Assembly (NCBI RefSeq): GCF_036030735.1
Contig: NZ_CP107928.1
Coordinates: 992,001-1,056,000 of the forward strand
DNA length: 64,000 bases
Direction: 5' to 3'
Origin: Streptomyces sp. NBC_00425
GTDB lineage: Bacteria > Actinomycetota > Actinomycetes > Streptomycetales > Streptomycetaceae
The position numbers and the translations under genes were made by a program. Below, piece by piece: positions 1-64,000 of the stretch (the stretch's first letter is position 1; every line of letters begins with the position of its first letter). The notes below the pieces were generated by a model. It had not been told where the DNA came from, searched no databases, and worked only from the letters and a program-made list of their open reading frames with translations.

Positions 1-732
1 ATCCAGGACGCGGCGGTGCGCGCGGCCGTGGACGGCGGATTCGACGTCGTGGTGGACAACACGCACATGACACCGCACATACCGAAACGGCTGAAGGCCG
101 CCGTGGCGGGACAGGCCACCTTCGTCGTGCACGACTTCACCGACGTGCCGGTGGAGGAATGCGTCCGGCGCGACGCCGAGCGGGAGCGAGCGGTCGGCGA
201 GGAGATCATCCGCCTCCTGGCCCACAAGCACGGCGTGGCCAGGCGGGGCGGCTGGCGGCTCACCGCGGAGTGGCTCAACGACGAGCCGTCCGTCGAGCCG
301 TACATCGCGGACCCGGCCCTCCCCTCGGCCGTCATGTGCGACATCGACGGCACGCTCGCCCTGCGGGGTGCCCGGGGCCCGTTCGACTTCACCCGCTGCG
401 AGGAGGACCTGCTCAACGTGTCGGTACGCGATGCGCTGCGCTCCTTCCGGGGCGCCGACGGCGATGTCGTCGTCCTGCTCTCGGGCCGCGGTGAGGAGCA
501 CCGCGAGCGGACGGAGTCGTGGCTGCGCGCGCACGAGGTGCCGTACGACGAGCTGTGGATGCGTGCCGCGGGTGACGGCCGCCGCGACGACGTGGTGAAG
601 GCGGAGCTGTTCGACCGGCATGTGCGTCACCGCTTCGCGGTGCGGGTCTCCCTCGACGACCGGGACCGTGTCGTCGCGGTGTGGCGCCGGATGGGCCTGC
701 CGACCTGGCAGGTCAACTACGGCAGCTTCTGA
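1..732 (+). CDS. Polynucleotide kinase/3'-phosphatase, T4 PseT-like (5' partial)
   Basis: The reading frame is open to base 1, so the visible 243 residues are the C-terminal part of a two-domain nucleic-acid end-healing enzyme. The first ~90 residues are the end of a P-loop 5'-kinase, with DNTHMTP and an arginine-rich lid (VRRDAERER) placed as in phage T4 Pnkp. From about residue 110 a HAD 3'-phosphatase follows: DIDGTLA with the catalytic Asp pair, a SGR segment, DDVVK, and a terminal WRRMGLPTWQV block that tracks the T4 C-terminus closely. By family it phosphorylates 5'-OH ends and removes 3'-phosphates so that RNA can be ligated. The Walker A loop lies outside the window. A partnership with the RNA ligase at 40.8-42.5 kb is inference. 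The gene is followed by a strong hairpin shared with the convergent gene. Confidence 0.85.
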   Translation: MQDAAVRAAVDGGFDVVVDNTHMTPHIPKRLKAAVAGQATFVVHDFTDVPVEECVRRDAERERAVGEEIIRLLAHKHGVARRGGWRLTAEWLNDEPSVEPYIADPALPSAVMCDIDGTLALRGARGPFDFTRCEEDLLNVSVRDALRSFRGADGDVVVLLSGRGEEHRERTESWLRAHEVPYDELWMRAAGDGRRDDVVKAELFDRHVRHRFAVRVSLDDRDRVVAVWRRMGLPTWQVNYGSF

Positions 733-781
733 CCCTCGGCGGGCGCGGGGCGTCCGTTTCGCATGGCGTCCGTCCGTCTCG

Positions 782-816
782 GATCAGCCGCCCCTGCGTG
801 TGGGGGGCGGCTGATC
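782..816. terminator. Bidirectional hairpin terminator
   Basis: Perfect 13-bp inverted repeat (GATCAGCCGCCCC at 782-794 and its complement at 804-816) with a 9-nt loop. It lies between the convergent kinase/phosphatase gene and the NPP1 gene and can serve both. There is no T-tract, as is usual in Streptomyces. Confidence 0.8.
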
Positions 817-888
817 GTCGGGCATCGGGGGCCGGCCGGTGAGCAGGCTCCGCTGTGCGGAGTTCGTGGGGACCGCGCCTCGTGGGCG

Positions 889-1656
889 TCAGGCGTACGG
901 GTCGAAGGGGATCCCGGACGGCTTGGCCTTGTTGAGCGTGTCGTTGAACTTGGAGTCCTGGAGGGGGAGGTTGGCGTTCCCCCAGTCGGATCCGTTCAGC
1001 GCGTTGCGCAGGTTGGGCGCCAGGTTGTCCCAGGTGAGCAGGTTCTCCTGGTGCCAGGCGCCGGTGTCGTTCTCGGCCGTCTCGCCCCACTCGGCGAAGC
1101 GGAAGGCGTGGGTGCTGGCGCCGTCCTTGTGGTAGACGGCCATGACGCGCCGGCCGCTCATCGGGACGTCGGCGATCGGATGGGTGCTGAACCCGCCGTG
1201 CCGGGAGGCGGACAGGTACGAGGGTGTGTCCGCGCCCTGGACGACCCAGACGACCATGCACTCCCAGTCGTGGCGGTGGCCGATGCCGGGCGAGGCCTCG
1301 TCCTTCTCGAAGTAGCTGGCGTAGATGATCCCGCACCAGCCGTTGTTGCACTTGGCCCGCGAGTAGGTGTTGGCATGGTCGAGGTGGCCGCCGCGGCACT
1401 GGCCGGTGACGGAACCGGTCGGCTTCAGACCGCCGTTGAGGTTGCCGGCCGGGTCGATGGCGGCGGCGGGGTAGCACGAGTCCGTGTCGTAGTCGTACAC
1501 GGGCTCGAAGTACGTCTGGAACGTGGTGGCGTTCTCGGGGAGGTTCTGCAGCACGCCTGCGGAGGCGCTGCCCGACAGGGTGACCGTGAGCGCGAGGGCG
1601 CTGCCCGCGACGGTCGTGGTTCTGGCGAGCCGGGAGGTCCTGCTGGTTCGAGGCAT
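889..1656 (-). CDS. Secreted NPP1/NLP necrosis-inducing family protein
   Basis: A 255-residue secreted protein of the NPP1 (Nep1-like) family, whose fungal, oomycete and bacterial members bind plant membrane sphingolipids and cause leaf necrosis. The hallmark heptapeptide GHRHDWE is intact in the middle of the protein; it holds the metal-binding residues of the family. The N-terminus has a signal peptide (Arg-rich start, hydrophobic stretch, ASA cleavage site). Four Cys residues in the mature part are available for disulfides. Start chosen at the ATG at 1656, which directly precedes the signal peptide; an in-frame ATG at 1668 is also possible, and the much longer upstream reading frame has no coding character. 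No strong ribosome site is visible. Whether it is toxic or simply a secreted accessory protein cannot be told from sequence. Confidence 0.88.
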   Translation of the reverse strand: MPRTSRTSRLARTTTVAGSALALTVTLSGSASAGVLQNLPENATTFQTYFEPVYDYDTDSCYPAAAIDPAGNLNGGLKPTGSVTGQCRGGHLDHANTYSRAKCNNGWCGIIYASYFEKDEASPGIGHRHDWECMVVWVVQGADTPSYLSASRHGGFSTHPIADVPMSGRRVMAVYHKDGASTHAFRFAEWGETAENDTGAWHQENLLTWDNLAPNLRNALNGSDWGNANLPLQDSKFNDTLNKAKPSGIPFDPYA

Positions 1657-1755
1657 GGAGGGTCCCATCGGCGGTTCGGTGGTTCGATGGTTGCGGACAT
1701 GACATCCGCGGTGTGCAGGAAGAGAGTGGCAAGCCGAAAGGGCGATGGAAGGGCT

Positions 1756-1774
1756 TTCCACGAAACTCGTGGAA
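1756..1774. promoter_or_regulatory. Inverted repeat, candidate operator upstream of NPP1 gene
   Basis: TTCCACGA-aac-TCGTGGAA, perfect 8-bp arms, about 100 bp before the NPP1 start. It lies in a 513-bp non-coding stretch (1657-2169) between two divergent genes. The spacing suits a dimeric repressor; no cognate regulator is adjacent. Confidence 0.5.
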
Positions 1775-1945
1775 GCCGTTCGACGAACTGATCGACGCCC
1801 ACCGGACGTTCCGTGGCGGGTTGTTCGTTTTCGGCCGCTCCCGGCCGTCCCCGGTCTCCGTCGGTCTCGGCGACGCCGCCGCGGCAGGCGTCCGTCCGCG
1901 GGAACCTGCGCACATCGCCCCGCGGATCGCCTCAGGGGATATGTC

Positions 1946-1992
1946 CAGGTGAACGGGCCCACCAGATCCGACGTATACGTCGAGGTGAACGC
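1946..1992. promoter_or_regulatory. 14-bp palindrome flanked by direct repeats
   Basis: CGACGTATACGTCG at 1969-1982 is a perfect palindrome. It is flanked by two copies of AGGTGAACG (from 1946 and from 1984) in the same orientation, 38 bp apart. It lies about 180 bp before the membrane-protein gene at 2170. It may be an operator; the factor is unknown. I see nothing else identifiable in this intergenic stretch. Confidence 0.4.
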
Positions 1993-2169
1993 ACGTGCCG
2001 GCCGCAGGGTCGCCGACGACGGACGACCGACCGCCCCGAACCCGGGGCGGGCCATGGTCGGCGCGCAGAATGCGCTGCGGCGCGCGACGCCCCGGTCTGC
2101 GACGGCGCCCGGGCCCGCAGCGGCGACCGCGCTCACGCGCCGGGGCCGTCAGGAGGATGATGGGCTGCC

Positions 2170-2973
2170 GTGCCGGCTGAACAGGTGACCGGAGACCACA
2201 GACGTGCCGGAGCAGACCGGGCCGGCCGCGCGGAAACCTGCGCGCGGGCCGGGCTGTTCGCCGTGCTCGGCACCGTCCTCGCGGCCTTCGGCCATCACGC
2301 GATCGCCGAAGGCACGGTGCCCTGGCGGCTGGTGACCGTGCTCACCGTGGCGCAGTTCTCGGCTGTCTGGCCGCTCGCACGACGGCGCTGCGCCCCGGTC
2401 ACCACGATCGGGGTCACACTGGCGACGCAGGGGGTACTGCACCTCGCGTTGTCCTGCGCGGACGGCGACGCCCCGATGGCCTCGACCGGGCACACCTCGC
2501 ACGCGGGGCACATGACCGCCGTCGGTGACGGCCACTCCTGGCATCACGCCGGAGCGGCGATGACCCTCGTGCACACGGCCGCCGCTCTGGTGGTGGCCTG
2601 GCTGCTGCATCGGGCGGACACCCGGATGACGGCCGCGCTCGCCACGCTCCGCACCCTCGCCGGGGCCGCCGCATCCGCGCTGGCCCTGATGCGGCCCCGG
2701 GCGGTCACCGATCAGGACCGACCGGCGGTCCGGCGGCCCCGTCGGCGGTCCGGCGCGTTCTTCGAGGCGGCGGCACAGGCGCGGGAGGAGGTGCTGGAGC
2801 ACGCGGTGGTGCGCAGGGGACCGCCGCGGCGGGGACGCCCTCCGGTCCCTTCACCGGCCCCGGTCACTGCGGGGCCGCATCCACCCCTGTCAGCCAGGAG
2901 TTCCCCGTGTCCCTCTCCACCCGTCCCGTGCCTCTCTCCATCCCTCCCCTGCCTCTCGCCGTCCCTCCCGTGA
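2170..2973 (+). CDS. Histidine-rich multi-pass membrane protein upstream of ycnI
   Basis: About 267 residues with four or five hydrophobic segments between residues ~28 and 175. A His/Met-containing loop (HTSHAGHMTAV, HSWHHAG) could bind a metal. The C-terminal ~90 residues are basic then Pro/Ser-rich and look disordered. The GTG start at 2170 follows an AGGAGG at 2151-2156, a rather long spacing. The 3' end overlaps the ycnI start by 67 bp, which suggests translational coupling. Such a membrane protein directly upstream of YcnI is common in Streptomyces, and a role in copper handling is plausible from that context only. I recognise no named family. Confidence 0.65.
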   Translation: MPAEQVTGDHRRAGADRAGRAETCARAGLFAVLGTVLAAFGHHAIAEGTVPWRLVTVLTVAQFSAVWPLARRRCAPVTTIGVTLATQGVLHLALSCADGDAPMASTGHTSHAGHMTAVGDGHSWHHAGAAMTLVHTAAALVVAWLLHRADTRMTAALATLRTLAGAAASALALMRPRAVTDQDRPAVRRPRRRSGAFFEAAAQAREEVLEHAVVRRGPPRRGRPPVPSPAPVTAGPHPPLSARSSPCPSPPVPCLSPSLPCLSPSLP

Positions 2974-3812
2974 CCCGCTCCACCCGTCCGTCGGCGCGTG
3001 CGGGCCGTCGTCTCGTCCTCGCCGGCGCCCTCGCGTTGACGGCCACGCTCGCCCTTGCCGCCCCGGCCGCCGCGCACGCTGAGGTCGAGGCCGACAAGCC
3101 CCAGGCGCTGGCCGAGAACGTCACCCTGAGCTTCGTCTCCGAGGCCGAGTCCGACTCGGCGGGCTTCACCGACGTGCGTGTCGTCCTGCCCGAGGGGATC
3201 GCCCCCGCCGACATCACCCTCGCCGAGGGCCCCAAGGGCTGGAAGCTGACCCCGGCCGCGGACGGCTACACCCTCGCCGGCCCGGCGCTGAAGACCGGTG
3301 TCGACGCCGAGTACAAGATCAAGGTCCGTCAGCTGCCGGACGTGAAGCAGCTCGTGTTCAAGACCGTCGAGACCTACAGCGACGGTGAGGTCTCCCGCTG
3401 GATCGAGCTGCCCACCGGCGGCAAGGAGCCCGAGCAGCCCGCGCCGGTCCTGAAACTCAAGGCCGCGGCCCCGGGCGCCAAGCCGGTCGCCCCGAGCCCG
3501 ACGGCGACGCCGAGCCCGACTCCCAGCGCGGCCGCCTCCACTCCGTCCACCACGGCGAGCGCGCCGGACGCCTCGCCGACCGCCGCCGACACGGCCGCCG
3601 ACGAGGACGACGGCATGTCCTCCGGGCCCCTCGTCGCCGTGATCTTGGTCGCCCTCCTCGTACTGGGTGGCGGGGCTTGGTGGCTGGTCAAGCGCGGCTC
3701 CGGCTCGTCCGGTTCCTCCGAGCCCACCGGCTCCGCCGACTCCACCGAGCCCACCGGCTCCGCCGAGTCCTCCGAGTCCTCCAAGTCCTCCAAGTCCTCC
3801 GGCGAGAACTGA
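2907..3812 (+). CDS. ycnI: YcnI family DUF1775 copper-associated membrane-anchored protein
   Basis: 301 residues. Signal peptide (residues ~30-57) ends AAAHAEV, so the mature protein begins with a His, the feature used for copper binding by YcnI. The DUF1775 domain spans ~57-180 (VTLSFVSEAES..GFTDVRVVLPEG.., WIELPTGGKEPEQPAPVLKL). A Pro/Ser/Thr linker follows, then one transmembrane helix (~235-255) and a Ser/Gly/Glu-rich tail facing the cytoplasm. GTG start chosen at 2907 because CAGGAG sits 6 nt upstream. By family it acts outside the membrane in copper acquisition or trafficking. It overlaps the preceding membrane protein gene. Confidence 0.85.
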   Translation: MSLSTRPVPLSIPPLPLAVPPVTRSTRPSARAGRRLVLAGALALTATLALAAPAAAHAEVEADKPQALAENVTLSFVSEAESDSAGFTDVRVVLPEGIAPADITLAEGPKGWKLTPAADGYTLAGPALKTGVDAEYKIKVRQLPDVKQLVFKTVETYSDGEVSRWIELPTGGKEPEQPAPVLKLKAAAPGAKPVAPSPTATPSPTPSAAASTPSTTASAPDASPTAADTAADEDDGMSSGPLVAVILVALLVLGGGAWWLVKRGSGSSGSSEPTGSADSTEPTGSAESSESSKSSKSSGEN

Positions 3813-4020
3813 CGCGGCATCATCGGCGGCGGGGCGAGCGCTGACCGCCAACCACCTCACCCCGCCGCCACCCCGTGACACATCGGAGGCGACGGCACGC
3901 GCACGAGGACTGCCACCGGGGTTCTCCTCGACCCCGACACGGCCGGCCGGTCGTCCGCGAGCGCCTCACCCTCCGGCCCCGGCGATCGGTATGCGCGCCC
4001 ACAGCGCTAGCATCGCCGTG

Positions 4021-4491
4021 ATGAACAGCCGGACCCAGCACAGGCCTTGTGACGCGGAGGCGACGACCTCGCCCGTCGCGCTCTGCGCCGTGCTGGCGAT
4101 GCTGCTCATCGCCCTGGCCATGTGCCTGGGTTCCACGACCCACATCACCGCCGGCCCGCGGGCGGTCACCCTCGTGACCGCCGCGACCCATGTCACCGCG
4201 GCGACCCCTGTCACCGTCTCGGCCGCCGCGCGGCAACCGGGGGACGGCCGGGCCGGCGCGCACCACTCGGTGGCCTCGGCGCATCCGGGCGACTGCCACT
4301 CCGGCGACGGGTGCTGCGCCCGGTCCGCACACGGCGGGCCCGCCCTGGTCCCCGCGGCGCCCCAGCCGTTGCCGGTCGTCCTGCCGTGCTCGCCGGCTCC
4401 GGTCCCTCGGACGGTCACCGCCCGTGCCACCGGCCAGCCGCCCTCCCGGAGCGCCCCCGATCTCCACGTCCTCAAGGTGCAGCGGATCTAG
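4021..4491 (+). CDS. DUF6153-like small membrane protein
   Basis: 156 residues: one N-terminal hydrophobic helix (~residues 18-37), a His/Cys-bearing outer segment (AHHSVASAHPGDCHSGDGCC) and a short conserved-looking tail ending LHVLKVQRI. Its architecture and terminal RI match the DUF6153 protein at 26102, which ends LQLLRI, so I read the two as diverged paralogues. Start at the ATG at 4021, immediately before the helix; the longer upstream frame is low-complexity. The next gene (DUF3105) follows 87 bp later. In Streptomyces DUF6153 genes commonly sit before DUF305 or DUF3105 genes. Function unknown; a metal-related role is inferred from His/Cys content and neighbours. Confidence 0.65.
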   Translation: MNSRTQHRPCDAEATTSPVALCAVLAMLLIALAMCLGSTTHITAGPRAVTLVTAATHVTAATPVTVSAAARQPGDGRAGAHHSVASAHPGDCHSGDGCCARSAHGGPALVPAAPQPLPVVLPCSPAPVPRTVTARATGQPPSRSAPDLHVLKVQRI

Positions 4492-4578
4492 ACGGACGCC
4501 ACGCGCCCCTGAGCGCACCGGCCTCCATCCTTTCCCCTGCACTCACCGCCGCACGGCGGAGACGAGGACGACCCTGTC

Positions 4579-5235
4579 ATGAGCAAGACCAGCAAGAAGG
4601 CCGCGGCCGCATCCCGCAAGGACCGCATCGAGGAGATGCGCCGCGCCGAGAGAGCCCGCGAGCGCCGCAACCGCATCCTCACCGTCACCCTCAGCGGCGT
4701 CATCGTCGCCGCTCTCGTCGGCTGGGGTGCGTACGCCATCGACGAAGCGAACGAGCGCGAGGAGCAGAAGGCCGCCGCGGCGGAGAAGCCGGTGCCCGGC
4801 GAGAAGACCTGGGACGCCAAGAAGCTCGGGCGCAACCACGTCTCCACCGCCGTGACGTACCCGATGCAGCCTCCCGTGGGCGGCGACCACCACCAGGCGT
4901 GGATGACCTGCGACGGCACGGTCTACACAGAGGCCATAGCGAACGAGAACGCCGTCCACTCCCTCGAGCACGGCGCCGTCTGGGTCACCTACAACGAACA
5001 GGCCGCCGACGCCGACGTCAAGACCCTCGCCGACCGGGTCGACAGGACGCCCTACACCCTCATGAGCCCCGTCAAGTCCCAGGCCGGGACGATCACCCTT
5101 TCCGCCTGGGGCCGTCAACTGACGGTCGAGAAGGCCTCCGACAGCAGGGTCGAACAGTTCCTGCTCAGGTACGTCCAGGGTGCGCAGACCCCTGAGCCCG
5201 GTGCCGCCTGCACCGGCGGGCTGACCGCCTCCTGA
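4579..5235 (+). CDS. DUF3105 membrane-anchored protein
   Basis: 218 residues. A highly charged cytoplasmic start (KTSKKAAAASRKDRIEEMRR) precedes one transmembrane helix (~35-55), then an outer DUF3105 domain: YPMQPPVGGDHH near residue 95, and a HSLEHGAVWVTY motif with conserved His/Glu. The final AACTGG carries a Cys. The domain is widespread in actinobacteria, with unknown biochemistry. It lies downstream of the DUF6153-like gene and close to ycnI, which suggests one metal-stress group. The ATG at 4579 follows a GAGG-rich leader. Confidence 0.85.
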   Translation: MSKTSKKAAAASRKDRIEEMRRAERARERRNRILTVTLSGVIVAALVGWGAYAIDEANEREEQKAAAAEKPVPGEKTWDAKKLGRNHVSTAVTYPMQPPVGGDHHQAWMTCDGTVYTEAIANENAVHSLEHGAVWVTYNEQAADADVKTLADRVDRTPYTLMSPVKSQAGTITLSAWGRQLTVEKASDSRVEQFLLRYVQGAQTPEPGAACTGGLTAS

Positions 5236-5422
5236 CCGACATGGTCACCGGGTTCGCCCGGTGTCCGGTGTCCGGTGTCCCACGGTGCGCCGCGCTGCCC
5301 GGCCGCTCCGCGCGGCGCAGCGCGGCGCACCCGCACGATGCGGCGTCGGCGGAGGTGCGGTGCGCGTACGGCAGGGGCTGTGACGGTGACAGTGACGGGC
5401 GCAATGGTGCCGCGCGGCGTGG

Positions 5423-6067
5423 TCAGTAGCGCTCGGCCTTGGCGACCTCGGCGGTCAGTGCGGGCTCGGGCGGCTTGCGGCTGATGGCGAGGGGGTGGGC
5501 CCGGGCGCCGGCCGCGAGGTCGTCCGCGCCGACGAAGCGCGTCTCGACGACCTTGCCGTCGGAGTCGCGGAAGTCGACCTGGACCGCGAAGGACGCCGTC
5601 CGGTCCGTGCTGTTCTTGATGTTCACGATGACGGCCAGCAGGCCGCCCGTCTCGGCGCGTGGCTTTCCGGTGATCGAGACGTCCGCAGTCGCGTTGCCCC
5701 GGCCCTCGACGTTCTTCAGCTTCTTCTCCGCGGCCTGGTTGGCGCGCGCGACCTCCGCGGACACCGACGCCTCGAACTCCGAGGCGCGGGCCGAGGCGGA
5801 GGAGGCGGCGGCGGAAGCGGCAGCGCGGACGGACTCCTTCACGGACGCGCCGAGCGAGCCGAGCGCGGACGGCGCGGCGCCGGAGAAGGACGCCGTGTCG
5901 GGAGCGGAGGGACGCGGAGTGAAGGAAGCGCCGCTGTCGTCACCGTCGCCGCTGCTGCACGAGACCAGCGACGCGGCAGCCACCACCGCCACCGTCAGAC
6001 CGGCGACGGCGGAAGCGACGCGGCCCCGCAGCGGTCTTGCCTTCACGCCGGACGCACCGTCGTTCAT
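5423..6067 (-). CDS. Putative lipoprotein
   Basis: 214 residues. The N-terminus (MNDGASGVKARPLRGRVAS) leads into a hydrophobic stretch ending LVSC, a lipobox, so the mature protein should be lipid-anchored outside the membrane. Residues ~70-125 are Ala/Ser/Glu-rich and probably helical (ASAAASSASARASEFEASV). The C-terminal ~90 residues look like a beta-sandwich of FxxL/DUF4352-like extracellular type (AVIVNIKNSTDRTASFAVQVDFRD.., ETRFVGADDLAAG). Start at 6067 because the ATG directly precedes the signal; the longer frame upstream runs antisense to nothing known and lacks coding character. Function unknown. The next gene in the same direction starts at 6729. Confidence 0.75.
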   Translation of the reverse strand: MNDGASGVKARPLRGRVASAVAGLTVAVVAAASLVSCSSGDGDDSGASFTPRPSAPDTASFSGAAPSALGSLGASVKESVRAAASAAASSASARASEFEASVSAEVARANQAAEKKLKNVEGRGNATADVSITGKPRAETGGLLAVIVNIKNSTDRTASFAVQVDFRDSDGKVVETRFVGADDLAAGARAHPLAISRKPPEPALTAEVAKAERY

Positions 6068-6186
6068 CAGGTCGGACCCTTCGTCATGTTCTCGTGATGT
6101 CCACGCCTTTTGTTCACTCGGCTTCATCGTCCCCGGCGCAGTCCGCCGGAACCACCCGGCAGGGTGCGGAAGAGTGGCACCGGTCG

Positions 6187-6729
6187 TCAGGCGACGTCGA
6201 CGGTGAAGGTGGACTCGGTGCCGTCCGCTGCGGTCAGGGTGACCGGACCGAACGTGATGATCGCGTCGGAGGAGCCTCCGGGGCCCCGGTAGAACCCGGT
6301 GGCCTCGGTGATGCGGACGGCGAGAGCCGCGAGGGTGGCCGCCGCCTGCTCGTCCGCGTCGGCCTTCGCCTGGGTGAGCGCGTGGTGACCATGGGCCTCG
6401 GCCCACTCCCGCACGCTCCGGGCGGCCCGGCTCATCTCGGGCAGGATGCTCTCGTTCGCCCAGGCCCACAGCCACGAGCCCGACGACCGGCTGTAGCTGC
6501 CGAGGAGCTGCGCCGGGGCCGTCGCGGTCCTGTCGGAAAAGGTCCATGTGATGAGGCCGGTCCTCTGGTCGAGGCCCCAGCGGTCCGCCGAGCCCAGTCC
6601 CCAGGACATGTGCGCACGGGCCAGTTGGTCGATCATGTCCTCGCCCTGCAGCAGCAGCGTGCTCAGGTCGGCGTGATCACCGCTCTGCGTCAGTGGCCGC
6701 CGCTTTCCCGCACGGTTGAACAGTCCCAT
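6187..6729 (-). CDS. DUF6882 domain-containing protein
   Basis: 180 residues, no signal peptide, probably cytoplasmic. The central block WSFSDRTA..LLGSYS..SGSWLWAWANESILPEMSRAA is the pattern I associate with DUF6882, an actinobacterial family of unknown function related to immunity-like DUF proteins. Start chosen at the ATG at 6729 (MGLFNRAGKRRPL); an upstream in-frame extension to 6783 is basic and lacks conservation features. It sits alone between the lipoprotein gene and the MarR regulator, same strand. Role not known. Confidence 0.7.
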   Translation of the reverse strand: MGLFNRAGKRRPLTQSGDHADLSTLLLQGEDMIDQLARAHMSWGLGSADRWGLDQRTGLITWTFSDRTATAPAQLLGSYSRSSGSWLWAWANESILPEMSRAARSVREWAEAHGHHALTQAKADADEQAAATLAALAVRITEATGFYRGPGGSSDAIITFGPVTLTAADGTESTFTVDVA

Positions 6730-7026
6730 GGCGCGAAGTCTGTCAGATGCCGCCTGCCGGCCGGTGGCCGCGCTGCGCCGCACGTCAGCAGCGGTGGCGG
6801 CTGAGCCGCTCGCACGGAGTCAGGTCACGCGGGCGGTCGACGTCGTCGGGCGTCCGGCCACGGCAGCGGCGTCGAGGAAGTCGCACGACTCCCCGTCGGC
6901 CGGCACCGGTTCGGGCGGGGGCGATCTCGGCCCCCGTCCTCGTCCAGGTACTGAAGCACCGACGTACCGACGTACCGTCCATGCGCGTCCGACCGTGGAT
7001 GTTGGGTGCGACGTGGCCGGGGGGCG
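6730..7026. other. 297-bp intergenic stretch without recognised content
   Basis: Between the MarR-type gene stop and the DUF6882 start I see no convincing gene in either direction, no strong hairpin and no clear operator. Confidence 0.5.
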
Positions 7027-7536
7027 TCACCGCGATGTCGGCCCGCTCGCGGCCTCCGGTCCTTCGGCGTTCAACGCCGCGAGCTGTGCGTCGGCGCGCT
7101 CGGCGACGAGGGTGAGGACACGGCCGGCTGCGGCCAGATCATCGGCGGGTATCCCGCCCCAGATCCGGGCGGAGAGCGGAGCGGTCTCCGCGCCGACGGC
7201 GGTGAGAAGGTCACGTCCCGCGACCGTGGGACGCAGGTGCGCGCCGTCCGCGACGAGCAGCCGACGGGCCAGCAACTCGTCGAGAGAGGCGCGGATGCCG
7301 GCCGGATCGGCCTTGAGGGAGGCGCGTACCTGGGCGACGAGATCGTCCGGGCTCTGCGGGGCGCCGGCGGTGACGGCGGCACGCAGCGCGACCTGCTGCT
7401 GGAACGTGATGCCGTGGCGTGCCAGGACGTGCTCCAGAACACCGCGGGCGGCGTAGTGGGCCAGACCCAGAGCGCGGGAGTCGGCGACGGGGCCGGTGGT
7501 GCGGGATTCGGTGGAGCCGGGCGCAGTGGTGGTCAT
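7027..7536 (-). CDS. MarR-like winged-helix transcriptional regulator
   Basis: 169 residues. The region ARHGITFQQQVALRAAV..(residues ~40-55) followed by DDLVAQVRASLKADPAGIRASLDELLARRLLVAD and a GRDLLTAV helix fits the MarR winged helix, with a recognition helix and wing. Start at the ATG at 7536, which has AGGGGAG 8 nt upstream. About 65 bp upstream is a compact palindromic site (7601-7623), so autoregulation is likely. The natural ligand and targets are unknown; the divergent kinase gene at 7834 could be a second target. Confidence 0.75.
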   Translation of the reverse strand: MTTTAPGSTESRTTGPVADSRALGLAHYAARGVLEHVLARHGITFQQQVALRAAVTAGAPQSPDDLVAQVRASLKADPAGIRASLDELLARRLLVADGAHLRPTVAGRDLLTAVGAETAPLSARIWGGIPADDLAAAGRVLTLVAERADAQLAALNAEGPEAASGPTSR

Positions 7537-7600
7537 GGTGTTCTCCCCTGGGTGCTGTCGTCGCCGGTCAGGAACGAGTGCTTCCTGAGGGATAGAGTAC

Positions 7601-7623
7601 ATGGCTTCTATAGCCATGGCTAT
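7601..7623. promoter_or_regulatory. Palindromic operator, probably for the MarR-like regulator
   Basis: ATAGCCATGGCTAT at 7610-7623 is a perfect 14-bp palindrome. It overlaps a second inverted pair, ATGGCT-N5-AGCCAT (7601-7617), so three AGCCAT half-sites are arranged alternately within 23 bp. The site is unusually AT-rich for this DNA and lies 65 bp before the MarR-like start, where a promoter is expected. Confidence 0.65.
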
Positions 7624-7660
7624 TATCGGCTCGGGCGGTAGCCGCACTCGACGGGGAGCG

Positions 7661-7699
7661 GCACCTCGGAGCCGCACCTCGGAGTCGCACCTCGGAGTC
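7661..7699. repeat. Three tandem 13-bp repeats
   Basis: Three head-to-tail copies of GCACCTCGGAGYC in the region between the MarR-like gene and the kinase gene. They may be short tandem duplication or binding sites; no function can be read from the sequence. Confidence 0.5.
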
Positions 7700-7833
7700 C
7701 TCACAGCCCTCACGACCGTGAAGGTGGGGCGTGACAGAAGTGGCCGATTCGCTGAACGAACGCGCAGGCTGGGCTAGCCTCTTGTTCCATGGGGGCGAAC
7801 TAACGTTCATCGAAAGTCACTTCGGGGGAATTC

Positions 7834-9606
7834 TTGTCGGGACAGCGACCGGGACCTGCTGACGATGCGGCGGCCACGCTGCGGCAGACCGGTGCCTCAC
7901 CACTGCGGCTCGGCGACCCCAGGCGCGTCGGCCCGTATATGCCGGTGGCACTGTTAGGCAGTGGCGGCATGGGACGCGTCTACCTGGCCCGCCCCGCGGA
8001 CGAGAGCCCCGGACTGGTCGCGCTGAAGGTGATCAGGCCCGAGTACGCCGAGGATCCGAGCTTCCGGCGCCGGTTCGAACGGGAGGCGTCGGTGCACGCC
8101 CGGCTTCGGACGCCGCACACGCCACGGCTGTGCGGTACGGGCTTCGAGGACGAGTTGCTGTGGATGGCCACGGAGTACCTCCCCGGGTTCGACCTGGCGG
8201 AGGCCGTACGCGAGGACGGCACCCTGGAGACGGCCGCGGTCTGGCGTCTGGTGGGGGAACTGGGCAGGGCGCTCGCCGGGCTCGCCGTCGAGGGGATCGT
8301 GCACCGGGACCTGAAGCCGTCCAACGTGCTGCTGTCCGTCCGGGGCGCGCACGTGATCGACTTCGGCATCTCCAAGGCCGCGGACGCGAGTGCCATCACC
8401 GGTACGGGCAACCGCGTGGGCACACCGGCCTACATGTCGCCCGAGCACCTGAGGGAGGGCCGCTCCGACACGGCGTCGGACGTGTTCTCGCTCGCCGGGA
8501 CGCTGGCCTACGCGGTCACGGGCCGGGCCCCGTTCGGCGACGGCACCGGCGTCGACGTGATGCACCGGGTGGCGTTCGAGGAACCCCACCCCGAGGTGAT
8601 CGGCGAGATCTCCGCGGCTGACCCGGAGTTGGGCGCACTGCTCACCGCCTGTCTGGCCAAGGAGCCTGCGCAGCGCCCCACTCCGCAGCAGCTCATCGCC
8701 ACGGCCGGGGCCCACGCCGTGCCGTCCGACTGGCCGGAGCCGCTGAACGCGAAGGTCCAGGCCCGGCAGCGGGCGTACGAGACGCTGCTCCGCCTGCCTG
8801 CCACCGGCACGCCCCGCCTGCGGTCGGCGGGTGACCCCTCGGCGATCCCGGCCGCACGGACGCCTGAGCCCCAGCCCCCCGTCGCGCGCGCTGCGCCTGT
8901 TGCCTCACCGTCGGCGGAGAAGGACCCGGCCGCGACACCGGCACAACGGTCGGGAGCGCCTCAGACCCCCGCCCGGAACCGACGGAAGCCGCTGCTGATC
9001 GCCGCCGCGGCCCTCTCGACCTGTGCCGTGGGCGCGGCGGCCTTTCTGCTCACCGGTCAGGACCACCCCGCCACCGCCTCCCCGGAAAAGGGCGTCACGG
9101 CGGCCGTCGGCGTCGAACCCGGCGCCGCCTCCACGGCGCCCGTCTCCCCCGGTACGAGCGCGCACGCGCGCCCCGACGTGGACGGCGCCGCCGTCGAGAA
9201 CCGCGGCGGCACGACCGGAACCACCTCCCCGGGCGCCGAGCCGTCGGCCTCCCCCGCCGGCCGGCCCGTCAACGCCTCGGCTCCCAGCACCGCACCGGAC
9301 GCTTCCCCCTCCGCCACGCCGTCCAGCGCCGCGCCGTCGCCCGTGACCGGCACGCCGCCCTGGCTCTCCGAGTGCACGTACTACGCCGGCAAGGCACGCA
9401 CCCGCCTCGGCGACACCGGCAAACGCGTACAGCAGGTTCAGTGCATGCTGTCCAAGCGCGGGTACAGCGAGGGAAGCACCGACACGGACGGTGAGTTCGG
9501 GGCCGGCACGAAGGCGGCGGTCCAGACCTTCCAGAGCGACCGGGGCCTCAAGGCCAACGGCGTCGTGCGACCCGACACCTGGAACGCGCTGCGCACCACC
9601 GACTGA
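7834..9606 (+). CDS. Transmembrane Ser/Thr protein kinase with peptidoglycan-binding domain
   Basis: 590 residues. Cytoplasmic PknB-type kinase domain at ~30-290: GSGGMGRVYLA P-loop, VALKVI lysine, HRDLKPSN catalytic loop, DFGIS, and a PEHL activation segment, all intact. A Pro/Ala linker leads to one transmembrane helix (~385-405), then a ~100-residue Pro/Ser/Thr outer linker and a C-terminal peptidoglycan-binding PGRP-1 type domain (~515-588; VQQVQCMLSKRGY, FGAGTKAAVQTFQ, DTWNALRTT). It should sense the cell wall and phosphorylate cytoplasmic targets. Start is a TTG at 7834 with GGGGGA 5 nt upstream. Codon 41 (7954-7956), just before the P-loop, is TTA, the rare bldA-dependent Leu codon, so translation may be tied to development. 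Confidence 0.92.
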   Translation: MSGQRPGPADDAAATLRQTGASPLRLGDPRRVGPYMPVALLGSGGMGRVYLARPADESPGLVALKVIRPEYAEDPSFRRRFEREASVHARLRTPHTPRLCGTGFEDELLWMATEYLPGFDLAEAVREDGTLETAAVWRLVGELGRALAGLAVEGIVHRDLKPSNVLLSVRGAHVIDFGISKAADASAITGTGNRVGTPAYMSPEHLREGRSDTASDVFSLAGTLAYAVTGRAPFGDGTGVDVMHRVAFEEPHPEVIGEISAADPELGALLTACLAKEPAQRPTPQQLIATAGAHAVPSDWPEPLNAKVQARQRAYETLLRLPATGTPRLRSAGDPSAIPAARTPEPQPPVARAAPVASPSAEKDPAATPAQRSGAPQTPARNRRKPLLIAAAALSTCAVGAAAFLLTGQDHPATASPEKGVTAAVGVEPGAASTAPVSPGTSAHARPDVDGAAVENRGGTTGTTSPGAEPSASPAGRPVNASAPSTAPDASPSATPSSAAPSPVTGTPPWLSECTYYAGKARTRLGDTGKRVQQVQCMLSKRGYSEGSTDTDGEFGAGTKAAVQTFQSDRGLKANGVVRPDTWNALRTTD

Positions 9607-9746
9607 CGGGCCCCGGCCGCAACGGCCGGGAGTCGGAGTCATCGGGCAAGTGGCGGGCAGGCACGGAGAAACCCACAAGGCAGATCGCCGTGCCGTGCCC
9701 GGGCAGCAGATCTCCGTGACGTGAAGTGACGTGCCAGGCAGGAGAG

Positions 9747-9760
9747 TTGAAGCGCTTCGA
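9747..9760. promoter_or_regulatory. LacI-type operator copy 1 (GAAGCGCTTC)
   Basis: TTGAAGCGCTTCGA with a perfect 10-bp palindromic core. The central CG dyad and the length are typical of LacI-family sugar repressors. A second copy lies exactly 120 bp further on, and both precede the cellulase gene in the 432-bp stretch 9607-10038. Confidence 0.7.
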
Positions 9761-9866
9761 CGCACGCAGTTGTTTTCCCGGGCTGTCAATGACTGCAGGA
9801 GAGCAAGCTTTCAGGGCTTCCGCTCCCTTGCCCTGTGAGAAGGCTGTCATTAACCTTCAGCGCCAG

Positions 9867-9880
9867 GTGAAGCGCTTCGA
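9867..9880. promoter_or_regulatory. LacI-type operator copy 2 (GAAGCGCTTC)
   Basis: GTGAAGCGCTTCGA, same core as copy 1, 160 bp before the cellulase ATG. The copies are 120 bp apart, so a repressor tetramer or pair of dimers could loop the DNA between them. The local LacI gene (34926) has a different operator, so the cognate repressor is probably encoded elsewhere. Confidence 0.7.
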
Positions 9881-9920
9881 CACCTCACCTCACCTCACCT
9901 CACCTCACCTCACCTCACCT
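9881..9920. repeat. CACCT pentanucleotide repeat, eight copies
   Basis: Eight perfect tandem copies of CACCT begin at the base after operator 2 and lie in the leader of the cellulase gene. Such arrays slip readily, so the operator-to-gene distance may vary between strains. Confidence 0.85.
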
Positions 9921-10038
9921 CACCGCGGATCCGGAGTCCGATTCTCCCCCGCGGACCGCTCGCCCTCTCTCCACCACCTGTTCCTCACCACCCCCCACGG
10001 GCGGAACTCCCCGCTCGGGCAACGAAGAAGGGTCAGAG

Positions 10039-11793
10039 ATGAAGGGAAGTCACCACTCCACCGGCCGCCGCAGAGGCGGCCCCCGGCGTCTGCTCGGCCT
10101 CTTGGCGGCGCTGGTCGCCGCGATGGGGCTGGCCGGCACCGACGCCCTCGCCGCGCCCCACGAGAACGAGTCCGCGGCACCCGCGCACCGGGCGCAGAGC
10201 CCCATGAGCACGGTGGCCGCGATGCAGCCCAGCTGGAACCTGGGCAACACCCTGGACGCCATCCCCGACGAGACGTCATGGGGCAACCCGCAGGCCGCCA
10301 AAGCCCTGTTCGACACGGTCAAGGCCCAGGGATTCCGCAGTGTCCGGATTCCCGTGACGTGGACCGACCACCAGTCCCCCACCGCCCCCTATGCCATCGA
10401 CGCGGCGTGGATGAACCGCGTCAAGCAGGTGGTCGACCTGGCCCTGGCCGACAACCTCTACGTCGTGATCAACGTCCACCACGACTCGTGGCAGTGGCTC
10501 GCCGCCATGCCCACCGACCATGACGGCGTCCTGGCCCGCTTCAAAGCCACCTGGACCCAGATCGCCGCCAAGTTCAGGGACTCCCCGCAGAGCCTGCTCT
10601 TCGAGAGCAACAACGAACCGCAGTTCACCAACACCACCGACGCCCAGGGCATCCAGTACAACAACGAGCTGAACGCCGCGTTCCACGCGCTGGTGCGCCG
10701 GTCCGGCGGCAACAACGCGACCCGTCTGCTCGTCCTGCCGACCCTGCACACCAATTCCGGCCAGGCCTTCCTGGACGCCCTGGCCGACGCGATGCGGTCG
10801 CTCAACGACCCCAACCTCGTGCCCACCGTGCACTACTACGGCTACTACCCGTTCAGCGTGAACGTGGCGGGCGGCACGCAGTTCGACGCCACCTCGCAGA
10901 AGGACATGAGCGACCACTTCGCCCGGATCCGCTCCACCTTCACCTCCAAGGGCATCCCCGTCTACCTCGGTGAGTACGGACTGCTGGCGTACCCCGACTC
11001 CAACCATCCCTCCCGGATCGAGCGGGGCGAGGCGCTCAAGTACTACGAGCAACTCGGCTACGAGGCCCGCACCGCCGGGGTCACCACGGCTCTGTGGGAC
11101 CCCGGGACCTGGGCCTACCTCAACCGCACGACACAGCGGTGGAGCGACCCCGCGCTGTTCGCCGCGATCAGGTCCAGCTGGACCACCCGCTCCGGAACCG
11201 CCTCCTCGGACCGGATCTTCCTGGCGAAGTCGAGCGCCGTCACGGCGAGGTCGCTCACGCTGAACCCGAACGGCACCGTCTTCCAGGGTCTTTGGCAGGG
11301 CAGCACGCGGCTGGCCCAGGGCCGGGACTACTCCCTCTCCGGGAACCAGCTGACGCTGACCGCCTCAGCGCTGACCCGCCTGGCCGGCAACCGGGCCTAC
11401 GGGATCAACTCGACCGTCGAGGCCCGGTTCTCCCTGGGACTGCCCTGGCAGATCCACGTGACCACGTACGACAGGCCGGCGCTCTCCGACGCCGACGGCG
11501 ACACCGGCGGTCTCGCCGTCCCCGCCCAGTACCGGGGTGACCAGCTGGCGACCATGGAGGCCAGGTACGCCGACGGCAGCAACGCCGGCCCGACGAACTG
11601 GACTCCGTTCCAGGAGTTCAACGTGTCCTTCAGCCCCGACTACTCCGGCAACCGGCTCCTCCTCACCCCCGACTTCCTCAACGCACTGCGCGACAACGCG
11701 CAGGCAACGCTCGTCTTCCACTTCTGGAGCGGCGCCACCGTGACCTACCGCGTGCTCAGGAACGGTGGTTCGGTGACGGGAACCGTCGCCTGA
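10039..11793 (+). CDS. Secreted GH5 endoglucanase with C-terminal Ig/X2 and CBM46-like modules
   Basis: 584 residues. Twin-Arg-free signal peptide (1-~39, ending ALAAP). Glycoside hydrolase family 5 catalytic domain at ~55-375: WNLGNTLDAIP, SVRIPVTW, NVHHDSWQW, acid/base Glu193 in SNNEPQF, and nucleophile Glu312 in YLGEYGLL. The distal ~200 residues hold an Ig-like X2 module (SLTLNPNGTVFQGLWQGST.., LTRLAGN) and a last beta-sandwich resembling CBM46 (LTPDFLNALRDN..LVFHFWSGATVTY). By family it cleaves beta-1,4-glucan outside the cell. AGAAGG precedes the ATG. Two GAAGCGCTTC operators upstream suggest repression lifted by cello-oligosaccharides. A terminator follows directly. Confidence 0.9.
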   Translation: MKGSHHSTGRRRGGPRRLLGLLAALVAAMGLAGTDALAAPHENESAAPAHRAQSPMSTVAAMQPSWNLGNTLDAIPDETSWGNPQAAKALFDTVKAQGFRSVRIPVTWTDHQSPTAPYAIDAAWMNRVKQVVDLALADNLYVVINVHHDSWQWLAAMPTDHDGVLARFKATWTQIAAKFRDSPQSLLFESNNEPQFTNTTDAQGIQYNNELNAAFHALVRRSGGNNATRLLVLPTLHTNSGQAFLDALADAMRSLNDPNLVPTVHYYGYYPFSVNVAGGTQFDATSQKDMSDHFARIRSTFTSKGIPVYLGEYGLLAYPDSNHPSRIERGEALKYYEQLGYEARTAGVTTALWDPGTWAYLNRTTQRWSDPALFAAIRSSWTTRSGTASSDRIFLAKSSAVTARSLTLNPNGTVFQGLWQGSTRLAQGRDYSLSGNQLTLTASALTRLAGNRAYGINSTVEARFSLGLPWQIHVTTYDRPALSDADGDTGGLAVPAQYRGDQLATMEARYADGSNAGPTNWTPFQEFNVSFSPDYSGNRLLLTPDFLNALRDNAQATLVFHFWSGATVTYRVLRNGGSVTGTVA

Positions 11794-11803
11794 CCGGTCC
11801 TCA

Positions 11804-11831
11804 CCCCGGACGCCCTCCTCGGCGTCCGGGG
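11804..11831. terminator. Hairpin terminator
   Basis: Perfect 11-bp stem (CCCCGGACGCC and its complement) with a 6-nt loop, 10 bp after the cellulase stop. The convergent hydrolase pseudogene ends 108 bp beyond it. Confidence 0.8.
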
Positions 11832-11938
11832 CTCTCCCGCACGGGAGGTCACCGGGGCCGGCGCGGGCGGCCGGGGTCCGCATCGGCGTCCCTTCGGCTT
11901 CGGCACGGTCGCCTGCGCCGGGTCCGGCCTCCTGACCG

Positions 11939-12645
11939 TCAACGGCCGCCGGACGCGGCGCGCGCGACCGCCGCGGCGAGGACGTCGGCGACCTCGCCCG
12001 CGTGGGACAGGTGCGGGGAGTGCCCGGACGCGACGCGAACGCTGTGCGCGGCGCGCGCGGCCCATTGTTCCTGGACGGCCGGCGGCAGCGCCGGGTCCTG
12101 CGTCGCCACGACGTACGTCGTGGGGAGGCCGGCCGGGGCGGCGCCAAGCTTCTTCTCCGTGAAGGCGCGCATGCCCTGCCAGTTGAGCCGCTCGACGGCC
12201 TCCGCGGCAAGGACCGGGTCGACACCGCTGAAGATCGACTCCTCGGCGTCCCCCGCCTTCACGGCCAGACCGTCGGGCGAGTGGATCCAGGCGGGCGGGA
12301 AGTCACCCCCCATCCACTGCGTCATCGACATGTCGGGTTCCAGTGCGAACGCCGCCAGGAGGACGAGTTCGGCCACCTGGTCCGACTCGGCCGCGGCCCA
12401 GGTGGCGGGGACGCCGCCGTAGGAGTGGGCGGCGAGGACGACGCGGCCGTCCACGGCCTCGACGGCCGCGCGCACCACCGCGACGTCCTCGGTGAGTCCT
12501 TGCGCGGCCGCGCTGTCGGGATCGCTGCTGGGCAGTTGTACGGCGCGGGAGGCGACGCCGCGCGCGCGGTGAGCCGCTCGCGCAGCGGGTCGAAGATCCA
12601 CGGGGTGTGCATCGCCCCGTGCACCAGCACGACGGTCGGGTTCAT
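11939..12645 (-). pseudogene. Alpha/beta hydrolase, frameshifted
   Basis: The intact product would be a ~235-residue esterase-type alpha/beta hydrolase. The N-terminus (MNPTVVLVHGAMHTPW, with the oxyanion HG) is read from the ATG at 12645; the remainder, including the nucleophile elbow AAHSYGG and the catalytic His in GHSPHLSH, is in another frame. The break lies in an alternating CG tract at 12559-12568. Removing one CG dinucleotide restores LTARGVASRAVQLPS, exactly the expected beta-strand/helix boundary, so a 2-bp slippage insertion is the simplest reading. It may be a true mutation, a reversible slip or a sequence error. All other catalytic elements are preserved, so the event is recent. 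Confidence 0.8.
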
Positions 12646-12795
12646 GGGTGCGTCCTCAGGTGCCGCCCGTACGCCGCGACGCGACGCGGTGCGGTGCGCC
12701 GCGGCGTACGGGCGGTGATGCGGATGGGGGTGGTGCGGACGGGGGTGATGCGGACGGGGGTGGTGCGGATGGGGTGGTGCGGCCGGCTGGACGGG

Positions 12796-13206
12796 TCAGC
12801 CGGCCATGGCGTCGCGGACGAGCGCGGTGTCGACGAACTGCTCGAAGCGGACGATGAGTCCGCCGCGCACGACGAAGTGGTGCGCCACCCGGACGTCGAT
12901 CGCCTTGCCTGTGGCGTTGTTGCGGGCGGTGTACCGGGCCAGCACGACGACGTTCTCCCCGTCGACGACGTAGGTGTCGTCGTGGGCCGTCCAGCCCGTC
13001 CAGTCCTTGCCGAGCTGTTCCATCACGTTGGCGGTGACGCCGTCGGGAGTGCGGTAGGTGCCCGCGAGGGGGAAGCCGGCCATCTCCGTCCACTCGACGT
13101 CCGGGGCGAGGGTGGCCCGAAGGGCCTCCAGGTCACCGGCCGCGGAGGCCAGGTACTGGCGGCGTACGACGTCTGCGGGGGCGGCGGAGGTCGCGAACTC
13201 GCTCAT
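12796..13206 (-). CDS. SnoaL-like nuclear transport factor 2 family protein
   Basis: 136 residues with the NTF2/ketosteroid-isomerase-like fold pattern: VVRRQYLASAAGDLEALRATLAPDVEWTEM, GTYRTPDGVTANVMEQL, a VVVLARYTARN strand and AHHFVVRGGLIVRFEQFVDTA. Family members are isomerases, cyclases or non-catalytic ligand pockets; the function here is open. The start lies one base after the stop of the metallo-hydrolase gene, so the two are translationally coupled as the last genes of a three-gene operon read from about 14.75 kb. Confidence 0.85.
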   Translation of the reverse strand: MSEFATSAAPADVVRRQYLASAAGDLEALRATLAPDVEWTEMAGFPLAGTYRTPDGVTANVMEQLGKDWTGWTAHDDTYVVDGENVVVLARYTARNNATGKAIDVRVAHHFVVRGGLIVRFEQFVDTALVRDAMAG

Positions 13207-13207
13207 G

Positions 13208-14014
13208 TCAGCCCCACTTCATTTCGCCCTTGGCGACCTTCGCGCCGATCTGTGCGGCGATCAGCATCCCGTTGTCCGGGTAACGCTCGACCAGCGCCTC
13301 GGTCAGGGCGGCGCCGTCGGCGGCCTTGCCGAGCTCCTCCTCGAAGGCGAGCAGGTAGTCGCGGGTGGCGGTGATGGCGGTCGCGTCCGCCGCCGTGCCG
13401 GGCAGTCGGTGACCCGGCACGACCAGTGTCGGGTCGAGGGCGGCCATCTCGCCGAGGACGTCGATCCAGGCGGCGCGGTCGCCGGGGGTGGGGGTGTCGG
13501 CGACCCAGACGTGCTCCTGCTGGAAGAGCAGGACGCCGCCGAGCAGGGCGCGGTGCTCGGCCTGCCACAGGTAGTGGCGGTCCGGCAGCGCGGCCGGGCC
13601 GCCCTTGAGCTGGAAGGTGTGGCCTTCCAGGGTGATGTCCCCGGTGAGGGGCTCGAGGTCCACCAGGCGGGTGGGCAGGTTGGAGCCGAGCGCCGCCCAC
13701 GCCTTGAGCTTGCCCTCGTAGGAGTGCTGGATGTGCTCGATGACGAGCGGGGTCGCGACGAAAGTGGCTGCCGGGAAGGCGTCGGCGAGGACCTCTGCGC
13801 CGAAGTAGAAGTCGGGGTCGGCGTGGCTGACGAACACGGTGGTCAGCTCCTTGCCGGAGTCGAGGATCTCGGCGGCGAGGCGGTGCCCGTCGGCGCGCGT
13901 GAAGGCGGCGTCGACCAGCAGTGCCTCGTTCTCGCCGGTGACGAGGGTGGCGGTCTTGTTCTTGCTGCCGGCCGGGAAGTCGAGGTCGAGGATCTTGAAG
14001 TCGAGCGTGCTCAT
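13208..14014 (-). CDS. Metallo-beta-lactamase-fold hydrolase
   Basis: 268 residues. MBL fold with LVDAAFTRADGHRLAAEI, FVSHADPDFYFG and VVPGHRLPG. The metal motif is HxDxD-like (SHADPDFYFG) where classical members have HxHxDH, so the first two His positions are altered; this occurs in a subgroup of actinobacterial MBL proteins and may mean one metal or a changed role. The substrate is unknown. It lies between the DsbA-like gene (57 bp upstream) and the SnoaL-like gene (1 bp downstream). Confidence 0.85.
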   Translation of the reverse strand: MSTLDFKILDLDFPAGSKNKTATLVTGENEALLVDAAFTRADGHRLAAEILDSGKELTTVFVSHADPDFYFGAEVLADAFPAATFVATPLVIEHIQHSYEGKLKAWAALGSNLPTRLVDLEPLTGDITLEGHTFQLKGGPAALPDRHYLWQAEHRALLGGVLLFQQEHVWVADTPTPGDRAAWIDVLGEMAALDPTLVVPGHRLPGTAADATAITATRDYLLAFEEELGKAADGAALTEALVERYPDNGMLIAAQIGAKVAKGEMKWG

Positions 14015-14071
14015 GACGGTTCCTTCGAGGGAGGTGATCGGGGACGGGGTAGGGGTCGGGGGACGGGTCGG

Positions 14072-14698
14072 TCAGGAGGGACGGGGGGCGGAGAACGCCG
14101 CGAGACGTCGCTCCACCTCACCGGTGGTGGCTCGGCCGCGCGCCAGCACGGTCGTGCGCTCGGCGTCGACGGCGAGGAGGGTGGGGAATCCGTCGACGCC
14201 CAGCCCGGCGGCGCGGGCGAAGTCGGCTTCGGCCGCGGTCCGTGTACCGGGCGCTTCGAAGGCGGAGACGGCGTCCTGCGCACCCAGGCCGGCCTGCTCG
14301 GCGAGCTTCCGGTAGGTCTCCGGATCGGAGAGGCTGAGGCCGTCGACGTAGAAGGCGTGCTGCAGCGCCATGGCCAGTTCCGCCGCACGCGCGGGAGCGG
14401 CCTGCCTGAGGGCGGCGAGCCCACGGGCGGCGGCCTCCGAGTCCATGACGAACGAGCCGTCGGCGATCAGCTTCTCGTACGCCTCGCCGAACTCGGCGCC
14501 GGTCTGCTCGGCGATCGCGGCGTTGGCGCCCTGGACGTATCCGAACGCGCGGATCGGCACCCGGCGCGATCCGGTGAACAGGCCTCCGGAGACGACGTCG
14601 ACGGCGAGCTCCGGATGCCGCGAGGTCACTTCGCGCAGCGTCGGGGAGAAACCGTGCGACCAACCGCAGTAGGCGTCGAAAACATAGATCAGCTTCAT
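14072..14698 (-). CDS. DsbA-family thioredoxin-fold protein with a monothiol CGWS motif
   Basis: 208 residues: beta strand MKLIYVFDAYCGWSHGF, a helical insert (~60-150) and the cis-Pro loop GVDGFPTLLAVD near residue 175, so a DsbA/FrnE-like fold. The usual CxxC redox pair is CGWS here (Cys11, Ser14; TCG at 14657-14659), leaving one thiol. This would rule out a simple dithiol cycle and suggests a glutaredoxin- or isomerase-like chemistry, or mycothiol use. No signal peptide, so cytoplasmic. First gene of the operon; a near-perfect palindrome lies 60-80 bp upstream. Confidence 0.82.
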   Translation of the reverse strand: MKLIYVFDAYCGWSHGFSPTLREVTSRHPELAVDVVSGGLFTGSRRVPIRAFGYVQGANAAIAEQTGAEFGEAYEKLIADGSFVMDSEAAARGLAALRQAAPARAAELAMALQHAFYVDGLSLSDPETYRKLAEQAGLGAQDAVSAFEAPGTRTAAEADFARAAGLGVDGFPTLLAVDAERTTVLARGRATTGEVERRLAAFSAPRPS

Positions 14699-14757
14699 CG
14701 AGGACCTCGACAGAAAGGTGTGGCGCCCGCCCGGTGCGAGCGGTTCACCGGACCAAC

Positions 14758-14779
14758 AATACCTGACGCGTCAGATATT
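14758..14779. promoter_or_regulatory. 22-bp imperfect palindrome, candidate TetR-type operator
   Basis: The core CTGACGCGTCAG (14763-14774) is perfect, flanked by AATA and TATT arms with a single non-pairing position on each side. It stands 60-80 bp before the DsbA-like gene, where the promoter of that operon is expected. TetR and MarR family sites commonly have this shape. No regulator gene is adjacent. Confidence 0.65.
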
Positions 14780-14961
14780 CCGGCGATCACCCGAACCGCC
14801 CGCCGAGCGCGTCCGCCACCCACTCACCCTTGACCGGCGCCCATGGACTCCACCACGGGAGTTGGGTCAAACGGCCGCCGAACACGCACCCGTTCGGACG
14901 CAAGTCGAGAGGTTCACCTGTCCGACACCAGGCGGCCAGCCGTAGCCCGCCCCATGGACTA

Positions 14962-14973
14962 GACCGCGCGGTC
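14962..14973. promoter_or_regulatory. Palindrome GACCGCGCGGTC, candidate operator
   Basis: Perfect 12-bp palindrome (with TAG..CAA context) 94 bp before the secreted phosphoesterase gene. It differs from the 14758 site, so the two divergent units in the 368-bp stretch 14699-15066 probably answer to different regulators. I see nothing else identifiable in that stretch. Confidence 0.5.
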
Positions 14974-15066
14974 AAGATTTGATCTCCCTCGACAGAGGCG
15001 ACGACAGAAGTGAGTTACCAGCGGTAAGTTCCCGCTGCCCCTCCCCACTCACAGGAGCTCCCCTTC

Positions 15067-16413
15067 ATGCGCCGTCTTCTCACCTGCATCACGGCCGCGG
15101 CCATCACCTGCGGCGGATTCGTCGCGACCGCGACGCCCGCCGCCGCGGCGGACCCGGCATCCGGCTCGTTCAGCACCCTCACCTACAACGTCGCAGGGCT
15201 GCCGGCGATCCTGTCCAGCGCCTCCACGCCCCGCGACACCAGCACCACGGCCATCGGCCAGCGCATCGCGCCCTACGACATCGTGCACGTCGAGGAGGAC
15301 TTCAACTACCACTCCTACCTCTACGCCGCCGACACCGCGCACGCCTACCGCACCCCCACCAGCGGCGGCGCCGGCATCGGCAGCGGGCTCAACACGCTGT
15401 CGAAACTCCCTTACGACGCCGACGACTTCGAGCGGGTGCGCTGGAACTCCTGCCAGGTCGACTCCGGCGACTGCCTGACCCCGAAGGGCTTCACGTTCAT
15501 ACGGGAGCGGCTCGCCGAGGGCGTCTACGTCGACTTCTACAACCTGCACACCAACGCCGGCACCAACGACGGCGACCTCGCCTCACGCGCCGACAACCTC
15601 GCCCAGCTGACGGCCTTCATCAAGACCCACTCCGCCGGCAACGCCGTCGTCGTCATGGGCGACACCAACACCCGCTACACCCGCTCCGGCGACACCATCG
15701 CCGAGTTCGCCGCCGCGGGCGGACTCACCGACGCCTGGGTCAAGCTGGTCCGTGGCGGCACCCCGCCCGCCAAGGGCAGCGACGCCCTGGTCTGCGACCA
15801 GACCGGCCCCACCGTGCCCAACACCTGCGAGGTCGTCGACAAGGTCCTCTACCGCGGCAGCGCACTGGTCACGCTCAACGCCACCTCCTACAACAACGAG
15901 CACGCGGGGTTCCTCACCGCCGACGGGCTCATGCTCTCCGACCACGACCCCATCGGCGTCGGCTTCTCCTGGTCGCGCAACCCCGCCTACCAGCTCAGCG
16001 ACCAGTTCGGCGGACCGCACGGCGACTACTACAACGACATCGATGCCGTACCGGCCGGCGCAAGCCCCGTCAGCATCTCGCTGCGCAGCGGCTCCCGGAT
16101 CGACGGCGTGGCTCTGACCCTCGCGGGCGGCAAGGTCCTCACCCACGGCGGCACCGGCGGCACGGTGTCGACGCTGACCATGGGCAGCGGTGAGTACGTC
16201 ACCTCCGCCCAGCTGTGCCAGGGCCAGAAGGACGGCCTCACGCGCGTCTTCTCCGCCAAGTTCACCACCAACCTCGGCCGCAGCCTGTCCGGCGGGTCCA
16301 CCACGTCCGACTGCGTGACGCGCACCGCGCCGTCGGGATGGCAGCTCGCTGGGTTCCACGGCCGCGCCGGGAACGAGATCGACAAGCTCGGCTTCATCTA
16401 CACGAAGCGCTGA
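15067..16413 (+). CDS. Secreted endonuclease/exonuclease/phosphatase (EEP) protein with jacalin-like lectin domain
   Basis: 448 residues. Signal peptide (1-28, ending AAAADP). An EEP-fold domain at ~30-300 has FSTLTYNVAGLP, VHVEEDF (metal Glu), FYNLHTNAG, VVVMGDTNTRY and a terminal LSDHDPIGV, the catalytic pattern of sphingomyelinase C/DNase I-like phosphoesterases. The C-terminal ~130 residues have repeats of a jacalin-type beta-prism (ISLRSGSRIDGVALTL, GGTGG, LAGFHGRAGNEIDKLGFIY), suggesting sugar binding. It is probably an extracellular phospholipase or nuclease targeted to glycans; the substrate cannot be read from sequence. ATG at 15067 follows CAGGAGC. Confidence 0.87.
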   Translation: MRRLLTCITAAAITCGGFVATATPAAAADPASGSFSTLTYNVAGLPAILSSASTPRDTSTTAIGQRIAPYDIVHVEEDFNYHSYLYAADTAHAYRTPTSGGAGIGSGLNTLSKLPYDADDFERVRWNSCQVDSGDCLTPKGFTFIRERLAEGVYVDFYNLHTNAGTNDGDLASRADNLAQLTAFIKTHSAGNAVVVMGDTNTRYTRSGDTIAEFAAAGGLTDAWVKLVRGGTPPAKGSDALVCDQTGPTVPNTCEVVDKVLYRGSALVTLNATSYNNEHAGFLTADGLMLSDHDPIGVGFSWSRNPAYQLSDQFGGPHGDYYNDIDAVPAGASPVSISLRSGSRIDGVALTLAGGKVLTHGGTGGTVSTLTMGSGEYVTSAQLCQGQKDGLTRVFSAKFTTNLGRSLSGGSTTSDCVTRTAPSGWQLAGFHGRAGNEIDKLGFIYTKR

Positions 16414-16440
16414 CCCAAGCCGAACCTTGGACGCACCGAA

Positions 16441-16474
16441 CACGCGGCGGCGGCCTCAGAGCGGTCGCCGCGTG
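16441..16474. terminator. Hairpin terminator
   Basis: CACGCGGCG at 16441-16449 pairs with CGCCGCGTG at 16466-16474, giving a 9-bp stem and 16-nt loop between the phosphoesterase gene and the convergent AraC remnant. Confidence 0.6.
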
Positions 16475-16503
16475 CCGTCTCGGTCCCCAGCGGACGGACC
16501 GGC

Positions 16504-16785
16504 TCACTGCTGGATCTGGTGCGCCTGCCGGAAGGCACCGGGGGTGACTCCGGTGTGACGGGTGAAGAACTTGCCGAAGTTGGTGGGGTCGGGGAAACCG
16601 AGGCGGCGGGCGATCGTCGCCACCGGTTCGTCGGTGTGGGCCAGCAGACGTTGGGCCAGATCGTCGGCCTCTGTCCGTCGCGCGCTCTCGTGGGACAGCG
16701 CGTCTGCGAGCCGGGCTCCGGGAACGCCGTCGGGCGTCCCGGGGCCCGTGGCATGTCCCGACGTGACGAGGACGGGCCGCTCCTC
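16504..16785 (-). pseudogene. AraC-family regulator, C-terminal remnant
   Basis: Only the second AraC helix-turn-helix remains: AQRLLAHTDEPVATIARRLG, then FPDPTNFGKFFTRHTGVTP and a short tail to the stop at 16504. The conserved GF/P..F..H.G.TP signature is intact, yet no ligand domain or first helix-turn-helix can be found upstream. There is no plausible start codon near this block, and the divergent phosphatase gene begins at 16875, so a full-length protein (250-300 residues) does not fit. I read it as the leftover of a deleted regulator. The upstream limit is approximate. Confidence 0.65.
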
Positions 16786-16874
16786 GCGCCGGCTTCGTTT
16801 CGAGCTGCCGGGGCAGTCGGGAAGCGGATACCGTCGAGCGGGCGTACCGGCAGTTGAGCTGAGGAGATCTGGGC

Positions 16875-18614
16875 ATGGCAGCAGGACCGGAGCAACAGGA
16901 GAGCCAAGGGAGAGGGGCCCCGGCGGCACCTGTCGCGCCCCCGGCGGCACCTGTCGCGCCGGCCGAGGGGCTCGAGGCCATCGGCACCGGGGCCTACGTC
17001 GTGGACGAGGAGGGCCGCATCCTCGCCGCCAACGCACGCGCCGAGCAGCTGCTGGGCCGGTCCGCCGTGGATCTGCTCGGCCATGACGCGCACGATCTGC
17101 TGCACCGGGACATCCACGGCCAGCCCCTGTCGCGAAGCCAGTGCGACATGCGCCAGGCGTTCCACGCCGGTCGCACCGCGCAGGCCCCGGAGGCCTACTT
17201 CGCACGCGGGGACGGCTCCCTGCTGCCCATCTCGTGGCTGATAACCCCGTTCGGCCTCGCAGGCCACGAGAACAGCACGCTCGTCCTCTTCCACGCCCCT
17301 CATCCGCCGGAGGCCGGCGCCCGGCCCGAGCAGCCCCCCACGCTGCTGCCCGAGATCGAACGCCTCGCCCTGCTGGCCGCGACGACCACTCAGCTGACGT
17401 CCACCCTCGACGTCGAGGAGGCACTGCGCCGGCTCGTGTCCCTGGTGCTGCCGCGCCTTGCCGACTGGATCATCGTCGACCTCATCACCGAGCGGGACGA
17501 GGTGTGGCGCACCGTCGTCGTCGAGGCCGACGGCGGCGAGCTGGTGCGCCACGAGGAGCTTCAGGGGCCGATGCCGCCGATCCCCGAGGAGTCCCCGATG
17601 CCCCTGTCCCGGGCGCTGCGCGGGGTCGCCTCGACCCTGGCCGGCCCGCAGACCTACCAGGGGCCGCCGGATTCCGGCATCGCGGTCGAGCAGCGCCGTC
17701 TGTTCGAGACCACCGGCGTCCACTCCGCGGCCATCGCGCCCATCCGCAGCACCCGCGCGGTCCTCGGGGCGCTGACCCTGGGCCGCGCCAAGCAGCCGGG
17801 GGACTTCCACACCACCGATCTCCCGCTGCTCGAGGACATCGCCCGCCGAACCGGCCTCGCCCTGGACAACGCGCGCCTCTACCAGCGCCAGCGCAAGGTC
17901 GCCGAGACCATGCAGAACCACCTGCTGCCCCAGATGCCGCGCGTGCCCGGCCTGCAGATGACGGTCCGCTACCTGCCCGCGCCCGACGCCTCGCAGGTGG
18001 GAGGCGACTGGTACGACGCCTTCTCCCTGTCCGACGGCGCCACCGCGCTGGCCGTCGGGGACGTAGTCGGCCACGACCTGGAGGCCGCGGCCGGCATGGC
18101 GCAGGTGCGCAACATGCTGCGCGCCTACGCGTGGGCGCTGCACGAGCCGCCCAGCCAGATCGTCGCGCGCCTCGACGAGGCGGTCATGCACATCACCGAC
18201 GTCGCCATGGCCACCTTGATCTTCGCCCGGATCGAACCGGCCGAAGACGGCAACTGGCGACTGTCCTGGACCAACGCCGGCCACCCGCCACCCCTGCTGA
18301 TCAGCCACGACGGCCTGGGCGAATACCTCAGCGGAGGACACGGCATGCTGCTGGGCACCGGCGCCCGCAGGCCCCGTGCCGACGCCACCGTCCTGTTGCC
18401 GCCCGGGTCGACCCTGCTCCTGTACACCGACGGCCTGATCGAGGAACCCGGTCACACGCTGGACGAGGGTCTGCACCGACTGCGCCGGCACGCCGCCGCC
18501 CTCGCCCACCGTCCGCTGGCCTCCTTCACCGACCAGCTGCTGCGCCGGGTCCGCCCCGCGGCCAACGACGACGACGTCGCCCTCCTCGCCCTGCGGGCCC
18601 CCGCCCGGACCTGA
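16875..18614 (+). CDS. PAS-GAF-PP2C (SpoIIE/RsbU-type) protein phosphatase
   Basis: 579 residues, cytoplasmic. A PAS domain at ~32-140 (GAYVVDEEGRILAANARAEQLLG), a GAF domain at ~160-345 (TLDVEEALRRLVSLVLPRL.., IARRTGLALDNARLY), then a SpoIIE-type PP2C phosphatase at ~355-575 with GGDWYDAF, VGDVVGHDLEAAAGMAQ, TNAGHPPPLL and NDDDVALLAL, all metal Asp positions present. Such proteins dephosphorylate anti-sigma factor antagonists and release SigB/F-type sigma factors; two RsbW-like ATPase genes and such a sigma gene lie 2.6-5.7 kb downstream. GAGGAG precedes the ATG. Confidence 0.9.
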   Translation: MAAGPEQQESQGRGAPAAPVAPPAAPVAPAEGLEAIGTGAYVVDEEGRILAANARAEQLLGRSAVDLLGHDAHDLLHRDIHGQPLSRSQCDMRQAFHAGRTAQAPEAYFARGDGSLLPISWLITPFGLAGHENSTLVLFHAPHPPEAGARPEQPPTLLPEIERLALLAATTTQLTSTLDVEEALRRLVSLVLPRLADWIIVDLITERDEVWRTVVVEADGGELVRHEELQGPMPPIPEESPMPLSRALRGVASTLAGPQTYQGPPDSGIAVEQRRLFETTGVHSAAIAPIRSTRAVLGALTLGRAKQPGDFHTTDLPLLEDIARRTGLALDNARLYQRQRKVAETMQNHLLPQMPRVPGLQMTVRYLPAPDASQVGGDWYDAFSLSDGATALAVGDVVGHDLEAAAGMAQVRNMLRAYAWALHEPPSQIVARLDEAVMHITDVAMATLIFARIEPAEDGNWRLSWTNAGHPPPLLISHDGLGEYLSGGHGMLLGTGARRPRADATVLLPPGSTLLLYTDGLIEEPGHTLDEGLHRLRRHAAALAHRPLASFTDQLLRRVRPAANDDDVALLALRAPART

Positions 18615-18688
18615 TGCACGTCCCGGCGCGGGGCGGGGCGGGGCGGGCGGGCGCGGTGCGGGGTGCGGGGTCACCGTGTGCCGTCGCG

Positions 18689-19453
18689 TCAGGGGCGCGG
18701 GCCGAGGAACAGTCCACCGCTGGCGTCGATGACCTGCCCGGTGATCCAGCGCGCCGCGTCGGAGGCGAGGAACACGACGACGTCGGCGACGTCCTCGGGT
18801 CCGCCCAGACGATCGAGCGCCGTCGCCGCGGCGATGAACTCCGCCAGCCCCGGAGCTTCGAACGACGCCCCGTTCGTCGCGGTCCGCGTGGCGCCGGGAG
18901 CGACCGCGTTCACCGTGATTCCCCGGACCCCGAGCTCGTTGGCCAAGGTCCTGCTCATCGTCTCGATCGCACCCTTGGTCATGGCGAAGGACGTCTGGGC
19001 GGGGGTGGCCATCCGGGTCGCCACGGACGAGACGTTGATGATGCGACCGCCGTCGCGCAGCAACGGCAGGGCGCGCTGGACGACGAAGTAGGGCGCGCGC
19101 ACGTTCACCGCGAAGAGGCGGTCGAACTCCAGGCGCGTCGTGACGCCCAGCGGGCCGGCCGGCGCGGCCGCCGCGTTGTTGACCAGGATGTCCAGAGGCC
19201 GTCCGGCCAGACCGGCCTCGACCCCGGCGAAGAGGGTCTCGACGTCGTCGTCGGTCCCCAGCTGCGCCGCGACGGCGAACGCGGCGCCGCCCCCGGCTTC
19301 GATCTCCTCCACCGTCGCCGCCGCACCCTCCGCGTCCGTACCGAAGTGGACGGCGACCGTCGCGCCCTGCGCCGCCAGACGGACCGCGATCGCCTGTCCG
19401 ATGCCGCGTGACGCCCCCGTCACGAGGGCCGTCCGGCCCGTCGGATCACTCAT
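18689..19453 (-). CDS. SDR-family oxidoreductase lacking the catalytic Tyr
   Basis: 254 residues, classical short-chain dehydrogenase with TGASRGIG (cofactor loop, residues 12-19), NNAA, NVSSV (Ser142/143), PGATRT and a C-terminal GQVIDASGG. The active-site motif YxxxK reads F-A-M-T-K: Phe156 (TTC at 18986-18988) stands where the catalytic Tyr is expected, while Lys160 is kept. This would cripple normal hydride-transfer chemistry unless another residue takes over. ATG at 19453. It is divergent from a TetR gene with a palindromic operator between, so it is probably the repressor's main target. Confidence 0.9.
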   Translation of the reverse strand: MSDPTGRTALVTGASRGIGQAIAVRLAAQGATVAVHFGTDAEGAAATVEEIEAGGGAAFAVAAQLGTDDDVETLFAGVEAGLAGRPLDILVNNAAAAPAGPLGVTTRLEFDRLFAVNVRAPYFVVQRALPLLRDGGRIINVSSVATRMATPAQTSFAMTKGAIETMSRTLANELGVRGITVNAVAPGATRTATNGASFEAPGLAEFIAAATALDRLGGPEDVADVVVFLASDAARWITGQVIDASGGLFLGPRP

Positions 19454-19487
19454 GCTCCACACCCCCGGGTTGTCAGCCACCACCATT

Positions 19488-19520
19488 CTGGTAGTGACTA
19501 CCAGTACGGTAGGGTCTACC
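19488..19520. promoter_or_regulatory. TetR operator between SDR and TetR genes
   Basis: CTGGTAGT-g-ACTACCAG (19488-19504) is a perfect 8-bp inverted repeat. A related shorter one, GGTAG-ggt-CTACC (19508-19520), follows at once and ends 2 bp before the TetR ATG. The shared TGGTAG half-site argues for one repressor binding both and controlling both divergent genes. Confidence 0.75.
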
Positions 19521-19522
19521 AC

Positions 19523-20179
19523 ATGTCCGACCGGCACTCAACGCTGCGAGAACGACGGCGAGTTCAGACCCAGCGCACGATCCAGCGCCACGCGGTGAGG
19601 CTGTTCACCGAGCGTGGATACGACGCCACGACGGTGACCGACGTCGCCGAGGCCGCAGGCGTGTCGCCCATGACCGTCTACCGGCATTTCCCCACCAAGG
19701 AAGATCTCGTCATCTTCGATCACCACGGGCAGTCGGTCGCCGAGCGGATCGCCGCCCTGCCCGCCGCGCCGCCCCTGGTCCGGCGCATCGGCAACGCCCT
19801 CGTCGACTCGGCCGCGGCCCTGACCCGCGGCGGGGCGGGTAACGAACCGACGGCCGACGAGCGATTCCTCCTCGCGCGCCTGCGGCTCATGATCTCCACG
19901 CCGGCGCTGCGGGCCCGCCACCTCGACAACCAGTACGCCCTGCAGCAGGTCATCGTCGACGCCCTCACCGACGACGCCACCGATTCCGACGCGGCGTTCC
20001 GCGCCCACGCCGCGGCGAGTGCCTGTCTCGCCGCTCTGCACACCGCCCTGGTGCGTTGGGCCGAGGACGACGCACGTACCCCGCTGCCCGAGCTCGTCGC
20101 CAGAGCGCTCACCGCCGCCTTCGGCGAGGCCGTCCTCGCCCCCGGGGACCCCTCCCCGGGCGGCAACTCGCCCTGGTGA
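19523..20179 (+). CDS. TetR-family transcriptional regulator
   Basis: 218 residues. N-terminal helix-turn-helix at ~18-62: AVRLFTERGYDATTVTDVAEAAGVSPMTVYRHFPTKEDLV, followed by a helical ligand-binding domain (~75-205). The ATG at 19523 lies 2 bp after the operator region and has no clear ribosome site, so the transcript may be leaderless or very short-leadered. It most likely represses itself and the divergent SDR gene; the ligand is unknown. Confidence 0.9.
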   Translation: MSDRHSTLRERRRVQTQRTIQRHAVRLFTERGYDATTVTDVAEAAGVSPMTVYRHFPTKEDLVIFDHHGQSVAERIAALPAAPPLVRRIGNALVDSAAALTRGGAGNEPTADERFLLARLRLMISTPALRARHLDNQYALQQVIVDALTDDATDSDAAFRAHAAASACLAALHTALVRWAEDDARTPLPELVARALTAAFGEAVLAPGDPSPGGNSPW

Positions 20180-20200
20180 CCGCACCGTTAGGGTGATCAC

Positions 20201-21124
20201 GTGACAGCATTCAGCCCTCTTGACGACCATGCGGAATGGCAGACCGACTTCGATCGGCGGCGCCGCGCCTCCTACACGGCGGCCGGCCTCGGAGCCGCCG
20301 CGGCGGAACGCATGCTGCAGGACATGCGCGGTGACGCCGGTGACTGGACGGTCGCCGAGATCACGGACGCCGGCACCCGGGTGGGATACGTCGCCGTGGT
20401 CGTGACCGACGGCGACGACACACGCGTGGGCCGTATCGGCGACCTGCACGTCGACGCCCCCCACACGGGCCGGGGGCACGAGCGGGCCGCCCGGGAGTGG
20501 GCCGAGGAGTGGTGCGCGGGGCGCGGCGCCGGCCGGGTGGACGTGCGGCTCACCGAGCCCGTCGGCGACCTGTTCGCCGGCTACCGCGTCCGCGGCCAGC
20601 TCAGGGCGCGGCGCGTCGACTCCCCGCCGACATCACCGGCCGGCGTCACCGTGCGGCCGATGACACCCGCCGAATATCCCGGCTGGCTCGCGTCGGAGAA
20701 GGCCGCCTACGTCTCCGACATCGTCCGCTCGGGAGCCCTCGGCCCCGAGGAGGCCGCGCGCAAGTCGGACCACGACTTCGCCGAGCTGGTTCCCGAGGGC
20801 CTGACGACGCCCGACCACGCGTTCCTGGTGCTCGAGGCCGCCGGAGAGCGGATCGGCACCGGCTGGCTTCGGCACGGGCACCTTCCGGGCGTCACCTACG
20901 GCTACTCGCTGCACGTCCATGAGCGGCACCGCGGCAAGGGGTTCGGACATGCCGCGATGGCGGCAGGCGAACAGGTCGCCCACGCGGCAGGTGACGGCAC
21001 GCTGATGTTCACCGTGTGGGGCGGCAACGACGTGGCCATGGGCCTGTACACGAGCGCCGGTTACCGGGTCGTGGAGGAAAGCCGTTCCCTCGACGTTCCC
21101 CGCCCTGCGGCCCGAGACGCATGA
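20201..21124 (+). CDS. Tandem-domain GNAT N-acetyltransferase
   Basis: 307 residues with two GNAT domains: N-terminal (~40-140; IGDLHVDAPHTGRGHERAAREWAEEW) and C-terminal (~150-300; YSLHVHERHRGKGFGHAAMAAGE, then NDVAMGLYTSAGYRVV). The C-terminal acetyl-CoA loop RGKGFG is canonical; the N-terminal TGRGHE is less so and may be structural. GTG start at 20201, 21 bp after the TetR stop, so the two may be co-transcribed. The acceptor is unknown. The stop codon lies in the first copy of a 25-bp tandem duplication. Confidence 0.82.
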   Translation: MTAFSPLDDHAEWQTDFDRRRRASYTAAGLGAAAAERMLQDMRGDAGDWTVAEITDAGTRVGYVAVVVTDGDDTRVGRIGDLHVDAPHTGRGHERAAREWAEEWCAGRGAGRVDVRLTEPVGDLFAGYRVRGQLRARRVDSPPTSPAGVTVRPMTPAEYPGWLASEKAAYVSDIVRSGALGPEEAARKSDHDFAELVPEGLTTPDHAFLVLEAAGERIGTGWLRHGHLPGVTYGYSLHVHERHRGKGFGHAAMAAGEQVAHAAGDGTLMFTVWGGNDVAMGLYTSAGYRVVEESRSLDVPRPAARDA

Positions 21125-21163
21125 GCGTGCTCTCGTGGCGAGACGCATGAGCGTGCTCTCGTG
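21113..21163. repeat. 25-bp tandem duplication across the GNAT stop codon
   Basis: Two perfect copies of a 25-bp unit (21113-21137 and 21139-21163), separated by one base. Each contains the dyad GAGC-GT-GCTC. The first copy includes the GNAT stop codon. It could work as a small hairpin pair at the transcript end or be a recent duplication. Confidence 0.7.
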
Positions 21164-21256
21164 AGAGGCGCATTCCCCTGCGGCGACCTTGGGTCCGGTA
21201 TTTCTGGGCAGACGGGACATCGACGACGGTCGGTTCGGTTGGCGCAAGGAGAGACA

Positions 21257-21679
21257 GTGGCGAAGGACTCATCGCTGAGGGCCGTGGGGTGGGCGCGTTC
21301 GCTGCCGCTGAACAGCGGGGCGAAGAGCGCCCGGGACTGGACGCGAGCGCACCTGGAGTCGCTGGCCTGGTCGAGGACGGCGCCCGACCTGGTGGATTCC
21401 GTGGTGCTGGCCGTGTCCGAACTGGTCACCAACGCTCATGTGCACGCCCACAGCGCGGCACAGCTGATCCTCACCTGGGACGAGGAGTGCCTCCATGTGA
21501 CCGTGCACGACTCCTCCCCCCGGCTCCCCGAGCCGCGCGACCCCGGCACCGCGGCCCCAGGGGGGCGCGGTCTGCTGCTGGTCGACGCTCTCGCCGACGA
21601 CTGGCTGGCCTACCACTGCCCCCGCGGCAAGAAGGTCACCGCCTGCTTCCAGCCGCCGCCTCAGCCGGATCCGCGGTGA
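21257..21679 (+). CDS. RsbW-like ATP-binding regulatory protein (HATPase_c)
   Basis: 140 residues. Histidine-kinase-like ATPase of the anti-sigma factor/serine kinase type: the N box SELVTNAHVHA near residue 55, CLHVTVHDSSPRLP (G1 box region) and GGRGLLLVDALADDW (G2 box). Family members bind a sigma factor or phosphorylate an antagonist. GTG start at 21257 with AAGGAGA 4-5 nt upstream. It is followed by a second, related ATPase gene 163 bp downstream, and both converge on a SigB/F-type sigma factor gene. Confidence 0.88.
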   Translation: MAKDSSLRAVGWARSLPLNSGAKSARDWTRAHLESLAWSRTAPDLVDSVVLAVSELVTNAHVHAHSAAQLILTWDEECLHVTVHDSSPRLPEPRDPGTAAPGGRGLLLVDALADDWLAYHCPRGKKVTACFQPPPQPDPR

Positions 21680-21841
21680 ACGGCGTGGCGTGAGGCCCCG
21701 CCCTCGCCCGGCAGCCTGCCGTGACGAGGCGCCCGGGCTCCGGCGCCGGGCCCCTCATGAACGGGAGGTCAGCGGGTATCCGCATCACACGACCACGACA
21801 ACCCCAGACGAATCGACGAGGACGACCCCGGGAAGAGTTCT

Positions 21842-22291
21842 ATGGCCACCCCCCTTGAAGATCGGGCATCGCCCGCACGCAAGCCCCTCGCACCCCTGCT
21901 GTTCAGCGCCGCCTGGGACGCGCCGGGTGCGTCCATCGCCGAGGCTCGTGCGGCGGTGCGCACACTGCTGGCCCGGGCCGGACACCACCCCGACCGGCGG
22001 CCCAGCCAGGACGCCCAGCTCATCGTGAGCGAACTGGTCACCAACGCCCTGCGTCACGCGCCCGGGCCGGGCGGGCTGGCGCTGGAAGTGACACCGGACG
22101 CCGCCCTGCTGCGGGTCACCGTGAGCGACACCTCTCCCCGCCCGCCCGAACTGCGCGCCCCTGACGCCGGCCGGATCGGCGGACACGGCCTGCGTCTGGT
22201 GACCCGGCTGTGCGACCAGCTGCAGACCGTCGTCCAGGAAACCGGCAAACGGGTCGTCGCGCACCTGCGTCTGTACGCACCCGCCCACTAG
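21842..22291 (+). CDS. RsbW-like ATP-binding regulatory protein (HATPase_c), second copy
   Basis: 149 residues, same fold and order as the preceding gene: SELVTNALRHAPGPGG (N box, residues ~60-75), LLRVTVSDTSPRPPEL, and GGHGLRLVTRLCDQL. The pair looks like an old local duplication with divergent ends. By family it is an anti-sigma factor or kinase of a partner-switching system. ATG at 21842; the leader is short of an obvious ribosome site. Its stop is 52 bp from the convergent sigma factor gene's stop. Confidence 0.88.
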   Translation: MATPLEDRASPARKPLAPLLFSAAWDAPGASIAEARAAVRTLLARAGHHPDRRPSQDAQLIVSELVTNALRHAPGPGGLALEVTPDAALLRVTVSDTSPRPPELRAPDAGRIGGHGLRLVTRLCDQLQTVVQETGKRVVAHLRLYAPAH

Positions 22292-22343
22292 TCACCGCGT
22301 GCTCTTGGTGGTCGACCGCGTGTTCTCGGCGTCCCCGGCGCGC

Positions 22344-23189
22344 TCAGCGTTCGGTGAGCATGCCGTCCCGCAGTCGGGCCAGGGTGCGCGACAACAGCCG
22401 GGAGACGTGCATCTGCGAGACGCCGAGGCGTTCGCCGACCTGGGCCTGGGTGAGCTCCTCCACGAACCGCATGTGGATGATCTGCCGGTCCCGCTCGTCG
22501 AGTTCGGCGATCAGCGGAGCCAGCACGTGGAAGTCCTCGACCAGCTCCAGCGCCTGGTCCTCGGCGCCGATGAAGTCCTGCAGCGCCGCCTCGCCGTCCG
22601 CGCTGCCGCTGACGGCGGCGTCCAGGGAGGAGGAGTGGTAGCCGTTGGAGGCGAGGCGGGCCTCGCGCACCTCGTCCTCGCCGAGGCTCATCAGCTCGGC
22701 GAGCTCCTTGGTGGTGGGCGTACGGCCGAGGCGGCTGCGCAGCTCCTCCGTGGCACGGGCGAGTTGCACGCGGGCCTCCTGCAGCCGCCGGGGCACGTGG
22801 ACCGCCCAGGTGGTGTCCCGGAAGAACCGCTTGATCTCACCCACGATGTACGGCACCGCGAACGAGGTGAACTCCACCTCACGCGTCAGCTCGAACCGGT
22901 CGATCGCCTTGATCAGACCGATCATGCCGACCTGGACGATGTCCTCCATCTCCTCCGGCCCACGACTGCGGAACCGGCCGGCCGCGAACCGCACCAGCGA
23001 CATGTTCATCTCGATCAGCGTGTTCCGCGTGTACTGGTACTGCGCCGTCCCCTCCTCCAGCACCGCGAGCTGGTCGAAGAACACCCTGGACAGCTCGCGG
23101 GCGTCCTTCGGCGCCACCTGCGAAGGGCAGGCGATGTCCGGCAGCTCGTGGGCCTGCCTGTCCGTTGCCGTCGCGCTCCTGAGCGTCAT
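22344..23189 (-). CDS. RNA polymerase sigma factor, SigB/SigF/SigG family
   Basis: 281 residues. Region 2 (NTLIEMNMSLVRFAAGRFRSRG.., DIVQVGMIGLIKAIDRFE, FTSFAVPYIVGEIKRFFRDTTW), region 3 (VPRRLQEARVQLARATEEL..) and region 4 (LDERDRQIIHMRFVEELTQAQVGERLGVSQMHVSRLLSRTLARLR) are complete. This is the stress/sporulation group controlled by anti-sigma ATPases. Start at the ATG at 23189, preceded by GGGAGGGACAGGTC; an in-frame GTG at 23207 is less likely. The convergent RsbW-like genes and the two PP2C phosphatases in this window are natural partners, though pairing cannot be proven here. Confidence 0.93.
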   Translation of the reverse strand: MTLRSATATDRQAHELPDIACPSQVAPKDARELSRVFFDQLAVLEEGTAQYQYTRNTLIEMNMSLVRFAAGRFRSRGPEEMEDIVQVGMIGLIKAIDRFELTREVEFTSFAVPYIVGEIKRFFRDTTWAVHVPRRLQEARVQLARATEELRSRLGRTPTTKELAELMSLGEDEVREARLASNGYHSSSLDAAVSGSADGEAALQDFIGAEDQALELVEDFHVLAPLIAELDERDRQIIHMRFVEELTQAQVGERLGVSQMHVSRLLSRTLARLRDGMLTER

Positions 23190-23397
23190 GACCTGTCCCT
23201 CCCGCACCGTCGAAGCCTCCCGCGGCGCCGACCGAACGCGGCCGGTGCCGTCCCGCGCCTACCCCTTTATTCTGCCCCCATGCCTGCGCTCACGAGAAAT
23301 GTGGGGTGACCTCGAGAACAGGCCGCGAACCTTCCGAGCGTGGACGTCGGGCTGTCGGCGGAAGGTGGACGAAGGGCGACGGCGACGTGCGACGGAG

Positions 23398-24621
23398 TCA
23401 CAGAAAGCGGCGGATGGGCACGACGGCCGCCTCACGCGCGCGCTGCAGCACGGAACGCCGCTTCCAGCGCCCCTCCCGGATCAGCGCGGCGGCCCGCACA
23501 TCCTCGTCGAAGTGGCTGTCGAGGGTGCCGGTGAACTTCTCTTCCAGCACGGCGAGCATGATCTCCTCGTCGTGGTCCAGGGAGCGGCGGTTGAAATTGG
23601 TGGAGCCGACCAGGGAGGCTACGCCGTCCACGGTGATGACCTTGGCGTGCATCATCGTCGGCTGGTACTGGTAGATCTTGACCCCGCACGCGGTGAGGGC
23701 CTCGTAGTGGTGCTGGCCGGCCAGCTGGCAGACCCGCTTGTCGGTGTGCGGTCCGGGCAGCAGGATCTCCACCTCGACGCCCCGCCGCGCGGTGGCGCAG
23801 AGCAGGTCGACGAAGTACTCGTCGGGCGCGAAGTAGGCGGTGGCCAGGCGGAAGCGGTGCTCCGCCGACTCCAGCATGACCCGGATCAGCGTCTGCATGT
23901 CCTGCCAGCCGAAGCTGGCCGAGCCGCGCACCACCTGCACCACCGCGTCGCCCTGCGGACGGTGCTGGACGAACCGGTCGCGCTCGTCGAAGAGCTCGTC
24001 GTGGCATTCCGCCCAGTTCTGCGCGAACGCGGCGGCGATGCCGTCCACGGCCGGCCCGCGGACCTCGACATGGGTGTCGCGCCATTCGTGCTCGTTGCGT
24101 GCGTCCCCGCACCATTCCTCGGCGATGCCGACCCCGCTGGTGAAGGCCGTCTGTTCGTCGACGACGAGAACCTTGCGGTGGCAGCGGTGGTTCTGCTTCA
24201 GCGGTGACAGGAGCAAGGGTCTGCGGAACCAGGCCACTTGCACGCCGGCCTGTTCCATCTCCGCCAGCAGGTCCTTCTCGATCAGTCTGCTGCCGAAGCC
24301 GTCCAGCAGCAGCCGTACCCGCACACCGGCCCGCGCCCGCTCGGCCAGTGCCCGGGCGAACTCGCGGGCGATGTCCCCCTTCCAGTACACGAACGTCATC
24401 ATGTCCACCGTGTGCTCGGCGGACCGGATGCCCGCCAGCATCGCCGGGAAGATCTCGTCCCCGTTGCGCAGCGCTGTGAGCGCGTTGCCCTCGGTCGCCG
24501 CGATGCCGATCAGCCGCTCGAGTCGACGGCGTATGCGTGCGGCGCGCTCCTGCGCGGTCCCCCGTGCCGGGATGCCGGCGAGGGGGGCCGTCGACTCGGG
24601 CCGTTCCTGCGTACTGGTCAT
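23398..24621 (-). CDS. Phospholipase D-like / cardiolipin synthase family protein
   Basis: 407 residues with two HKD motifs: HRKVLVVDEQTAFTSG (residues ~165-185; the third acidic position is kept) and HAKVITVDGVASLVGSTNFNRRS (~325-345). Family members transfer phosphatidyl groups, most often making cardiolipin. No clear N-terminal membrane helix; MMTFVYWKGDIAREFARAL marks the start of the first catalytic half. ATG at 24621. Next to the sigma factor gene on the same strand but 208 bp downstream of its start, so probably separately expressed. Confidence 0.88.
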   Translation of the reverse strand: MTSTQERPESTAPLAGIPARGTAQERAARIRRRLERLIGIAATEGNALTALRNGDEIFPAMLAGIRSAEHTVDMMTFVYWKGDIAREFARALAERARAGVRVRLLLDGFGSRLIEKDLLAEMEQAGVQVAWFRRPLLLSPLKQNHRCHRKVLVVDEQTAFTSGVGIAEEWCGDARNEHEWRDTHVEVRGPAVDGIAAAFAQNWAECHDELFDERDRFVQHRPQGDAVVQVVRGSASFGWQDMQTLIRVMLESAEHRFRLATAYFAPDEYFVDLLCATARRGVEVEILLPGPHTDKRVCQLAGQHHYEALTACGVKIYQYQPTMMHAKVITVDGVASLVGSTNFNRRSLDHDEEIMLAVLEEKFTGTLDSHFDEDVRAAALIREGRWKRRSVLQRAREAAVVPIRRFL

Positions 24622-24825
24622 GGCTCATCACCTGGCCGGCGCCCATGGGAGACAGAAGCCGCGCTGCCCGGACCGGCTCGGGACGCGGCGAGCAGCATGT
24701 ACCCCGAAGTTCCCGCGACACCCGTCGGCCGGGGCGGGTCGTCCTCCACCGCGGCGGCGCGTGGGCGGACGCCCGACGGGGTACCCGTCCTGCGGGTGTG
24801 TGTCCGCGCAGGTGGGAGAACCGGG

Positions 24826-25476
24826 ATGACGGCGGGAAGCGGTCGGGCGACGAGCAGGCGGTTGCGCTTCGACGGCTGGATCGCGGGCCTGGGCACGTCC
24901 CAGGGGACACGTCTCGTGCTGGGTCACTGGCCACGGTCGCCGTTCGGGTCGTTCAGCGATGTGATGGTGGAGCGTCCCGACGGGGAGAGGCTGTTGTTCG
25001 CCCCCACCCGGGAGACGGCGGACTTCGTCAGTGGGACCTACGTCTTCGACACCGTGTGCGTCGTGCCGGTCGACGTGCGCGTCGACGGCGACACCTGGAC
25101 CGTCGCGGCCGGCCCGCTCCTCCTGCGCTTCACCACCGGTCGGCGGGGGCTCCTCGGCCTCTTGCTGCGCGCCGTGCCGGGGCCGCTCGCCCGCCGTCCG
25201 GCATGGAGCGCGCTGACCGACGTCCCAGCCCGGGTACTGATGCCGGGCGTGCGCACCCGCGGCAGCGCCGGCGGCAGCCGCGAGGAGTGGTACGGCGCCC
25301 GTGACCTGCTGCCGGTCCGCACGGTGTCGGCGTCTTTCGAGGGCGGCGACCTCGGTGGCGTCGCACCGGTCGATCCGCCCGTGCGGTTCGGGTTCGGCTC
25401 GGTGCCGCGCACGCCCGCACTCACCCGGGTCACGACGACCGTACGGCTCGCCCCGGGGGACGGCCGGCCGTCCTGA
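24826..25476 (+). CDS. Conserved actinobacterial protein of unknown function
   Basis: 216 residues, beta-rich, no signal peptide. Visible features: FDGWIAGLGTSQGTRLVLGHW, SPFGSFSDVMVERPDGERLLFAPT, a hydrophobic LLGLLLRAVPGPLA stretch and an EEWYGARDLLPV block. I do not recognise the family. ATG at 24826 follows GGTGGGAGAA. Its stop lies exactly where homology to spore photoproduct lyase begins, which suggests the two became adjacent by a deletion. Confidence 0.7.
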   Translation: MTAGSGRATSRRLRFDGWIAGLGTSQGTRLVLGHWPRSPFGSFSDVMVERPDGERLLFAPTRETADFVSGTYVFDTVCVVPVDVRVDGDTWTVAAGPLLLRFTTGRRGLLGLLLRAVPGPLARRPAWSALTDVPARVLMPGVRTRGSAGGSREEWYGARDLLPVRTVSASFEGGDLGGVAPVDPPVRFGFGSVPRTPALTRVTTTVRLAPGDGRPS

Positions 25477-25986
25477 CACGGTTCGTCAACCCCGACCTGC
25501 TGGCACTGGACCCGCGGGGCCGGACCCCGCGTCCACTTCTCGGTGATGCCCCCGGAGGAGTCCCGACTGCTGGACGTGCGCACGTCACCGGTCGCCGAGC
25601 GCATCGCCGCCGCAGCGGACTTCGTCGACGCGGGTTACGAGGTGCACTTCAACCTGTCCCCCGTCGTCGTCCGGCCCGGCTGGGAGGATGCCTGGGCGGA
25701 ACTTCTCGGGCACCTGGACGACGTCCTGCCCGACCGGGTGAAGCGGCAGGCCGCCGCCGAGGTCATCATGCTGACGCACAACCGGGAGCTGCACGAGGTC
25801 AACCTCGGCTGGCACCCTCGCGCCGAGGACGTCCTGTGGCGGCCGGACCTTCAGGAGACCAAACGCTCCGAGAACGGCGCCCTGAACGTGCGCTACGCGA
25901 GCGCCACCAAGGCGCCGGCCGTCGCACGCGTTCGCGCCCTGGTGGCCGCCCGAGCTCCCTGGCTGCGCATCCGCCACGCGTTCTGA
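25476..25986 (+). pseudogene. Spore photoproduct lyase family protein, truncated and frameshifted
   Basis: C-terminal ~170 residues of a radical-SAM spore photoproduct lyase-like protein. TRFVNPDLLALDPRG begins at 25476; after GRT the frame breaks in a C4 run (25525-25528), and RVHFSVMPPEESRLLDVRTSPV continues in the next frame to the stop at 25986. Deleting one C restores GRTRVHFSVMP. The N-terminal half with the CxxxCxxC cluster site is absent, as the upstream 650 bp encode an unrelated protein. Both lesions abolish activity. An in-frame ATG at 25543 might still yield a 147-residue fragment. Confidence 0.8.
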
Positions 25987-26101
25987 GCGACCCGTGCCGG
26001 GCGCCGGGCCGCGCCTGCGGTGAACGCGGACAGACCGACGACCGTACCCACGGTCGACACCGTCGACGAGCCCGCCACAGAGTTCCCCTAGGATGATCGC
26101 G

Positions 26102-26500
26102 ATGAAGACCCCGGAGCAGCGCCTCGCGCCGACGCCTGTGCGGCGATGGCGGGCGTTGCTGGTGCTCGGGGTGCTGGCGGGCCTGCTGGCCATGCACGCC
26201 CTGGCGCCCGGAGGGGCAGTCCACGAGCACGCCGGGCCTCAGCACACGAGGGCTGTCGCGGTCAGCGCGCAGGAGCACTGTCCCGGAGACCACGGGGGAT
26301 GCGGCGGGGGGCACCTCCATCACGCCGACCCGACCTGCGTGGCGGCCGCGGTGAGCGGCGCCCCGACCCTCATGGCCCTCGTTCCCGACCCCGTGGCCGT
26401 GCCCGTGCGCACCGACACCCTCCGCTCCTGCGCGGGCCGGACTCCGGACGAGGCACGCGCGCCGCCCTCTCTGGCGGAACTGCAACTCCTGCGGATCTAG
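26102..26500 (+). CDS. DUF6153 family His-rich membrane protein
   Basis: 132 residues: basic start, one hydrophobic helix (~15-37) and a His/Cys-rich outer part (VHEHAGPQHTRAV, HCPGDHGGCGGGHLHHADPTC) ending LAELQLLRI. This matches DUF6153, an actinobacterial family of unknown role that typically precedes DUF305 genes; here the DUF305 gene begins 89 bp downstream. ATG at 26102 has AGGA 8 nt upstream. The His/Cys array suggests metal binding (inference). The related protein at 4021 has the same layout. Confidence 0.78.
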   Translation: MKTPEQRLAPTPVRRWRALLVLGVLAGLLAMHALAPGGAVHEHAGPQHTRAVAVSAQEHCPGDHGGCGGGHLHHADPTCVAAAVSGAPTLMALVPDPVAVPVRTDTLRSCAGRTPDEARAPPSLAELQLLRI

Positions 26501-26589
26501 ACACCACGCGGCACCACGTCGCCGGCACGGCGACCTTCCGTGCCAACGGCATGTCCGGATCCTTTTCGCACGACACCAGGAGTTTCAGC

Positions 26590-27243
26590 ATGCGCAACTC
26601 TCGTACCCCGGCCCAGCGCGCCGCCGTGTCGGCCGCCACCGTGGCCGCCGCGCTCCTCCTCGCCGCCTGCGGCGGCGGCGACAGCAGCGGCGGCGGCTCC
26701 ACGGCCGCTCCCGGCTCCACGTCGTCCTCGGCCGGCGCCGGAGTCACCGCCGCCGCCCACAACGCCCAGGACGTGTCCTTCGCGCAGGGCATGATCCCGC
26801 ACCACCGGCAGGCCCTGGAGATGGCGCGGCTGGCCGCAGGCCGGGCGTCTTCCGCCCGGGTCGAGGACCTCGCCTCGCGCATCGAGAAGGCGCAGGAACC
26901 GGAGATCAGGACCATGAGCGGCTGGCTGACGTCATGGGGTGAGGACGTCCCGGAGTCGTCCGACAGCACGGCGGAGTCCATGCCCGGAATGGACCACTCG
27001 GGCTCCGCGATGCCCGGCATGATGGACGGTTCGGACATGGCCGCCCTCGCGAAGGCTTCCGGCAAGGACTTCGACTCCATGTTCCTCGCGATGATGGTCG
27101 ACCATCACCAGGGTGCCGTGGACATGGCCACCACCGAGAAGAGCAAGGGCGTGTACGCGCCCGCCACCTCCCTCGCCGGTGACATCGTCGCCGCGCAGAC
27201 CGCCGAGATCGCCGAGATGAACAAGCTTCTCGGCAAGCGCTGA
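26590..27243 (+). CDS. DUF305 lipoprotein
   Basis: 217 residues. Lipoprotein signal (LLLAACGGG) then a Gly/Ser linker and two DUF305 four-helix repeats, each with the ferritin-like signature: QGMIPHHRQALEMA near residue 70 and MMVDHHQGAVDMA near 165. A Met/His-rich loop between them (MPGMDHSG, MPGMMDGSD) resembles copper-binding segments. By family an outer-surface protein linked to copper or other metal handling. AGGAG precedes the ATG. In operon with DUF6153 and closed by a strong terminator. Confidence 0.9.
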   Translation: MRNSRTPAQRAAVSAATVAAALLLAACGGGDSSGGGSTAAPGSTSSSAGAGVTAAAHNAQDVSFAQGMIPHHRQALEMARLAAGRASSARVEDLASRIEKAQEPEIRTMSGWLTSWGEDVPESSDSTAESMPGMDHSGSAMPGMMDGSDMAALAKASGKDFDSMFLAMMVDHHQGAVDMATTEKSKGVYAPATSLAGDIVAAQTAEIAEMNKLLGKR

Positions 27244-27250
27244 CGGTGAC

Positions 27251-27288
27251 GGAGGGGAGGGGCCGGCCCCGGTGGGCCCCTCCCCTCC
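27251..27288. terminator. Bidirectional hairpin terminator
   Basis: Perfect 14-bp stem (27251-27264 with 27275-27288) and a 10-nt loop, placed between the convergent DUF305 and DUF2267 stops, 7-8 bp from each. Confidence 0.85.
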
Positions 27289-27294
27289 CCCGGT

Positions 27295-27729
27295 TCAGGC
27301 CGCCTGGGTGAGTTCGGCGCGGCCGAACAGCAGCGCGTAGCCGGAGGGGAGCCGGTCGAGGACACGTCCGAGCAGTTCCTCGCCGGCGAGCTGGGCGACG
27401 ACCCGAAGGACGGTGCCTGTGTCCCAGCGGGTGGTGGCCGCCGTGCCGCCGGTGCGGGACGCCAGGTCCTTGACGAAGCCCCAACCGGTGAGGCGTTCGG
27501 CGGCGGGAATCCCGGAGGTGAAGGTGACGGCCGCCTCGTGGGGCAGCCTGGCCGCGAGCTCCACCCGCTCGTCGCCCGTGAGTTGACGTCCGAGAGCGGC
27601 CAGCACGGCGCGCACGGACTCCTCGGCCTGGGCGCGGGTCGGGTACGCGCCTTCGTACCGCACTCTTTCCAGCATCTGCTCGAACGTCATGCCCACGGTG
27701 GACCGGCATGGCTCCTGCAGCGAAATCAT
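27295..27729 (-). CDS. DUF2267 domain-containing protein
   Basis: 144 residues. The DUF2267 pattern begins at MTFEQMLERVRYEGAYPTRAQAEESVRAVLAALGRQLTGDE and continues with LAARLPHEAAVTF and a helical repeat near the C-terminus. The domain is found in small soluble actinobacterial proteins, often beside stress genes; the function is unknown. The start is uncertain: ATG at 27729 gives the longest product, and the ATG at 27690 lies exactly at the domain start; neither has a good ribosome site. The next gene upstream on the same strand is hsp18. Confidence 0.75.
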   Translation of the reverse strand: MISLQEPCRSTVGMTFEQMLERVRYEGAYPTRAQAEESVRAVLAALGRQLTGDERVELAARLPHEAAVTFTSGIPAAERLTGWGFVKDLASRTGGTAATTRWDTGTVLRVVAQLAGEELLGRVLDRLPSGYALLFGRAELTQAA

Positions 27730-27884
27730 CGGTGACGCGGATGCCTTTCTCGTCTGGAGTGATCGTGGGTGATCCGGAGTGCCCCGGAGTGATCGGGTGA
27801 TCGTGGAGCGGTGGCCGACGGCTCGCCCGCCGGGCCACCGCTGTCGGCCGACGCGGACCGACGCCGACCGGAGGCGGGGCGGGC

Positions 27885-28319
27885 TCAGCCGCTGATCTCC
27901 CGGTGCGCGGAGCCGCGGCCGATGGCCACCTTGCGGGGCTTGGCGCGCTCGGCGATGGGGATGCGCAGGGTCAGCACACCTGCGTCGTAGTCCGCCTCGA
28001 TGCGCTCGGTGTCGAGGGTGTCCGCCAGCACCAGCTGTCGGGAGAAGACTCCCAGAGGCCGCTCGCTGAGCTCCATCTGCACGTCGTCCGCCTTGGCGAC
28101 GGGCCTCCGCTCGGCCTTGACGGTCAGCATGTTCCGCTCGACGTCGACGTCGATCGCGTCCGGGGAGACACCGGGCAGATCGAGGGCGATCACGTACTCG
28201 TCGCCCTCACGGTAGGCGTCCATCGGCATCGCCGACGGCCGCGACCACGTTCCCGTGGTGTTCAGGAGCTGCTGGGTGAGTCGGTCGAGCTCGCGGAACG
28301 GGTCGGTGCGCATCAACAT
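27885..28319 (-). CDS. hsp18: Small heat-shock protein Hsp20/alpha-crystallin (Hsp18 type)
   Basis: 144 residues with the alpha-crystallin domain at ~30-135: [48 protein letters not shown], and the conserved [13 protein letters not shown] motif ([13 protein letters not shown]). ATP-independent chaperone holding unfolding proteins during heat stress. Start at the ATG at 28319, preceded by GGAGG. The upstream region contains TGTCATC-N5-GATGACA, the known RheA operator of the Streptomyces albus hsp18 gene, and the divergent gene at 28453 is the probable repressor. A candidate -35 (TTGTCA) overlaps the operator. Confidence 0.93.
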
Positions 28320-28389
28320 CGGGAAACACCTCCAGTGTTCGGATCAGGCACTTGCTGCCAATGCGGGGTGACCTGCCACCGTTGTAACA

Positions 28390-28434
28390 TGTCATCGAAA
28401 CGATGACAAGCACGATGTCGTCCATACGATGACG
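28390..28434. promoter_or_regulatory. RheA-type heat-shock operator, two copies
   Basis: TGTCATC-GAAAC-GATGACA (28390-28408) is a perfect match to the RheA consensus TGTCATC-N5-GATGACA. A second copy with two mismatches, TGTCGTC-CATAC-GATGACG, lies at 28416-28434, 26 bp further on with the same N5 spacing. Both sit between hsp18 and its divergent repressor gene, so both transcripts should be controlled. Confidence 0.88.
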
Positions 28435-28452
28435 GCATCCACCGGAGGCGGC

Positions 28453-29139
28453 ATGACCACCGACGATCACCACGACCCCCACTCCGTCACCCCCACCTCC
28501 TTCCTCGCGGCCGCGGCCCTCGACACGATCAACGAGGCTCTGCGCACCGCCGGGAGGCCGGCCGCGGACGGGCGTTCCGCGTCCGCCGGACCCAGCTCGG
28601 AACAGGCGCTCGCCGCACTCCTGTTGCTCCGCGAAGTGCGCGACCGGCTCGCCGGATGGGAACCTGGCCTGATCGAGGAGGCCCGGGAGGCGGGTGCCAG
28701 CTGGGCCGACCTCGCCCACCCCCTCGGCGTCGCCAGCCGCCAGGCCGCCGAACGCCGCTACCTGCGCGTTCGCCCCGGGAACCCCGGGTCGACGGGCGAA
28801 CAACGCGTCCAGGCCACCCGCGACCGCCGCGCGGCCGACCGCACCGTGACCGCCTGGGCGCGTGACAACGCAGCCGATCTGCGCCGGCTCGCCGGGCAGA
28901 TCACCGCGCTCGGGGACCTCCCGGCCGCCGCCCGCACCCCCCTCGTCGAGCTCAGCGCCGCCCTCGCCGCGGACGACGCGGCCGCCCTCGTCGGCCCTTT
29001 GACCGGCGCACGCTCGTATCTGACCCCGGGCCACCCCGAACTCGCCGCGCGCGTCGACGACATGACCCGCCACACCGACCGACTCCGCCGCGACAGCGGC
29101 GACCAGCGCCGGGGACCTCACACACCCCCGGGGCGCTGA
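28453..29139 (+). CDS. rheA: Hsp18 transcriptional repressor, RheA-like
   Basis: 228 residues, divergent from hsp18. A winged-helix-like region is visible around LEEAREAGASWADLAHPLGVASRQAAERRYLRV (residues ~75-110), where GVASRQAAERRY looks like the recognition helix. The remainder is helical and Ala/Asp-rich. In S. albus RheA, a temperature-sensing repressor, is encoded divergently from hsp18 and binds the same inverted repeat; position, size and operator all match. ATG at 28453 chosen because GGAGG precedes it; the ATG at 28429 lies inside the operator. Its last 22 bp overlap the convergent gene at 29118. Confidence 0.8.
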   Translation: MTTDDHHDPHSVTPTSFLAAAALDTINEALRTAGRPAADGRSASAGPSSEQALAALLLLREVRDRLAGWEPGLIEEAREAGASWADLAHPLGVASRQAAERRYLRVRPGNPGSTGEQRVQATRDRRAADRTVTAWARDNAADLRRLAGQITALGDLPAAARTPLVELSAALAADDAAALVGPLTGARSYLTPGHPELAARVDDMTRHTDRLRRDSGDQRRGPHTPPGR

Positions 29140-29807
29140 CTCCCGGGACGTGCGGAGTGGGCGTGGGGCGGACCGGGCTTGAAGAGGACCAGCACCTCGA
29201 CGTCATGGCCGCCGCCGGGTGGCTGGGCCAGCGTGGGCAGCGCCGTCATGAGCGCCGGGTGGCCTTGAGCGACGCGCTTGTGACGAGGCCCGCGGCAGGC
29301 CGCCTCGGCCAGGTCCACGGCGGCCGCGGCGAACACGTCCCGGTTTCCGAACAGGAAGAAGGTGCCGGCGTGGGTGGCGTGCCGCACCTGGCCGCGGAAG
29401 TCGGCCCGCCTCTCGCGTTCCGCCCACCGTGCGGCGTCCCTGGCGGTGCGGCCTTCGTCGGTGCCGGCGGTCAGGGGCGTGCCGTGCACCAACTTGCGCC
29501 GCAGTGCAGGCCACTTGGCGGCGCGCAGACCGAGCGTGTGATGGACGAGGACCAGGTCGACCGGCGTGCCGAAACCCTCGTCGGGCTGGGGGGAGCGGCG
29601 CAGCGGCAGATGGACGATCGTGTGCCGGGAGCAGGCGGCGAAGGAGAACAGCCCCGAGAGCAGGGTGAGCCCTTCCTGGTCACCGAACAGGGCGCCGATG
29701 GGCTCGGGTGCGCTCAGCGAGGTGCCGCGCAGCGGCTCCCACGGCTGGACGACACGGTGCTCGTGCGGGCCCGTGCGGGGCCTGAACTGTCGCAGCCTCA
29801 GCCGCAT
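29118..29807 (-). CDS. Hypothetical protein
   Basis: 229 residues, no signal peptide or membrane segment. Notable stretches are VVQPWEPLRGTSLSAPEPIGALFGDQEG, PVDLVLVHHTLGLR and HAGTFFLFGNRDVFAAAAVDLAEAA. I do not recognise the family. Start taken at the ATG at 29807 (MRLRLRQFRPR); an upstream extension is unlikely. It ends inside the 3' end of the convergent RheA-like gene (22-bp overlap). Codon usage looks normal for a real gene. Confidence 0.6.
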   Translation of the reverse strand: MRLRLRQFRPRTGPHEHRVVQPWEPLRGTSLSAPEPIGALFGDQEGLTLLSGLFSFAACSRHTIVHLPLRRSPQPDEGFGTPVDLVLVHHTLGLRAAKWPALRRKLVHGTPLTAGTDEGRTARDAARWAERERRADFRGQVRHATHAGTFFLFGNRDVFAAAAVDLAEAACRGPRHKRVAQGHPALMTALPTLAQPPGGGHDVEVLVLFKPGPPHAHSARPGSQRPGGV

Positions 29808-29905
29808 ACGGAATACCTCATGGCCTTGAGGATCGCGGCGGGCGCCGCTCGTCGGCAACGGAGATTCCCGCCCGCGACGGTCGGCCTCCCCGCCTTGTCC
29901 GCCGC

Positions 29906-30214
29906 TCACTCACTGCGAGCGGCGGACAGCGGATCGAGGAAGGTCAGCACGGAGGCGTCCTCCTCGATCAGCGGGGTGAGCGCGGCGTTGAACGGGCCGC
30001 CGTACGGGGCGTTCAGATGAGCCTGGAAGGCTTCCTCGTCCCGGTACACCTCGAAGATCCAGAAGGCACGCGGCTCTGCAGCCTTGGTGTAGACGTCGAA
30101 GGCGACGTTTCCCGCTTCCTCGCGCACCTCGAGGGCGTAGTCGCCGATCAGGCGGGCGACCTCGTCCTGCGCTCCTTCGCGGGCGGTGAACTCGGCGAGC
30201 AGGGTCTTCTTCAC
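29906..30214 (-). CDS. Antibiotic biosynthesis monooxygenase (ABM/YgiN-like) domain protein
   Basis: 102 residues, a dimeric alpha+beta barrel of the ABM fold: KKTLLAEFTAREGAQDEVARLI, then VAFDVYTKAAEPRAFWIFEVYRDEEAFQAHLNAPY. Relatives are quinol monooxygenases and LsrG-like isomerases; the reaction here is not defined. GTG start at 30214 with AAGGACA upstream. It lies downstream of the PfkB kinase on the same strand, and a copy of the sugar-regulon operator (30470-30483) precedes it, so co-regulation with the sugar genes is inferred. Confidence 0.85.
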   Translation of the reverse strand: MKKTLLAEFTAREGAQDEVARLIGDYALEVREEAGNVAFDVYTKAAEPRAFWIFEVYRDEEAFQAHLNAPYGGPFNAALTPLIEEDASVLTFLDPLSAARSE

Positions 30215-30333
30215 GGTTTCGTGTCCTTGTCCGTCGTGGGCGGTGCGGTGCTGTGGGGTGCTGTGGGGCGAGTTGGCGCCCTGCGCGTCGTCGTGCGCGT
30301 CGGTGCGGAGCGGTGATGGGCGTGAGCGGTGAC

Positions 30334-30427
30334 GGAGACCGGAGACCGGAGTCCGGAGTCCGGAGACCGGGAGACCGGGAGACCGGGAGACCGGGAGACC
30401 GGGAGACCGGGAGACCGGAGACCGGGG
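30334..30427. repeat. Short tandem repeat array (7/8-bp units, GGGAGACC type)
   Basis: Six perfect GGGAGACC units at 30369-30416, preceded and followed by 7-bp GGAGACC or GGAGTCC variants, about 90 bp in total. There are no spacers, so it is not a CRISPR. It lies between the ABM gene and its upstream operator, in the 352-bp stretch 30215-30566. Confidence 0.85.
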
Positions 30428-30469
30428 ACGAGGTCTGGGCGGCAGCCGTTCGACGTCGTCGCCGACCTG

Positions 30470-30483
30470 TGTCATCGATGACA
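30470..30483. promoter_or_regulatory. Sugar-regulon operator upstream of ABM gene
   Basis: TGTCATCGATGACA, a perfect 14-bp palindrome. Near-identical sites occur at 31763 and 31779 before the transporter and kinase genes. Its half-sites equal those of RheA but without the N5 spacer, so it is assigned to the LacI regulator. Confidence 0.65.
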
Positions 30484-30566
30484 TCGAGTGGCCCGATGAT
30501 GGGCGCAGTCCGCCCCGCGCGTCAACGGCCCGGCGTGGATCGCGCCCGACGGGTCGGCCCGAGGGC

Positions 30567-31529
30567 TCAGGCTCCACCGGTGGGCGAGAGCTGCGCCAGC
30601 TGGTCCAGCCACGGTGGATTGGGGCCGGCGACCGAGCAGGTCAGGGCCGCGACCCGAGCGCCGAACCGGCAGGCCTCCGCGACGTCGTCGAGGCCGAGAC
30701 CGTCCAGCCGGCCGCCGAGGAGTCCGCGGGCGCCGAGGTGGTGCAGAAGCCCCGCGGTGAAGGAGTCGCCGGCGCCGACGGTGTCGACGACAGGGGTGGT
30801 CACCGCCGGCACCCGCAGCCGCTCACCGTCGAGCGAGGCCAGCGCGCCGTCGGCGCCGAGCGTGATCACCACGAGCCGCACCCCCGCGGCGTGCCAGGTG
30901 TCGCAGGCCTGCTCCGGCCCGGCGCCCGGCAGCAGCAGTGCCAGGTCGTCCTCGCTCAGCCTCAGGATGTCGGCGAGGGAGCACCAGTGCGCCAGCCGGG
31001 CACGGTAGACCTCGGGGCGCACGAGCAGCGGCCGGACGTTGGGATCGATGCTGACGGTGGCCTGCGGAGCCGCCGCCGCCAGGAACTCCTCCACGACCGC
31101 CCCGCCGGGTTCGCGGACCAGCGCCAGCGACCCGGTGTGCACGCAGGCCGCCCCGGACAGGTCCACCGCCGCCAGTTCGCCGGGCGTCCACTGCCAGTCG
31201 GCCGTGTTCTGCGCGTGGAACGAGTAGGCGGCCTGACCGGTCGCGTCCAGCTCCGCCACCGCCAGCGTGCTGGGCTCGGCAGCGGCGACGGCGTACGACA
31301 GGTCGACGCCAGATGCCTCGAGGCGGGCCCGGAAAAGGCGGCCGAACACGTCGTCCGACAGCCGTGCGAGGAAGCGGGCCGGTGTGCCGAGCCTGGCCAG
31401 CGCCACCGCCGTGTTCGCGGGGCCGCCGCCGGGCAGCACCCGCAGAGCGAGTTCGTTCGAGGCGTTGACCGGTTCCGCGAAGGCGTCCGCGACGCACTCT
31501 CCCAGAACGGTGATCTGACGCGGGCTCAT
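30567..31529 (-). CDS. PfkB-family carbohydrate kinase (fructokinase/ribokinase type)
   Basis: 320 residues with both PfkB signatures: GGGPANTAVALARLG at ~33-47 and DTVGAGDSFTAGLL at ~248-261, the latter carrying the catalytic Asp and anion hole. GECVADAF and SIDPNVRP are typical. By family it phosphorylates an imported sugar with ATP; fructose or ribose is the best guess because the divergent transporter is FrcBCA-like. ATG at 31529. Two operator copies lie 234-263 bp upstream in the shared intergenic region. Confidence 0.88.
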   Translation of the reverse strand: MSPRQITVLGECVADAFAEPVNASNELALRVLPGGGPANTAVALARLGTPARFLARLSDDVFGRLFRARLEASGVDLSYAVAAAEPSTLAVAELDATGQAAYSFHAQNTADWQWTPGELAAVDLSGAACVHTGSLALVREPGGAVVEEFLAAAAPQATVSIDPNVRPLLVRPEVYRARLAHWCSLADILRLSEDDLALLLPGAGPEQACDTWHAAGVRLVVITLGADGALASLDGERLRVPAVTTPVVDTVGAGDSFTAGLLHHLGARGLLGGRLDGLGLDDVAEACRFGARVAALTCSVAGPNPPWLDQLAQLSPTGGA

Positions 31530-31762
31530 GGGCTGCTCTCTCTCGGAAAGGCTGGGAAAGGCTCGGAAGCGACTCGGAGAACGGTACGGAAAACGGCTCG
31601 GGACGGCCGTGGTCTGCTCGGGCGGACGGGGCGGAGGGGCGACCCGGCGCCGTCGCGACCGGGCGACTGCGCGGAGGCGGCGGCTGGGGACGTTGCCGAT
31701 TTGTGACGGGTGGAAGGCATTGACGTTGCCGGGATCCGGAGTCCATCATCCTCGCCAGGAAG

Positions 31763-31792
31763 TGTCAACGATGACATAAGTCAACGATGACA
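31763..31792. promoter_or_regulatory. Two adjacent LacI-type operators
   Basis: TGTCAACGATGACA (31763-31776) and AGTCAACGATGACA (31779-31792), spaced 16 bp start to start, fit the palindrome TGTCATCGATGACA of 30470. They stand 60-90 bp before the sugar-binding protein gene in the 323-bp stretch 31530-31852; the remainder of that stretch is G/A-rich with no recognisable element. Confidence 0.8.
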
Positions 31793-31852
31793 CCCCGGAC
31801 GGCACGCTCTGATCCCTACCCGGTGCCGCCCGCTATCCCACAGGAGTCGATC

Positions 31853-32869
31853 ATGTCTCGCACCACTCGCCTGTCCTCCTCCCTCCTCAGAGTCGCCGCG
31901 GCCACGGGCGTCGCGGCCCTCACCCTGACGGCCTGCGGGTCCGGCTCCGGTTCGGGCTCCTCGAGCTCCGGCTCGGGCGAGGTCAAGGTCGGGCTGATCA
32001 CCAAGACCGACACCAACCCGTTCTTCGTGAAGATGAAGGAGGGCGCGGAGAAGGCCGCCAAGGAGAACGGCGCCAAGCTGTCCACCGCTGCGGGCAAGTT
32101 CGACGGGGACAACGCCGGACAGGTCACCGCCATCGAGAACATGGTCGCCGCCGGGGTCAAGGGCATCCTGATCACGCCCAGCGACTCCAAGGCGATCGTG
32201 CCCGCGATCGCGAAGGCCCGCGCCAAGGGCGTTCTGGTCATCGCCCTGGACACGCCGACCGACCCGCAGAGCGCGGTCGACGCCCTCTTCGCCACCGACA
32301 ACCTGAAGGCCGGCCAGCTGATCGGCGAGTACGCCAAGGCCGCCATGAAGGGCAAGGCCGCGAAGATAGCCACCCTCGACCTGGCGCCGGGCGTCTCCGT
32401 GGGAGTCCAGCGGCACGACGGCTTCCTGAAGGGCTTCGGCGCCACCGACAAGGACGTGCTGTGCGCCCAGGACACCGGCGGCGACCAGGCCAAGGGCCAG
32501 ACCGCGATGGAGAACTGTCTCCAGAAGAGCCCTGACATCAACGTCGTCTACACGATCAACGAGCCGGCGGCGCTGGGCGCGTACACCGCGCTGAAGGCGA
32601 AGGGCCGGGAGAAGGACGTCCTGATCGTCTCCGTCGACGGCGGCTGCACCGGCACCCAGGCCGTCAAGGACGGCAAGATCGCCGCGACGTCGCAGCAGTA
32701 CCCGCTGAAGATGGCGGCCGAGGGCGTCAAGGCCGTCGTGACGTACGCCAAGGACGGCAAGAAGGCGTCCGGTTACACCGACACCGGCGTCACGCTGATC
32801 AGCGACAAGACACAGGACGGGGTCGCGTCCAAGGACACCGCCTACGGCCTGGAGAACTGCTGGGGCTGA
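31853..32869 (+). CDS. Sugar ABC transporter substrate-binding lipoprotein (FrcB/RbsB type)
   Basis: 338 residues. Lipobox LTACGSGSG, a Ser/Gly linker, then a periplasmic-binding fold of the ribose/fructose cluster: VGLITKTDTNPFFVKMKEGAE, ENMVAAGVKGILITPSD, ALDTPTDPQSAVDALFATDN, GDQAKGQTAMENCLQ and a C-terminal GLENCWG. It delivers the sugar to the permease encoded next. CAGGAG precedes the ATG at 31853; the in-frame GTG-type extension upstream overlaps the operators and is rejected. A strong hairpin separates it from the permease gene. Confidence 0.9.
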   Translation: MSRTTRLSSSLLRVAAATGVAALTLTACGSGSGSGSSSSGSGEVKVGLITKTDTNPFFVKMKEGAEKAAKENGAKLSTAAGKFDGDNAGQVTAIENMVAAGVKGILITPSDSKAIVPAIAKARAKGVLVIALDTPTDPQSAVDALFATDNLKAGQLIGEYAKAAMKGKAAKIATLDLAPGVSVGVQRHDGFLKGFGATDKDVLCAQDTGGDQAKGQTAMENCLQKSPDINVVYTINEPAALGAYTALKAKGREKDVLIVSVDGGCTGTQAVKDGKIAATSQQYPLKMAAEGVKAVVTYAKDGKKASGYTDTGVTLISDKTQDGVASKDTAYGLENCWG

Positions 32870-32964
32870 GCCGCCCTGTAGGACCGTACGACACGTCACT
32901 CCCTTCAGCGGGGCGGCCGGCCCACCTCCCCGAACGGGGACGACCGCCCCCCTTGTCCCGGCGG

Positions 32965-32982
32965 CGGGGGCCTTGGCCCCCG
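32965..32982. terminator. Intercistronic hairpin after binding-protein gene
   Basis: CGGGGGCC-TT-GGCCCCCG, a very stable stem within the operon between the binding-protein and permease genes. Such stems usually stabilise or partly terminate the upstream message so that binding protein exceeds membrane components. Two copies of TCCGACAAGGAC follow it. Confidence 0.6.
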
Positions 32983-33022
32983 TCCTCCGACAAGGACATC
33001 TGTCTTCCGACAAGGACTTCGC

Positions 33023-34018
33023 ATGACAGCCACGACCACGCCGTACTCGGAGCTCAAAGCACCGACCACGGTCCGCAGACTGCTCACGGCGCCGACCACC
33101 GGACCCCTGGCAGCCCTCCTCCTGGCCTGCGCCTTCTTCTCCTTCTCGACCGACCAGTTCCTGACCGGCGGGAACTTCTCACTGATCGTGCAGCAGGTCA
33201 TGGTCGTGGGCACCCTCGCCATCGGACAGACCCTGATCATCCTGACGGCGGGGATCGACCTGTCGTGCGGAGCGGTGATGGCCTTCGGCAGCATCGTGAT
33301 CGCCAAGACGGCCGCCGAGGGCTCCGTCCCACCGCTCGTCGCGATCGCTCTGGGCCTGGCCGTCTGCGGCGGCTTCGGGCTGCTCAACGGGCTGCTGGTG
33401 CAGAAGATCCCGCTGCCGCCGTTCATCGTCACCCTCGGCATGCTCAACGTGGCGTTCGCGCTCACCCACATCTACTCCGAGGAGCAGACGGTCACCAGCC
33501 TGCCCGGCCCGCTGACCGCGCTCGGTGAGACCTTCCCCCTCGGTCACACGGACATCACCTACGGCTCCCTGGTCACCATCGCCCTGTTCCTCCTCCTCGC
33601 CTACGCGCTGAGCAGCACCGGCTGGGGCCGGCACGTGTACGCGCTGGGCAACAGCGCCGAGGCCGCCCGTCTCAACGGCATCCGCACCTCGCGCCTGACC
33701 ATCGGCATCTACACGGTGGCCGGACTGCTGTACGGCATCGCCGCCCTGCTGCTCATCTCCCGCACCGGGGTGGGCGATCCGCAGGCCGGACAGACCGACA
33801 ACCTCGACAGCATCACCGCCGTGGTCCTCGGCGGCACCAGCCTCTTCGGCGGACGCGGCTCGGTGCTGGGCACCTTCATCGGCGTCCTCATCGTCGGCGT
33901 GTTCCGCAACGGACTGCAGCTGATGGGCGTCGCCTCCATCTACCAGACCCTGATCACCGGCGTCCTGGTGATCCTCGCGGTGACCGTCGACCAGATCTCC
34001 CGGAAGAAGGCCCGATGA
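33023..34018 (+). CDS. Sugar ABC transporter permease (FrcC/RbsC type)
   Basis: 331 residues, 8-10 hydrophobic segments. The signature VVGTLAIGQTLIILTAGIDLS and the loop ALGNSAEAARLNGIRTSRLTIGIYTVAGLLYGIAALLLISR with VVLGGTSLFGGRGSVLGT mark the ribose/fructose permease family (BPD_transp_2). It forms the membrane channel with the ATPase encoded next. ATG at 33023; its last 4 bases overlap the ATPase start (ATGA). Confidence 0.92.
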   Translation: MTATTTPYSELKAPTTVRRLLTAPTTGPLAALLLACAFFSFSTDQFLTGGNFSLIVQQVMVVGTLAIGQTLIILTAGIDLSCGAVMAFGSIVIAKTAAEGSVPPLVAIALGLAVCGGFGLLNGLLVQKIPLPPFIVTLGMLNVAFALTHIYSEEQTVTSLPGPLTALGETFPLGHTDITYGSLVTIALFLLLAYALSSTGWGRHVYALGNSAEAARLNGIRTSRLTIGIYTVAGLLYGIAALLLISRTGVGDPQAGQTDNLDSITAVVLGGTSLFGGRGSVLGTFIGVLIVGVFRNGLQLMGVASIYQTLITGVLVILAVTVDQISRKKAR

Positions 34019-34851
34019 GCGCCACCTCCTCCCCCACGCCCGTGCTGCAGGCCCGCGGCCTGGTCAAGCGGTACGGCCAGGTCACCGCCATCGACGGCGC
34101 CGACTTCGACCTCCTGCCCGGCGAGGTCCTCGCCGTCATCGGCGACAACGGGGCCGGCAAGACCAGCCTCATCAAGGCCCTCACCGGCGCGGTCGTCCCG
34201 GACGCGGGCGAGATCCGGCTGAACGGCAGCCCCATCACGTTCTCCGGCCCGCAAAGCGCCCAGGCCCACGGCATCGAGACGGTCTATCAGGACCTCGCCG
34301 TGGCAGCCTCCATGGACATCGCCTCCAACATGTTCCTCGGGCGGGAGCTGCGCCGTCCCGGTGTCCTCGGCAGCGCCCTGCGCATGCTGGACAAGAAGCG
34401 CATGCGCCAGGAGGCGGCCGAGCACATGGCCGACCTGAAGATCGGACTGCGCTCGCTCACCCAGGCCGTGGAGACCCTCTCCGGCGGACAGCGCCAGGCC
34501 GTCGCCGTCGCGCGCGCCGTCGCCTGGGCCCGCTCGGTCGTCGTCATGGACGAACCCACCGCCGCCCTCGGCGTCAAGGAGTCCGGCCAGGTCCTCGACC
34601 TCATCCGCCGCGTCCGCGACAAGGGCATGCCGGTGGTCCTCATCAGCCACAACATGCCCCACGTCTTCGAGATCGCCGACCGGATCCACGTCCACCGACT
34701 CGGCCGGCGCGCCGCCCTGATCAAGCCCTCCGACTACTCCATGGCCGAGGTCGTCGCCATCATGACCGGCGCACTCACCGTCGACGAGGCCGGAGATACT
34801 GTCGTAGCGGATTCGGAGGCCGCCAAGGCCGCCGGAGTCCAGGCCACCTGA
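34015..34851 (+). CDS. Sugar ABC transporter ATP-binding protein, single-domain (FrcA type)
   Basis: 278 residues with one nucleotide-binding domain: Walker A GDNGAGKTS, Q-loop VYQDLA, signature LSGGQRQAVAVARAV, Walker B SVVVMDEPTAA and the H-loop LISHN. Ribose-type ATPases are usually double-domain; the single-domain length matches FrcA, which supports an FrcBCA-like system. Start overlaps the permease stop by 4 bp, so the two are translationally coupled. A large imperfect hairpin follows before the repressor gene. Confidence 0.92.
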   Translation: MSATSSPTPVLQARGLVKRYGQVTAIDGADFDLLPGEVLAVIGDNGAGKTSLIKALTGAVVPDAGEIRLNGSPITFSGPQSAQAHGIETVYQDLAVAASMDIASNMFLGRELRRPGVLGSALRMLDKKRMRQEAAEHMADLKIGLRSLTQAVETLSGGQRQAVAVARAVAWARSVVVMDEPTAALGVKESGQVLDLIRRVRDKGMPVVLISHNMPHVFEIADRIHVHRLGRRAALIKPSDYSMAEVVAIMTGALTVDEAGDTVVADSEAAKAAGVQAT

Positions 34852-34862
34852 CAGCACAACCC

Positions 34863-34904
34863 GCTCTCGCAGTTTCGGCCGAGGCCGCGGCCGGAACCGA
34901 GAGC
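34863..34904. terminator. Large imperfect hairpin before lacI
   Basis: GCTCTCG at 34863-34869 pairs with CGAGAGC at 34898-34904, and an inner CGGCCG/CGGCCG pair closes a short loop, giving a ~16-bp stem with a small bulge. It lies between the transporter operon and the repressor gene, so it likely limits read-through. Confidence 0.55.
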
Positions 34905-34925
34905 CCTCAGGAGACGGTTACCTCC

Positions 34926-35948
34926 ATGGCAGCCAACCGCCGCCCCACCCTGGCCGACGTCGCGCGAGAAGTCGGCGTCAGCGCCAAGACGGTCTCCCGG
35001 GTCCTCAACGAGGACGGGCCCGCCTCCGCGCAGACCAGGGAACAGGTACTGGCCGCAGTGGCCAGGCTCGGCTTCCAGCCGAACCTGATGGCCCGCAACA
35101 TCCGCGTCGGAGGCCCGGACACCACCATCGGCCTGGTCATCCCCGACCTCGCCAACCCGTTCTTCGGCGCGGTGGCCCGCGCCATCGAGGACACCGTCCG
35201 CGACCGCGGACTGACCCTGCTCATGGGCTCCTCCGCGGACGACCCCGACCGTGAACGCGCCCTGACCGACAAGTTCCTGGCCCGCCGGGTCAGCATCCTG
35301 ATGGTCGTTCCGTCCGTCGGCGCCGACCACTCGCACCTCAAGCCCCACCGCACGGCGGGCCTCCCCGTCATCTTCCTCGACCGTCCCGGCGTCGGGCTGG
35401 CCACGGACAGCATCGTCAGCTCCAACCGTGCCGGAGCCCACGACGGCGTCGCCCACCTCATCGCCCACGGACACCGGCGCATCGGCTTCGTCGGCGACCT
35501 GCCCGTGAAGCTGTACACGCGCCGCGAACGTCTGGCCGGGTACCGCTCCGCGCTGGAGGAGGCAGGCATCCCCCACGATCGCTCGCTGGTCACCAACGCC
35601 CACGACCAGCAGGGCGCCGAGGCCGCGACCGCCCGGCTCCTCGGCCTGGCCGATCCGCCCACCGCGCTGTTCGCCGGCAACAACATCATGGCGCTGGGCA
35701 TAGTCGCCGAACTCGCCCGCAGCAGACGCAAGGACGTCGCCGTGGTCGCCTTCGACGACGTGGCGCTCGCCGAGGCCCTCGAACCGGCTCTGACCGTGGT
35801 CGCCCAGGACGCGGAGGAACTCGGCAGGGCGGCGGCCACCACCGCGCTGACCCGACTCGACAGCGACCGCACCCGCGCCCACACCATCACCGTCCCCACC
35901 CGGCTGATCGTCCGCGGCTCGGGCGAGCAGCGCGCGCCCACGGCGTAG
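34926..35948 (+). CDS. LacI-family transcriptional repressor of the sugar island
   Basis: 340 residues. N-terminal LacI helix-turn-helix TLADVAREVGVSAKTVSRVLN and hinge helix (GFQPNLMARNIR), then a sugar-binding domain with GLVIPDLANPFFGAVARAIED and AFDDVALAEALEPALTVVAQD. It follows the transporter operon on the same strand. The operators at 31763, 31779 and 30470 have LacI-type symmetry (central CG), so this protein is the likely binder; none is seen before its own gene, so it may depend on read-through. Effector probably the transported sugar or its phosphate. Confidence 0.92.
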   Translation: MAANRRPTLADVAREVGVSAKTVSRVLNEDGPASAQTREQVLAAVARLGFQPNLMARNIRVGGPDTTIGLVIPDLANPFFGAVARAIEDTVRDRGLTLLMGSSADDPDRERALTDKFLARRVSILMVVPSVGADHSHLKPHRTAGLPVIFLDRPGVGLATDSIVSSNRAGAHDGVAHLIAHGHRRIGFVGDLPVKLYTRRERLAGYRSALEEAGIPHDRSLVTNAHDQQGAEAATARLLGLADPPTALFAGNNIMALGIVAELARSRRKDVAVVAFDDVALAEALEPALTVVAQDAEELGRAAATTALTRLDSDRTRAHTITVPTRLIVRGSGEQRAPTA

Positions 35949-36017
35949 ACGGCGCTCAGCCGGCGGCGAGGAAGCCGCGCGGTGGCCGACACCCGGTGAG
36001 ACCCGTGGCGGCCCGGG

Positions 36018-36353
36018 TCAGGCGCCGCGCGGCGCGTACATCAGGACCGCCATGCCGGCCAGGCAGACGAGGGCGCCGACGACGTCGTACCGGTCGGGTC
36101 GATAGCCGTCGGCGATCATGCCCCAGGCGATCGACCCGGCGACGAAGACGCCACCGTAGGCGGCCAGTACACGGCCGAAGTGGGCGTCGTGCTGCAACGT
36201 GGCGACGAACCCGTACAGGCCGAGGGCGACGACTCCCGCGCCGGCCCAGATCCATCCCTTGTTCTCCCTGACCCCCTGCCAGACCAGCCACGCCCCGCCG
36301 ATCTCGAGCAGGGCGGCGGCGAGGAACAGGACCAGGGAGCGCGCGACGGTCAT
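36018..36353 (-). CDS. YnfA/UPF0060 family small membrane protein
   Basis: 111 residues with four transmembrane helices: [63 protein letters not shown] and [21 protein letters not shown]. These are the conserved YnfA blocks ([20 protein letters not shown]-x-x-G). Related in fold to small multidrug-resistance proteins; the physiological role is uncertain. ATG at 36353; the longer start at 36362 is less likely. Stands alone. Confidence 0.92.
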
Positions 36354-36552
36354 GGGCGGCACTCTACGCAGCCCGCCGTCGGGCTCCGGCCCCCTTCCGC
36401 GACGGGACCGAACCCCGGGTTTTGCGACGCCTGCGCCCGAGCAAGATCAGGAAGGTGTGTCCGGCTCGGCCAGGCCGGGAAGGAACGTCGTCGACCATCC
36501 CTAGCCCGCGGCCAGTTCGTCAACCACTCCCCCCGCGCCTCCAGGAGAAACC

Positions 36553-37740
36553 ATGGCTGTCGTACCCCGCGCAGAGATCGACATGTTCGCGTCCTCGGCC
36601 CGGAGCATCCGCTACGAGCAGTACCGGCAGCTACGGGAGCTGGGCGGAGTCGTCCGGCTGCACGAACCGGACGTCTACGCGCTCACGCGGTACGACGAGG
36701 TGAAGGCCGCGCTGGCCGACCACGACACGTTCCTTTCCGGCGAGGGCGTGGGATTCGATCCCGACGTCAACCGGATCATGCGGGGCGTCACCCTGGTCAG
36801 CGATCCGCCGGAGCACGACGTGCTGCGTTCCGTCGTCGGGGCCGGACTGCGGCCGGGCTCCGTTCAGGGCCGCGGCGAGGAGATGGCCCGCAAGGCACAC
36901 GGCCTGGTCGCCGAGGTCGTCGCCCGGGGCGCGATCGACGGCGTCGCCGAACTGGCCCAGGCGATGCCCATGTTGGTCATACCCGACTACCTCGGCCTGC
37001 CCGACCGCAACCGTGAGCACCTCTACGAGTGGGGCCAGGTCGGCAACGACCTGCTGGGCCCGGTCACGGAACGCACCCCGCACAACATGGAGATGACGCA
37101 GCGTCTCTTCGCGTTCGCCCACGAGCTCGCGGCGAGCGGCGAACTCGCGCCCGGGAGTCCCGGGGCCGCCATGCTCGAGGCCGCTGAGCTGGGTGTCATC
37201 CCCCACGAGAAGTGCCCGCTCCTTCTCGTCGACTTCATCGGCCCGTCGCTGGAGACCACGGCGGCCGCGATCGGCCATCTGCTCGTCGTCTTCGCCGAGC
37301 GCCCGGACCAGTGGGCCGCCCTTCGCGCCGAGCCCGGGCTCGTGGCCTCGACGATCAACGAACTCCTGCGGTTCGAGACTCCCGTGCGGGGCCTCACCCG
37401 TGTCGCCGCGCGCGACACGCAGCTCGGCGGGGTGACGATCCCTCAGGGCGCGCGGGTGTGGGCCTTGTTCGCCTCCGCGAACCGTGACGAGCGCAAGTGG
37501 GAGCGCGCGGACGAGTTCGACCTGCGCCGCAATCCGCGCGACCACCTCGCGTTCGGCCACGGCGCGCACGGCTGCGTCGGTCACGGCGTCGCCCGCCTGG
37601 AACTGCACGCCCTGATCCACGCGCTGCTCGACTCCGTCGAGCGGATCGAGCTCACCGGCGACCCGGTGATCGCGGAGAACACGATCCTGAACACCTACGC
37701 CGAGGTGCCCGTCCGGCTCGTCGCACGGAAGGCCGCCTGA
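36553..37740 (+). CDS. Cytochrome P450
   Basis: 395 residues. Heme-binding loop FGHGAHGCVGHGVARLE near residue 340 with the proximal Cys, ExxR in ELLRFETPVRG, and the I-helix DFIGPSLETT near residue 232, where PSLETT replaces the common AGxDT/ETT; this variant is known in several P450 groups and keeps the Thr. Helix C WxxxR is not obvious. No ferredoxin or reductase gene is adjacent, so electrons must come from partners elsewhere. ATG at 36553. Substrate unknown. Confidence 0.92.
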   Translation: MAVVPRAEIDMFASSARSIRYEQYRQLRELGGVVRLHEPDVYALTRYDEVKAALADHDTFLSGEGVGFDPDVNRIMRGVTLVSDPPEHDVLRSVVGAGLRPGSVQGRGEEMARKAHGLVAEVVARGAIDGVAELAQAMPMLVIPDYLGLPDRNREHLYEWGQVGNDLLGPVTERTPHNMEMTQRLFAFAHELAASGELAPGSPGAAMLEAAELGVIPHEKCPLLLVDFIGPSLETTAAAIGHLLVVFAERPDQWAALRAEPGLVASTINELLRFETPVRGLTRVAARDTQLGGVTIPQGARVWALFASANRDERKWERADEFDLRRNPRDHLAFGHGAHGCVGHGVARLELHALIHALLDSVERIELTGDPVIAENTILNTYAEVPVRLVARKAA

Positions 37741-37812
37741 CCACCCCGCGTCCACGCGGGTGAGACCGCCGCACGCAGGCCGGGAGGTACGCCGGTCCCC
37801 ACGCCGCAGGGC

Positions 37813-40758
37813 TCAGCGCAGCGTGGGGACCGCTCCCGCGTCGACGTACGCCACCTCCACGCCCGGCAGGCCGGCGGACCACCGGCCGGCCATGTCCGCC
37901 AGCCGCTCCGCGCCGGGCGGCGTGCGTCCGAGCCCGATGACGTAGCGCGCGCCCGTGGGCTCCCCGGCGGACGCCGGCGCCGGGGGCAACTGCCTCGGCC
38001 AGGCGTGCGCGTCCTCCACCCCCGTCTCCTCCAGCGCCGTGAGCAGCGCGCGCAGCCGTCCTCGTACCCGCCCGTTCAGCTCGTCGAAGTCCCGCGTCCG
38101 CCGCCCCCGCACCGTCACCACGGCCCAAGCCGCGTGCCGCCGATGCAGGGGCGGCGGGGACAGCAGCGCGGGCCATGGATCGGCGCCGGACCGGGCGGCG
38201 TCCTCCACCGTCTCCCAGGCCCGGTAGAGCTCCCTGCTCACCAGGTCCCGACCCCGCGGGCCGACCTGTTCGGTGCAGGACCGCACGGGTGCGGCGGGCG
38301 TCAGCACGGTGAGGGCGGCGTGGTTCTGGTGCGCCTGCGGCGGGTCGTGGCGCAAGTGCGTCCTGGCGGTTCCGCGCCCGTCCCCGGTGAGACCGACCGG
38401 CTCGCGCCAGTCCCATGCCGCCCAGGTCCCGAAGAACCGTCGCAGCAGCTCAGCAGGGTCCGACACGCCGGGCGACCGACAGACCGTGTGCGCCGCGAGC
38501 ACCGCCCACGCCACGCCGGGCAGGCCGCCGAACGGTGCTCCGTCCAGTCCGCGGGCCCTCGCCCACGCCTTGACGCCCCGGGCCAGCTCCACGAAACCCG
38601 GCAGGCCGTGTGCGCCCACGGCCGCCAGGACCGCCTCCGCGTCGGACACCGAGCTCAACGCGATCGCCGCGGCCTCGCCCAGCTCGGCCCGCCGGGGCAG
38701 TGCTTCCGCCGCCGGCATCGCTCCCGTGGCGACGACCACCAGGTCCACGTCCAGCCCTTCGACGTGGAACCGCAGTCCCGGCACGCGCGCGCCGACGACC
38801 TCCCGCATCCGTGCGGCGTGCGGCAGCGCGGCCACCACCCGCTCCCGCACCGCGGCGAGTTCCACGGTGCCGGGCAGCGCCGCGACGATGTCCAGGTCGG
38901 CTCCGGCGAGGGCGCAGCCCATGCGCCGCGAGCCCGCGAGGTGGACGACGCCCTCACCGAGCGCGTCCGCCAGGCACCGCAGGACGTGCTCGGCCGCCGG
39001 CTCGTCCGCAGCCGGCCGGACGCTCGCGCCGGCCGCGGGCGAGGCCCAGTCCTCCCGTCCGCGGTCGGGCCGGCCGAGGTCCGGCTCGGGTAGCCACCGC
39101 ACCTCGCCGGTGCCGAGGGCGACCGTGGCGCGCGGTCGCATCGGTTCGTCGCCCCGCCGGGACAGCAGGACGAGTTCGCCGACGCGGGCGGTCATCGGGG
39201 AGAGTCGCCTCGCGCAGTCGGCGGCGACGTCGTGCGGATCGCCGGTCCGGCCGAGGCTGAGGTGCGGGGTGAATCCGTCGTGGCGTCCACGGCAGCGGGG
39301 AAATCGCCGTACGAGCGCCTGCCACAGCTGCGCCCACGGCGTCGCGTCGTCCGCCGCCGGGTCCAGCCACACCGTGGCGTCGCGCCCGTGGGCGAAGGTG
39401 TGCAGTCCCTCGAGCCGTGCCGTGAACGGCTCGACCTGTGCGGCGGCCGCGGCGAGCAGCGGGGCCGCCCGCTCGAAGTCGGCCTCGGGGACGAACCCGA
39501 ACAGCACGTTGACGTGCGGCGGCCAGCGCCGGATCTGCACGTCGTGGTCCCGGCGCACGTCCTGGATCGCCGGCCACAGCTCGCGCGGCGGCACCCACGC
39601 CAGTGCCGTACGCGGCGTCGGCTCGATGTCGAGGACGTCGACGGGCGGGTCGACGCCGCAGTACAGGTCGGCGGCGACCCCGTAGTGGTCGGAGACGAAC
39701 AGCCCTTCCGGGGTGGGCGTGGTGCCGAGCAGCGTCGCCCCGGTCACGCGCGGGCCGCCGGCGGGGCGGACGAGGACGCGGTCGAGCCGGGAGACGCGGC
39801 CGGACAGGGAGGAGACGGCGGCGAGCGGGTTGTCGACGGGGTCGAAGGTGGGCGAGTCGTCGTGCGGGCCGTGGGCCTCGGTCCAGGCGTCGAGCATGCC
39901 GAGCGTGCGCGCCGGGCCCGGGCCGCCGTCGTTGAAGTCGCCGACCAGGACCAGACCGCCCGTCACACCCGCCGTTCCCTCGGCGAGACCGGTGAGTTCG
40001 GCGGCGCGCCGGGCGGGCCCCTCCTCGGAGTGGTCGCTCGTCAGATGCGTGGCGGCCACCGTCAGCGGTCCGGCCGCGGTGTCCACGACGACGGCGGTGA
40101 CGGCCTTGTGGCGGCCGAGGACGTGCAGGGCGGCCTCCCGCACCGGGAGCCGGCTGAGCAGCAGCAGACCGCAGTCGTCGACGTCCTTGCCGTAGGGGTC
40201 GGCGCCGAGGATGTAGTGGGCCCGGACCCAGGACGCCTCCAGGAGCATGGTCAGCAGCCCCGCCTCGACCTCCTGCAGGGCGATGACGTCGGCGTCCGCG
40301 CGCTCGAGCGCGTCGAGCAGCAGCGGGCGGCGCAGGGCGGTGTCGATGCGGTGGCTGTCGTAGCGGTCCCAGAGCGTGTTCCAGGTCAGCACCCTGATCC
40401 GGTCGCGGCCCTGCTCCCCCTGGGCGTGCGCCGCGGGGCGCCACCGTCCGGCGGCCGCGTCCCACGCGTGCGGCGTGCGCGCAGTGAAGAAAGGCGCGCG
40501 CAGCCGGCGTGCCTCGCGGACCCGGCCGGCGCCGGAGGCGTCGACGCGGTCCACCCCCGTGGCGCGGTCCCACACGATCTCGCCGTCCGCCTCGACGAAC
40601 AGCACCCGGTGCCAGGGGATCTCGCCGCCCGGCACGAACGTCGCCAGCGGCACGCGCTTGGGCGCGGCGCCCCGCTGGTGGACGCCGAACACGAACCGCG
40701 CGGGGTCGAACCGCGCGTCCCAGCGCACCTGGTGGTAGATCTCCTCGCTGGTACGCAT
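37813..40758 (-). CDS. Multidomain RNA repair protein: DUF504, EEP phosphoesterase, 2H phosphoesterase, poly(A)-polymerase-like nucleotidyltransferase
   Basis: 981 residues, cytoplasmic. Residues 1-~80 are DUF504 (MJ1316 type; [20 protein letters not shown]), thought to recognise RNA cyclic-phosphate ends. ~120-368 is an EEP phosphoesterase: [17 protein letters not shown] (Glu163), GDFND (~273-277), SDHYG. ~405-560 is a 2H phosphoesterase/2'-5' ligase-like domain with PHVNVLF and PHLSLGR; the first motif has Asn where Ser/Thr is usual. ~585-840 is a poly(A)-polymerase-like nucleotidyltransferase with GS(609-610), DLD(621-623) and a later DVD. The remaining ~140 residues may bind RNA. Start at the ATG at 40758, which overlaps the RNA ligase stop by one base (TGATG). 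The longer frame upstream reads through the ligase gene and is rejected. Confidence 0.9.
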
Positions 40759-42542
40759 CAGGCGTCCTCCCCCTCCAGTGTGCCGTCGCGGTCCTGCACG
40801 GTCCCGTCCGCGCCGACGTACCAGGTGCGGTGGGCCTGGCCCGGGTAGGGCGGCACGAACCGGCGCAGTTGCCCCGCCAGCACGTCCGACGGCACCGGAT
40901 GCGCGCGGGTGGCGTTGCGCCGTCCCAGCTCGTCCTCGTCGGCGAGGACGACGACATGGGTGACCAGCGCGTCGCGCCGACGCGCCACGGCCTGGACCAG
41001 GGAACGCTGCTGCGGGTTGAGCGACGTCGCGTCCCACACGACCGTGCCGCCGGCCGCGAGCGCTCCGTCCAGGCGGTCCAGTCCCTCCCGCAGCACTTCC
41101 CCGTTGGCCTTCTGATCGGCCCGCGAGCCGCGCGCCGCACGCAGCGCGTCCAGCTCGACGCGCGCCGACACGCCGTCGAGCCGCGCCGCGAAGGCGCTCT
41201 TGCCGCTGCCGGACGGGCCCACGAGGTGCACCAGCCGGGGGAAGTCCCCGTCCCGCCAGCGCCAGGTCGACGCGACGGCCTCCTCGACGGTGCGGATCCG
41301 CCCCCGAGCGTACGTCTCCCGGGTCTCCGCCCAGCAGCGGTCCGCCGCCTCGCCGCGGATGCCGTCCCGCGCCAGCGCCGTACGCAGCCCGGACTGCAGG
41401 GGCGCGAGCGGAGCATCGACGAGCAGCCCCGCCTCCTCCGCGTGCAGCGCCGACCACTCCACCTGTTCGCGCGCCGTCCGGTCGTCCCCCGCGGCCGCCG
41501 CCGCGACGGCGTGCAGCACACCCAGGTCGGCCGCGAACGACATCCGTACGAGCCCGGCCCGCCGCTCCGCGTCGGGGTACGGCCTTTGCAGTGCGGTGTG
41601 CAGGCCCACCAGGTCGGCGACGCGCCTCGCCAGCGGCACCCCCAGGGGGCCGGCGGCCCTGCGCATCAGCGACGCCCGCGGTGTGCGATGCAGCAGTGCG
41701 GCGAGCACCCCGGCGAGAAGGGCGTCCCCGCCGCGGCCGAGCGCGGCCAGCCGCGCGCTCGTCTCGGCGGCCGCCTCCGCCTCCGCCTCAGCGGCTGCGG
41801 CTGCGTGCGCACGGGCGTCCGGGTCGCCGTCCGCGTCGCCGTGGGCGCTCCGCCCTCGCACGTACCGGGCCAGTGCCCTCGCGTCCGGGTCCGCCCCGGA
41901 CCGCACGGCCCACAGCGCGGCCCGCGCGCCGAGGCCGTTCTCCACGACGGCCGCGTGCATCCAGTGGGTGTCCGTGGTGACGTGTCCCGGCCGTACCCAC
42001 TTGGCGATCCGTCCGGCGAAGTCGTCGCGTGCGAAGCCCTCGACGGTGCGTACGACGTATCCCTCCTGCCGCCCGGTCTCCACCCGCAGGCGGCGCAGCG
42101 CGCGCTCGTCGAACACTCCCCGCCACAGCACCGGCGGCGTCGGCACGCCCAGCTCGCGCAGGAACCGCACGGTCTCGTCCCAGCCCAGACACCGGTCGTG
42201 CTCGTCCCACACGGAGAACCCGTAGAAGTAACCCTCCAGGTCGTCGTACGGGATCGAGTGCCGCGCGTACATGTTCTCCCCGCACACCCGCCAGCCCGCC
42301 GGGATCCGCGCCCCCACCCGCCCCTGCAACGCCTTGACCCACGTTCTCGACGGATGGTGCGCCGAGTCCACGGACCGCGCGTGCAGCCCGTCCGCGTACA
42401 GCGTCGTGTTCTCCCCGTCGAGTTTCTCGGTGACGACGACTTCCCGCCCGGCGAGCCCGCTCAGCCCACCGGCCCGGACATCGTCTGATGACATGCCAGG
42501 TGACCAGGGCAAATGAGGGGTTCGAGGGTAGGAGGCACGCAT
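40758..42542 (-). CDS. RNA ligase with C-terminal polynucleotide kinase domain
   Basis: 594 residues. N-terminal ~210 residues form an Rnl-type RNA ligase: motif I EKLDGEN with nucleophile Lys40, GENMYARHS and YFYGFSVWD (motif III region), QEGYVVR (motif IV) and IAKWVRP (motif V). A central ~200-residue Ala/Glu-rich helical region is not recognised. Residues ~435-594 are a P-loop kinase (VGPSGSGKS at ~442-449, [20 protein letters not shown]). By family it phosphorylates 5'-OH ends and seals 3'-OH/5'-P RNA. Start at 42542, where [12 protein letters not shown] matches the expected ligase N-terminus; a TATAGT sits 7 nt before the ATG. Coupled to the downstream gene by TGATG. Confidence 0.9.
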
Positions 42543-42547
42543 GCGGG

Positions 42548-42553
42548 CCACTA
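42548..42553 (-). promoter_or_regulatory. Candidate -10 of a leaderless promoter for the RNA repair operon
   Basis: TATAGT on the minus strand, 7 nt before the ligase ATG, so transcription would start at or next to the A of ATG. No ribosome site lies between. No clear -35 is visible, so an alternative sigma factor or an activator may be involved. Confidence 0.55.
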
Positions 42554-42633
42554 TAGGAGCGCCGAAACACCGCCCTCCATCGGATTTACCGGACGCCCCG
42601 TCGGCCCATCGGCAGAGGGAAGCGGCCTGCGGG

Positions 42634-43899
42634 TCATCGCGTTCCGCCGGGCGCCGCCGTGCCCAGCAGGGCGGACAGCTGCGGGGAGTACGTGGCGTGC
42701 AGGACGAGTGCCGCGCTGCCCACCACCGCCGCGTCCGTGCCGAGCCAGGACGCCTCGACCTCGACGACCCGGACATGGCGCGACAGCGGGCGGGCGGCCA
42801 GCGCGGCGGCGACCACCTCGACGTAGCGCGACTCGACGTGCTGGATGCCGTGACCGCCGAGAACGATCAGGTCGACGTCGATGAAGTTCACGATGTCGAC
42901 CGCGACGGAGGCGACGTGCTCCGCGGTCTCGTCGATGACCGCGGCGGCGACCGGGTCGCCCGCCGCCGCGGCCACCCCGATCGCGGCATGGTCGACCGAC
43001 TCGGGACGGTCGGCGAACATCCGCGCCAGCTCGCTGTCCGGGTGCGCTCCGGCGGCCAGCCTGCGGTGCACCGCGTCGACGATGGCCGTGGGGTTGACGA
43101 GCCGCTCCAGGCACCCCCGGTTGCCGCAGTAGCACTCCGGTCCCTCGGGCAGCACCGAGGAGTGCCCGAACTCTCCCGCGTTGAGTGAACCGCCCCGGTA
43201 CACCTGGTGGTTGAGGATGAGGCCGCCGCCGACGCCGGTGCCGAAGAAGAAGTAGGCGAAGTCCGCGACGCCTCGGCCCGCGCCCGACCAGCGCTCACCG
43301 ACGGCGGCGGCGGTGGCGTCGTTGTCGAGGGTGACCGGCAGGCCGGTCGCCTCGCTCAGCATGTGCTGCACCGGCACCCGGGTCCATCGGGCCAGCTGGG
43401 GCGCTCCGACGATGGCCCCCTGTCCGAGGTCGATCGGGCCGGGAGTGGCGAGGCCCAGCCCGAGGACCCTGTCGCGGGCGACGCCCGTCTCGGCCAGCAC
43501 GTCGGCGACCAGTTCCGCCATGTCCTTGACGACCTGGGCCGGCTCGATGCCGGGATGCGTGGGGCGTTTCTTGACGACGAGCGGCCGGCCCAGCAGGTCG
43601 ACCACGGTGCAGCTGAGCTCCACGGGGTCGAAGTGCAGGCCGACCGCGCTGCCCGCCTCGGCGTTGATCCGCAGGGTGGTGCGGGGCTTGCCGCCGCTGG
43701 ACACCCGGCTCGCGCCGTCCTCCCGCACGATGCCCTCGTCGAGCAGACGGCGCACGATGCCCGAGACCGTCTGCGGGGTGAGGCCGGTGTGCTGGGCGAT
43801 CTCGACGCGGCTGACGCCGTCGGCGAGCTGGATCTGGTCCAGGACGACGGCCCGGTTGTATCGCCCGACCTTCGGAAGGTTCGTTCCTGCCTGCCGCAC
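42634..43899 (-). CDS. ROK-family transcriptional regulator (XylR-like)
   Basis: 421 residues. N-terminal winged helix (SRVEIAQHTGLTPQTVSGIVRRLLDEGIVRE) joined to a ROK sugar-kinase-like domain with GLGLATPGPID, LDNDATAAAVGE, GTGVGGG and the Zn-binding CYCGNRGCLE. Such proteins repress sugar import genes and release DNA on sugar binding. It is divergent from the ChvE/Mms-type importer, its likely target. GTG start at 43899 with GAGAGAGGA upstream; the longer frame to 44262 runs into the promoter of the importer and is rejected. Confidence 0.92.
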   Translation of the reverse strand: MRQAGTNLPKVGRYNRAVVLDQIQLADGVSRVEIAQHTGLTPQTVSGIVRRLLDEGIVREDGASRVSSGGKPRTTLRINAEAGSAVGLHFDPVELSCTVVDLLGRPLVVKKRPTHPGIEPAQVVKDMAELVADVLAETGVARDRVLGLGLATPGPIDLGQGAIVGAPQLARWTRVPVQHMLSEATGLPVTLDNDATAAAVGERWSGAGRGVADFAYFFFGTGVGGGLILNHQVYRGGSLNAGEFGHSSVLPEGPECYCGNRGCLERLVNPTAIVDAVHRRLAAGAHPDSELARMFADRPESVDHAAIGVAAAAGDPVAAAVIDETAEHVASVAVDIVNFIDVDLIVLGGHGIQHVESRYVEVVAAALAARPLSRHVRVVEVEASWLGTDAAVVGSAALVLHATYSPQLSALLGTAAPGGTR

Positions 43900-43947
43900 G
43901 CACGGTCCTCTCTCGTAACCCCCCGCCAACCTATCTCCCGCGGCCCA

Positions 43948-43975
43948 TTGACTTAGTAAAACAAATGGATTTAGT
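43948..43975 (+). promoter_or_regulatory. Candidate promoter of the ChvE/Mms-type importer
   Basis: TTGACT-N16-TTTAGT in an unusually AT-rich island between the divergent ROK and importer genes. Two direct TTAGT copies lie within it and could be the ROK binding site. The transcript would carry a ~130-nt leader to the ATG at 44111. Confidence 0.6.
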
Positions 43976-44110
43976 GTCCGGACCCGCAGACGAAATCTCG
44001 GACACGACGGCACAGGGCAGTGCCATCGGAGGCAAGTTGATGTCCAAGCAATGCCGCAGGCCCGAAGGCTCGGGAACGCGACGCGTTCCCCGCGGTGGGG
44101 AGCAGCGCAC

Positions 44111-45661
44111 ATGACGCCCACCGCCCCGAACCTGCTGGAGATGCGGTCGATCACCAAGACCTTTCCCGGCGTCACCGCGCTCGCCGATGTCAGCCTCGCC
44201 GTGCGGAAGGGTGAGATCCACGCGATCTGCGGCGAGAACGGCGCCGGCAAGTCCACGCTCATGAAGGTGCTCAGCGGTGTGCACCCGCACGGCAGTTACA
44301 CAGGCGACGTCGTCTACCGCGGAGAGCGGGTCCGGTTCCACGACATCCGGTCCAGCGAACAGGCCGGCATCGTGATCATTCACCAGGAACTGGCCCTGGT
44401 GCCCGGCATGTCGATCACCGAGAACCTCTTCCTCGGCAACGAACCGCGCCGCCGCGCGGGCATCGACTGGAAGGCGGCCCGGCGCCGCGCCCTGGAGCTG
44501 CTCGAACAGGTCGGGCTCCGCGAGGACCCCGACACCCTGATCGGCGACATCGGCGTCGGCAAGCAGCAACTCGTCGAGATCGCCAAGGCGTTCGCGAAGG
44601 ACGTCAGGCTGCTGATCCTCGACGAGCCGACCGCGGCCCTCAACGAGGACGACTCCCGGCACCTGCTGGACCTGTTGCGCGGCTTCCGCGAGCAGGGCGT
44701 CACCTCGATCATCATCTCGCACAAGCTGAACGAGATCGAGGCGGTCGCCGACACCATCACGATCCTGCGCGACGGCCGCACCATCGAGAGCCTCGACGTG
44801 AAGGCCGACGGCGTCGACGAGGACCGCATCGTGCGCGGCATGGTCGGGCGAGAGCTCGACAGCCGCTTCCCCGATCGCACTCCCGACATCGGCGAGGTCT
44901 TCTTCGAGGTCCGCGACTGGACGGTGCGGCACCCCGGTTCGGACGACCGGCTGGTGTGCAAGGGCTCGACGTTCCACGTCCGCCGCGGCGAGATCGTCGG
45001 GTTCGCGGGGCTCATGGGCGCGGGTCGCACCGAACTCGCGATGAGTCTCTTCGGCCGGTCCTACGGCACCTGGCTGTCCGGTCGGGTCTTCAAGGACGGC
45101 GAGGAGATCCGGCTGAAGACGGTCTCCGACGCCATCCGGCACGGTCTCGCCTACGTCAGCGAGGACCGCAAGTCGATCGGACTCAATCTCCTGGACGACA
45201 TCAAGACGTCGACGGTGTCGGCCAAACTGTCCAAGATCGCCCGGCGCCGTGTCATCGACCGGGTGCGCGAGCACCACGTCGCCGAGGAGTACCGCCGGAG
45301 TCTGCGGATCAAGACGCCCGGCGTCGACGAGGGCGTCGTGAAGCTCTCCGGCGGCAACCAGCAGAAGGTCGTGCTGGCGAAGTGGATGTTCACCGATCCG
45401 GACCTGCTGATCCTCGACGAGCCCACCCGGGGCATCGACGTGGGCGCCAAGTTCGAGATCTACGGGATCATCCAGCGGCTCGTCGCCCAGGGCAAAGGGG
45501 TCGTCGTCATCTCCTCCGAACTGCCCGAGCTGATCGGTCTGTGCGACCGCGTCTACACGGTGTTCGAGGGCGCCGTCACCGGCGATGTGGCGCGCGCCGA
45601 CGCCGATCCCGAACTCCTGATGAAGAAGATGACCGCTACCAAGAAGAGCGCCACGCCATGA
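44111..45661 (+). CDS. mmsA: Multiple-monosaccharide ABC transporter ATP-binding protein (GguA/MmsA type)
   Basis: 516 residues with two nucleotide-binding domains. The first has a full Walker [10 protein letters not shown], Walker [12 protein letters not shown], and IISHKLNE; its signature region reads [14 protein letters not shown]. The second has GLMGAGRTE (degenerate Walker A), [14 protein letters not shown] and [14 protein letters not shown]. This two-domain layout is typical of ribose/xylose/ChvE-type importers. ATG at 44111 preceded by GGTGGGGAG; the reading frame also extends upstream to 44051 without conservation. The stop overlaps the permease start by 4 bp. Confidence 0.93.
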
Positions 45662-46998
45662 GCCGTATGACCGACCTGCAGAAGAATCTCTTCGGGGGCA
45701 CGACCTCCAACGCCCGCCAGTTCGGCATGATCTCCACCCTGGTGGCGATCGTCCTGCTGTTCCAGATCTGGACCGACGGCCTCACGCTGACCTCCGGCAA
45801 CCTCATCGCGGTCGTCAGCCAGTACTCCTACATCCTGATCCTGGCCATCGGCATGCTGATGGTGATCGTCGCCGGGCACATCGACCTGTCGGTCGGCTCC
45901 GTCGCCGCGTTCACCGGCATCGTCGTCGCCAAGGCGATGCAGGAGTACGACCTGCCGTGGCCCGTCGGCATACTGCTCGGCCTGCTCGTGGGCGCGGCGA
46001 TCGGCGCCTGGCAGGGCTTCTGGGTCGCCTACGTCGGCGTGCCCGCCTTCATCGTGACCCTCGCCGGGATGCTGCTGTTCCGCGGCGGCAACCAGTACAT
46101 CGGCAACGCCGACACGGTTCCGGTGCCCGTGGGCTTCCGCAGGATCGGCGCGGGCTTCCTGCCCGAGGTCGGTCCGGACACCGGCTACAACAACCTGACC
46201 CTGCTGCTCGGTCTCGCCGCCTGCGCAGGTGTGGTGTGGCGGGAGTGGACGGCGCGCCGCACCCGCCGTGAGATGGGGGCCGACCCGGCGCCGCTGTGGA
46301 TCGCCGGCATCCGTCTGGCCGTGATGATCGGCGTCATCGTGTTCGCGACGCTGCGCTTCGCCGGCGGCCGGATCGGCACCAGCCTGCCGATCTCCGGCAT
46401 CATCCTGATCGTCCTGGTCCTCGCCTACTCGCACTACACCCGCAACACCATCGGCGGCCGGCACATCTACGCCGTCGGCGGCAACGCGCGCGCGGCCGAG
46501 CTGTCCGGCGTGAAGCTCAAGCGGGTCAACTTCCTCGTCATGACGAACATGTCGGTGCTGGCCGCCCTCGCCGGCATGATCTTCGTGGCCCGCTCCGCGG
46601 CCTCCGGACCGCAGGACGGCCTGAGCTGGGAGCTGGACGCCATCGCGGCCGTGTTCATCGGCGGCGCGGCGGTCTCCGGAGGCCTGGGCACCGTCAGCGG
46701 CTCGATCGTCGGCGGTCTGGTCATGGCCCTGCTCAACAACGGCCTTCAACTCGAAGGCGTGGGCTCCGACATGGTCCAGATCATCAAGGGACTCGTCCTC
46801 CTGCTCGCCGTCGCCTTCGACGTCTACAACAAGAGCCGGGGACGCTTCTCGATCGTCGCAACCCTGATGCGCCCCTTCCGGCCGGACTCCCCGGCCGCGG
46901 CGACGGTCCCGCCGGCGCGGGCCTCCGACGCCGCCGCCGGAAGCGACACCGACACCGACTCGGGAACCGACACCGGCAAGACCAAGATCGCGGGCTGA
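45658..46998 (+). CDS. mmsB: Multiple-monosaccharide ABC transporter permease (GguB/MmsB type)
   Basis: 446 residues with ~10 hydrophobic segments ([92 protein letters not shown]). It is longer than RbsC-type permeases because of a central insert ([30 protein letters not shown]), typical of the MmsB/xylose group. The C-terminal ~40 residues are Ala/Asp/Thr-rich and cytoplasmic. Overlaps the ATPase stop by 4 bp (ATGA). Confidence 0.93.
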
Positions 46999-47151
46999 CC
47001 CGCAGGGTCCGCCCGGTCCCGGCCGCGCCCGGCGGCACACACCCATCCCCCGCACAACCACCCCGCCAGGCCGGCACCCCGACGACCAGGCGTCAACCGT
47101 CCGGCAGTACCGGTCCGGCCAACAGCACCGCACGAAGGGTTCGACTCCACC

Positions 47152-48261
47152 ATGCGCTCACTCGTCATCAGAAGCATCGCCGCCGTCGGCGCCGCCGCAC
47201 TGCTCACCCTGGGCACGGCCTGCTCCAACGAACGCGAGGGTTCCACCGGCAGCGACAGCGCCGACGGCAAGGGCTTCGCGAAGGACTCCCTGATCGGCAT
47301 CGCCCTGCCCGCCAAGACCTCGGAGAACTGGGTCCTCGCGGGCGACCTGTTCACGGGCGGCCTCAAGGACGCCGGTTTCAAGGCCGACGTCCAGTACGCG
47401 GGCGCCTCGACCACCGTCGCCGACCAGCAGGCGCAGATCTCCTCCATGGTCACCAAGGGCGCGAAGGTCATCGTCATCGGCGCGACCGACGCCTCGCAGC
47501 TCGCCACGCAGGTGCAGCAGGCCAAGCAGGAGGGCGCCACCGTCATCGCCTACGACCGGCTCATCACCAACACCCCCGACGTCGACTACTACATCGCCTT
47601 CGACAACTTCAAGGTCGGCAAGCTCCAGGGCCAGGCGCTCGTCGACGGCATGAAGGCGAAGAAGCCGAAGGGGCCCTGGACCGTCGAGCTGTTCTCCGGA
47701 TCTCCCGACGACAACAACTCGAAGGTGTTCTTCGACGGCGCGATGGAGGTGCTCAAGCCCTTGATCGACAAGGGTGACATCGTTGTCGGCTCGGGACAGA
47801 CCGACATCAAGCAGACCGCGACCCAGGGCTGGAAGGCGGAGAACGCGCAGCAGCGCATGGACTCGCTGCTCACCTCGGCGTACGGCGGCAAGAAGACCCT
47901 CGACGGCGTCCTCTCCCCCAACGACACCCTCGCCCGCGCGATCCTCACCTCGGTGAAGGGCGCCGGCAAGGCGGTCCCCGTCGTCACCGGCCAGGACTCC
48001 GAGGTCGAGTCGGTCAAGTCGATCATGGCCGGTGAGCAGTACTCGACCATCAACAAGGACACCCGCAAGCTGGTCGCGGCGACCGTCGACATGGTCAAGG
48101 CCCTGCAGAAGGGCGGCAAGCCGACCATCAACGACACCAAGTCGTACGACAACGGCGTCAAGGTCGTCCCGTCGTACCTCCTGCCGCCGGTGATCGTGAC
48201 GAAGCAGAACGCGGCCGAGGCCTACGCCGGCGACCCCAAGCTGTCGCCGCTCACCAAGTAG
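47152..48261 (+). CDS. chvE: Sugar-binding lipoprotein, ChvE type
   Basis: 369 residues. Lipobox LGTACSNER; binding-protein fold of the ChvE/xylose group: GIALPAKTSENWVLAGDLF, VQYAGASTTVADQQAQISSMV, VIGATDASQLATQVQQAK, AYDRLITNTPDVDYYIAFDN, and a C-terminal PPVIVTKQNAAEAYAGDP. It catches the monosaccharide for the ATPase/permease pair encoded upstream, an order (ATPase, permease, binding protein) that is the reverse of the FrcBCA-like operon. ATG at 47152, 153 bp after the permease. A perfect terminator follows. Confidence 0.92.
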   Translation: MRSLVIRSIAAVGAAALLTLGTACSNEREGSTGSDSADGKGFAKDSLIGIALPAKTSENWVLAGDLFTGGLKDAGFKADVQYAGASTTVADQQAQISSMVTKGAKVIVIGATDASQLATQVQQAKQEGATVIAYDRLITNTPDVDYYIAFDNFKVGKLQGQALVDGMKAKKPKGPWTVELFSGSPDDNNSKVFFDGAMEVLKPLIDKGDIVVGSGQTDIKQTATQGWKAENAQQRMDSLLTSAYGGKKTLDGVLSPNDTLARAILTSVKGAGKAVPVVTGQDSEVESVKSIMAGEQYSTINKDTRKLVAATVDMVKALQKGGKPTINDTKSYDNGVKVVPSYLLPPVIVTKQNAAEAYAGDPKLSPLTK

Positions 48262-48274
48262 CGCCGGCCACCGC

Positions 48275-48312
48275 GTCCGCCCGCCCCGGAAGGCTCTGCG
48301 GGGCGGGCGGAC
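48275..48312. terminator. Hairpin terminator of the importer operon
   Basis: Perfect 14-bp stem (GTCCGCCCGCCCCG at 48275-48288 and its complement at 48299-48312) with a 10-nt loop between the convergent sugar-binding protein and amidohydrolase genes. Confidence 0.88.
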
Positions 48313-48318
48313 GGGCTT

Positions 48319-49233
48319 TCACACGGTGAACAGGCGGGCCGCGTTGTCGTGGCACACCGCCCGCAGCCACTCGTCGCCGAGATCCAGGCGTTCCAGGGCG
48401 TGCAGCTGGTGGAGGTAGCGGTACGGGATGCTGGGGAAGTCGGTGCCGAGCAGGATCCGGTCGCCGAGCGCGGCCAGCCGGGGCAGGGCCCGGCGGGGAA
48501 ACGGGCTGAGCTCCTCGGCGAAGTCGGTGAACGTCATCGTCGTGTCGAGCCGCACCTCCTCGTACCGCTCCGCCAGATCGAGGAAGTCCTCGTACTCGGG
48601 CATCCCCATGTGGGCGACGATCAGCCGCAGCCGGGGATGCCGCTCCAGCACCCGCGCGATCGGTTCGGGTCCGGTGTGCTTGCCGGGCGCGGGCCCGGAG
48701 CCGCAGTGGATCACCACGGGAACCCCGGCCTCGGCCAGCAACGCCCAGACGGGCCGCAGGAGTTCGTCCGTCGGGTCGTACGCTCCGACCTGCACGTGCG
48801 CCTTGAAGACGCGGGCGCCCGCCTCGACGGCCACCCGGACGTACGCCTCGACGCCCGGCTCCGGGTAGAGCGTGGACGTGTGCAGACAGTCGGGGGTGCG
48901 GCGGGCGAACTCGGCCGCCCAGCCGTTCAGCCACGAGGCCATGCCGGGCTTGTGGGGGTAGAGCATCGCGGTGAAAGCCCGCACGCCGAACTGCCGGAGC
49001 AGGGCCGTCCGTTCCTCCTCGTCCCGCCGGTAGGTGATGGGCCATTCGAGCCCGCCCGTCAGCGGCCCGACCCCGTCGAAGTAGTCCCACACCTTGCGCA
49101 GGACGCGCTCGGGCATGAAGTGCGTGTGCACGTCGACCAGCCCGGGCAGGCCGAGCCGTCCCCAGAAGCGGCGGATCTCACCGGCCTCGTCGCCGAGCGG
49201 CACGCCACTCCTGGCACCTCGATGATCGTTCAT
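48319..49233 (-). CDS. Amidohydrolase family (TIM-barrel metal hydrolase)
   Basis: 304 residues. Metal-binding pattern of the COG2159-type amidohydrolases: VDVHTHFMP near residue 35, VVIHCGSG, VAHMGMPEYEDF, and LLGTDFPSIPYRY with the catalytic Asp near residue 265; FKAHVQVGAYDP holds the conserved central Lys region. Members are hydrolases or decarboxylases of aromatic and related substrates; the substrate here is unknown. Start at the ATG at 49233 (weak ribosome site); an in-frame ATG at 49299 has an AGGTGACGG leader and is a fair alternative. Confidence 0.88.
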   Translation of the reverse strand: MNDHRGARSGVPLGDEAGEIRRFWGRLGLPGLVDVHTHFMPERVLRKVWDYFDGVGPLTGGLEWPITYRRDEEERTALLRQFGVRAFTAMLYPHKPGMASWLNGWAAEFARRTPDCLHTSTLYPEPGVEAYVRVAVEAGARVFKAHVQVGAYDPTDELLRPVWALLAEAGVPVVIHCGSGPAPGKHTGPEPIARVLERHPRLRLIVAHMGMPEYEDFLDLAERYEEVRLDTTMTFTDFAEELSPFPRRALPRLAALGDRILLGTDFPSIPYRYLHQLHALERLDLGDEWLRAVCHDNAARLFTV

Positions 49234-49333
49234 GTCGCCCACGATCGACCCGGGTGCGGCCGCCGGTCCACTCCTTCGCGCGAGCGACCCGTGAGGCATC
49301 CGTCACCTGCGGCGCATCGGAGGCGGGGACCGC

Positions 49334-49834
49334 TCACACGGCGCGCTGCATGCACACCAGCCGGTCCCGCTCGTCCCAGGACTCGGTGACGGCGAAGCCG
49401 AACCGTTCGTACAGGGCGACGGCCCCGGTCCGCCAAGCCCACACCGACAGCCTCAGGACGCCCACGCCGTTGTCCGCGGCATGCGCGAGCGCCGCACGGA
49501 GCAGGGCGGACGCGACGCCCCGGCCCCGGACCGCCGGGTCCGTCCAGAGTCTCTTGATCTCGGACCGCCCGTCGGCGGGGGCGGTCACCACCAGGCAGCC
49601 CACCGTGGCGTCCCCGATCAGCGCCACGAGCACGACATCGTCGGCGAACACCGTCCGCGGGTCCGCGATCTCCCTGCGGTAGCGCTCGGGCAACGCGTCC
49701 ACGCCGGCGACGGCCGCACCCTTCTCCGCCTCCGTACGCAGGTGGTAGGCGGCGAGCAGCGCGGCCGGCCCGTCGTCCGCGGGACGGGTCCGGCCGGGCC
49801 AGCGGACGACGGAAACCTCGCGCCGATCAGTCAT
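49334..49834 (-). CDS. GNAT-family N-acetyltransferase
   Basis: 166 residues. Acetyl-CoA-binding motif A: EIKRLWTDPAVRGRGVASALLRAALAHAADNGV, followed by VLRLSVWAWRTGAVALYERFGFAV (motif B) and a C-terminal strand. Single-domain acetyltransferase; the acceptor is unknown. ATG at 49834 chosen; a start six codons upstream is possible. No clear operon partner; the amidohydrolase starts 100 bp downstream on the same strand. Confidence 0.9.
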   Translation of the reverse strand: MTDRREVSVVRWPGRTRPADDGPAALLAAYHLRTEAEKGAAVAGVDALPERYRREIADPRTVFADDVVLVALIGDATVGCLVVTAPADGRSEIKRLWTDPAVRGRGVASALLRAALAHAADNGVGVLRLSVWAWRTGAVALYERFGFAVTESWDERDRLVCMQRAV

Positions 49835-49936
49835 GGAGTCAGCATCACACAACGGCAGCCGGGTACGTCCGCGGCCCCCGCGGCCCGGTCGCGGACCCGC
49901 CCTGTCCGCCGCGCCGCCGCCTCGGGCCGGGCCCCT

Positions 49937-51043
49937 TCAGACGTCGTCCGCCGTGGACGGGTGCGCGTACCCGCCCTCGTCGTAGGGGGTGAACCACGAT
50001 CTGAACGCCAGGGGCGCGGCCCTCGGGCCGGCGCCGGCGGACGCTCCGTCGCTCACGCCCAGGGCGTCGTCATAGAGCCACTGGTGGTCCGTGCCCTCGT
50101 ACACACGGTCGGCGAACGCGTCGAGAGCGGTGGACACGTCGTCGTCCAGGAGCCCGTAACGCTCCAGGACCGTGGTCGTCTCGTTCAGGAGCAGCCGCAG
50201 GGCGAGTCCCTCGGCCGCACAGCTGAGCCGCTGGAAGGAGCCGTCGGTGAAGCGGGTGGTCAGGGCGATCACGGTCACCAGGAAGCGGCGCGCGAAGCGG
50301 GCGTCGTACTGGAGGGCGTAACGGTCGGGGAGGTGCTCGAGGTGCCACAGCGGGCCTTCGCACTCGGCGACGGCCGCGTCCTCCTGGGTCAGGACCTGGA
50401 GGTCCTCGAAGAGCTTGTCCACCAGGATGTCGGTCGCGTGGACGAGGGCGCCCGCGGCGAGTCCGGCTGCTCCCCTGTATTCGGGGCGGGCCGCGTCGGC
50501 CGCTCCGGGCGCTCCGAATGCCGCGGGCGGGAACGACCGCAGGGCTTCGGCCAGCCCGAGCATCCGCGCCCGGACTGCCGCGGCCTGCGCCTTCACGTCG
50601 TCACCCTCGGCCGGGCCGCCGCCCGACGGACCGGCGGTGTGCCGGGCCTTGCGGACGGCCAGGTCGTCGGGCGGGGCATCGGGGCCCTCCGCCGCGTCGA
50701 GGCTCTCCTCGGCGAGGTCCTGGTGCAGCTCGACCTCGCAGCGCTCGATCGTCCAGTCGGCCAGCAGCGCGGAACGCTCCAGCACCTCGTCCACGAGCGC
50801 CTGCACGGTGTCCTCGGCGAACTCCAGGGCCGGAGCGTCCACGATCACTTTCAGCAGGGCGCCGCCGGGGTGGACGGCCACGATGGTGTCGAGCAGGGCG
50901 ACTTCCACCCCCTCCGGTCCTCTGACGGACCGCACAGAGTCGAATCCGTCCTCGATGAGCGCCACCGCGCCGGCGCGTTGCAGCGGGTCCATCTCCGGAG
51001 TGCCCTCCGGGATGCAGGTGTCCACGGTCACTACGTACGTCAC
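49937..51043 (-). CDS. Hypothetical protein
   Basis: 368 residues, acidic, no signal or membrane segment. Two parts are visible: an N-terminal alpha/beta region (MTYVVTVDTCIPEGTPEMDPLQRAGAVALIEDGF.., AVHPGGALLKVIVDAP) and an all-helical C-terminal half (LVHATDILVDKLFEDLQ, FARRFLVTVIALTTRFTDGSFQ) joined by an Ala/Pro-rich linker. I do not recognise the family. It lies 77 bp downstream of another unknown on the same strand; the two may be an operon. Confidence 0.65.
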   Translation of the reverse strand: MTYVVTVDTCIPEGTPEMDPLQRAGAVALIEDGFDSVRSVRGPEGVEVALLDTIVAVHPGGALLKVIVDAPALEFAEDTVQALVDEVLERSALLADWTIERCEVELHQDLAEESLDAAEGPDAPPDDLAVRKARHTAGPSGGGPAEGDDVKAQAAAVRARMLGLAEALRSFPPAAFGAPGAADAARPEYRGAAGLAAGALVHATDILVDKLFEDLQVLTQEDAAVAECEGPLWHLEHLPDRYALQYDARFARRFLVTVIALTTRFTDGSFQRLSCAAEGLALRLLLNETTTVLERYGLLDDDVSTALDAFADRVYEGTDHQWLYDDALGVSDGASAGAGPRAAPLAFRSWFTPYDEGGYAHPSTADDV

Positions 51044-51120
51044 GGGCCGAGCCTTTCAGAGAGCAGCACCGCGCGGGGCACGGGCCGCCCCGAAGACCCG
51101 GGCACGCTGTCGGACGCCGG

Positions 51121-51861
51121 TCAGTACCGGCTTCTGAACAGCGCCCGGTCGCCGCCGGACCCGCCGGTCGTGGCCGCCGCGGCGAGCCGGTCGGCGAAGC
51201 GCCGGTAGGCCGCGTACTGCTCGTCGGACAGGTCGGTGCGGGGGGTCGCCGTTCGCGGCGCGAGGGCCTCGGCGAGGACGTCGGTGTCGCCGTCCGGAGT
51301 GAGGGACAGGACCGCGACGGTCCGGTCCACCGTGCCCCGGTAGTCCCCCGGCGAGGCGATCCCGTGGACGTCGGCCGATCCGTCGGGGCGCCTCGTCACC
51401 ACCAGCGAGGGCATCGCCCTGGCCCCGGCGCGTATCGCGCGCCGTACGCGGCGGAGGGACAGCAGGTCGTCCTCGGAGACGGTGACGGCATGGAGCGGGA
51501 CGAGGGGTCGGCCGTCGGGGGCGCGCAGCGTGCTGCGGCGAGTCGGGGCCGCCCGGTCTTGGTGCAGGAGTGCGCGGTCGCGCAGGACCCGCGGGAGCGC
51601 GTGGTGGACGCGGGCCCAGGCGTCGAGGCAGGCCGGCGCGTCCAGCCCGGTCAGGTTCTCCAGCCCGGGCGGCCAGGCGGGCGCGATGTCCTCGCCCACG
51701 CCGTGCCTGCGAGCCGCCCAGGCCGCGTGAAAGGGCGCGAGCAGCAGGTCGTGCGTCATGAAGAAGTCCCACAGCCACTCGGGGTCCTGCGGGAGCAGCC
51801 GGATCGTCGTGGTGCCGCCGCTGCCTTCGGACCGGGCGGGGGAGCGGAGCACGGCGGGCAC
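51121..51861 (-). CDS. Hypothetical protein
   Basis: 246 residues. Features: RLLPQDPEWLWDFFMTHDLLLAPFHAAWAARRHG, LPRVLRDRALLHQD, and a C-terminal DEQYAAYRRFADRLAAA. I do not recognise the family. Start at the GTG at 51861 because GGGAGGA lies 6 nt upstream; the longer start at 51960 would place coding sequence across a palindromic operator and the divergent promoter. Divergent from the PAS-GAF-PP2C gene, next to the unknown at 49937. Confidence 0.6.
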   Translation of the reverse strand: MPAVLRSPARSEGSGGTTTIRLLPQDPEWLWDFFMTHDLLLAPFHAAWAARRHGVGEDIAPAWPPGLENLTGLDAPACLDAWARVHHALPRVLRDRALLHQDRAAPTRRSTLRAPDGRPLVPLHAVTVSEDDLLSLRRVRRAIRAGARAMPSLVVTRRPDGSADVHGIASPGDYRGTVDRTVAVLSLTPDGDTDVLAEALAPRTATPRTDLSDEQYAAYRRFADRLAAAATTGGSGGDRALFRSRY

Positions 51862-51911
51862 GGTGGTCCTCCCGGAGGGCGGCGGTGACGGCGACGGTGA
51901 CACCGGGCACG

Positions 51912-51932
51912 ATATCGTCAGTTCGACGATAT
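51912..51932. promoter_or_regulatory. Palindromic operator in the divergent region
   Basis: ATATCGTC-agttc-GACGATAT, perfect 8-bp arms with a 5-nt spacer and notably AT-rich ends. It stands 50 bp before the minus-strand start at 51861 and 98 bp before the phosphatase start at 52031, and could control both. Confidence 0.65.
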
Positions 51933-52030
51933 TGCTACCCATCGTCCGCGACCGAAGCATCGCGGCCCCGAATGTTCCGGATATGGTGTTTTCATATGCT
52001 CCACGCCCACGCCGATGGGGAGGTACCGCG

Positions 52031-54082
52031 GTGGAAGCCCCTCACCGGGCGCGCGCGGCGCCCGAGCAGCCTCGGGGAGCTGTCGGTTACGCGGGCGTGC
52101 TGCGGGAGCTGCTTCCCATCGCGCTGTGGCGGGAGGACGGGGACGGCCGCGTCGTGGAGTGGTCGCTCGCCGCCCAGGATCTGCTCGGGTACCGCCCGCA
52201 GGACGTCCTCGACCGGCCCGCGTCGGCTCTTCTGGTGCCCGAGGGCAACCGTGAGCTGGCCGACCACCTCACCCACCGCGTCCAGGGCGGGGAGACCGTG
52301 GTCGGCACGCTGTCGGTGCGCCACCGCGACGGCCACCAGGTCACCATGGAGATGTGGATCGTCCCGGCCGCCGATGCGCGGGGCCGGCCCGGAGCTCTGC
52401 TGATCGCCGTCGAGACCTCCCAGGTTCTGCGCATGCGCGACTCCCTCGCGGCCCTGGAGAGCCTCTTCAGCCAGTCACCCATCGGGCTGGCCACCCTCGG
52501 CGCCGACCTGCGCTTCCTCCGGGTCAACGACGCCCTCGCCCGGATGAACGGCGCCTCCGCCGCCGAGCACCTCGGCAGACGGCTGACCGAGGTCGTGCCC
52601 GGCGTCAACGCCGTGGCGCTGGAGGCGACGATGCGGGAGGTCCTGGAGCGGGGCACGGCCGTCGTCGACGTCCGCCGCACCGGGCGGACGCCCGCGGACC
52701 CCGACCGCGAACGCACCTGGTCGTGCTCCTACGCCCCGCTGCTCGACGGCGGCGGCCGCACCCTGGGCGTGATCGCCTCCCTCATCGACATCACCGAGGG
52801 CCAGCAGGCGGAACGCGACGCCGAACGCGCCCGTCACCGCTTCGCGCTGCTGGCGGAGGTCGGCGCCCGCATCGGCACCACCCTGGACCTGCGGCAGACC
52901 TCCGAGGAGATCGTGCAGATGCTGGTGCCCCAGCTCGCCGACTCCGCCGACGTGCAGCTCCTCGAAGAGGTCCTGGCACCCGACGAGTCCACCGCCGTCA
53001 CCCGCGGCGTGGTCCGGCGGATGGCCGCGCTCTTCCCCGATCCCGCCGCCCCGACCGCGAAGCTCCGTGCGGGCATGACCTCCCGGATCTCCGCCGGCTC
53101 CCTCTACGAGCGGGTCATCGCCGACGGCCGGCCCACCGACCTCTACCGGTCCGACGTTCCCGCGCTGGTCACCGACCCCCGCGCCGACGAGCTGCGCGCC
53201 TACCTCATGGGCCTCGGGTCCGCGCGGCTGATCCCGCTGGTCGCCCGTGGCAAGGTCCTCGGTGCGATCGTGGTGACGCGGCTGCGCAGCCGTGAGCCCT
53301 TCGACGACCAGGACTGCGTGCTCGTCGACGAACTGGCGGCGCGCGCCGCCCTCAACATCGACAACGCGCTCATGTACACCCGGCAGCGGGCGGCGGCCCT
53401 GACCCTGCAGCGCAGTCTCACCAACAGCGCGCTGCCCGTCGTCCCCGGCCTCGAACTCACGGGACGGTACCGGCCGGCGAGCGAGCACGACGTCGGCGGC
53501 GACTGGTACGACGTCATCGCGCTGCCCGACGGCCGGACGGGGCTCGTCATCGGTGACGTCATGGGGCACGGCATCCATGCCGCGGCGGTGATGGGTCAGC
53601 TCCGCACGGCGGTGCGCACGCTCGCCCGGCACGACGTCGACCCGGCCCGCATGCTCCGCTCGCTGGACGACGTCGTGGCCGACATGGGCGACGACCAGAT
53701 GGCGACCTGCGTCTACGCCGTCCACGACCCCCGCGCCGGCGGATGCCTCGTCGCCCGGGCCGGGCATCCACCGCCGGCCGTGGTGACGGGCGACGGCGCG
53801 GTCGCCTTCCTCGACGGGTCGCCGGGCACCCCGCTGGGCACCGGTGGGCAGCAGTTCGAGGCCGAAGAGGTCCCGCTGCCGTCCGGCAGTCTGCTCGTCC
53901 TGTACACCGACGGCCTCATCGAAGCCCGGGACCGCGACCTCGATCAGGGGCTCGACCGGCTCGCCCGGGCGCTGCGGCGCCCCGGACGGCCCCTTCCCGC
54001 GCTCTGTGACGGAGTCCTCGGGCAGATGCTCCCGCATCCCGCCCAGGACGACGTCGCGATACTGATGGCGCGCCCGCAGTGA
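52031..54082 (+). CDS. PAS-GAF-PP2C (SpoIIE/RsbU-type) protein phosphatase
   Basis: 683 residues. Two PAS domains (~15-130 with LPIALWREDGDGRVVEWSLAAQDLLGY, and ~140-255 with SLFSQSPIGLATLGADLRFLRVNDALA), a GAF domain (~270-440; EVGARIGTTLDLRQTSEEI.., AARAALNIDNALMY) and a SpoIIE-type PP2C domain (~450-680; GGDWYDVIALPDG, IGDVMGHGIHAAAVMGQ, RAGHPPPAVV, QDDVAIL). By family it activates a sigma factor through an anti-anti-sigma factor. GTG start at 52031 with GGGGAGG 8 nt upstream; longer starts would cross the operator. A second such gene is at 16875. Confidence 0.88.
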   Translation: MEAPHRARAAPEQPRGAVGYAGVLRELLPIALWREDGDGRVVEWSLAAQDLLGYRPQDVLDRPASALLVPEGNRELADHLTHRVQGGETVVGTLSVRHRDGHQVTMEMWIVPAADARGRPGALLIAVETSQVLRMRDSLAALESLFSQSPIGLATLGADLRFLRVNDALARMNGASAAEHLGRRLTEVVPGVNAVALEATMREVLERGTAVVDVRRTGRTPADPDRERTWSCSYAPLLDGGGRTLGVIASLIDITEGQQAERDAERARHRFALLAEVGARIGTTLDLRQTSEEIVQMLVPQLADSADVQLLEEVLAPDESTAVTRGVVRRMAALFPDPAAPTAKLRAGMTSRISAGSLYERVIADGRPTDLYRSDVPALVTDPRADELRAYLMGLGSARLIPLVARGKVLGAIVVTRLRSREPFDDQDCVLVDELAARAALNIDNALMYTRQRAAALTLQRSLTNSALPVVPGLELTGRYRPASEHDVGGDWYDVIALPDGRTGLVIGDVMGHGIHAAAVMGQLRTAVRTLARHDVDPARMLRSLDDVVADMGDDQMATCVYAVHDPRAGGCLVARAGHPPPAVVTGDGAVAFLDGSPGTPLGTGGQQFEAEEVPLPSGSLLVLYTDGLIEARDRDLDQGLDRLARALRRPGRPLPALCDGVLGQMLPHPAQDDVAILMARPQ

Positions 54083-54217
54083 CCGGCCGGGACTCGCCAT
54101 GACCGGCGCCGCCCGCCACCTCTCCCCCAACCGCCGCCCGCCACCTCTCCCCCACCGCCGGGCCGGCGGTGACATCCACGGCGCGAAGCCGGGTACCCGC
54201 ACCTGCGGAGGTTGCTC

Positions 54218-54574
54218 ATGTTCGAAGCCAGCGATATCCGTGACTGGCGCGGTCACGACGTGGTCGATCCGGACGGGCACAGGATCGGCGTCCTGGAGTC
54301 GGTGTACGTGGACACCGGGACCGACATGCCCAGTTTCGCCACCGTGACCGTCGGTCTCCCCACCCGTCGCCGCCTGGTGTTCGTCCCGCTCACCGGGGCG
54401 ACGGTCGGCCCCGGCCACCTGAAAGTGGCCTACGGCAAGAACGCGGTGAAGAAGGCCCCGTCGATCGACGTCGACGGCGAGCTGCTCGCACCGGACGAGC
54501 CGAAGGTCTTCGCCCACTACGAACTGGACTATCTGCCGGGCGCCGGCGGCGAACGCCGTCTCGCCCGCCGCTGA
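54218..54574 (+). CDS. PRC-barrel domain protein
   Basis: 118 residues. PRC-barrel pattern: DWRGHDVVDPDGHRIGVLESVYVDTGTDMPSFATVTVG, VFVPLTGATVGPGHLKVAY, then a short C-terminal extension ending YLPGAGGERRLARR. Small PRC-barrel proteins in actinobacteria are stress-linked and of unknown role. ATG at 54218 with GGAGG 7 nt upstream, 135 bp after the phosphatase gene; a small membrane protein gene follows 45 bp later. Confidence 0.88.
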   Translation: MFEASDIRDWRGHDVVDPDGHRIGVLESVYVDTGTDMPSFATVTVGLPTRRRLVFVPLTGATVGPGHLKVAYGKNAVKKAPSIDVDGELLAPDEPKVFAHYELDYLPGAGGERRLARR

Positions 54575-54619
54575 GAGGCGCAGCCGCGCAGCCGCCGAAG
54601 CCCGCCATGGGGAGAGACG

Positions 54620-54793
54620 ATGACCCTGTTCCTGTTCCTGATCCTCGTGGCCCTCGTCCTGGGCATCATCGGATTCGCGGCCCACGGGTTGTTCTACCTG
54701 CTCGTCATCGGCGTCGTCGTGCTCCTCGCCGATCTCGCCTACGCCGCCGTCCGCTTCCGCCGCGGCGGACGAAAGCACCGCATCGCCCGCTGA
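54620..54793 (+). CDS. Small hydrophobic membrane protein (57 aa)
   Basis: Short gene encoding 57 residues: MTLFLFLILVALVLGIIG, a second helix GLFYLLVIGVVVLLADLAY, then a basic cytoplasmic tail (RFRRGGRKHRIAR). Two transmembrane segments. Preceded by GGGGAGAGACG, a usable ribosome site. Such proteins are common in Streptomyces next to PRC-barrel genes; the role is unknown. Frame, helices and ribosome site support it. Confidence 0.7.
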   Translation: MTLFLFLILVALVLGIIGFAAHGLFYLLVIGVVVLLADLAYAAVRFRRGGRKHRIAR

Positions 54794-54900
54794 CCCCGTC
54801 ACCCCCTGACAGCCGCGCTCCCTTGCGCGAGCCGGTGGGAGCGCGCCGCGGCATCGGCAGGCCGACGTCCGACGGAGACGCGGGACCCACGACGCGGGAT

Positions 54901-54932
54901 GCAGGACGCAGGACGCAGGACGCAGGACGCAG
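54901..54932. repeat. GCAGGAC tandem repeat, four copies
   Basis: Four perfect 7-bp copies plus a partial fifth, in the leader of the aldo/keto reductase gene. Probably a slippage-prone microsatellite. Confidence 0.75.
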
Positions 54933-54961
54933 TGGGAGGAACACCGGATGAGGACCGCTTG

Positions 54962-55945
54962 ATGAGGACCAACCGTCTCGGGCGCAGCGCGGTGGAGGTC
55001 ACGGAGCTGGGCTTCGGCGGCGGACCGATCGGCGGGCTCTTCGCCCCGCTCGACGACGAGACCGCGACCGCGACGCTGAACGCCGCGTGGGAGTGCGGCA
55101 TCCGGTACTTCGACACCTCGCCGCACTACGGCGTCGGCCAATCCGAGCGCCGCACGGGTGAGTTCCTCCGTGGGATGCCGCGCGACACGTTCACCCTCTC
55201 CACCAAGGTGGGCCGCCTCCTCGTCCCGCAGGATCCGCAGGGCCGCACCGACGAGAGGTTCCACGTGCCCGCCACACACCGCCGGGTGTGGGACTTCTCC
55301 CGGGACGGTGTGCTGCGCGGTGTGGAGGACTCCCTCACCCGCATGGGCGTCGACCGTGTCGACGTGCTCCTGCTCCACGACGCCGAGGAACACTTCGGCA
55401 CAGCGCTGCGCGAAGGCTTCCCCGCCCTTGCGGAACTGCGTTCCCAGGGCGTGGTCGGGGCGGTCGGCGCGGGCATGTACGACCCCGGGATGCTGACCGA
55501 GCTGGTGCGGGAGACCGACGCCGACGTGGTGATGCTCTCCGGGCGGTACACGCTCCTCGACCACAGCGCCCTGGACGACCTGCTGCCGGCGTGCACCGAG
55601 CGAGGGGTGTCGGTCCTCGCCGCCTCGGTCTTCAACTCCGGGCTGCTCGCCACGCCCCGGCCCGCGCGGGGAGCGACCTACGACTACGCGCCCGCCCCGC
55701 CGGACGTCCTACGGCGTGCGCGCGAACTCGCCGACGTCTGCGAGGCGCACGGCGTACGGCTCCCCCAGGCGGCGATGGCGTTCCCGCTGCGGCACCCGGC
55801 GGTCGCGGGCATCGTGCTCGGCATGCGCTCCCCGGAGGAAGTACGCCTCGACGCCGCGGGGTTCGACGTCCGCATCCCCGACGGGCTCTGGTCCGACCTG
55901 CGCGAGGCGGGGCTCCTCGACGAACGGGCGCCGGTCGGCGCGTGA
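54962..55945 (+). CDS. Aldo/keto reductase, L-fucose/aldose dehydrogenase type
   Basis: 327 residues, TIM barrel with the AKR tetrad: Asp in RYFDTSPHYG, the Tyr in the same segment, Lys in STKVGR, and His in LLLHDAEEH. LGFGGGPIGGLF at the start is typical of the D-threo-aldose (L-fucose) 1-dehydrogenase group. By family NAD(P)-dependent oxidation of a sugar to a lactone; the substrate is not proven. ATG at 54962 with GAGGA 7 nt upstream, after a GCAGGAC repeat. Confidence 0.88.
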   Translation: MRTNRLGRSAVEVTELGFGGGPIGGLFAPLDDETATATLNAAWECGIRYFDTSPHYGVGQSERRTGEFLRGMPRDTFTLSTKVGRLLVPQDPQGRTDERFHVPATHRRVWDFSRDGVLRGVEDSLTRMGVDRVDVLLLHDAEEHFGTALREGFPALAELRSQGVVGAVGAGMYDPGMLTELVRETDADVVMLSGRYTLLDHSALDDLLPACTERGVSVLAASVFNSGLLATPRPARGATYDYAPAPPDVLRRARELADVCEAHGVRLPQAAMAFPLRHPAVAGIVLGMRSPEEVRLDAAGFDVRIPDGLWSDLREAGLLDERAPVGA

Positions 55946-56102
55946 CGGGCGGGCCGCCCGGCGACCGGCCGCCGGACCGGCCGTGCGCGTCCAGGGTGCG
56001 CGGCGCGCCGGTGGTCAGTACGGTGGCGTCCTGGTGTTCGACCGCGGCCAGGGTGAGAACGCCGGGGTCGTCGGCGTAGGGGTCACGGGCGGTGGAGGCG
56101 GC

Positions 56103-56921
56103 ATGTCCGGCAAGAAGACGGCGGCACTGCCGCGCAAGGCGTACGAGAAGGAACTGCTGCGGCTGCAGACGGAGTTGGTGAAGCTGCAGGAGTGGGTGCG
56201 GGCGTCGGGCACCCGGCTGGTCATCGTCTTCGAGGGGCGGGACGCGGCGGGCAAGGGCGGCACGATCAAGCGGGTCGCCGAGCACCTCAACCCGCGCGTG
56301 GCGCGCATCGCGGCACTCCCCAAGCCCACCGAGCGCGAACGCACCCAGTGGTACTTCCAGCGGTATGTGGAGCACCTGCCCGCGGCCGGGGAGATCGTGC
56401 TGTTCGACCGGTCCTGGTACAACCGCGCCGGCGTGGAGCACGTGATGGGCTTCTGCACGCAGGAGGAGCACCAGCTCTTCCTCCGCCAGTGCCCGATCTT
56501 CGAGCGCATGCTGGCCGAGGACGGCGTGCTGCTGCGCAAGTACTGGTTCTCGGTGAGCGACACCGAGCAGCAGGAGCGCTTCCGGCGCCGGCTGGAGGAC
56601 CCGCTGCGGCGCTGGAAGCTCTCCCCGATGGACCTGGAGTCGATCACCCACTGGGAGGCGTACTCCCGGGCCAAGGACGAGATGATGGTGCACACCGACA
56701 TCACCGAGGCGCCCTGGTACGTCGTCGAGAGCGACGACAAGCGCCGCGCCCGGCTGAACATGATCGCCCACCTGCTGTCGTCCGTGCCCTACCACGAGGT
56801 GCCGCCGCCCGTGCTGGAGCTCCCCGAGCGGCCCGCCTCGACCGGCTACCAACGCCCGCCACGCGATCTCCGCACCTATGTCGCCGACCACGCGGCGAGC
56901 GCGGTGGCCCGCGAGCAGTGA
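56103..56921 (+). CDS. ppk2: Polyphosphate kinase 2 (PPK2 family)
   Basis: 272 residues. Walker A GRDAAGKGGTIK near residue 48, Walker B in EIVLFDRSWYNRAGVEHVMG, lid arginines in RFRRRLEDPLRRWKLSP and a MDLESITHWEAYSRAKDEMM block, all typical of PPK2. By family it uses polyphosphate to phosphorylate (d)NDPs or NMPs, or the reverse, in the cytoplasm. ATG at 56103 lies 157 bp after the aldo/keto reductase gene. Probably separately transcribed. Confidence 0.93.
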   Translation: MSGKKTAALPRKAYEKELLRLQTELVKLQEWVRASGTRLVIVFEGRDAAGKGGTIKRVAEHLNPRVARIAALPKPTERERTQWYFQRYVEHLPAAGEIVLFDRSWYNRAGVEHVMGFCTQEEHQLFLRQCPIFERMLAEDGVLLRKYWFSVSDTEQQERFRRRLEDPLRRWKLSPMDLESITHWEAYSRAKDEMMVHTDITEAPWYVVESDDKRRARLNMIAHLLSSVPYHEVPPPVLELPERPASTGYQRPPRDLRTYVADHAASAVAREQ

Positions 56922-57047
56922 GAGGAGACCGCCCGGCGCCGTCCTCGGAGGCCTGAGTGCGGTGGTGTCACTCGCGGCTGCCGGAAGGGCGTGGGCCTCC
57001 TGCGGCATCCGCGTCGACGCCGCGGCCGACACGGGTGACGCGCCGAA

Positions 57048-57728
57048 CTAGAGCCCCTGGGCGTGAGGGTCGGGGCGCAGGACGGCGAACAGGCCCCGCT
57101 CGCGTGTCCCGGCGGGCGTGAGCCAGGGGCCGGCGACGTGGCCCGTCGCACCGGGCGGGAGGAGAGGCGCGTCGTCCGGGACGGGGGTCAGCACCCGCTG
57201 CAGGCGGAGCGTCATGCCGTGCGGTGCGGGCAGTTCGGTGCCGTCCCGGTCGTCTGCGGCGGAGGCGCCTGGGCGCGCGGTGAGGGGCGCGTCGCCGCCG
57301 GTGCAGGAGCGGGTGACCTCCCGGTCGGGCGTGTCACTGGCACTCTGGGCCTGCGCCTGGACCCGGCCCTCGATCAGCGCCAGCAACTGGGCGACCAGCA
57401 CCGGGTCCTGACAGCCGTCGTAGACCCACCGCCTGCCCAGCACCCCGTGCTCCATCGTGCCGACCAGGGCGTGTTCCGCACCCTCGAGAGGGGCGCCGCG
57501 GTAGGTGAGCGGGACCAGGTACGCGGCCGGACGCGGGCCGGCGGTGTCGGTGACGACCATGAACTCGATCCCGACCTCGCCCTGCGGGTCGTCCAGCCGG
57601 AAACCGCCGGCCTTGGCCGGCTCCGGCCGGCGGCCCGCGCCGCCGACGTACCACGGCCGGGTGGGCAGCCAGGAAGTGAGCAGTTCCAGCTTGGTCGGCT
57701 TCAGGACGGTGTGGTGGATGACGGCCAT
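57048..57728 (-). CDS. Maltokinase N-terminal cap-like domain protein
   Basis: 226 residues. The N-terminal segment IHHTVLKPTKLELLTSWLPTRPWY plus VGIEFMVVTDTAG and YLVPLTYRGAPLEGAEHALVGTMEHGVLGRRWVYDG matches the cap region of maltokinase/trehalose-pathway proteins, but no kinase domain follows; the C-terminal ~110 residues are unrelated and Pro/Ala-rich. Free-standing cap-like proteins occur in many actinobacteria and are often loosely named as alpha-glucan-related proteins. Function unknown. ATG at 57728 with GGAGGAG upstream. Confidence 0.75.
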   Translation of the reverse strand: MAVIHHTVLKPTKLELLTSWLPTRPWYVGGAGRRPEPAKAGGFRLDDPQGEVGIEFMVVTDTAGPRPAAYLVPLTYRGAPLEGAEHALVGTMEHGVLGRRWVYDGCQDPVLVAQLLALIEGRVQAQAQSASDTPDREVTRSCTGGDAPLTARPGASAADDRDGTELPAPHGMTLRLQRVLTPVPDDAPLLPPGATGHVAGPWLTPAGTRERGLFAVLRPDPHAQGL

Positions 57729-57787
57729 GCCGGGGCTTCTCCTCCGTGAACGGATGCGACGCCCCCCACCTTCCCATCCCCCGCGGC

Positions 57788-58310
57788 TCAGTTCTTGACG
57801 GCGTCCGCGATCCGCAATGCGACCTCGGCAGGCGTGAGGTGGGTGGTGTCGACTACCTCGGCCTCGCGGTGCAGCCAGGTGCGGGCCGCTTCGGCGTAGG
57901 GCTCCAGATACCTGAGTCGGAACGGTGAGGGGCCGAGGACGGTGTCCCCCTCGATGCGTCCGCGGAGGGTGTCCTGGTCCGCGTGGAGGACGAAGTGCCT
58001 CACCGGGATGGCATGCCGGGCGAGGCCCGCGCTGATCTCCCGCCAGTAACGCTCGACCAGGACGGTCATGGGCATCACCAGGGTGCCGCCGGTGTAGTCG
58101 AGTACATGGCGGGCGGTCTCGACGACGAGAGGCCGCCACGGCGGCCAGTGCTGGAAGTTGTCCGTGCCGGGCAGTCCCGGCGTGATGTCCATGAGCGTCT
58201 CGCCGACCTTCTCGGCGTCCAGCACGCGGGAATCGGGGAGCAGCTGCCGAACGAGTGCGCCGGTGGTCGTCTTCCCGGCGCCGTGGGTTCCGTTGAGCCA
58301 TACGATCATG
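57788..58310 (-). CDS. TmrB-like P-loop NTPase (tunicamycin resistance family)
   Basis: 174 residues. Walker A WLNGTHGAGKTTT at the N-terminus, then DAEKVGETLMDI, NFQHWPPWRPL and GGTLVMPMTVL..YWREI, the conserved order of Bacillus TmrB and its relatives. TmrB confers tunicamycin resistance by binding the drug, but many family members are small kinase-like NTPases of unknown role. Also a candidate chloramphenicol-phosphotransferase-like protein; TmrB fits better. ATG at 58310 immediately before the P-loop strand; longer frames upstream run through a GC-rich repeat. Confidence 0.78.
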
Positions 58311-58367
58311 GGACACGAACCTAGGGCCGACGCGACCGGCACGGCACGCCCTCGCCGCGAGGCGCAG

Positions 58368-58418
58368 CCGGCGGCACGGGCCGGCGGCACGGGCCGGCGG
58401 CACGGGCCGGCGGCACGG
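58368..58418. repeat. Four tandem 13-bp GC repeats
   Basis: CCGGCGGCACGGG in four head-to-tail copies (last one incomplete), just upstream of the TmrB-like gene. It also generates spurious reading frames. Confidence 0.8.
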
Positions 58419-58514
58419 CCAGTAGACACGGCCAGGACACATCGTCGAGCACATGAGCCGAGGGCGTCGGCTGGCGACTGGCCTCGAAAATCGAACACAT
58501 GATTGAATTCAGCC

Positions 58515-58748
58515 ATGCGACCGATCCCCGCCGATCTCACCGAGGCACTGGAGGACTGGCACACCACCTACCGCCGGCTCGCCGCCCACCCGTGCAGCGC
58601 CCTGCGGCGAAGACTCATCCGGTTGTCCTGCGACGTGCTCTCCCACCCGTACTGGGGCGGCGGCCGGAGCGCGGCGGCCCGGGCGGCGCTCTTCGCTGCG
58701 GGACGAGGAGGAGGGAGCGGCCATGGGAGTCACCCCGGACGGGGGTGA
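58515..58748 (+). CDS. Small hypothetical protein upstream of DUF6233 gene
   Basis: 77 residues. The N-terminal 50 (LTEALEDWHTTYRRLAAHP..RRRLIRLSCDVLSHPYW) look helical and conserved; the tail is Gly-rich. ATG at 58515. The stop is 8 bp before the DUF6233 start, within its ribosome-site region, so the two form an operon. Function unknown. Confidence 0.6.
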   Translation: MRPIPADLTEALEDWHTTYRRLAAHPCSALRRRLIRLSCDVLSHPYWGGGRSAAARAALFAAGRGGGSGHGSHPGRG

Positions 58749-58756
58749 GGCGCGTC

Positions 58757-59182
58757 GTGTCCCAGCTGCCGCCTGACCCGTCCCGGCTGCGGGTGATCCT
58801 CTCCCATCTGGAGCGGCAGATGGCGGAGCACGAGACCCTGGCCGTCTATCTCCGGCTCCAGCGGGACGCCGTACTCGCCGCGCTCGCCCGCTCCGAGCGC
58901 CGGCCGCCGCGCCGGACGGCTCCCCGGGCGAAGGGCGGCGGGTCGCTGCCCGGGTTCACCCCTCCCCCGGCGCCCGGGCGGGACGAGGGGTTCGTCGTGC
59001 AGCAGAAGCGCACCCCCGACGGGCCCGAGCCCGCCCTGATCCACCTGGCCGAATGCACCATGATCGAGGCCGCCTCGCACCGGATCCGGCCCGACGAGGC
59101 ACGGACGGCCCTCGCCGTCCCGAACATCGAGCCGTGCGGGTTCTGCCGCCCGGACACGGCATTGGGCATCGACGTGGCGTGA
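58757..59182 (+). CDS. DUF6233 family protein
   Basis: 141 residues. The N-terminal SQLPPDPSRLRVILSHLERQMAEHETLAVYLRLQRDAVLAAL pattern followed by a basic linker and a C-terminal VVQQKRTPDGPEPALIHLAECTM block with a final CGFC motif is what I know as DUF6233, a Streptomyces family of unknown function. GTG start at 58757 with GGTGAGG upstream. The CGFC near the end is a possible metal or redox site. A 28-bp palindrome follows the stop. Confidence 0.82.
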   Translation: MSQLPPDPSRLRVILSHLERQMAEHETLAVYLRLQRDAVLAALARSERRPPRRTAPRAKGGGSLPGFTPPPAPGRDEGFVVQQKRTPDGPEPALIHLAECTMIEAASHRIRPDEARTALAVPNIEPCGFCRPDTALGIDVA

Positions 59183-59186
59183 AGGC

Positions 59187-59214
59187 GACGGTCCGGCCGG
59201 CCGGCCGGACCGTC
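59187..59214. terminator. 28-bp perfect palindrome, bidirectional terminator
   Basis: GACGGTCCGGCCGG at 59187-59200 and its complement at 59201-59214 give a continuous 14-bp arm pair with no loop (about 12 bp once a 4-nt loop opens). It sits 5 bp from both convergent stops (59182 and 59219). Confidence 0.75.
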
Positions 59215-59218
59215 CCCG

Positions 59219-59644
59219 TCATCGCCCGCCCGCCGCCGTCACCGCCGCGGGATCCATCCCGGTCAGTTCCACGACGCGGTGGGGCGGCACGCCTGCGGCG
59301 AGGGCCCGTCCGATCAGAGCGTCCCGGTCGTCCGTGCAGTCGCGGTAGGCGAGGAGCTCCTCCTCCACCTGCGCGAGCGACGCCGGCGCCAGCCCGTGGC
59401 GCACCCGGCTCAGCTCGTCGTCGCTCAGCGGGACCGGCAGCCGTTCGGCTCCCTCCGGGACGGCCGCCCGCTCCTCCGGCGGCAGCAGGCGCAGCCGCGG
59501 GGACGTCGCCGAGACCCCCTGGGCGTCCAGCCACGCCTGTACCGCGGGAGTGTCCATGCACGCGAGGTCGCCGACGGCGGACGGCGCGACGCCGAGCGCC
59601 GCGGCCGCGTCGTCCGGCAGGAACAGGTAGGCCTCGTCGGTCAT
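59219..59644 (-). CDS. Hypothetical protein (DUF6003-like)
   Basis: 141 residues, acidic, cytoplasmic. AVGDLACMDTPAVQAWLDAQG, LLPPEERAAVPEGAERLPVPLSDDEL and a C-terminal helix-turn-helix-like segment GVPPHRVVELTGMDPAAV. I think this is the Streptomyces DUF6003 family but cannot confirm it. ATG at 59644 with AAGGAG 8 nt upstream. Confidence 0.65.
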   Translation of the reverse strand: MTDEAYLFLPDDAAAALGVAPSAVGDLACMDTPAVQAWLDAQGVSATSPRLRLLPPEERAAVPEGAERLPVPLSDDELSRVRHGLAPASLAQVEEELLAYRDCTDDRDALIGRALAAGVPPHRVVELTGMDPAAVTAAGGR

Positions 59645-59723
59645 CCTCAACTCCTTCTCTCCGGGGAGACGCCGGCCGCGTCGGGGCGACCGGTCGACGT
59701 CCCTTTACCCCGCCGCCGCGCGA

Positions 59724-60056
59724 TTACCGTCGTCCGACCGAGCCGGAGCGTCCGCGCGCGTCCCGGATGCCGCCGTGGGGCCGAGGGGCCGCGCAGAGAG
59801 CGCCGAGGGCCGGAGTCACTGTGGCGAGCCGGGCCGGCCGCGGACCTGGACGCATCGGCTGCTGATCGCTGAGCGCACCCATGCACTGCGAGACCAGGTC
59901 CCGCACCTGGGCGTAGGTCAGTCGCCGGTCGCCCGCGACGAACGCCTCCGACGAGCTGTGCCGCGTCAGCGACTGGACGATGAGGTCGCTCAGCGTCGCA
60001 CCGGCCGAGGCCGCCGATGCCGGCGAGGAGCTCTGGGTGATGACGGAGGGAGTCAC
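59724..60056 (-). pseudogene. AMP-binding acyl-CoA/amino-acid ligase, N-terminal remnant
   Basis: GTG at 60056 starts about 65 residues (60056-59862) of an ANL-family ligase N-terminus: LSDLIVQSLTRHSSSEAFVA and GDRRLTYAQVRDLVSQCMGAL, the region before the first ATP motif. After this the frame runs into sequence with no ligase homology, and the ~450 remaining residues are absent. It lies just downstream of an AraC gene on the same strand, so it is probably the leftover of a target gene of that regulator. Confidence 0.7.
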
Positions 60057-60132
60057 CCTTCCAGCGTGGGCTCCCACACCATTGGGCTGCCACCGATGTT
60101 CCGCCAGGAACCACGGCTACCCCGCCAACCTC

Positions 60133-60918
60133 TCACCCATGGGAGCTGCGGGAGGACCGAGCCGACGAGCGATAGCCTCCGGGTGTCTGACCGATCAGCT
60201 CGGTGAAGGCGTCGATGAAGCTGCTGGGGTTCGACCAGCCCAGCCGGATCGCCGTGTCGGTGACCGAGGCGCCGTCGCTGAGCTCGATCAGCGCCCGTTG
60301 AATGCGCAGCAGGGTGCGCCACTGGCGGAAGCTCATCGACAGCTCGCTGCCGAACAGTCGGCTCAGGGTGCGTTCGCCGGCGCCCGTGCGGTGGCCCAGC
60401 TCGGCCAGGGTCGCCGGGCTTGCCGGGTCCATGTGAAGCAGGTCGGTGACCGCCTTGAGGCGCCGGTCGACCGGCTCCGGGAGGCGCAGCGGCTCTTGTG
60501 CGGCGCGGGCGAGCTCGGCGAGTACGACGTCGATCAGCAGCCGCGCACGGGGGCTCTCCAGCGGCTCGCCCTCGCTCATCAGCGCCAGATAGGCCTCGCG
60601 CAGCAACGCGCTCGCCACGAAGACCGACGGCTCGGCCGGCAGCTGTCCGGTCAGCGTCACGGGCAGCGACAGCACCCGGATGTCCGTCTCGCCGTACGCC
60701 TTGCTGCTGTGCACCGCGAAGGGCGGCACCCACATGATCCGACTGGCCGGCGCCACCCAGGTGCCCACCTGGGTCGCTGTGACCAGGGCCCCACGCGCGG
60801 CGTAGCGGAGCTGGCCGTAGTCGTGGAAGTGCGCGGCCACGTCGGCGCCATGGGCCAGCGGCGCCGACAACGGCGCATCGTCGGTGCAGAAGCTCGGCTC
60901 GCCGCTGGGGTCGGACAC
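60133..60918 (-). CDS. AraC-family transcriptional regulator
   Basis: 261 residues. Cupin-type sensor domain at ~25-105 (HFHDYGQLRYAARGALVTAT, WVAPASRIMWVPPFAVHSSKAYG), a helical linker, and the AraC double helix-turn-helix at ~165-258 (TLAELGHRTGAGERTLSRLFGSELSMSFRQWRTLLRIQRAL, then VTDTAIRLGWSNPSSFIDAF). GTG start at 60918 has a weak ribosome site; the longer frame to 61026 is less conserved. It is divergent from the NmrA/quinone oxidoreductase pair, which are its likely targets. Confidence 0.9.
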   Translation of the reverse strand: MSDPSGEPSFCTDDAPLSAPLAHGADVAAHFHDYGQLRYAARGALVTATQVGTWVAPASRIMWVPPFAVHSSKAYGETDIRVLSLPVTLTGQLPAEPSVFVASALLREAYLALMSEGEPLESPRARLLIDVVLAELARAAQEPLRLPEPVDRRLKAVTDLLHMDPASPATLAELGHRTGAGERTLSRLFGSELSMSFRQWRTLLRIQRALIELSDGASVTDTAIRLGWSNPSSFIDAFTELIGQTPGGYRSSARSSRSSHG

Positions 60919-61125
60919 GCGATTGAGGCTACCCGACACTGGCGGGTTATCGGGAGAACCTGGCGGGATACCGGTGGTGCGCCTGGCGCCGCAGACGCAT
61001 CGTGGAGACATGCCACAACAGATCAAGCTCGAGGACGCCGCGCCCGCGTCCTCCTCCCCCCACTGCCGAGGTCGACACCGGACTCGTGCTCACCTCGCTC
61101 ACGCCCTGAGTGAAGGGTGGCAGCG

Positions 61126-62004
61126 ATGAGCACACAGACGACCGGCACGATCGCAGTCTTCGGCGCGACGGGGCAACAGGGCGGGGCGGTGGTCGACGCG
61201 CTGCTGGACCACAAGGCCACGGTGCGGGCCCTGGTCCGCAACCCGCAGTCCGACCGGGCTCAGGCGCTGGCCGCCCGCGGCGTCGAGCTGGCGGCCATCC
61301 GGACCGACGACCCGGCGTCGCTGGCCGCCGCGCTGACGGCGGTCGAGGCGTTCTGCTTCATGACCCCGGAGGCGAACAACCTCGAAGAGGTCGAGACGGA
61401 GATCCGCATCGGCACCGCGCTCGTCGACGCGGCGGTCGCGGCACGCGTCCCGCACGTCGTGTTCAACTCGGTCTTCGGCGCGGACCGGGAGCGGGGTGTG
61501 CCGCACCATGACTCGAAGCACTCGATCGAGGAGCACCTGAGGAAGTCCGGCCTCAGGGCCGCGATGGTTCGCCCGACCCCCTTCATGGAGGAGATGGCGC
61601 CGAGCCTGGAGCACGGAGAGATCGTGCTGAGGCTGCCGCTGCCGGAGGACGTCGCCCTGAAGATGATCTCGGTCAGGGACGTCGGCCGGGTCGCCGCCGC
61701 GCTCCTGCTCGACACAGCGGAGGCGCCCGGCGGAGCCGTCGAGCTCGTCGGCGACGAGCTGACGGGCCCCCAGATCGCCGCGGCGTTCGGCGCGCGCGCC
61801 GGGCTCCCGGCACGGTACGAGGCCCTCCCGTTGAGCGTGCTTCCCAGCGACCTCGACAGGGCGATGTTCCGCCAGTTCGCAAAGGCGGCGGAACACGCGT
61901 CGGATCGTGCGGTGGTGCGGGCGATCGAGCCGGCCACCCTCGACCTGGCCGAGTGGATCCGATCCACCGGCTGGACCGCGCCCGCCGGTCCAGGCCAAGG
62001 CTGA
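61126..62004 (+). CDS. NmrA-like NAD(P)-binding protein
   Basis: 292 residues. N-terminal Rossmann motif VFGATGQQGGAVVDAL, then ALVRNPQSDRAQALAARGVELAAIRTDDPASLAAAL, VFNSVFGAD and a KHSIEEHLRKSGL segment where atypical SDRs keep the active-site Lys; the Tyr is absent, as usual in the NmrA group. Members bind NAD(P) and act as redox sensors or quinone/isoflavone reductases. ATG at 61126 with AAGGGTGG upstream. The stop overlaps the first copy of a 20-bp tandem repeat. Confidence 0.9.
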   Translation: MSTQTTGTIAVFGATGQQGGAVVDALLDHKATVRALVRNPQSDRAQALAARGVELAAIRTDDPASLAAALTAVEAFCFMTPEANNLEEVETEIRIGTALVDAAVAARVPHVVFNSVFGADRERGVPHHDSKHSIEEHLRKSGLRAAMVRPTPFMEEMAPSLEHGEIVLRLPLPEDVALKMISVRDVGRVAAALLLDTAEAPGGAVELVGDELTGPQIAAAFGARAGLPARYEALPLSVLPSDLDRAMFRQFAKAAEHASDRAVVRAIEPATLDLAEWIRSTGWTAPAGPGQG

Positions 62005-62041
62005 TCTTTCACCTAGAACGTTGATCTTTCACCTAGAGCGA
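62002..62041. repeat. 20-bp tandem direct repeat between NmrA and quinone oxidoreductase genes
   Basis: Two copies of TGATCTTTCACCTAGARCGW, head to tail, the first including the NmrA stop codon. AraC-family proteins bind direct repeats of this length, so an internal regulator site is conceivable; a plain duplication is as likely. Confidence 0.55.
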
Positions 62042-62059
62042 CGAGCACTGGAGCAGGAC

Positions 62060-62956
62060 ATGAAGGCGATCACCTACACCGAGTTCGGCGGCCCGGAAGT
62101 CCTCCGCCTCGCAGAGGTCGACGAGCCGCACGCCGGACCCGGACAGGTGCGGCTGAAGGTCGTGGCGGCAGCGGTCAACCCGCTCGACTACAAGATCCGC
62201 AACGGGTGGAGGCCGCAGATGGCGCCGCCGTTCCCGGTGATCCCCGGCGTGGAGGCGGCTGGCGTCGTCGACGAGGTCGGCGAAGGCGTGACCGGCGTCG
62301 CGGTGGGTGACGAGGTCCTGGGCTGGACCGTCACCGGCGCGTACGCCGAGCACGCGCTGGCCGTCGACTTCGGCCCGAAGCCCGCGGACCTCGACTGGGA
62401 CCTCGCCGCGGCACTGCCCGTCGCCGTCGAGACCTCGGTCCGCGTGCTCGGCGCCCTCGGCGTCGGGGAAGGCGACACGCTCCTGCTGCACGGAGCCGCG
62501 GGTGTGGCCGGCGCCGTCGGTGTTCAGCTCGCGGTCACCCGCGGCGCCACGGTCATCGGCACCGCCTCCCCCGGCAACCACGACTACCTGCGCTCGCTGG
62601 GCGCGATCCCGGTCGCCTACGGCGCCGGCCTCGCAGACCGGGTCCGCGAGGCCGCACCGCAGGGCATCGACGCCGTGTACGACGCCGCGGGGGCGGGCAA
62701 CCTGGAGGTGTCGATCGACCTGCGCGGCGGCACCGACCGGATCATCACCATCGCCGATCCGAAGGCCGCCGAGCTGGGCGTCACCTTCTCCGGCTCCGCC
62801 CCGTTCGGTTCCCGCCTCGGCGAGTACACCCGCCTCGCAGCCGACGGCAAGCTCACGGTGCGCATCGCGCAGAGCCTTCCGCTGGAGGACGCCGCGAAGG
62901 CGCAGGAGCTGAGCGCGAGCGGTCACGCCGCCGGGAAGCTCCTCCTGCGGCCGTAG
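62060..62956 (+). CDS. NADP-dependent quinone oxidoreductase (MDR superfamily)
   Basis: 298 residues. Zinc-free medium-chain reductase: GGPEVLRLAEVDEPHAGPGQVRLKV, NPLDYKIRNG, PGVEAAGVVDEVGEGVTGV, GDEVLG and the Rossmann loop LLLHGAAGVAGAVGVQLA. By family it reduces quinones with NADPH. ATG at 62060, 55 bp after the NmrA-like gene; the two are probably one unit controlled by the divergent AraC regulator. Confidence 0.92.
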   Translation: MKAITYTEFGGPEVLRLAEVDEPHAGPGQVRLKVVAAAVNPLDYKIRNGWRPQMAPPFPVIPGVEAAGVVDEVGEGVTGVAVGDEVLGWTVTGAYAEHALAVDFGPKPADLDWDLAAALPVAVETSVRVLGALGVGEGDTLLLHGAAGVAGAVGVQLAVTRGATVIGTASPGNHDYLRSLGAIPVAYGAGLADRVREAAPQGIDAVYDAAGAGNLEVSIDLRGGTDRIITIADPKAAELGVTFSGSAPFGSRLGEYTRLAADGKLTVRIAQSLPLEDAAKAQELSASGHAAGKLLLRP

Positions 62957-63003
62957 CCGGCCGTCATCGAGGCACTTCCCTGAAGCGTCTTCGTGGGCGC
63001 TTT

Positions 63004-63029
63004 CGCAACACGTCCTCAAGCGTGTTGCG
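63004..63029. terminator. Hairpin downstream of quinone oxidoreductase gene
   Basis: CGCAACACG (63004-63012) pairs with CGTGTTGCG (63021-63029), 9-bp stem and 8-nt loop, 47 bp after the stop. It may be a terminator or part of the adjacent IS remnant's end. Confidence 0.55.
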
Positions 63030-63074
63030 GAAGGCCGCGAACAGGCGGCCTGAGCTGGGCTGTTGACGCATCCG

Positions 63075-63557
63075 TCATGCGGCGCACATGGGCTTTTGCC
63101 GCTGCTCGACGGCCAGGTGCAGCTTGGTGGTCAGGCCGCCGCGCGAACGGCCGAGACCGTGGTCGGCCGGCTCGGCGGTGACGCCGCCGGGCGGCTCCTT
63201 CTGGAGGTCCCCCCTTTTTCGCGCCCCAGCGGCGTGCCGGTGGGCACGGACGACGGTGGAGTCGACGTTGATGTCCCAGGCGATCAGGTCCTTGGCGTCG
63301 GCCCGGGCCTGCAGATCCGTGACGATCCGCTGCCAAGTGCCGTCCCGCTGCCATCGGCGGAACAGGTCGTACACCCGGCCCCACAGCCCGTACTCCGTCG
63401 GCACGTCCCGCCACGGGATGCCGGTGCGGACCCGGAAGCGTATGCCGTCGATCAGCTGCCGCCTGGTCCATATCGGCGGTCGGCCGGACTTCTTGCCCTT
63501 CGGTAACAGGGACTCCAGCACTGCCCATTGCTCGTCCGTCAGATCTCCACGAGCCAC
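63075..63557 (-). mobile_element. IS5-family transposase, truncated
   Basis: 160 residues. LTDEQWAVLESLLPKGKKSGRPPIWTRRQLIDGIRFRVRTGIPWRDVP and YDLFRRWQRDGTW form the N-terminal IS5 (DUF4096) domain; the first catalytic Asp is in DINVDSTVVRAHRHAAGARK; RGGLTTKLHLAVEQRQKP begins the second half and then stops. The other catalytic residues and ~100 C-terminal residues are missing, so it cannot transpose. ATG at 63557 in the direction of the truncated hydrolase gene. Confidence 0.85.
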
Positions 63558-63566
63558 GAACCAAGA

Positions 63567-63986
63567 TCATCTCACGCTCGAGATCCACTTTCGGTACACG
63601 CCCTGGGTGGGCGGTACCTGGTTGAGCGCGACGGCGCTGCCGGCGCGGAGCCGGTCCCGGGCGTTCAAGGGGCGGCCGGTGCCGAGATCGGCCGTCCCGG
63701 TCGCGGCGCTCCAGCGGCCGCAGACCGGGTCGGTGACCTCGACCGCGGCTCCCGCGAGCCGGTCGTCGTCGGTCAGCGTGCGTAACGCCCACCGCACCGG
63801 GGTGCGCCTGCCGCAATCCGGCGGGGACGCCCGGGAGGCGGACGTCCGTGCGACCGCGGGCGGTGCGGTGGCGGACGGGCCGGCCGCGGACGGGTCGGAC
63901 GCCGAAGCCGGCACGGTCGTCACGGCCTGCACGAGCGCGGCGGCCGACGTCGCCGTCGCCGTGCACGGATGAGTCAGAAGTCCCAT
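63567..63986 (-). pseudogene. Serine hydrolase (beta-lactamase/DD-carboxypeptidase family), truncated; reaches near window end
   Basis: The N-terminal ~117 residues (perhaps extended beyond the window) end with GTADLGTGRPLNARDRLRAGS, which in this family runs directly into the SxxK catalytic motif (GSVTKTFTA). Here GS is followed by AVALNQVPPTQG and a stop, so the catalytic Ser/Lys and everything downstream are lost. The break (about 63636) lies beside the IS5 remnant, which probably caused it. An Ala/Thr/Pro-rich front fits a secreted protein. Confidence 0.65.
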
Positions 63987-64000
63987 GCAGGGTGACGCCA

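Follow-up and report, generated by a model that had tools for sequence, protein, structure and literature searches.

Two coupled Streptomyces genes appear to form an RNA-mending kit that includes a eukaryote-type poly(A)-polymerase-like domain

Two coupled genes of Streptomyces sp. NBC_00425 appear to make up a complete RNA-mending kit, in which the second gene product may also add back lost nucleotides. They lie in the window analyzed here, a stretch of 64,000 nt (GCF_036030735.1, NZ_CP107928.1, positions 992,001 to 1,056,000 of the forward strand), and all features below are given in window coordinates and lie on the minus strand. Gene 1 (40758..42542) encodes a 594 aa protein consisting of an RNA ligase, an apparently degenerate HD region and a polynucleotide kinase, and gene 2 (37813..40758) encodes a 981 aa end-processing protein with four domains, MJ1316/DUF504, EEP, 2H, and one resembling poly(A) polymerase (PAP). 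At the junction (40756..40760), where the sequence reads ...GCCTGATGCG, the TGA stop and the ATG start have one base in common as TGATG, which bears out the translational coupling proposed in the initial annotation of this DNA. The identical 1-base overlap occurs in 36 of the 62 two-gene loci (the window counted), and in 58 of them the spacing lies between -14 and +10 bases. The coordinates and residue numbers of that annotation are correct; the ligase-kinase fusion and four-domain partner that it described were recovered by Pfam profile search, with all gene 2 domains above the Pfam cut-offs, and the catalytic residues are present in alignments of relatives. The two-gene observation is confirmed as real rather than a product of chance, since the PAP part has at least 1204 homologues, and gene 1 at least 1447, at E <= 0.001. 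The earlier interpretation as a whole is partly supported.

Residues 1-204 of gene 1 (41931..42542) form a DRB0100-type ligase (nucleotidyltransferase) domain, identified by a match to RNA_ligase (PF09414, residues 33-183, E 1.1e-35), by 58% identity over 204 aa with Deinococcus radiodurans DRB0100, and by a Foldseek match to Naegleria RNA ligase (E 3.1e-5). The predicted adenylated lysine, K40 in the motif KLDGEN (codon 42423..42425), is the same in 40/40 aligned relatives. DRB0100 auto-adenylates on K40 and loses adenylation in the K40A mutant; alone it ligated none of the DNA or RNA substrates tried, DNA was likewise not ligated when the three Deinococcus operon proteins were combined, and the authors left a capping activity open (PMC1997131). 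Strand joining by the gene 1 ligase is thus putative. For DRB0100 (ddrP), gene 1 is a close relative paired with a predicted end processor, so that the missing ligation activity can be tested directly. Phage kin are limited to this ligase half (32 records), with 39-52% identity and a length above 200 kb in each of the 20 listed of the 32.

The ligase and kinase domains originally assigned to gene 1 stand, though that two-domain description overlooked both a third, apparently degenerate HD domain and the kinship with Deinococcus. The mostly helical region between them (residues 205-432; 41247..41930) aligns in hhalign with four Deinococcus kinases over their HD region at a score of 43.2, against at most 17.8 in a control of 20 column shuffles. 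H285 is found in 33 of 40 relatives, with D as the next residue in 6/40 only, and the Pfam profile search of gene 1 did not match an HD family. The region is probably a degenerate remnant of a DRB0098-type HD domain; gene 1 is not filed as an HD-Pnk because the HD doublet is not kept, though the homology to the HD domain is retained. With the doublet gone, 3'-end healing has probably shifted from gene 1 to gene 2. The P-loop 5'-polynucleotide kinase (residues 433-594; 40761..41246) matches AAA_33 (PF13671, residues 437-565, E 5e-22), has its P-loop kinase residues by profile, alignment and fold comparisons, and shares 43% identity over 163 aa with the HD-phosphatase and kinase DRB0098, which has 5'-kinase activity (PMC1997131). 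Among the matches listed, the VIA-align fold rows on gene 1 cover about residues 428-594, the kinase part, and the match to NCBIfam bacter_Pnkp is confined to this part and falls far under its cut-off.

In D. radiodurans the corresponding operon, DRB0100-DRB0099-DRB0098, encodes the ddrP ligase, a PARG-type macrodomain, and an HD domain with a kinase. The Streptomyces operon resembles it in having a ligase with the same K40, a related kinase, and a helical middle aligning with the HD region, but differs in its ligase-kinase fusion, in the loss of the HD doublet, in the lack of a PARG domain in either protein, and in an added four-domain partner with PAP, EEP and 2H. The Pnkp-Rnl-Hen1 system of the Clostridium thermocellum type provides the nearest solved structure to the gene 1 kinase and follows the same heal-and-seal logic, but neither operon protein has a Hen1 methyltransferase or metallophosphatase domain in Pfam.

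Gene 2 begins with an MJ1316/DUF504 domain (PF04457, residues 1-65; 40564..40758; E 2e-17, 64.1 bits against a cut-off of 26.3), in which H50 and R51 are found in 62/62 rows of alignment A3. A wider syntax of ligases, nucleotidyltransferases and end-healing enzymes in MJ1316-linked systems was reportedly laid out by Burroughs and Aravind in 2016. MJ1316-linked repair is already described; the HD decay, the decay of the PAP in orphan loci and the conserved promoter come from the present analysis. The family's authors, as summarized in PMC6514570, treat MJ1316 as a reader of 2',3'-cyclic ends fused to RNA repair domains, an arrangement that gene 2 shares, and the gene 2 domain is predicted to bind such ends.

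The EEP phosphoesterase (residues 124-358; 39685..40389) matches Exo_endo_phos (PF03372, same residues, E 1e-16) and retains the catalytic set N, E, H, DxN, D, SDH as N127, E163, H238, D274, N276, D326, D357 and H358 in 62/62 rows of A3. Its closest solved relatives are TDP2 structures (profile E 1.8e-19, Foldseek E 3.7e-11), with CNOT6L and nocturnin ranking lower by profile and no ANGEL2 chain in the ranking. The TDP2 enzymes are 5'-tyrosyl-DNA phosphodiesterases, not cyclic phosphatases. ANGEL2, which is reported to hydrolyse 2',3'-cyclic phosphates (PMC9525292), is like TDP2 in sharing the EEP catalytic residues with gene 2; in sequence, gene 2 lies closer to TDP2 than to the structurally solved CCR4-type enzymes. 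The 2H phosphoesterase (residues 390-538; 39145..39591) matches 2_5_RNA_ligase2 (PF13563, same residues, E 8.4e-32) and has the motifs HVN...HLS. Its histidines H415 and H499 are present in 62/62 rows of A3, where the first motif is mostly HVN or HIN (N in 48/62, T in 14/62) and the second is HLS or HLT.

The remainder of gene 2 (residues 585-981; 37816..39006) had been called poly(A)-polymerase-like, and it is indeed a nucleotidyltransferase of the PAP kind, specifically of the canonical eukaryotic type. It matches PAP_central (PF04928, residues 724-866, E 1e-15), human PAP gamma (sequence E 4.6e-25, profile E 9e-68) and bovine PAP (1f5a, Foldseek E 3.2e-19), and the GS...DxD...D residues G609, S610, D621, D623 and D672 are found in 62/62 rows of A3. 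It resembles PAPOLA/PAPOLG and Pap1 in its triad, central domain and overall fold, but differs from them in being fused to end-cleaning domains and in its pocket. We take Y237 and N239 of bovine PAP to be base-pocket residues, and a K, a Y and an N to be those of the ATP pocket; at these positions gene 2 retains the K as K730, whereas all 29 actinobacterial rows have D739 and A741 in place of Y and N. Of the remaining 33 rows, 32 keep the N and 17 the Y. Because two of the three ATP-pocket residues are replaced, the domain is termed PAP-like and not a poly(A) polymerase. The same four-domain protein is found in cyanobacteria at about 28% identity (at a Calothrix plasmid locus, no ligase was found in the 6 profile-searched of 22 neighbours), so that a eukaryotic-type PAP inside a bacterial RNA repair protein is common to Actinobacteria and Cyanobacteria, which bears on the origin of the eukaryotic PAP.

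The two genes are adjacent in 61 of the 69 loci of the genome_contigs set, as well as in the window, and a genus sample of 150 genomes contained ligase and MJ1316-EEP together in 30, gene 2 alone in 2 and gene 1 alone in 1. The PAP triad is intact in 62/62 loci with gene 1. In three related strains without gene 1 (one of these strains gives no more than a weak kinase-like match), the triad is mutated (D623N) in 3/3 loci, while the EEP, 2H and MJ1316 residues are intact, which suggests that the polymerase may serve ligation. The three orphan loci are 81-89% identical to one another with like flanking genes, and so count as one event; at a further locus, L084, gene 1 is badly deleted and MJ1316 is absent, and the triad is nonetheless intact. 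The orphan strains are a natural case in which end cleaning and sealing would be uncoupled.

The proteins, active-site residues, coupling and co-inheritance are read from sequence, and from them we infer the reaction steps of a heal-and-seal model. MJ1316 would bind cleaved RNA that ends in a 2',3'-cyclic phosphate or a 3'-phosphate. Removing that phosphate, which exposes a 3'-OH, would fall to the EEP domain, assisted by a dispensable 2H domain, and the eukaryote-type polymerase would optionally re-add nucleotides there. The gene 1 kinase would phosphorylate the 5'-OH, and the DRB0100-type ligase, adenylated on K40, would seal the ends. Gene 2 would have taken on 3'-end healing as the HD phosphatase of Deinococcus-type kinases decayed in gene 1, and the cleaning part could persist without the ligase while the polymerase step is bound to sealing. 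Of the RNA repair function claimed initially, this heal-and-seal form is the best reading, and we regard it, with the polymerase step tied to sealing and 3' healing taken over by gene 2, as probable. Several observations weigh against it: the missing ligation and radiation phenotype of DRB0100, the intact triad at L084, the lack of a ligase among the 6 Calothrix neighbours searched, and nearest solved EEP relatives that are not cyclic phosphatases. We are much more tentative about a stronger form, in which the polymerase restores lost nucleotides before sealing, with a non-ATP preference in Actinobacteria (D739/A741) and 3' healing moved from the decayed HD domain to EEP/2H; if true, such refilling would mend RNAs that lost bases to toxin or oxidative damage, beyond simple cuts. 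Healing and sealing may also suffice, with a polymerase tail that marks or protects failed products or stabilizes RNA; PAP catalysis is normally non-templated tailing, which favours this alternative, and the nearest solved structures of the gene 2 polymerase are poly(A) polymerases, but we consider it rather unlikely, as decay of the triad upon ligase loss, in one lineage, fits a sealing-linked step better.

Within the heal-and-seal model the division of labour in gene 2 could differ, such that the EEP domain is a CCR4-like 3' exonuclease trimming damaged ends and 2H alone opens cyclic phosphates. The weaker CNOT6L and nocturnin matches make this conceivable, if doubtful: 2H is missing in 4/62 loci with gene 1 (the tree requires 3 or more changes), so it cannot be the sole route there, and the EEP residues are kept in 62/62, including those loci. 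That the gene 1 nucleotidyltransferase is no ligase, and adenylates RNA 5' ends or proteins in an operon that modifies or protects RNA ends, would accord with the lysine-AMP adduct of DRB0100, obtained without detected ligation, and with the capping left open by its authors (PMC1997131), but the RNA_ligase family match, the Naegleria RNA ligase fold match and the fusion to a 5'-kinase, the producer of a ligase substrate, make it improbable. MJ1316, 2H and canonical PAP belong to families that act on RNA, which argues against repair of DNA ends, the role originally put forward for the DRB0098-0100 operon, whereby the kinase, the TDP2-like EEP and the ligase would clean and close strand breaks. 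The gamma induction of the Deinococcus operon (PMC1997131, PMC1978522) and the closeness of the EEP to TDP2 in sequence and fold speak for it, but DRB0100 showed no DNA ligation (PMC1997131) and its knockout is fully radiation resistant, without a radiation phenotype (PMC1978522), and we judge DNA-end repair highly improbable.

Upstream of gene 1 is a conserved promoter-like element, TCCGATGGA-N20-TATAGTG (42549..42584), whose -10 hexamer begins 13 bases ahead of the ATG. The pattern TGGA-N19/20-TANNGT occurs in 35 of 59 upstream regions, where 0.045 are expected. The operon is the sole match to a related pattern in its own 9.8-Mb genome, and a regulon using the same element was accordingly set aside; a backward control also gave 1 match, which makes this single-genome test coarse. 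A stricter pattern in 10 operon-bearing relatives had no match in seven and the operon as sole match in three.

The proposed link to toxin RNases did not find neighbourhood support: no toxin-gene association was seen among the neighbour families of 70 loci, which is weak evidence because the gene calls were rough and the relatives' neighbours were not searched with profiles. Defence-system membership was likewise rejected, there being no convincing PADLOC family (best E 0.0078, P-loop region only), as was phage carriage of gene 2, with 0 matches in 50,697 phage records and 7 stretches of viral_contigs fitting a pattern, 0 of them confirmed. The operon genes and ORFs opposite gene 2 aside, the only neighbour families in more than 11/70 loci are S10-cluster ribosomal proteins. 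This neighbourhood was rejected as a functional link, being found in 14/69 loci and marking one clade; with 13 of the 14 included on the tree, the S10 label requires 2 changes and therefore looks like one insertion, vertically inherited.

The operon occupies the minus strand, where gene 1 (42542-40758) encodes a 594-amino acid protein with Pfam RNA_ligase and AAA_33 domains, both above the curated cut-off, and gene 2 (40758-37813) encodes a 981-amino acid protein with MJ1316, Exo_endo_phos, 2_5_RNA_ligase2, and PAP_central domains, again each above its curated cut-off. In coordinates and domains the two genes are as the initial annotation described them, as is the single base it placed in both stop and start, the junction being TGATG. 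This one-base overlap is common to 36 of the 62 loci with both genes, the window counted among them, and in 58 of the 62 the spacing lies between -14 and +10 bases. Gene 2 is present as a single copy in the one-contig 9.8-Mb genome, of which the window is 992001-1056000. The closest named relatives are mostly from Streptomyces, and public names of relatives are "RNA ligase family protein" and "poly(A) polymerase" or "RNA repair domain-containing protein"; judged by such names, the domains of the operon are already recognised.

The active-site residues of the predicted domains are present and invariant in alignments of hand-picked proteins, 62 for gene 2 (29 actinobacterial and 33 from a query with a Calothrix plasmid protein, these being cyanobacterial, acidobacterial, or unnamed) and 40 for gene 1. 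In all 62 gene 2 proteins these comprise N127, E163, H238, D274, N276, D326, D357, and H358 of EEP, the 2H histidines H415 and H499, G609, S610, D621, D623, and D672 of PAP, and H50 and R51 of MJ1316, and in all 40 gene 1 proteins K40, D42, G43, E44, N45, E160, and K181 of the ligase and G445, K448, S449, D465, R468, D504, R542, and R546 of the kinase, with roles that we presume from work on T4 Pnkp, PAP, and ligases. The PAP pocket has D739 and A741 in 29/29 actinobacterial rows, unlike eukaryotic PAP at these two positions, which we take to be its base-contact positions, whereas N is kept at 741 in 32 of the 33 other rows and locus L053 has G there. Given this difference, the nucleotide preference of the actinobacterial PAP domain may differ from that of eukaryotic PAP.

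The most economical model is that the operon would be an RNA repair system, in which MJ1316 would guide 3'-end healing by EEP together with 2H, the PAP domain would carry out optional 3' addition, and gene 1 would phosphorylate the 5' end and then seal. The EEP enzyme ANGEL2 is reported to hydrolyse cyclic phosphates (PMC9525292), though the nearest solved relatives of the gene 2 EEP are TDP2. MJ1316-linked repair systems are known from Burroughs & Aravind 2016 (via PMC6514570). Within a limited literature search, what appears new is the relation of gene 1 to DRB0100 and DRB0098 together with its HD decay, the decay of PAP where the ligase is absent, the finding that 2H is dispensable, and the promoter shared by relatives.

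Gene 1 matched 74 records of the plasmid collection. Over 204 amino acids its ligase half shares 58% identity with Deinococcus radiodurans DRB0100, and over 163 amino acids its kinase half shares 43% with DRB0098 (HD and AAA_33); between these neighbours is DRB0099, a PARG (PF10021), the DRB names being assigned from PMC1997131 and gene order since the sequence record carries other tags. Ligase and kinase genes adjoin in three further Deinococcus plasmids. According to PMC1997131, DRB0100 forms a lysine-AMP adduct that K40A abolishes, DNA or RNA ligation was not found under any condition, DNA ligation was likewise absent with its operon partners, and DRB0098 is a 5'-kinase; PMC1978522 reports complete radiation resistance upon DRB0100 disruption. 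Bacterial PARGs strip ADP-ribose off RNA and DNA at their phosphate ends, and DRB0099 belongs to the Deinococcus operon (PMC11833690).

The stretch between ligase and kinase in gene 1, residues 205-432, matches no Pfam family and is predicted to be mostly helical. Aligned profile to profile with HD regions from four Deinococcus kinases, it gave E 1.2e-9 with the shared linker included and a score of 43.2 (E 6.6e-6) with it removed, these E-values being for single comparisons of thin alignments (Neff ~2). The reversed alignment scored 14.8, 20 column shuffles at most 17.8, and the control ligase and kinase regions 22.9 and 12.3, while a narrower cut (240-408) scored 35.7 over 96 columns. Of the HD doublet, H285 is found in 33/40 rows but is followed by D in just 6/40, so the doublet is not conserved; HD dipeptides at other places in the region are each confined to one row or to two closely related ones. 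With this similarity and the lost doublet, gene 1 resembles a ligase fused to an HD-kinase with a decayed phosphatase. Gene 2 contributes two other phosphoesterases, to which we infer that the phosphatase role was handed over.

The two proteins, conserved in their parts, are also inherited jointly. In a sample of 150 genomes of the genus, counted from match tables with the best few candidates per genome scored, gene 2 matched 56, of which 32 have MJ1316-EEP or EEP of its family and 24 with just short 2H or MJ1316-2H proteins were left out; gene 1 matched 103, of which 31 hold the ligase and 72 are weak kinase-like stretches (one also with a 31-residue ligase stretch). Ligase and gene 2 occur together in 30 genomes, gene 2 without ligase in G085 and G058 (the latter MJ1316-EEP without PAP), and ligase without gene 2 in G050 (82% complete, the gene at a contig end). 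Gene 1 adjoins gene 2 in 61 of 69 loci from genome contigs, the exceptions being L023, L036, and L064 (without gene 1), L062 and L083 (contig edges), L081 and L082 (MJ1316-2H), and L084 (gene 1 mostly deleted, MJ1316 missing). Tree path lengths of the two genes correlate at r = 0.90 (1711 pairs, uncorrected for species kinship). Genome G012 appears to have gene 1 split, with residues 345-589 next to gene 2 at 6.01 Mb and residues 1-343 lying 2.8 Mb away at 8.84 Mb, owing to an inversion or an assembly error.

Genome searches, in which the positive control L021 matched, found no gene 1 for L023 or L064 and a weak kinase-like match alone in the genome of L036, which is probably the same strain as G085 since their match coordinates are identical. 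All three orphans carry PAP D623N with EEP, 2H, and MJ1316 residues intact, and L036 additionally has D672G (pairwise alignment), whereas every locus with gene 1 (61 and the window) keeps the PAP triad. Two points count against linking the PAP mutations to ligase loss: the orphans are 81-89% identical to one another and share flanking genes, so that they represent one event, and the triad is intact in L084 although its gene 1 is mostly deleted. At L084:7487-10483 the operon is visibly decaying, with an internal ligase deletion and the kinase missing along with MJ1316. Four of the 62 loci with both genes (L070, L072, L073, and L075) lack the 2H domain, a distribution that requires at least three changes on a tree built without 2H columns; L061, with H415I in pairwise alignment but H in the multiple alignment, was left out. 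It follows that 2H is dispensable, and EEP is not.

Of 59 regions upstream of gene 1, 35 contain TGGA-N19-20-TANNGT, where the null from 200 Markov shuffles averaged 0.045 and reached at most 1; the count is not an independent test because the motif was derived from the same regions; a longer left half, WTYSGNTGGA, occurs in 26/59 (null 0). The motif spans Streptomyces, Kitasatospora, and Streptosporangiaceae. In the 9.8-Mb genome a related pattern matches once, at the gene 1 promoter, and a backward control also once. With a stricter pattern, 3 of 10 relatives gave a match, at the operon, and the seven others none, although they hold the operon too. The -10 TATAGT begins 13 bases 5' of the ATG in the window and six relatives, which suggests a leaderless transcript there; at other motif-bearing loci the -10 lies ~33-47 bases upstream.

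A ROK regulator lies upstream on the same strand, and other window neighbours are a cytochrome P450, a YnfA-family protein, a LacI-type regulator, and ABC transporter genes, the AAA_21 matches being ABC ATPases. The toxin genes that the initial annotation proposed to seek beside the operon were not recognised among the seven window neighbours searched, and the window held no tRNA and no Rfam family at threshold. The operon stands beside the S10/L3 ribosomal-protein operon in 14 of 69 loci (L026, L029, L030, L035, L038, L039, L041, L043, L044, L050, L065, L069, L073, and L084), five also near EF-Tu; the 13 of these in the tree all fall within one clade of 14 rows.

Gene 2 is patchy in Actinobacteria, with matches in 6/396 phylum genomes, 3 of them strong. 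PAP central exceeded the cut-off in 3/392 genomes, each time in the gene 2 protein itself, with two more below it and none in 14 control genomes. Gene 2 had no match in the phage collection; ligases of large phages (e.g., L086:4989-5639) match residues ~1-214 of gene 1, at 39-52% identity among the 20 listed of 32 records. A second RNA ligase of 342 amino acids (OB-fold and RNA_ligase; L087:11839-12867, D. radiodurans MP1), presumably DraRnl/DRB0094, lies ~2 kb from DRB0098. Short stand-alone MJ1316-2H proteins occur in Streptomyces, also on plasmids (~300-370 amino acids in L081 and L082), and their make-up resembles that of human LENG9. The Calothrix conjugative plasmid protein agrees with gene 2 in its four domains and in their order (28.6% identity), and as a query it matched 197 proteins, the named ones among the 120 listed being cyanobacterial except for one acidobacterial MAG. 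On that plasmid (L085:11531-18219) gene 2 adjoins a dynamin-like GTPase and an opposite-strand protein combining RNase T with an AAA/STAND-like part, which looks like a defence neighbourhood.
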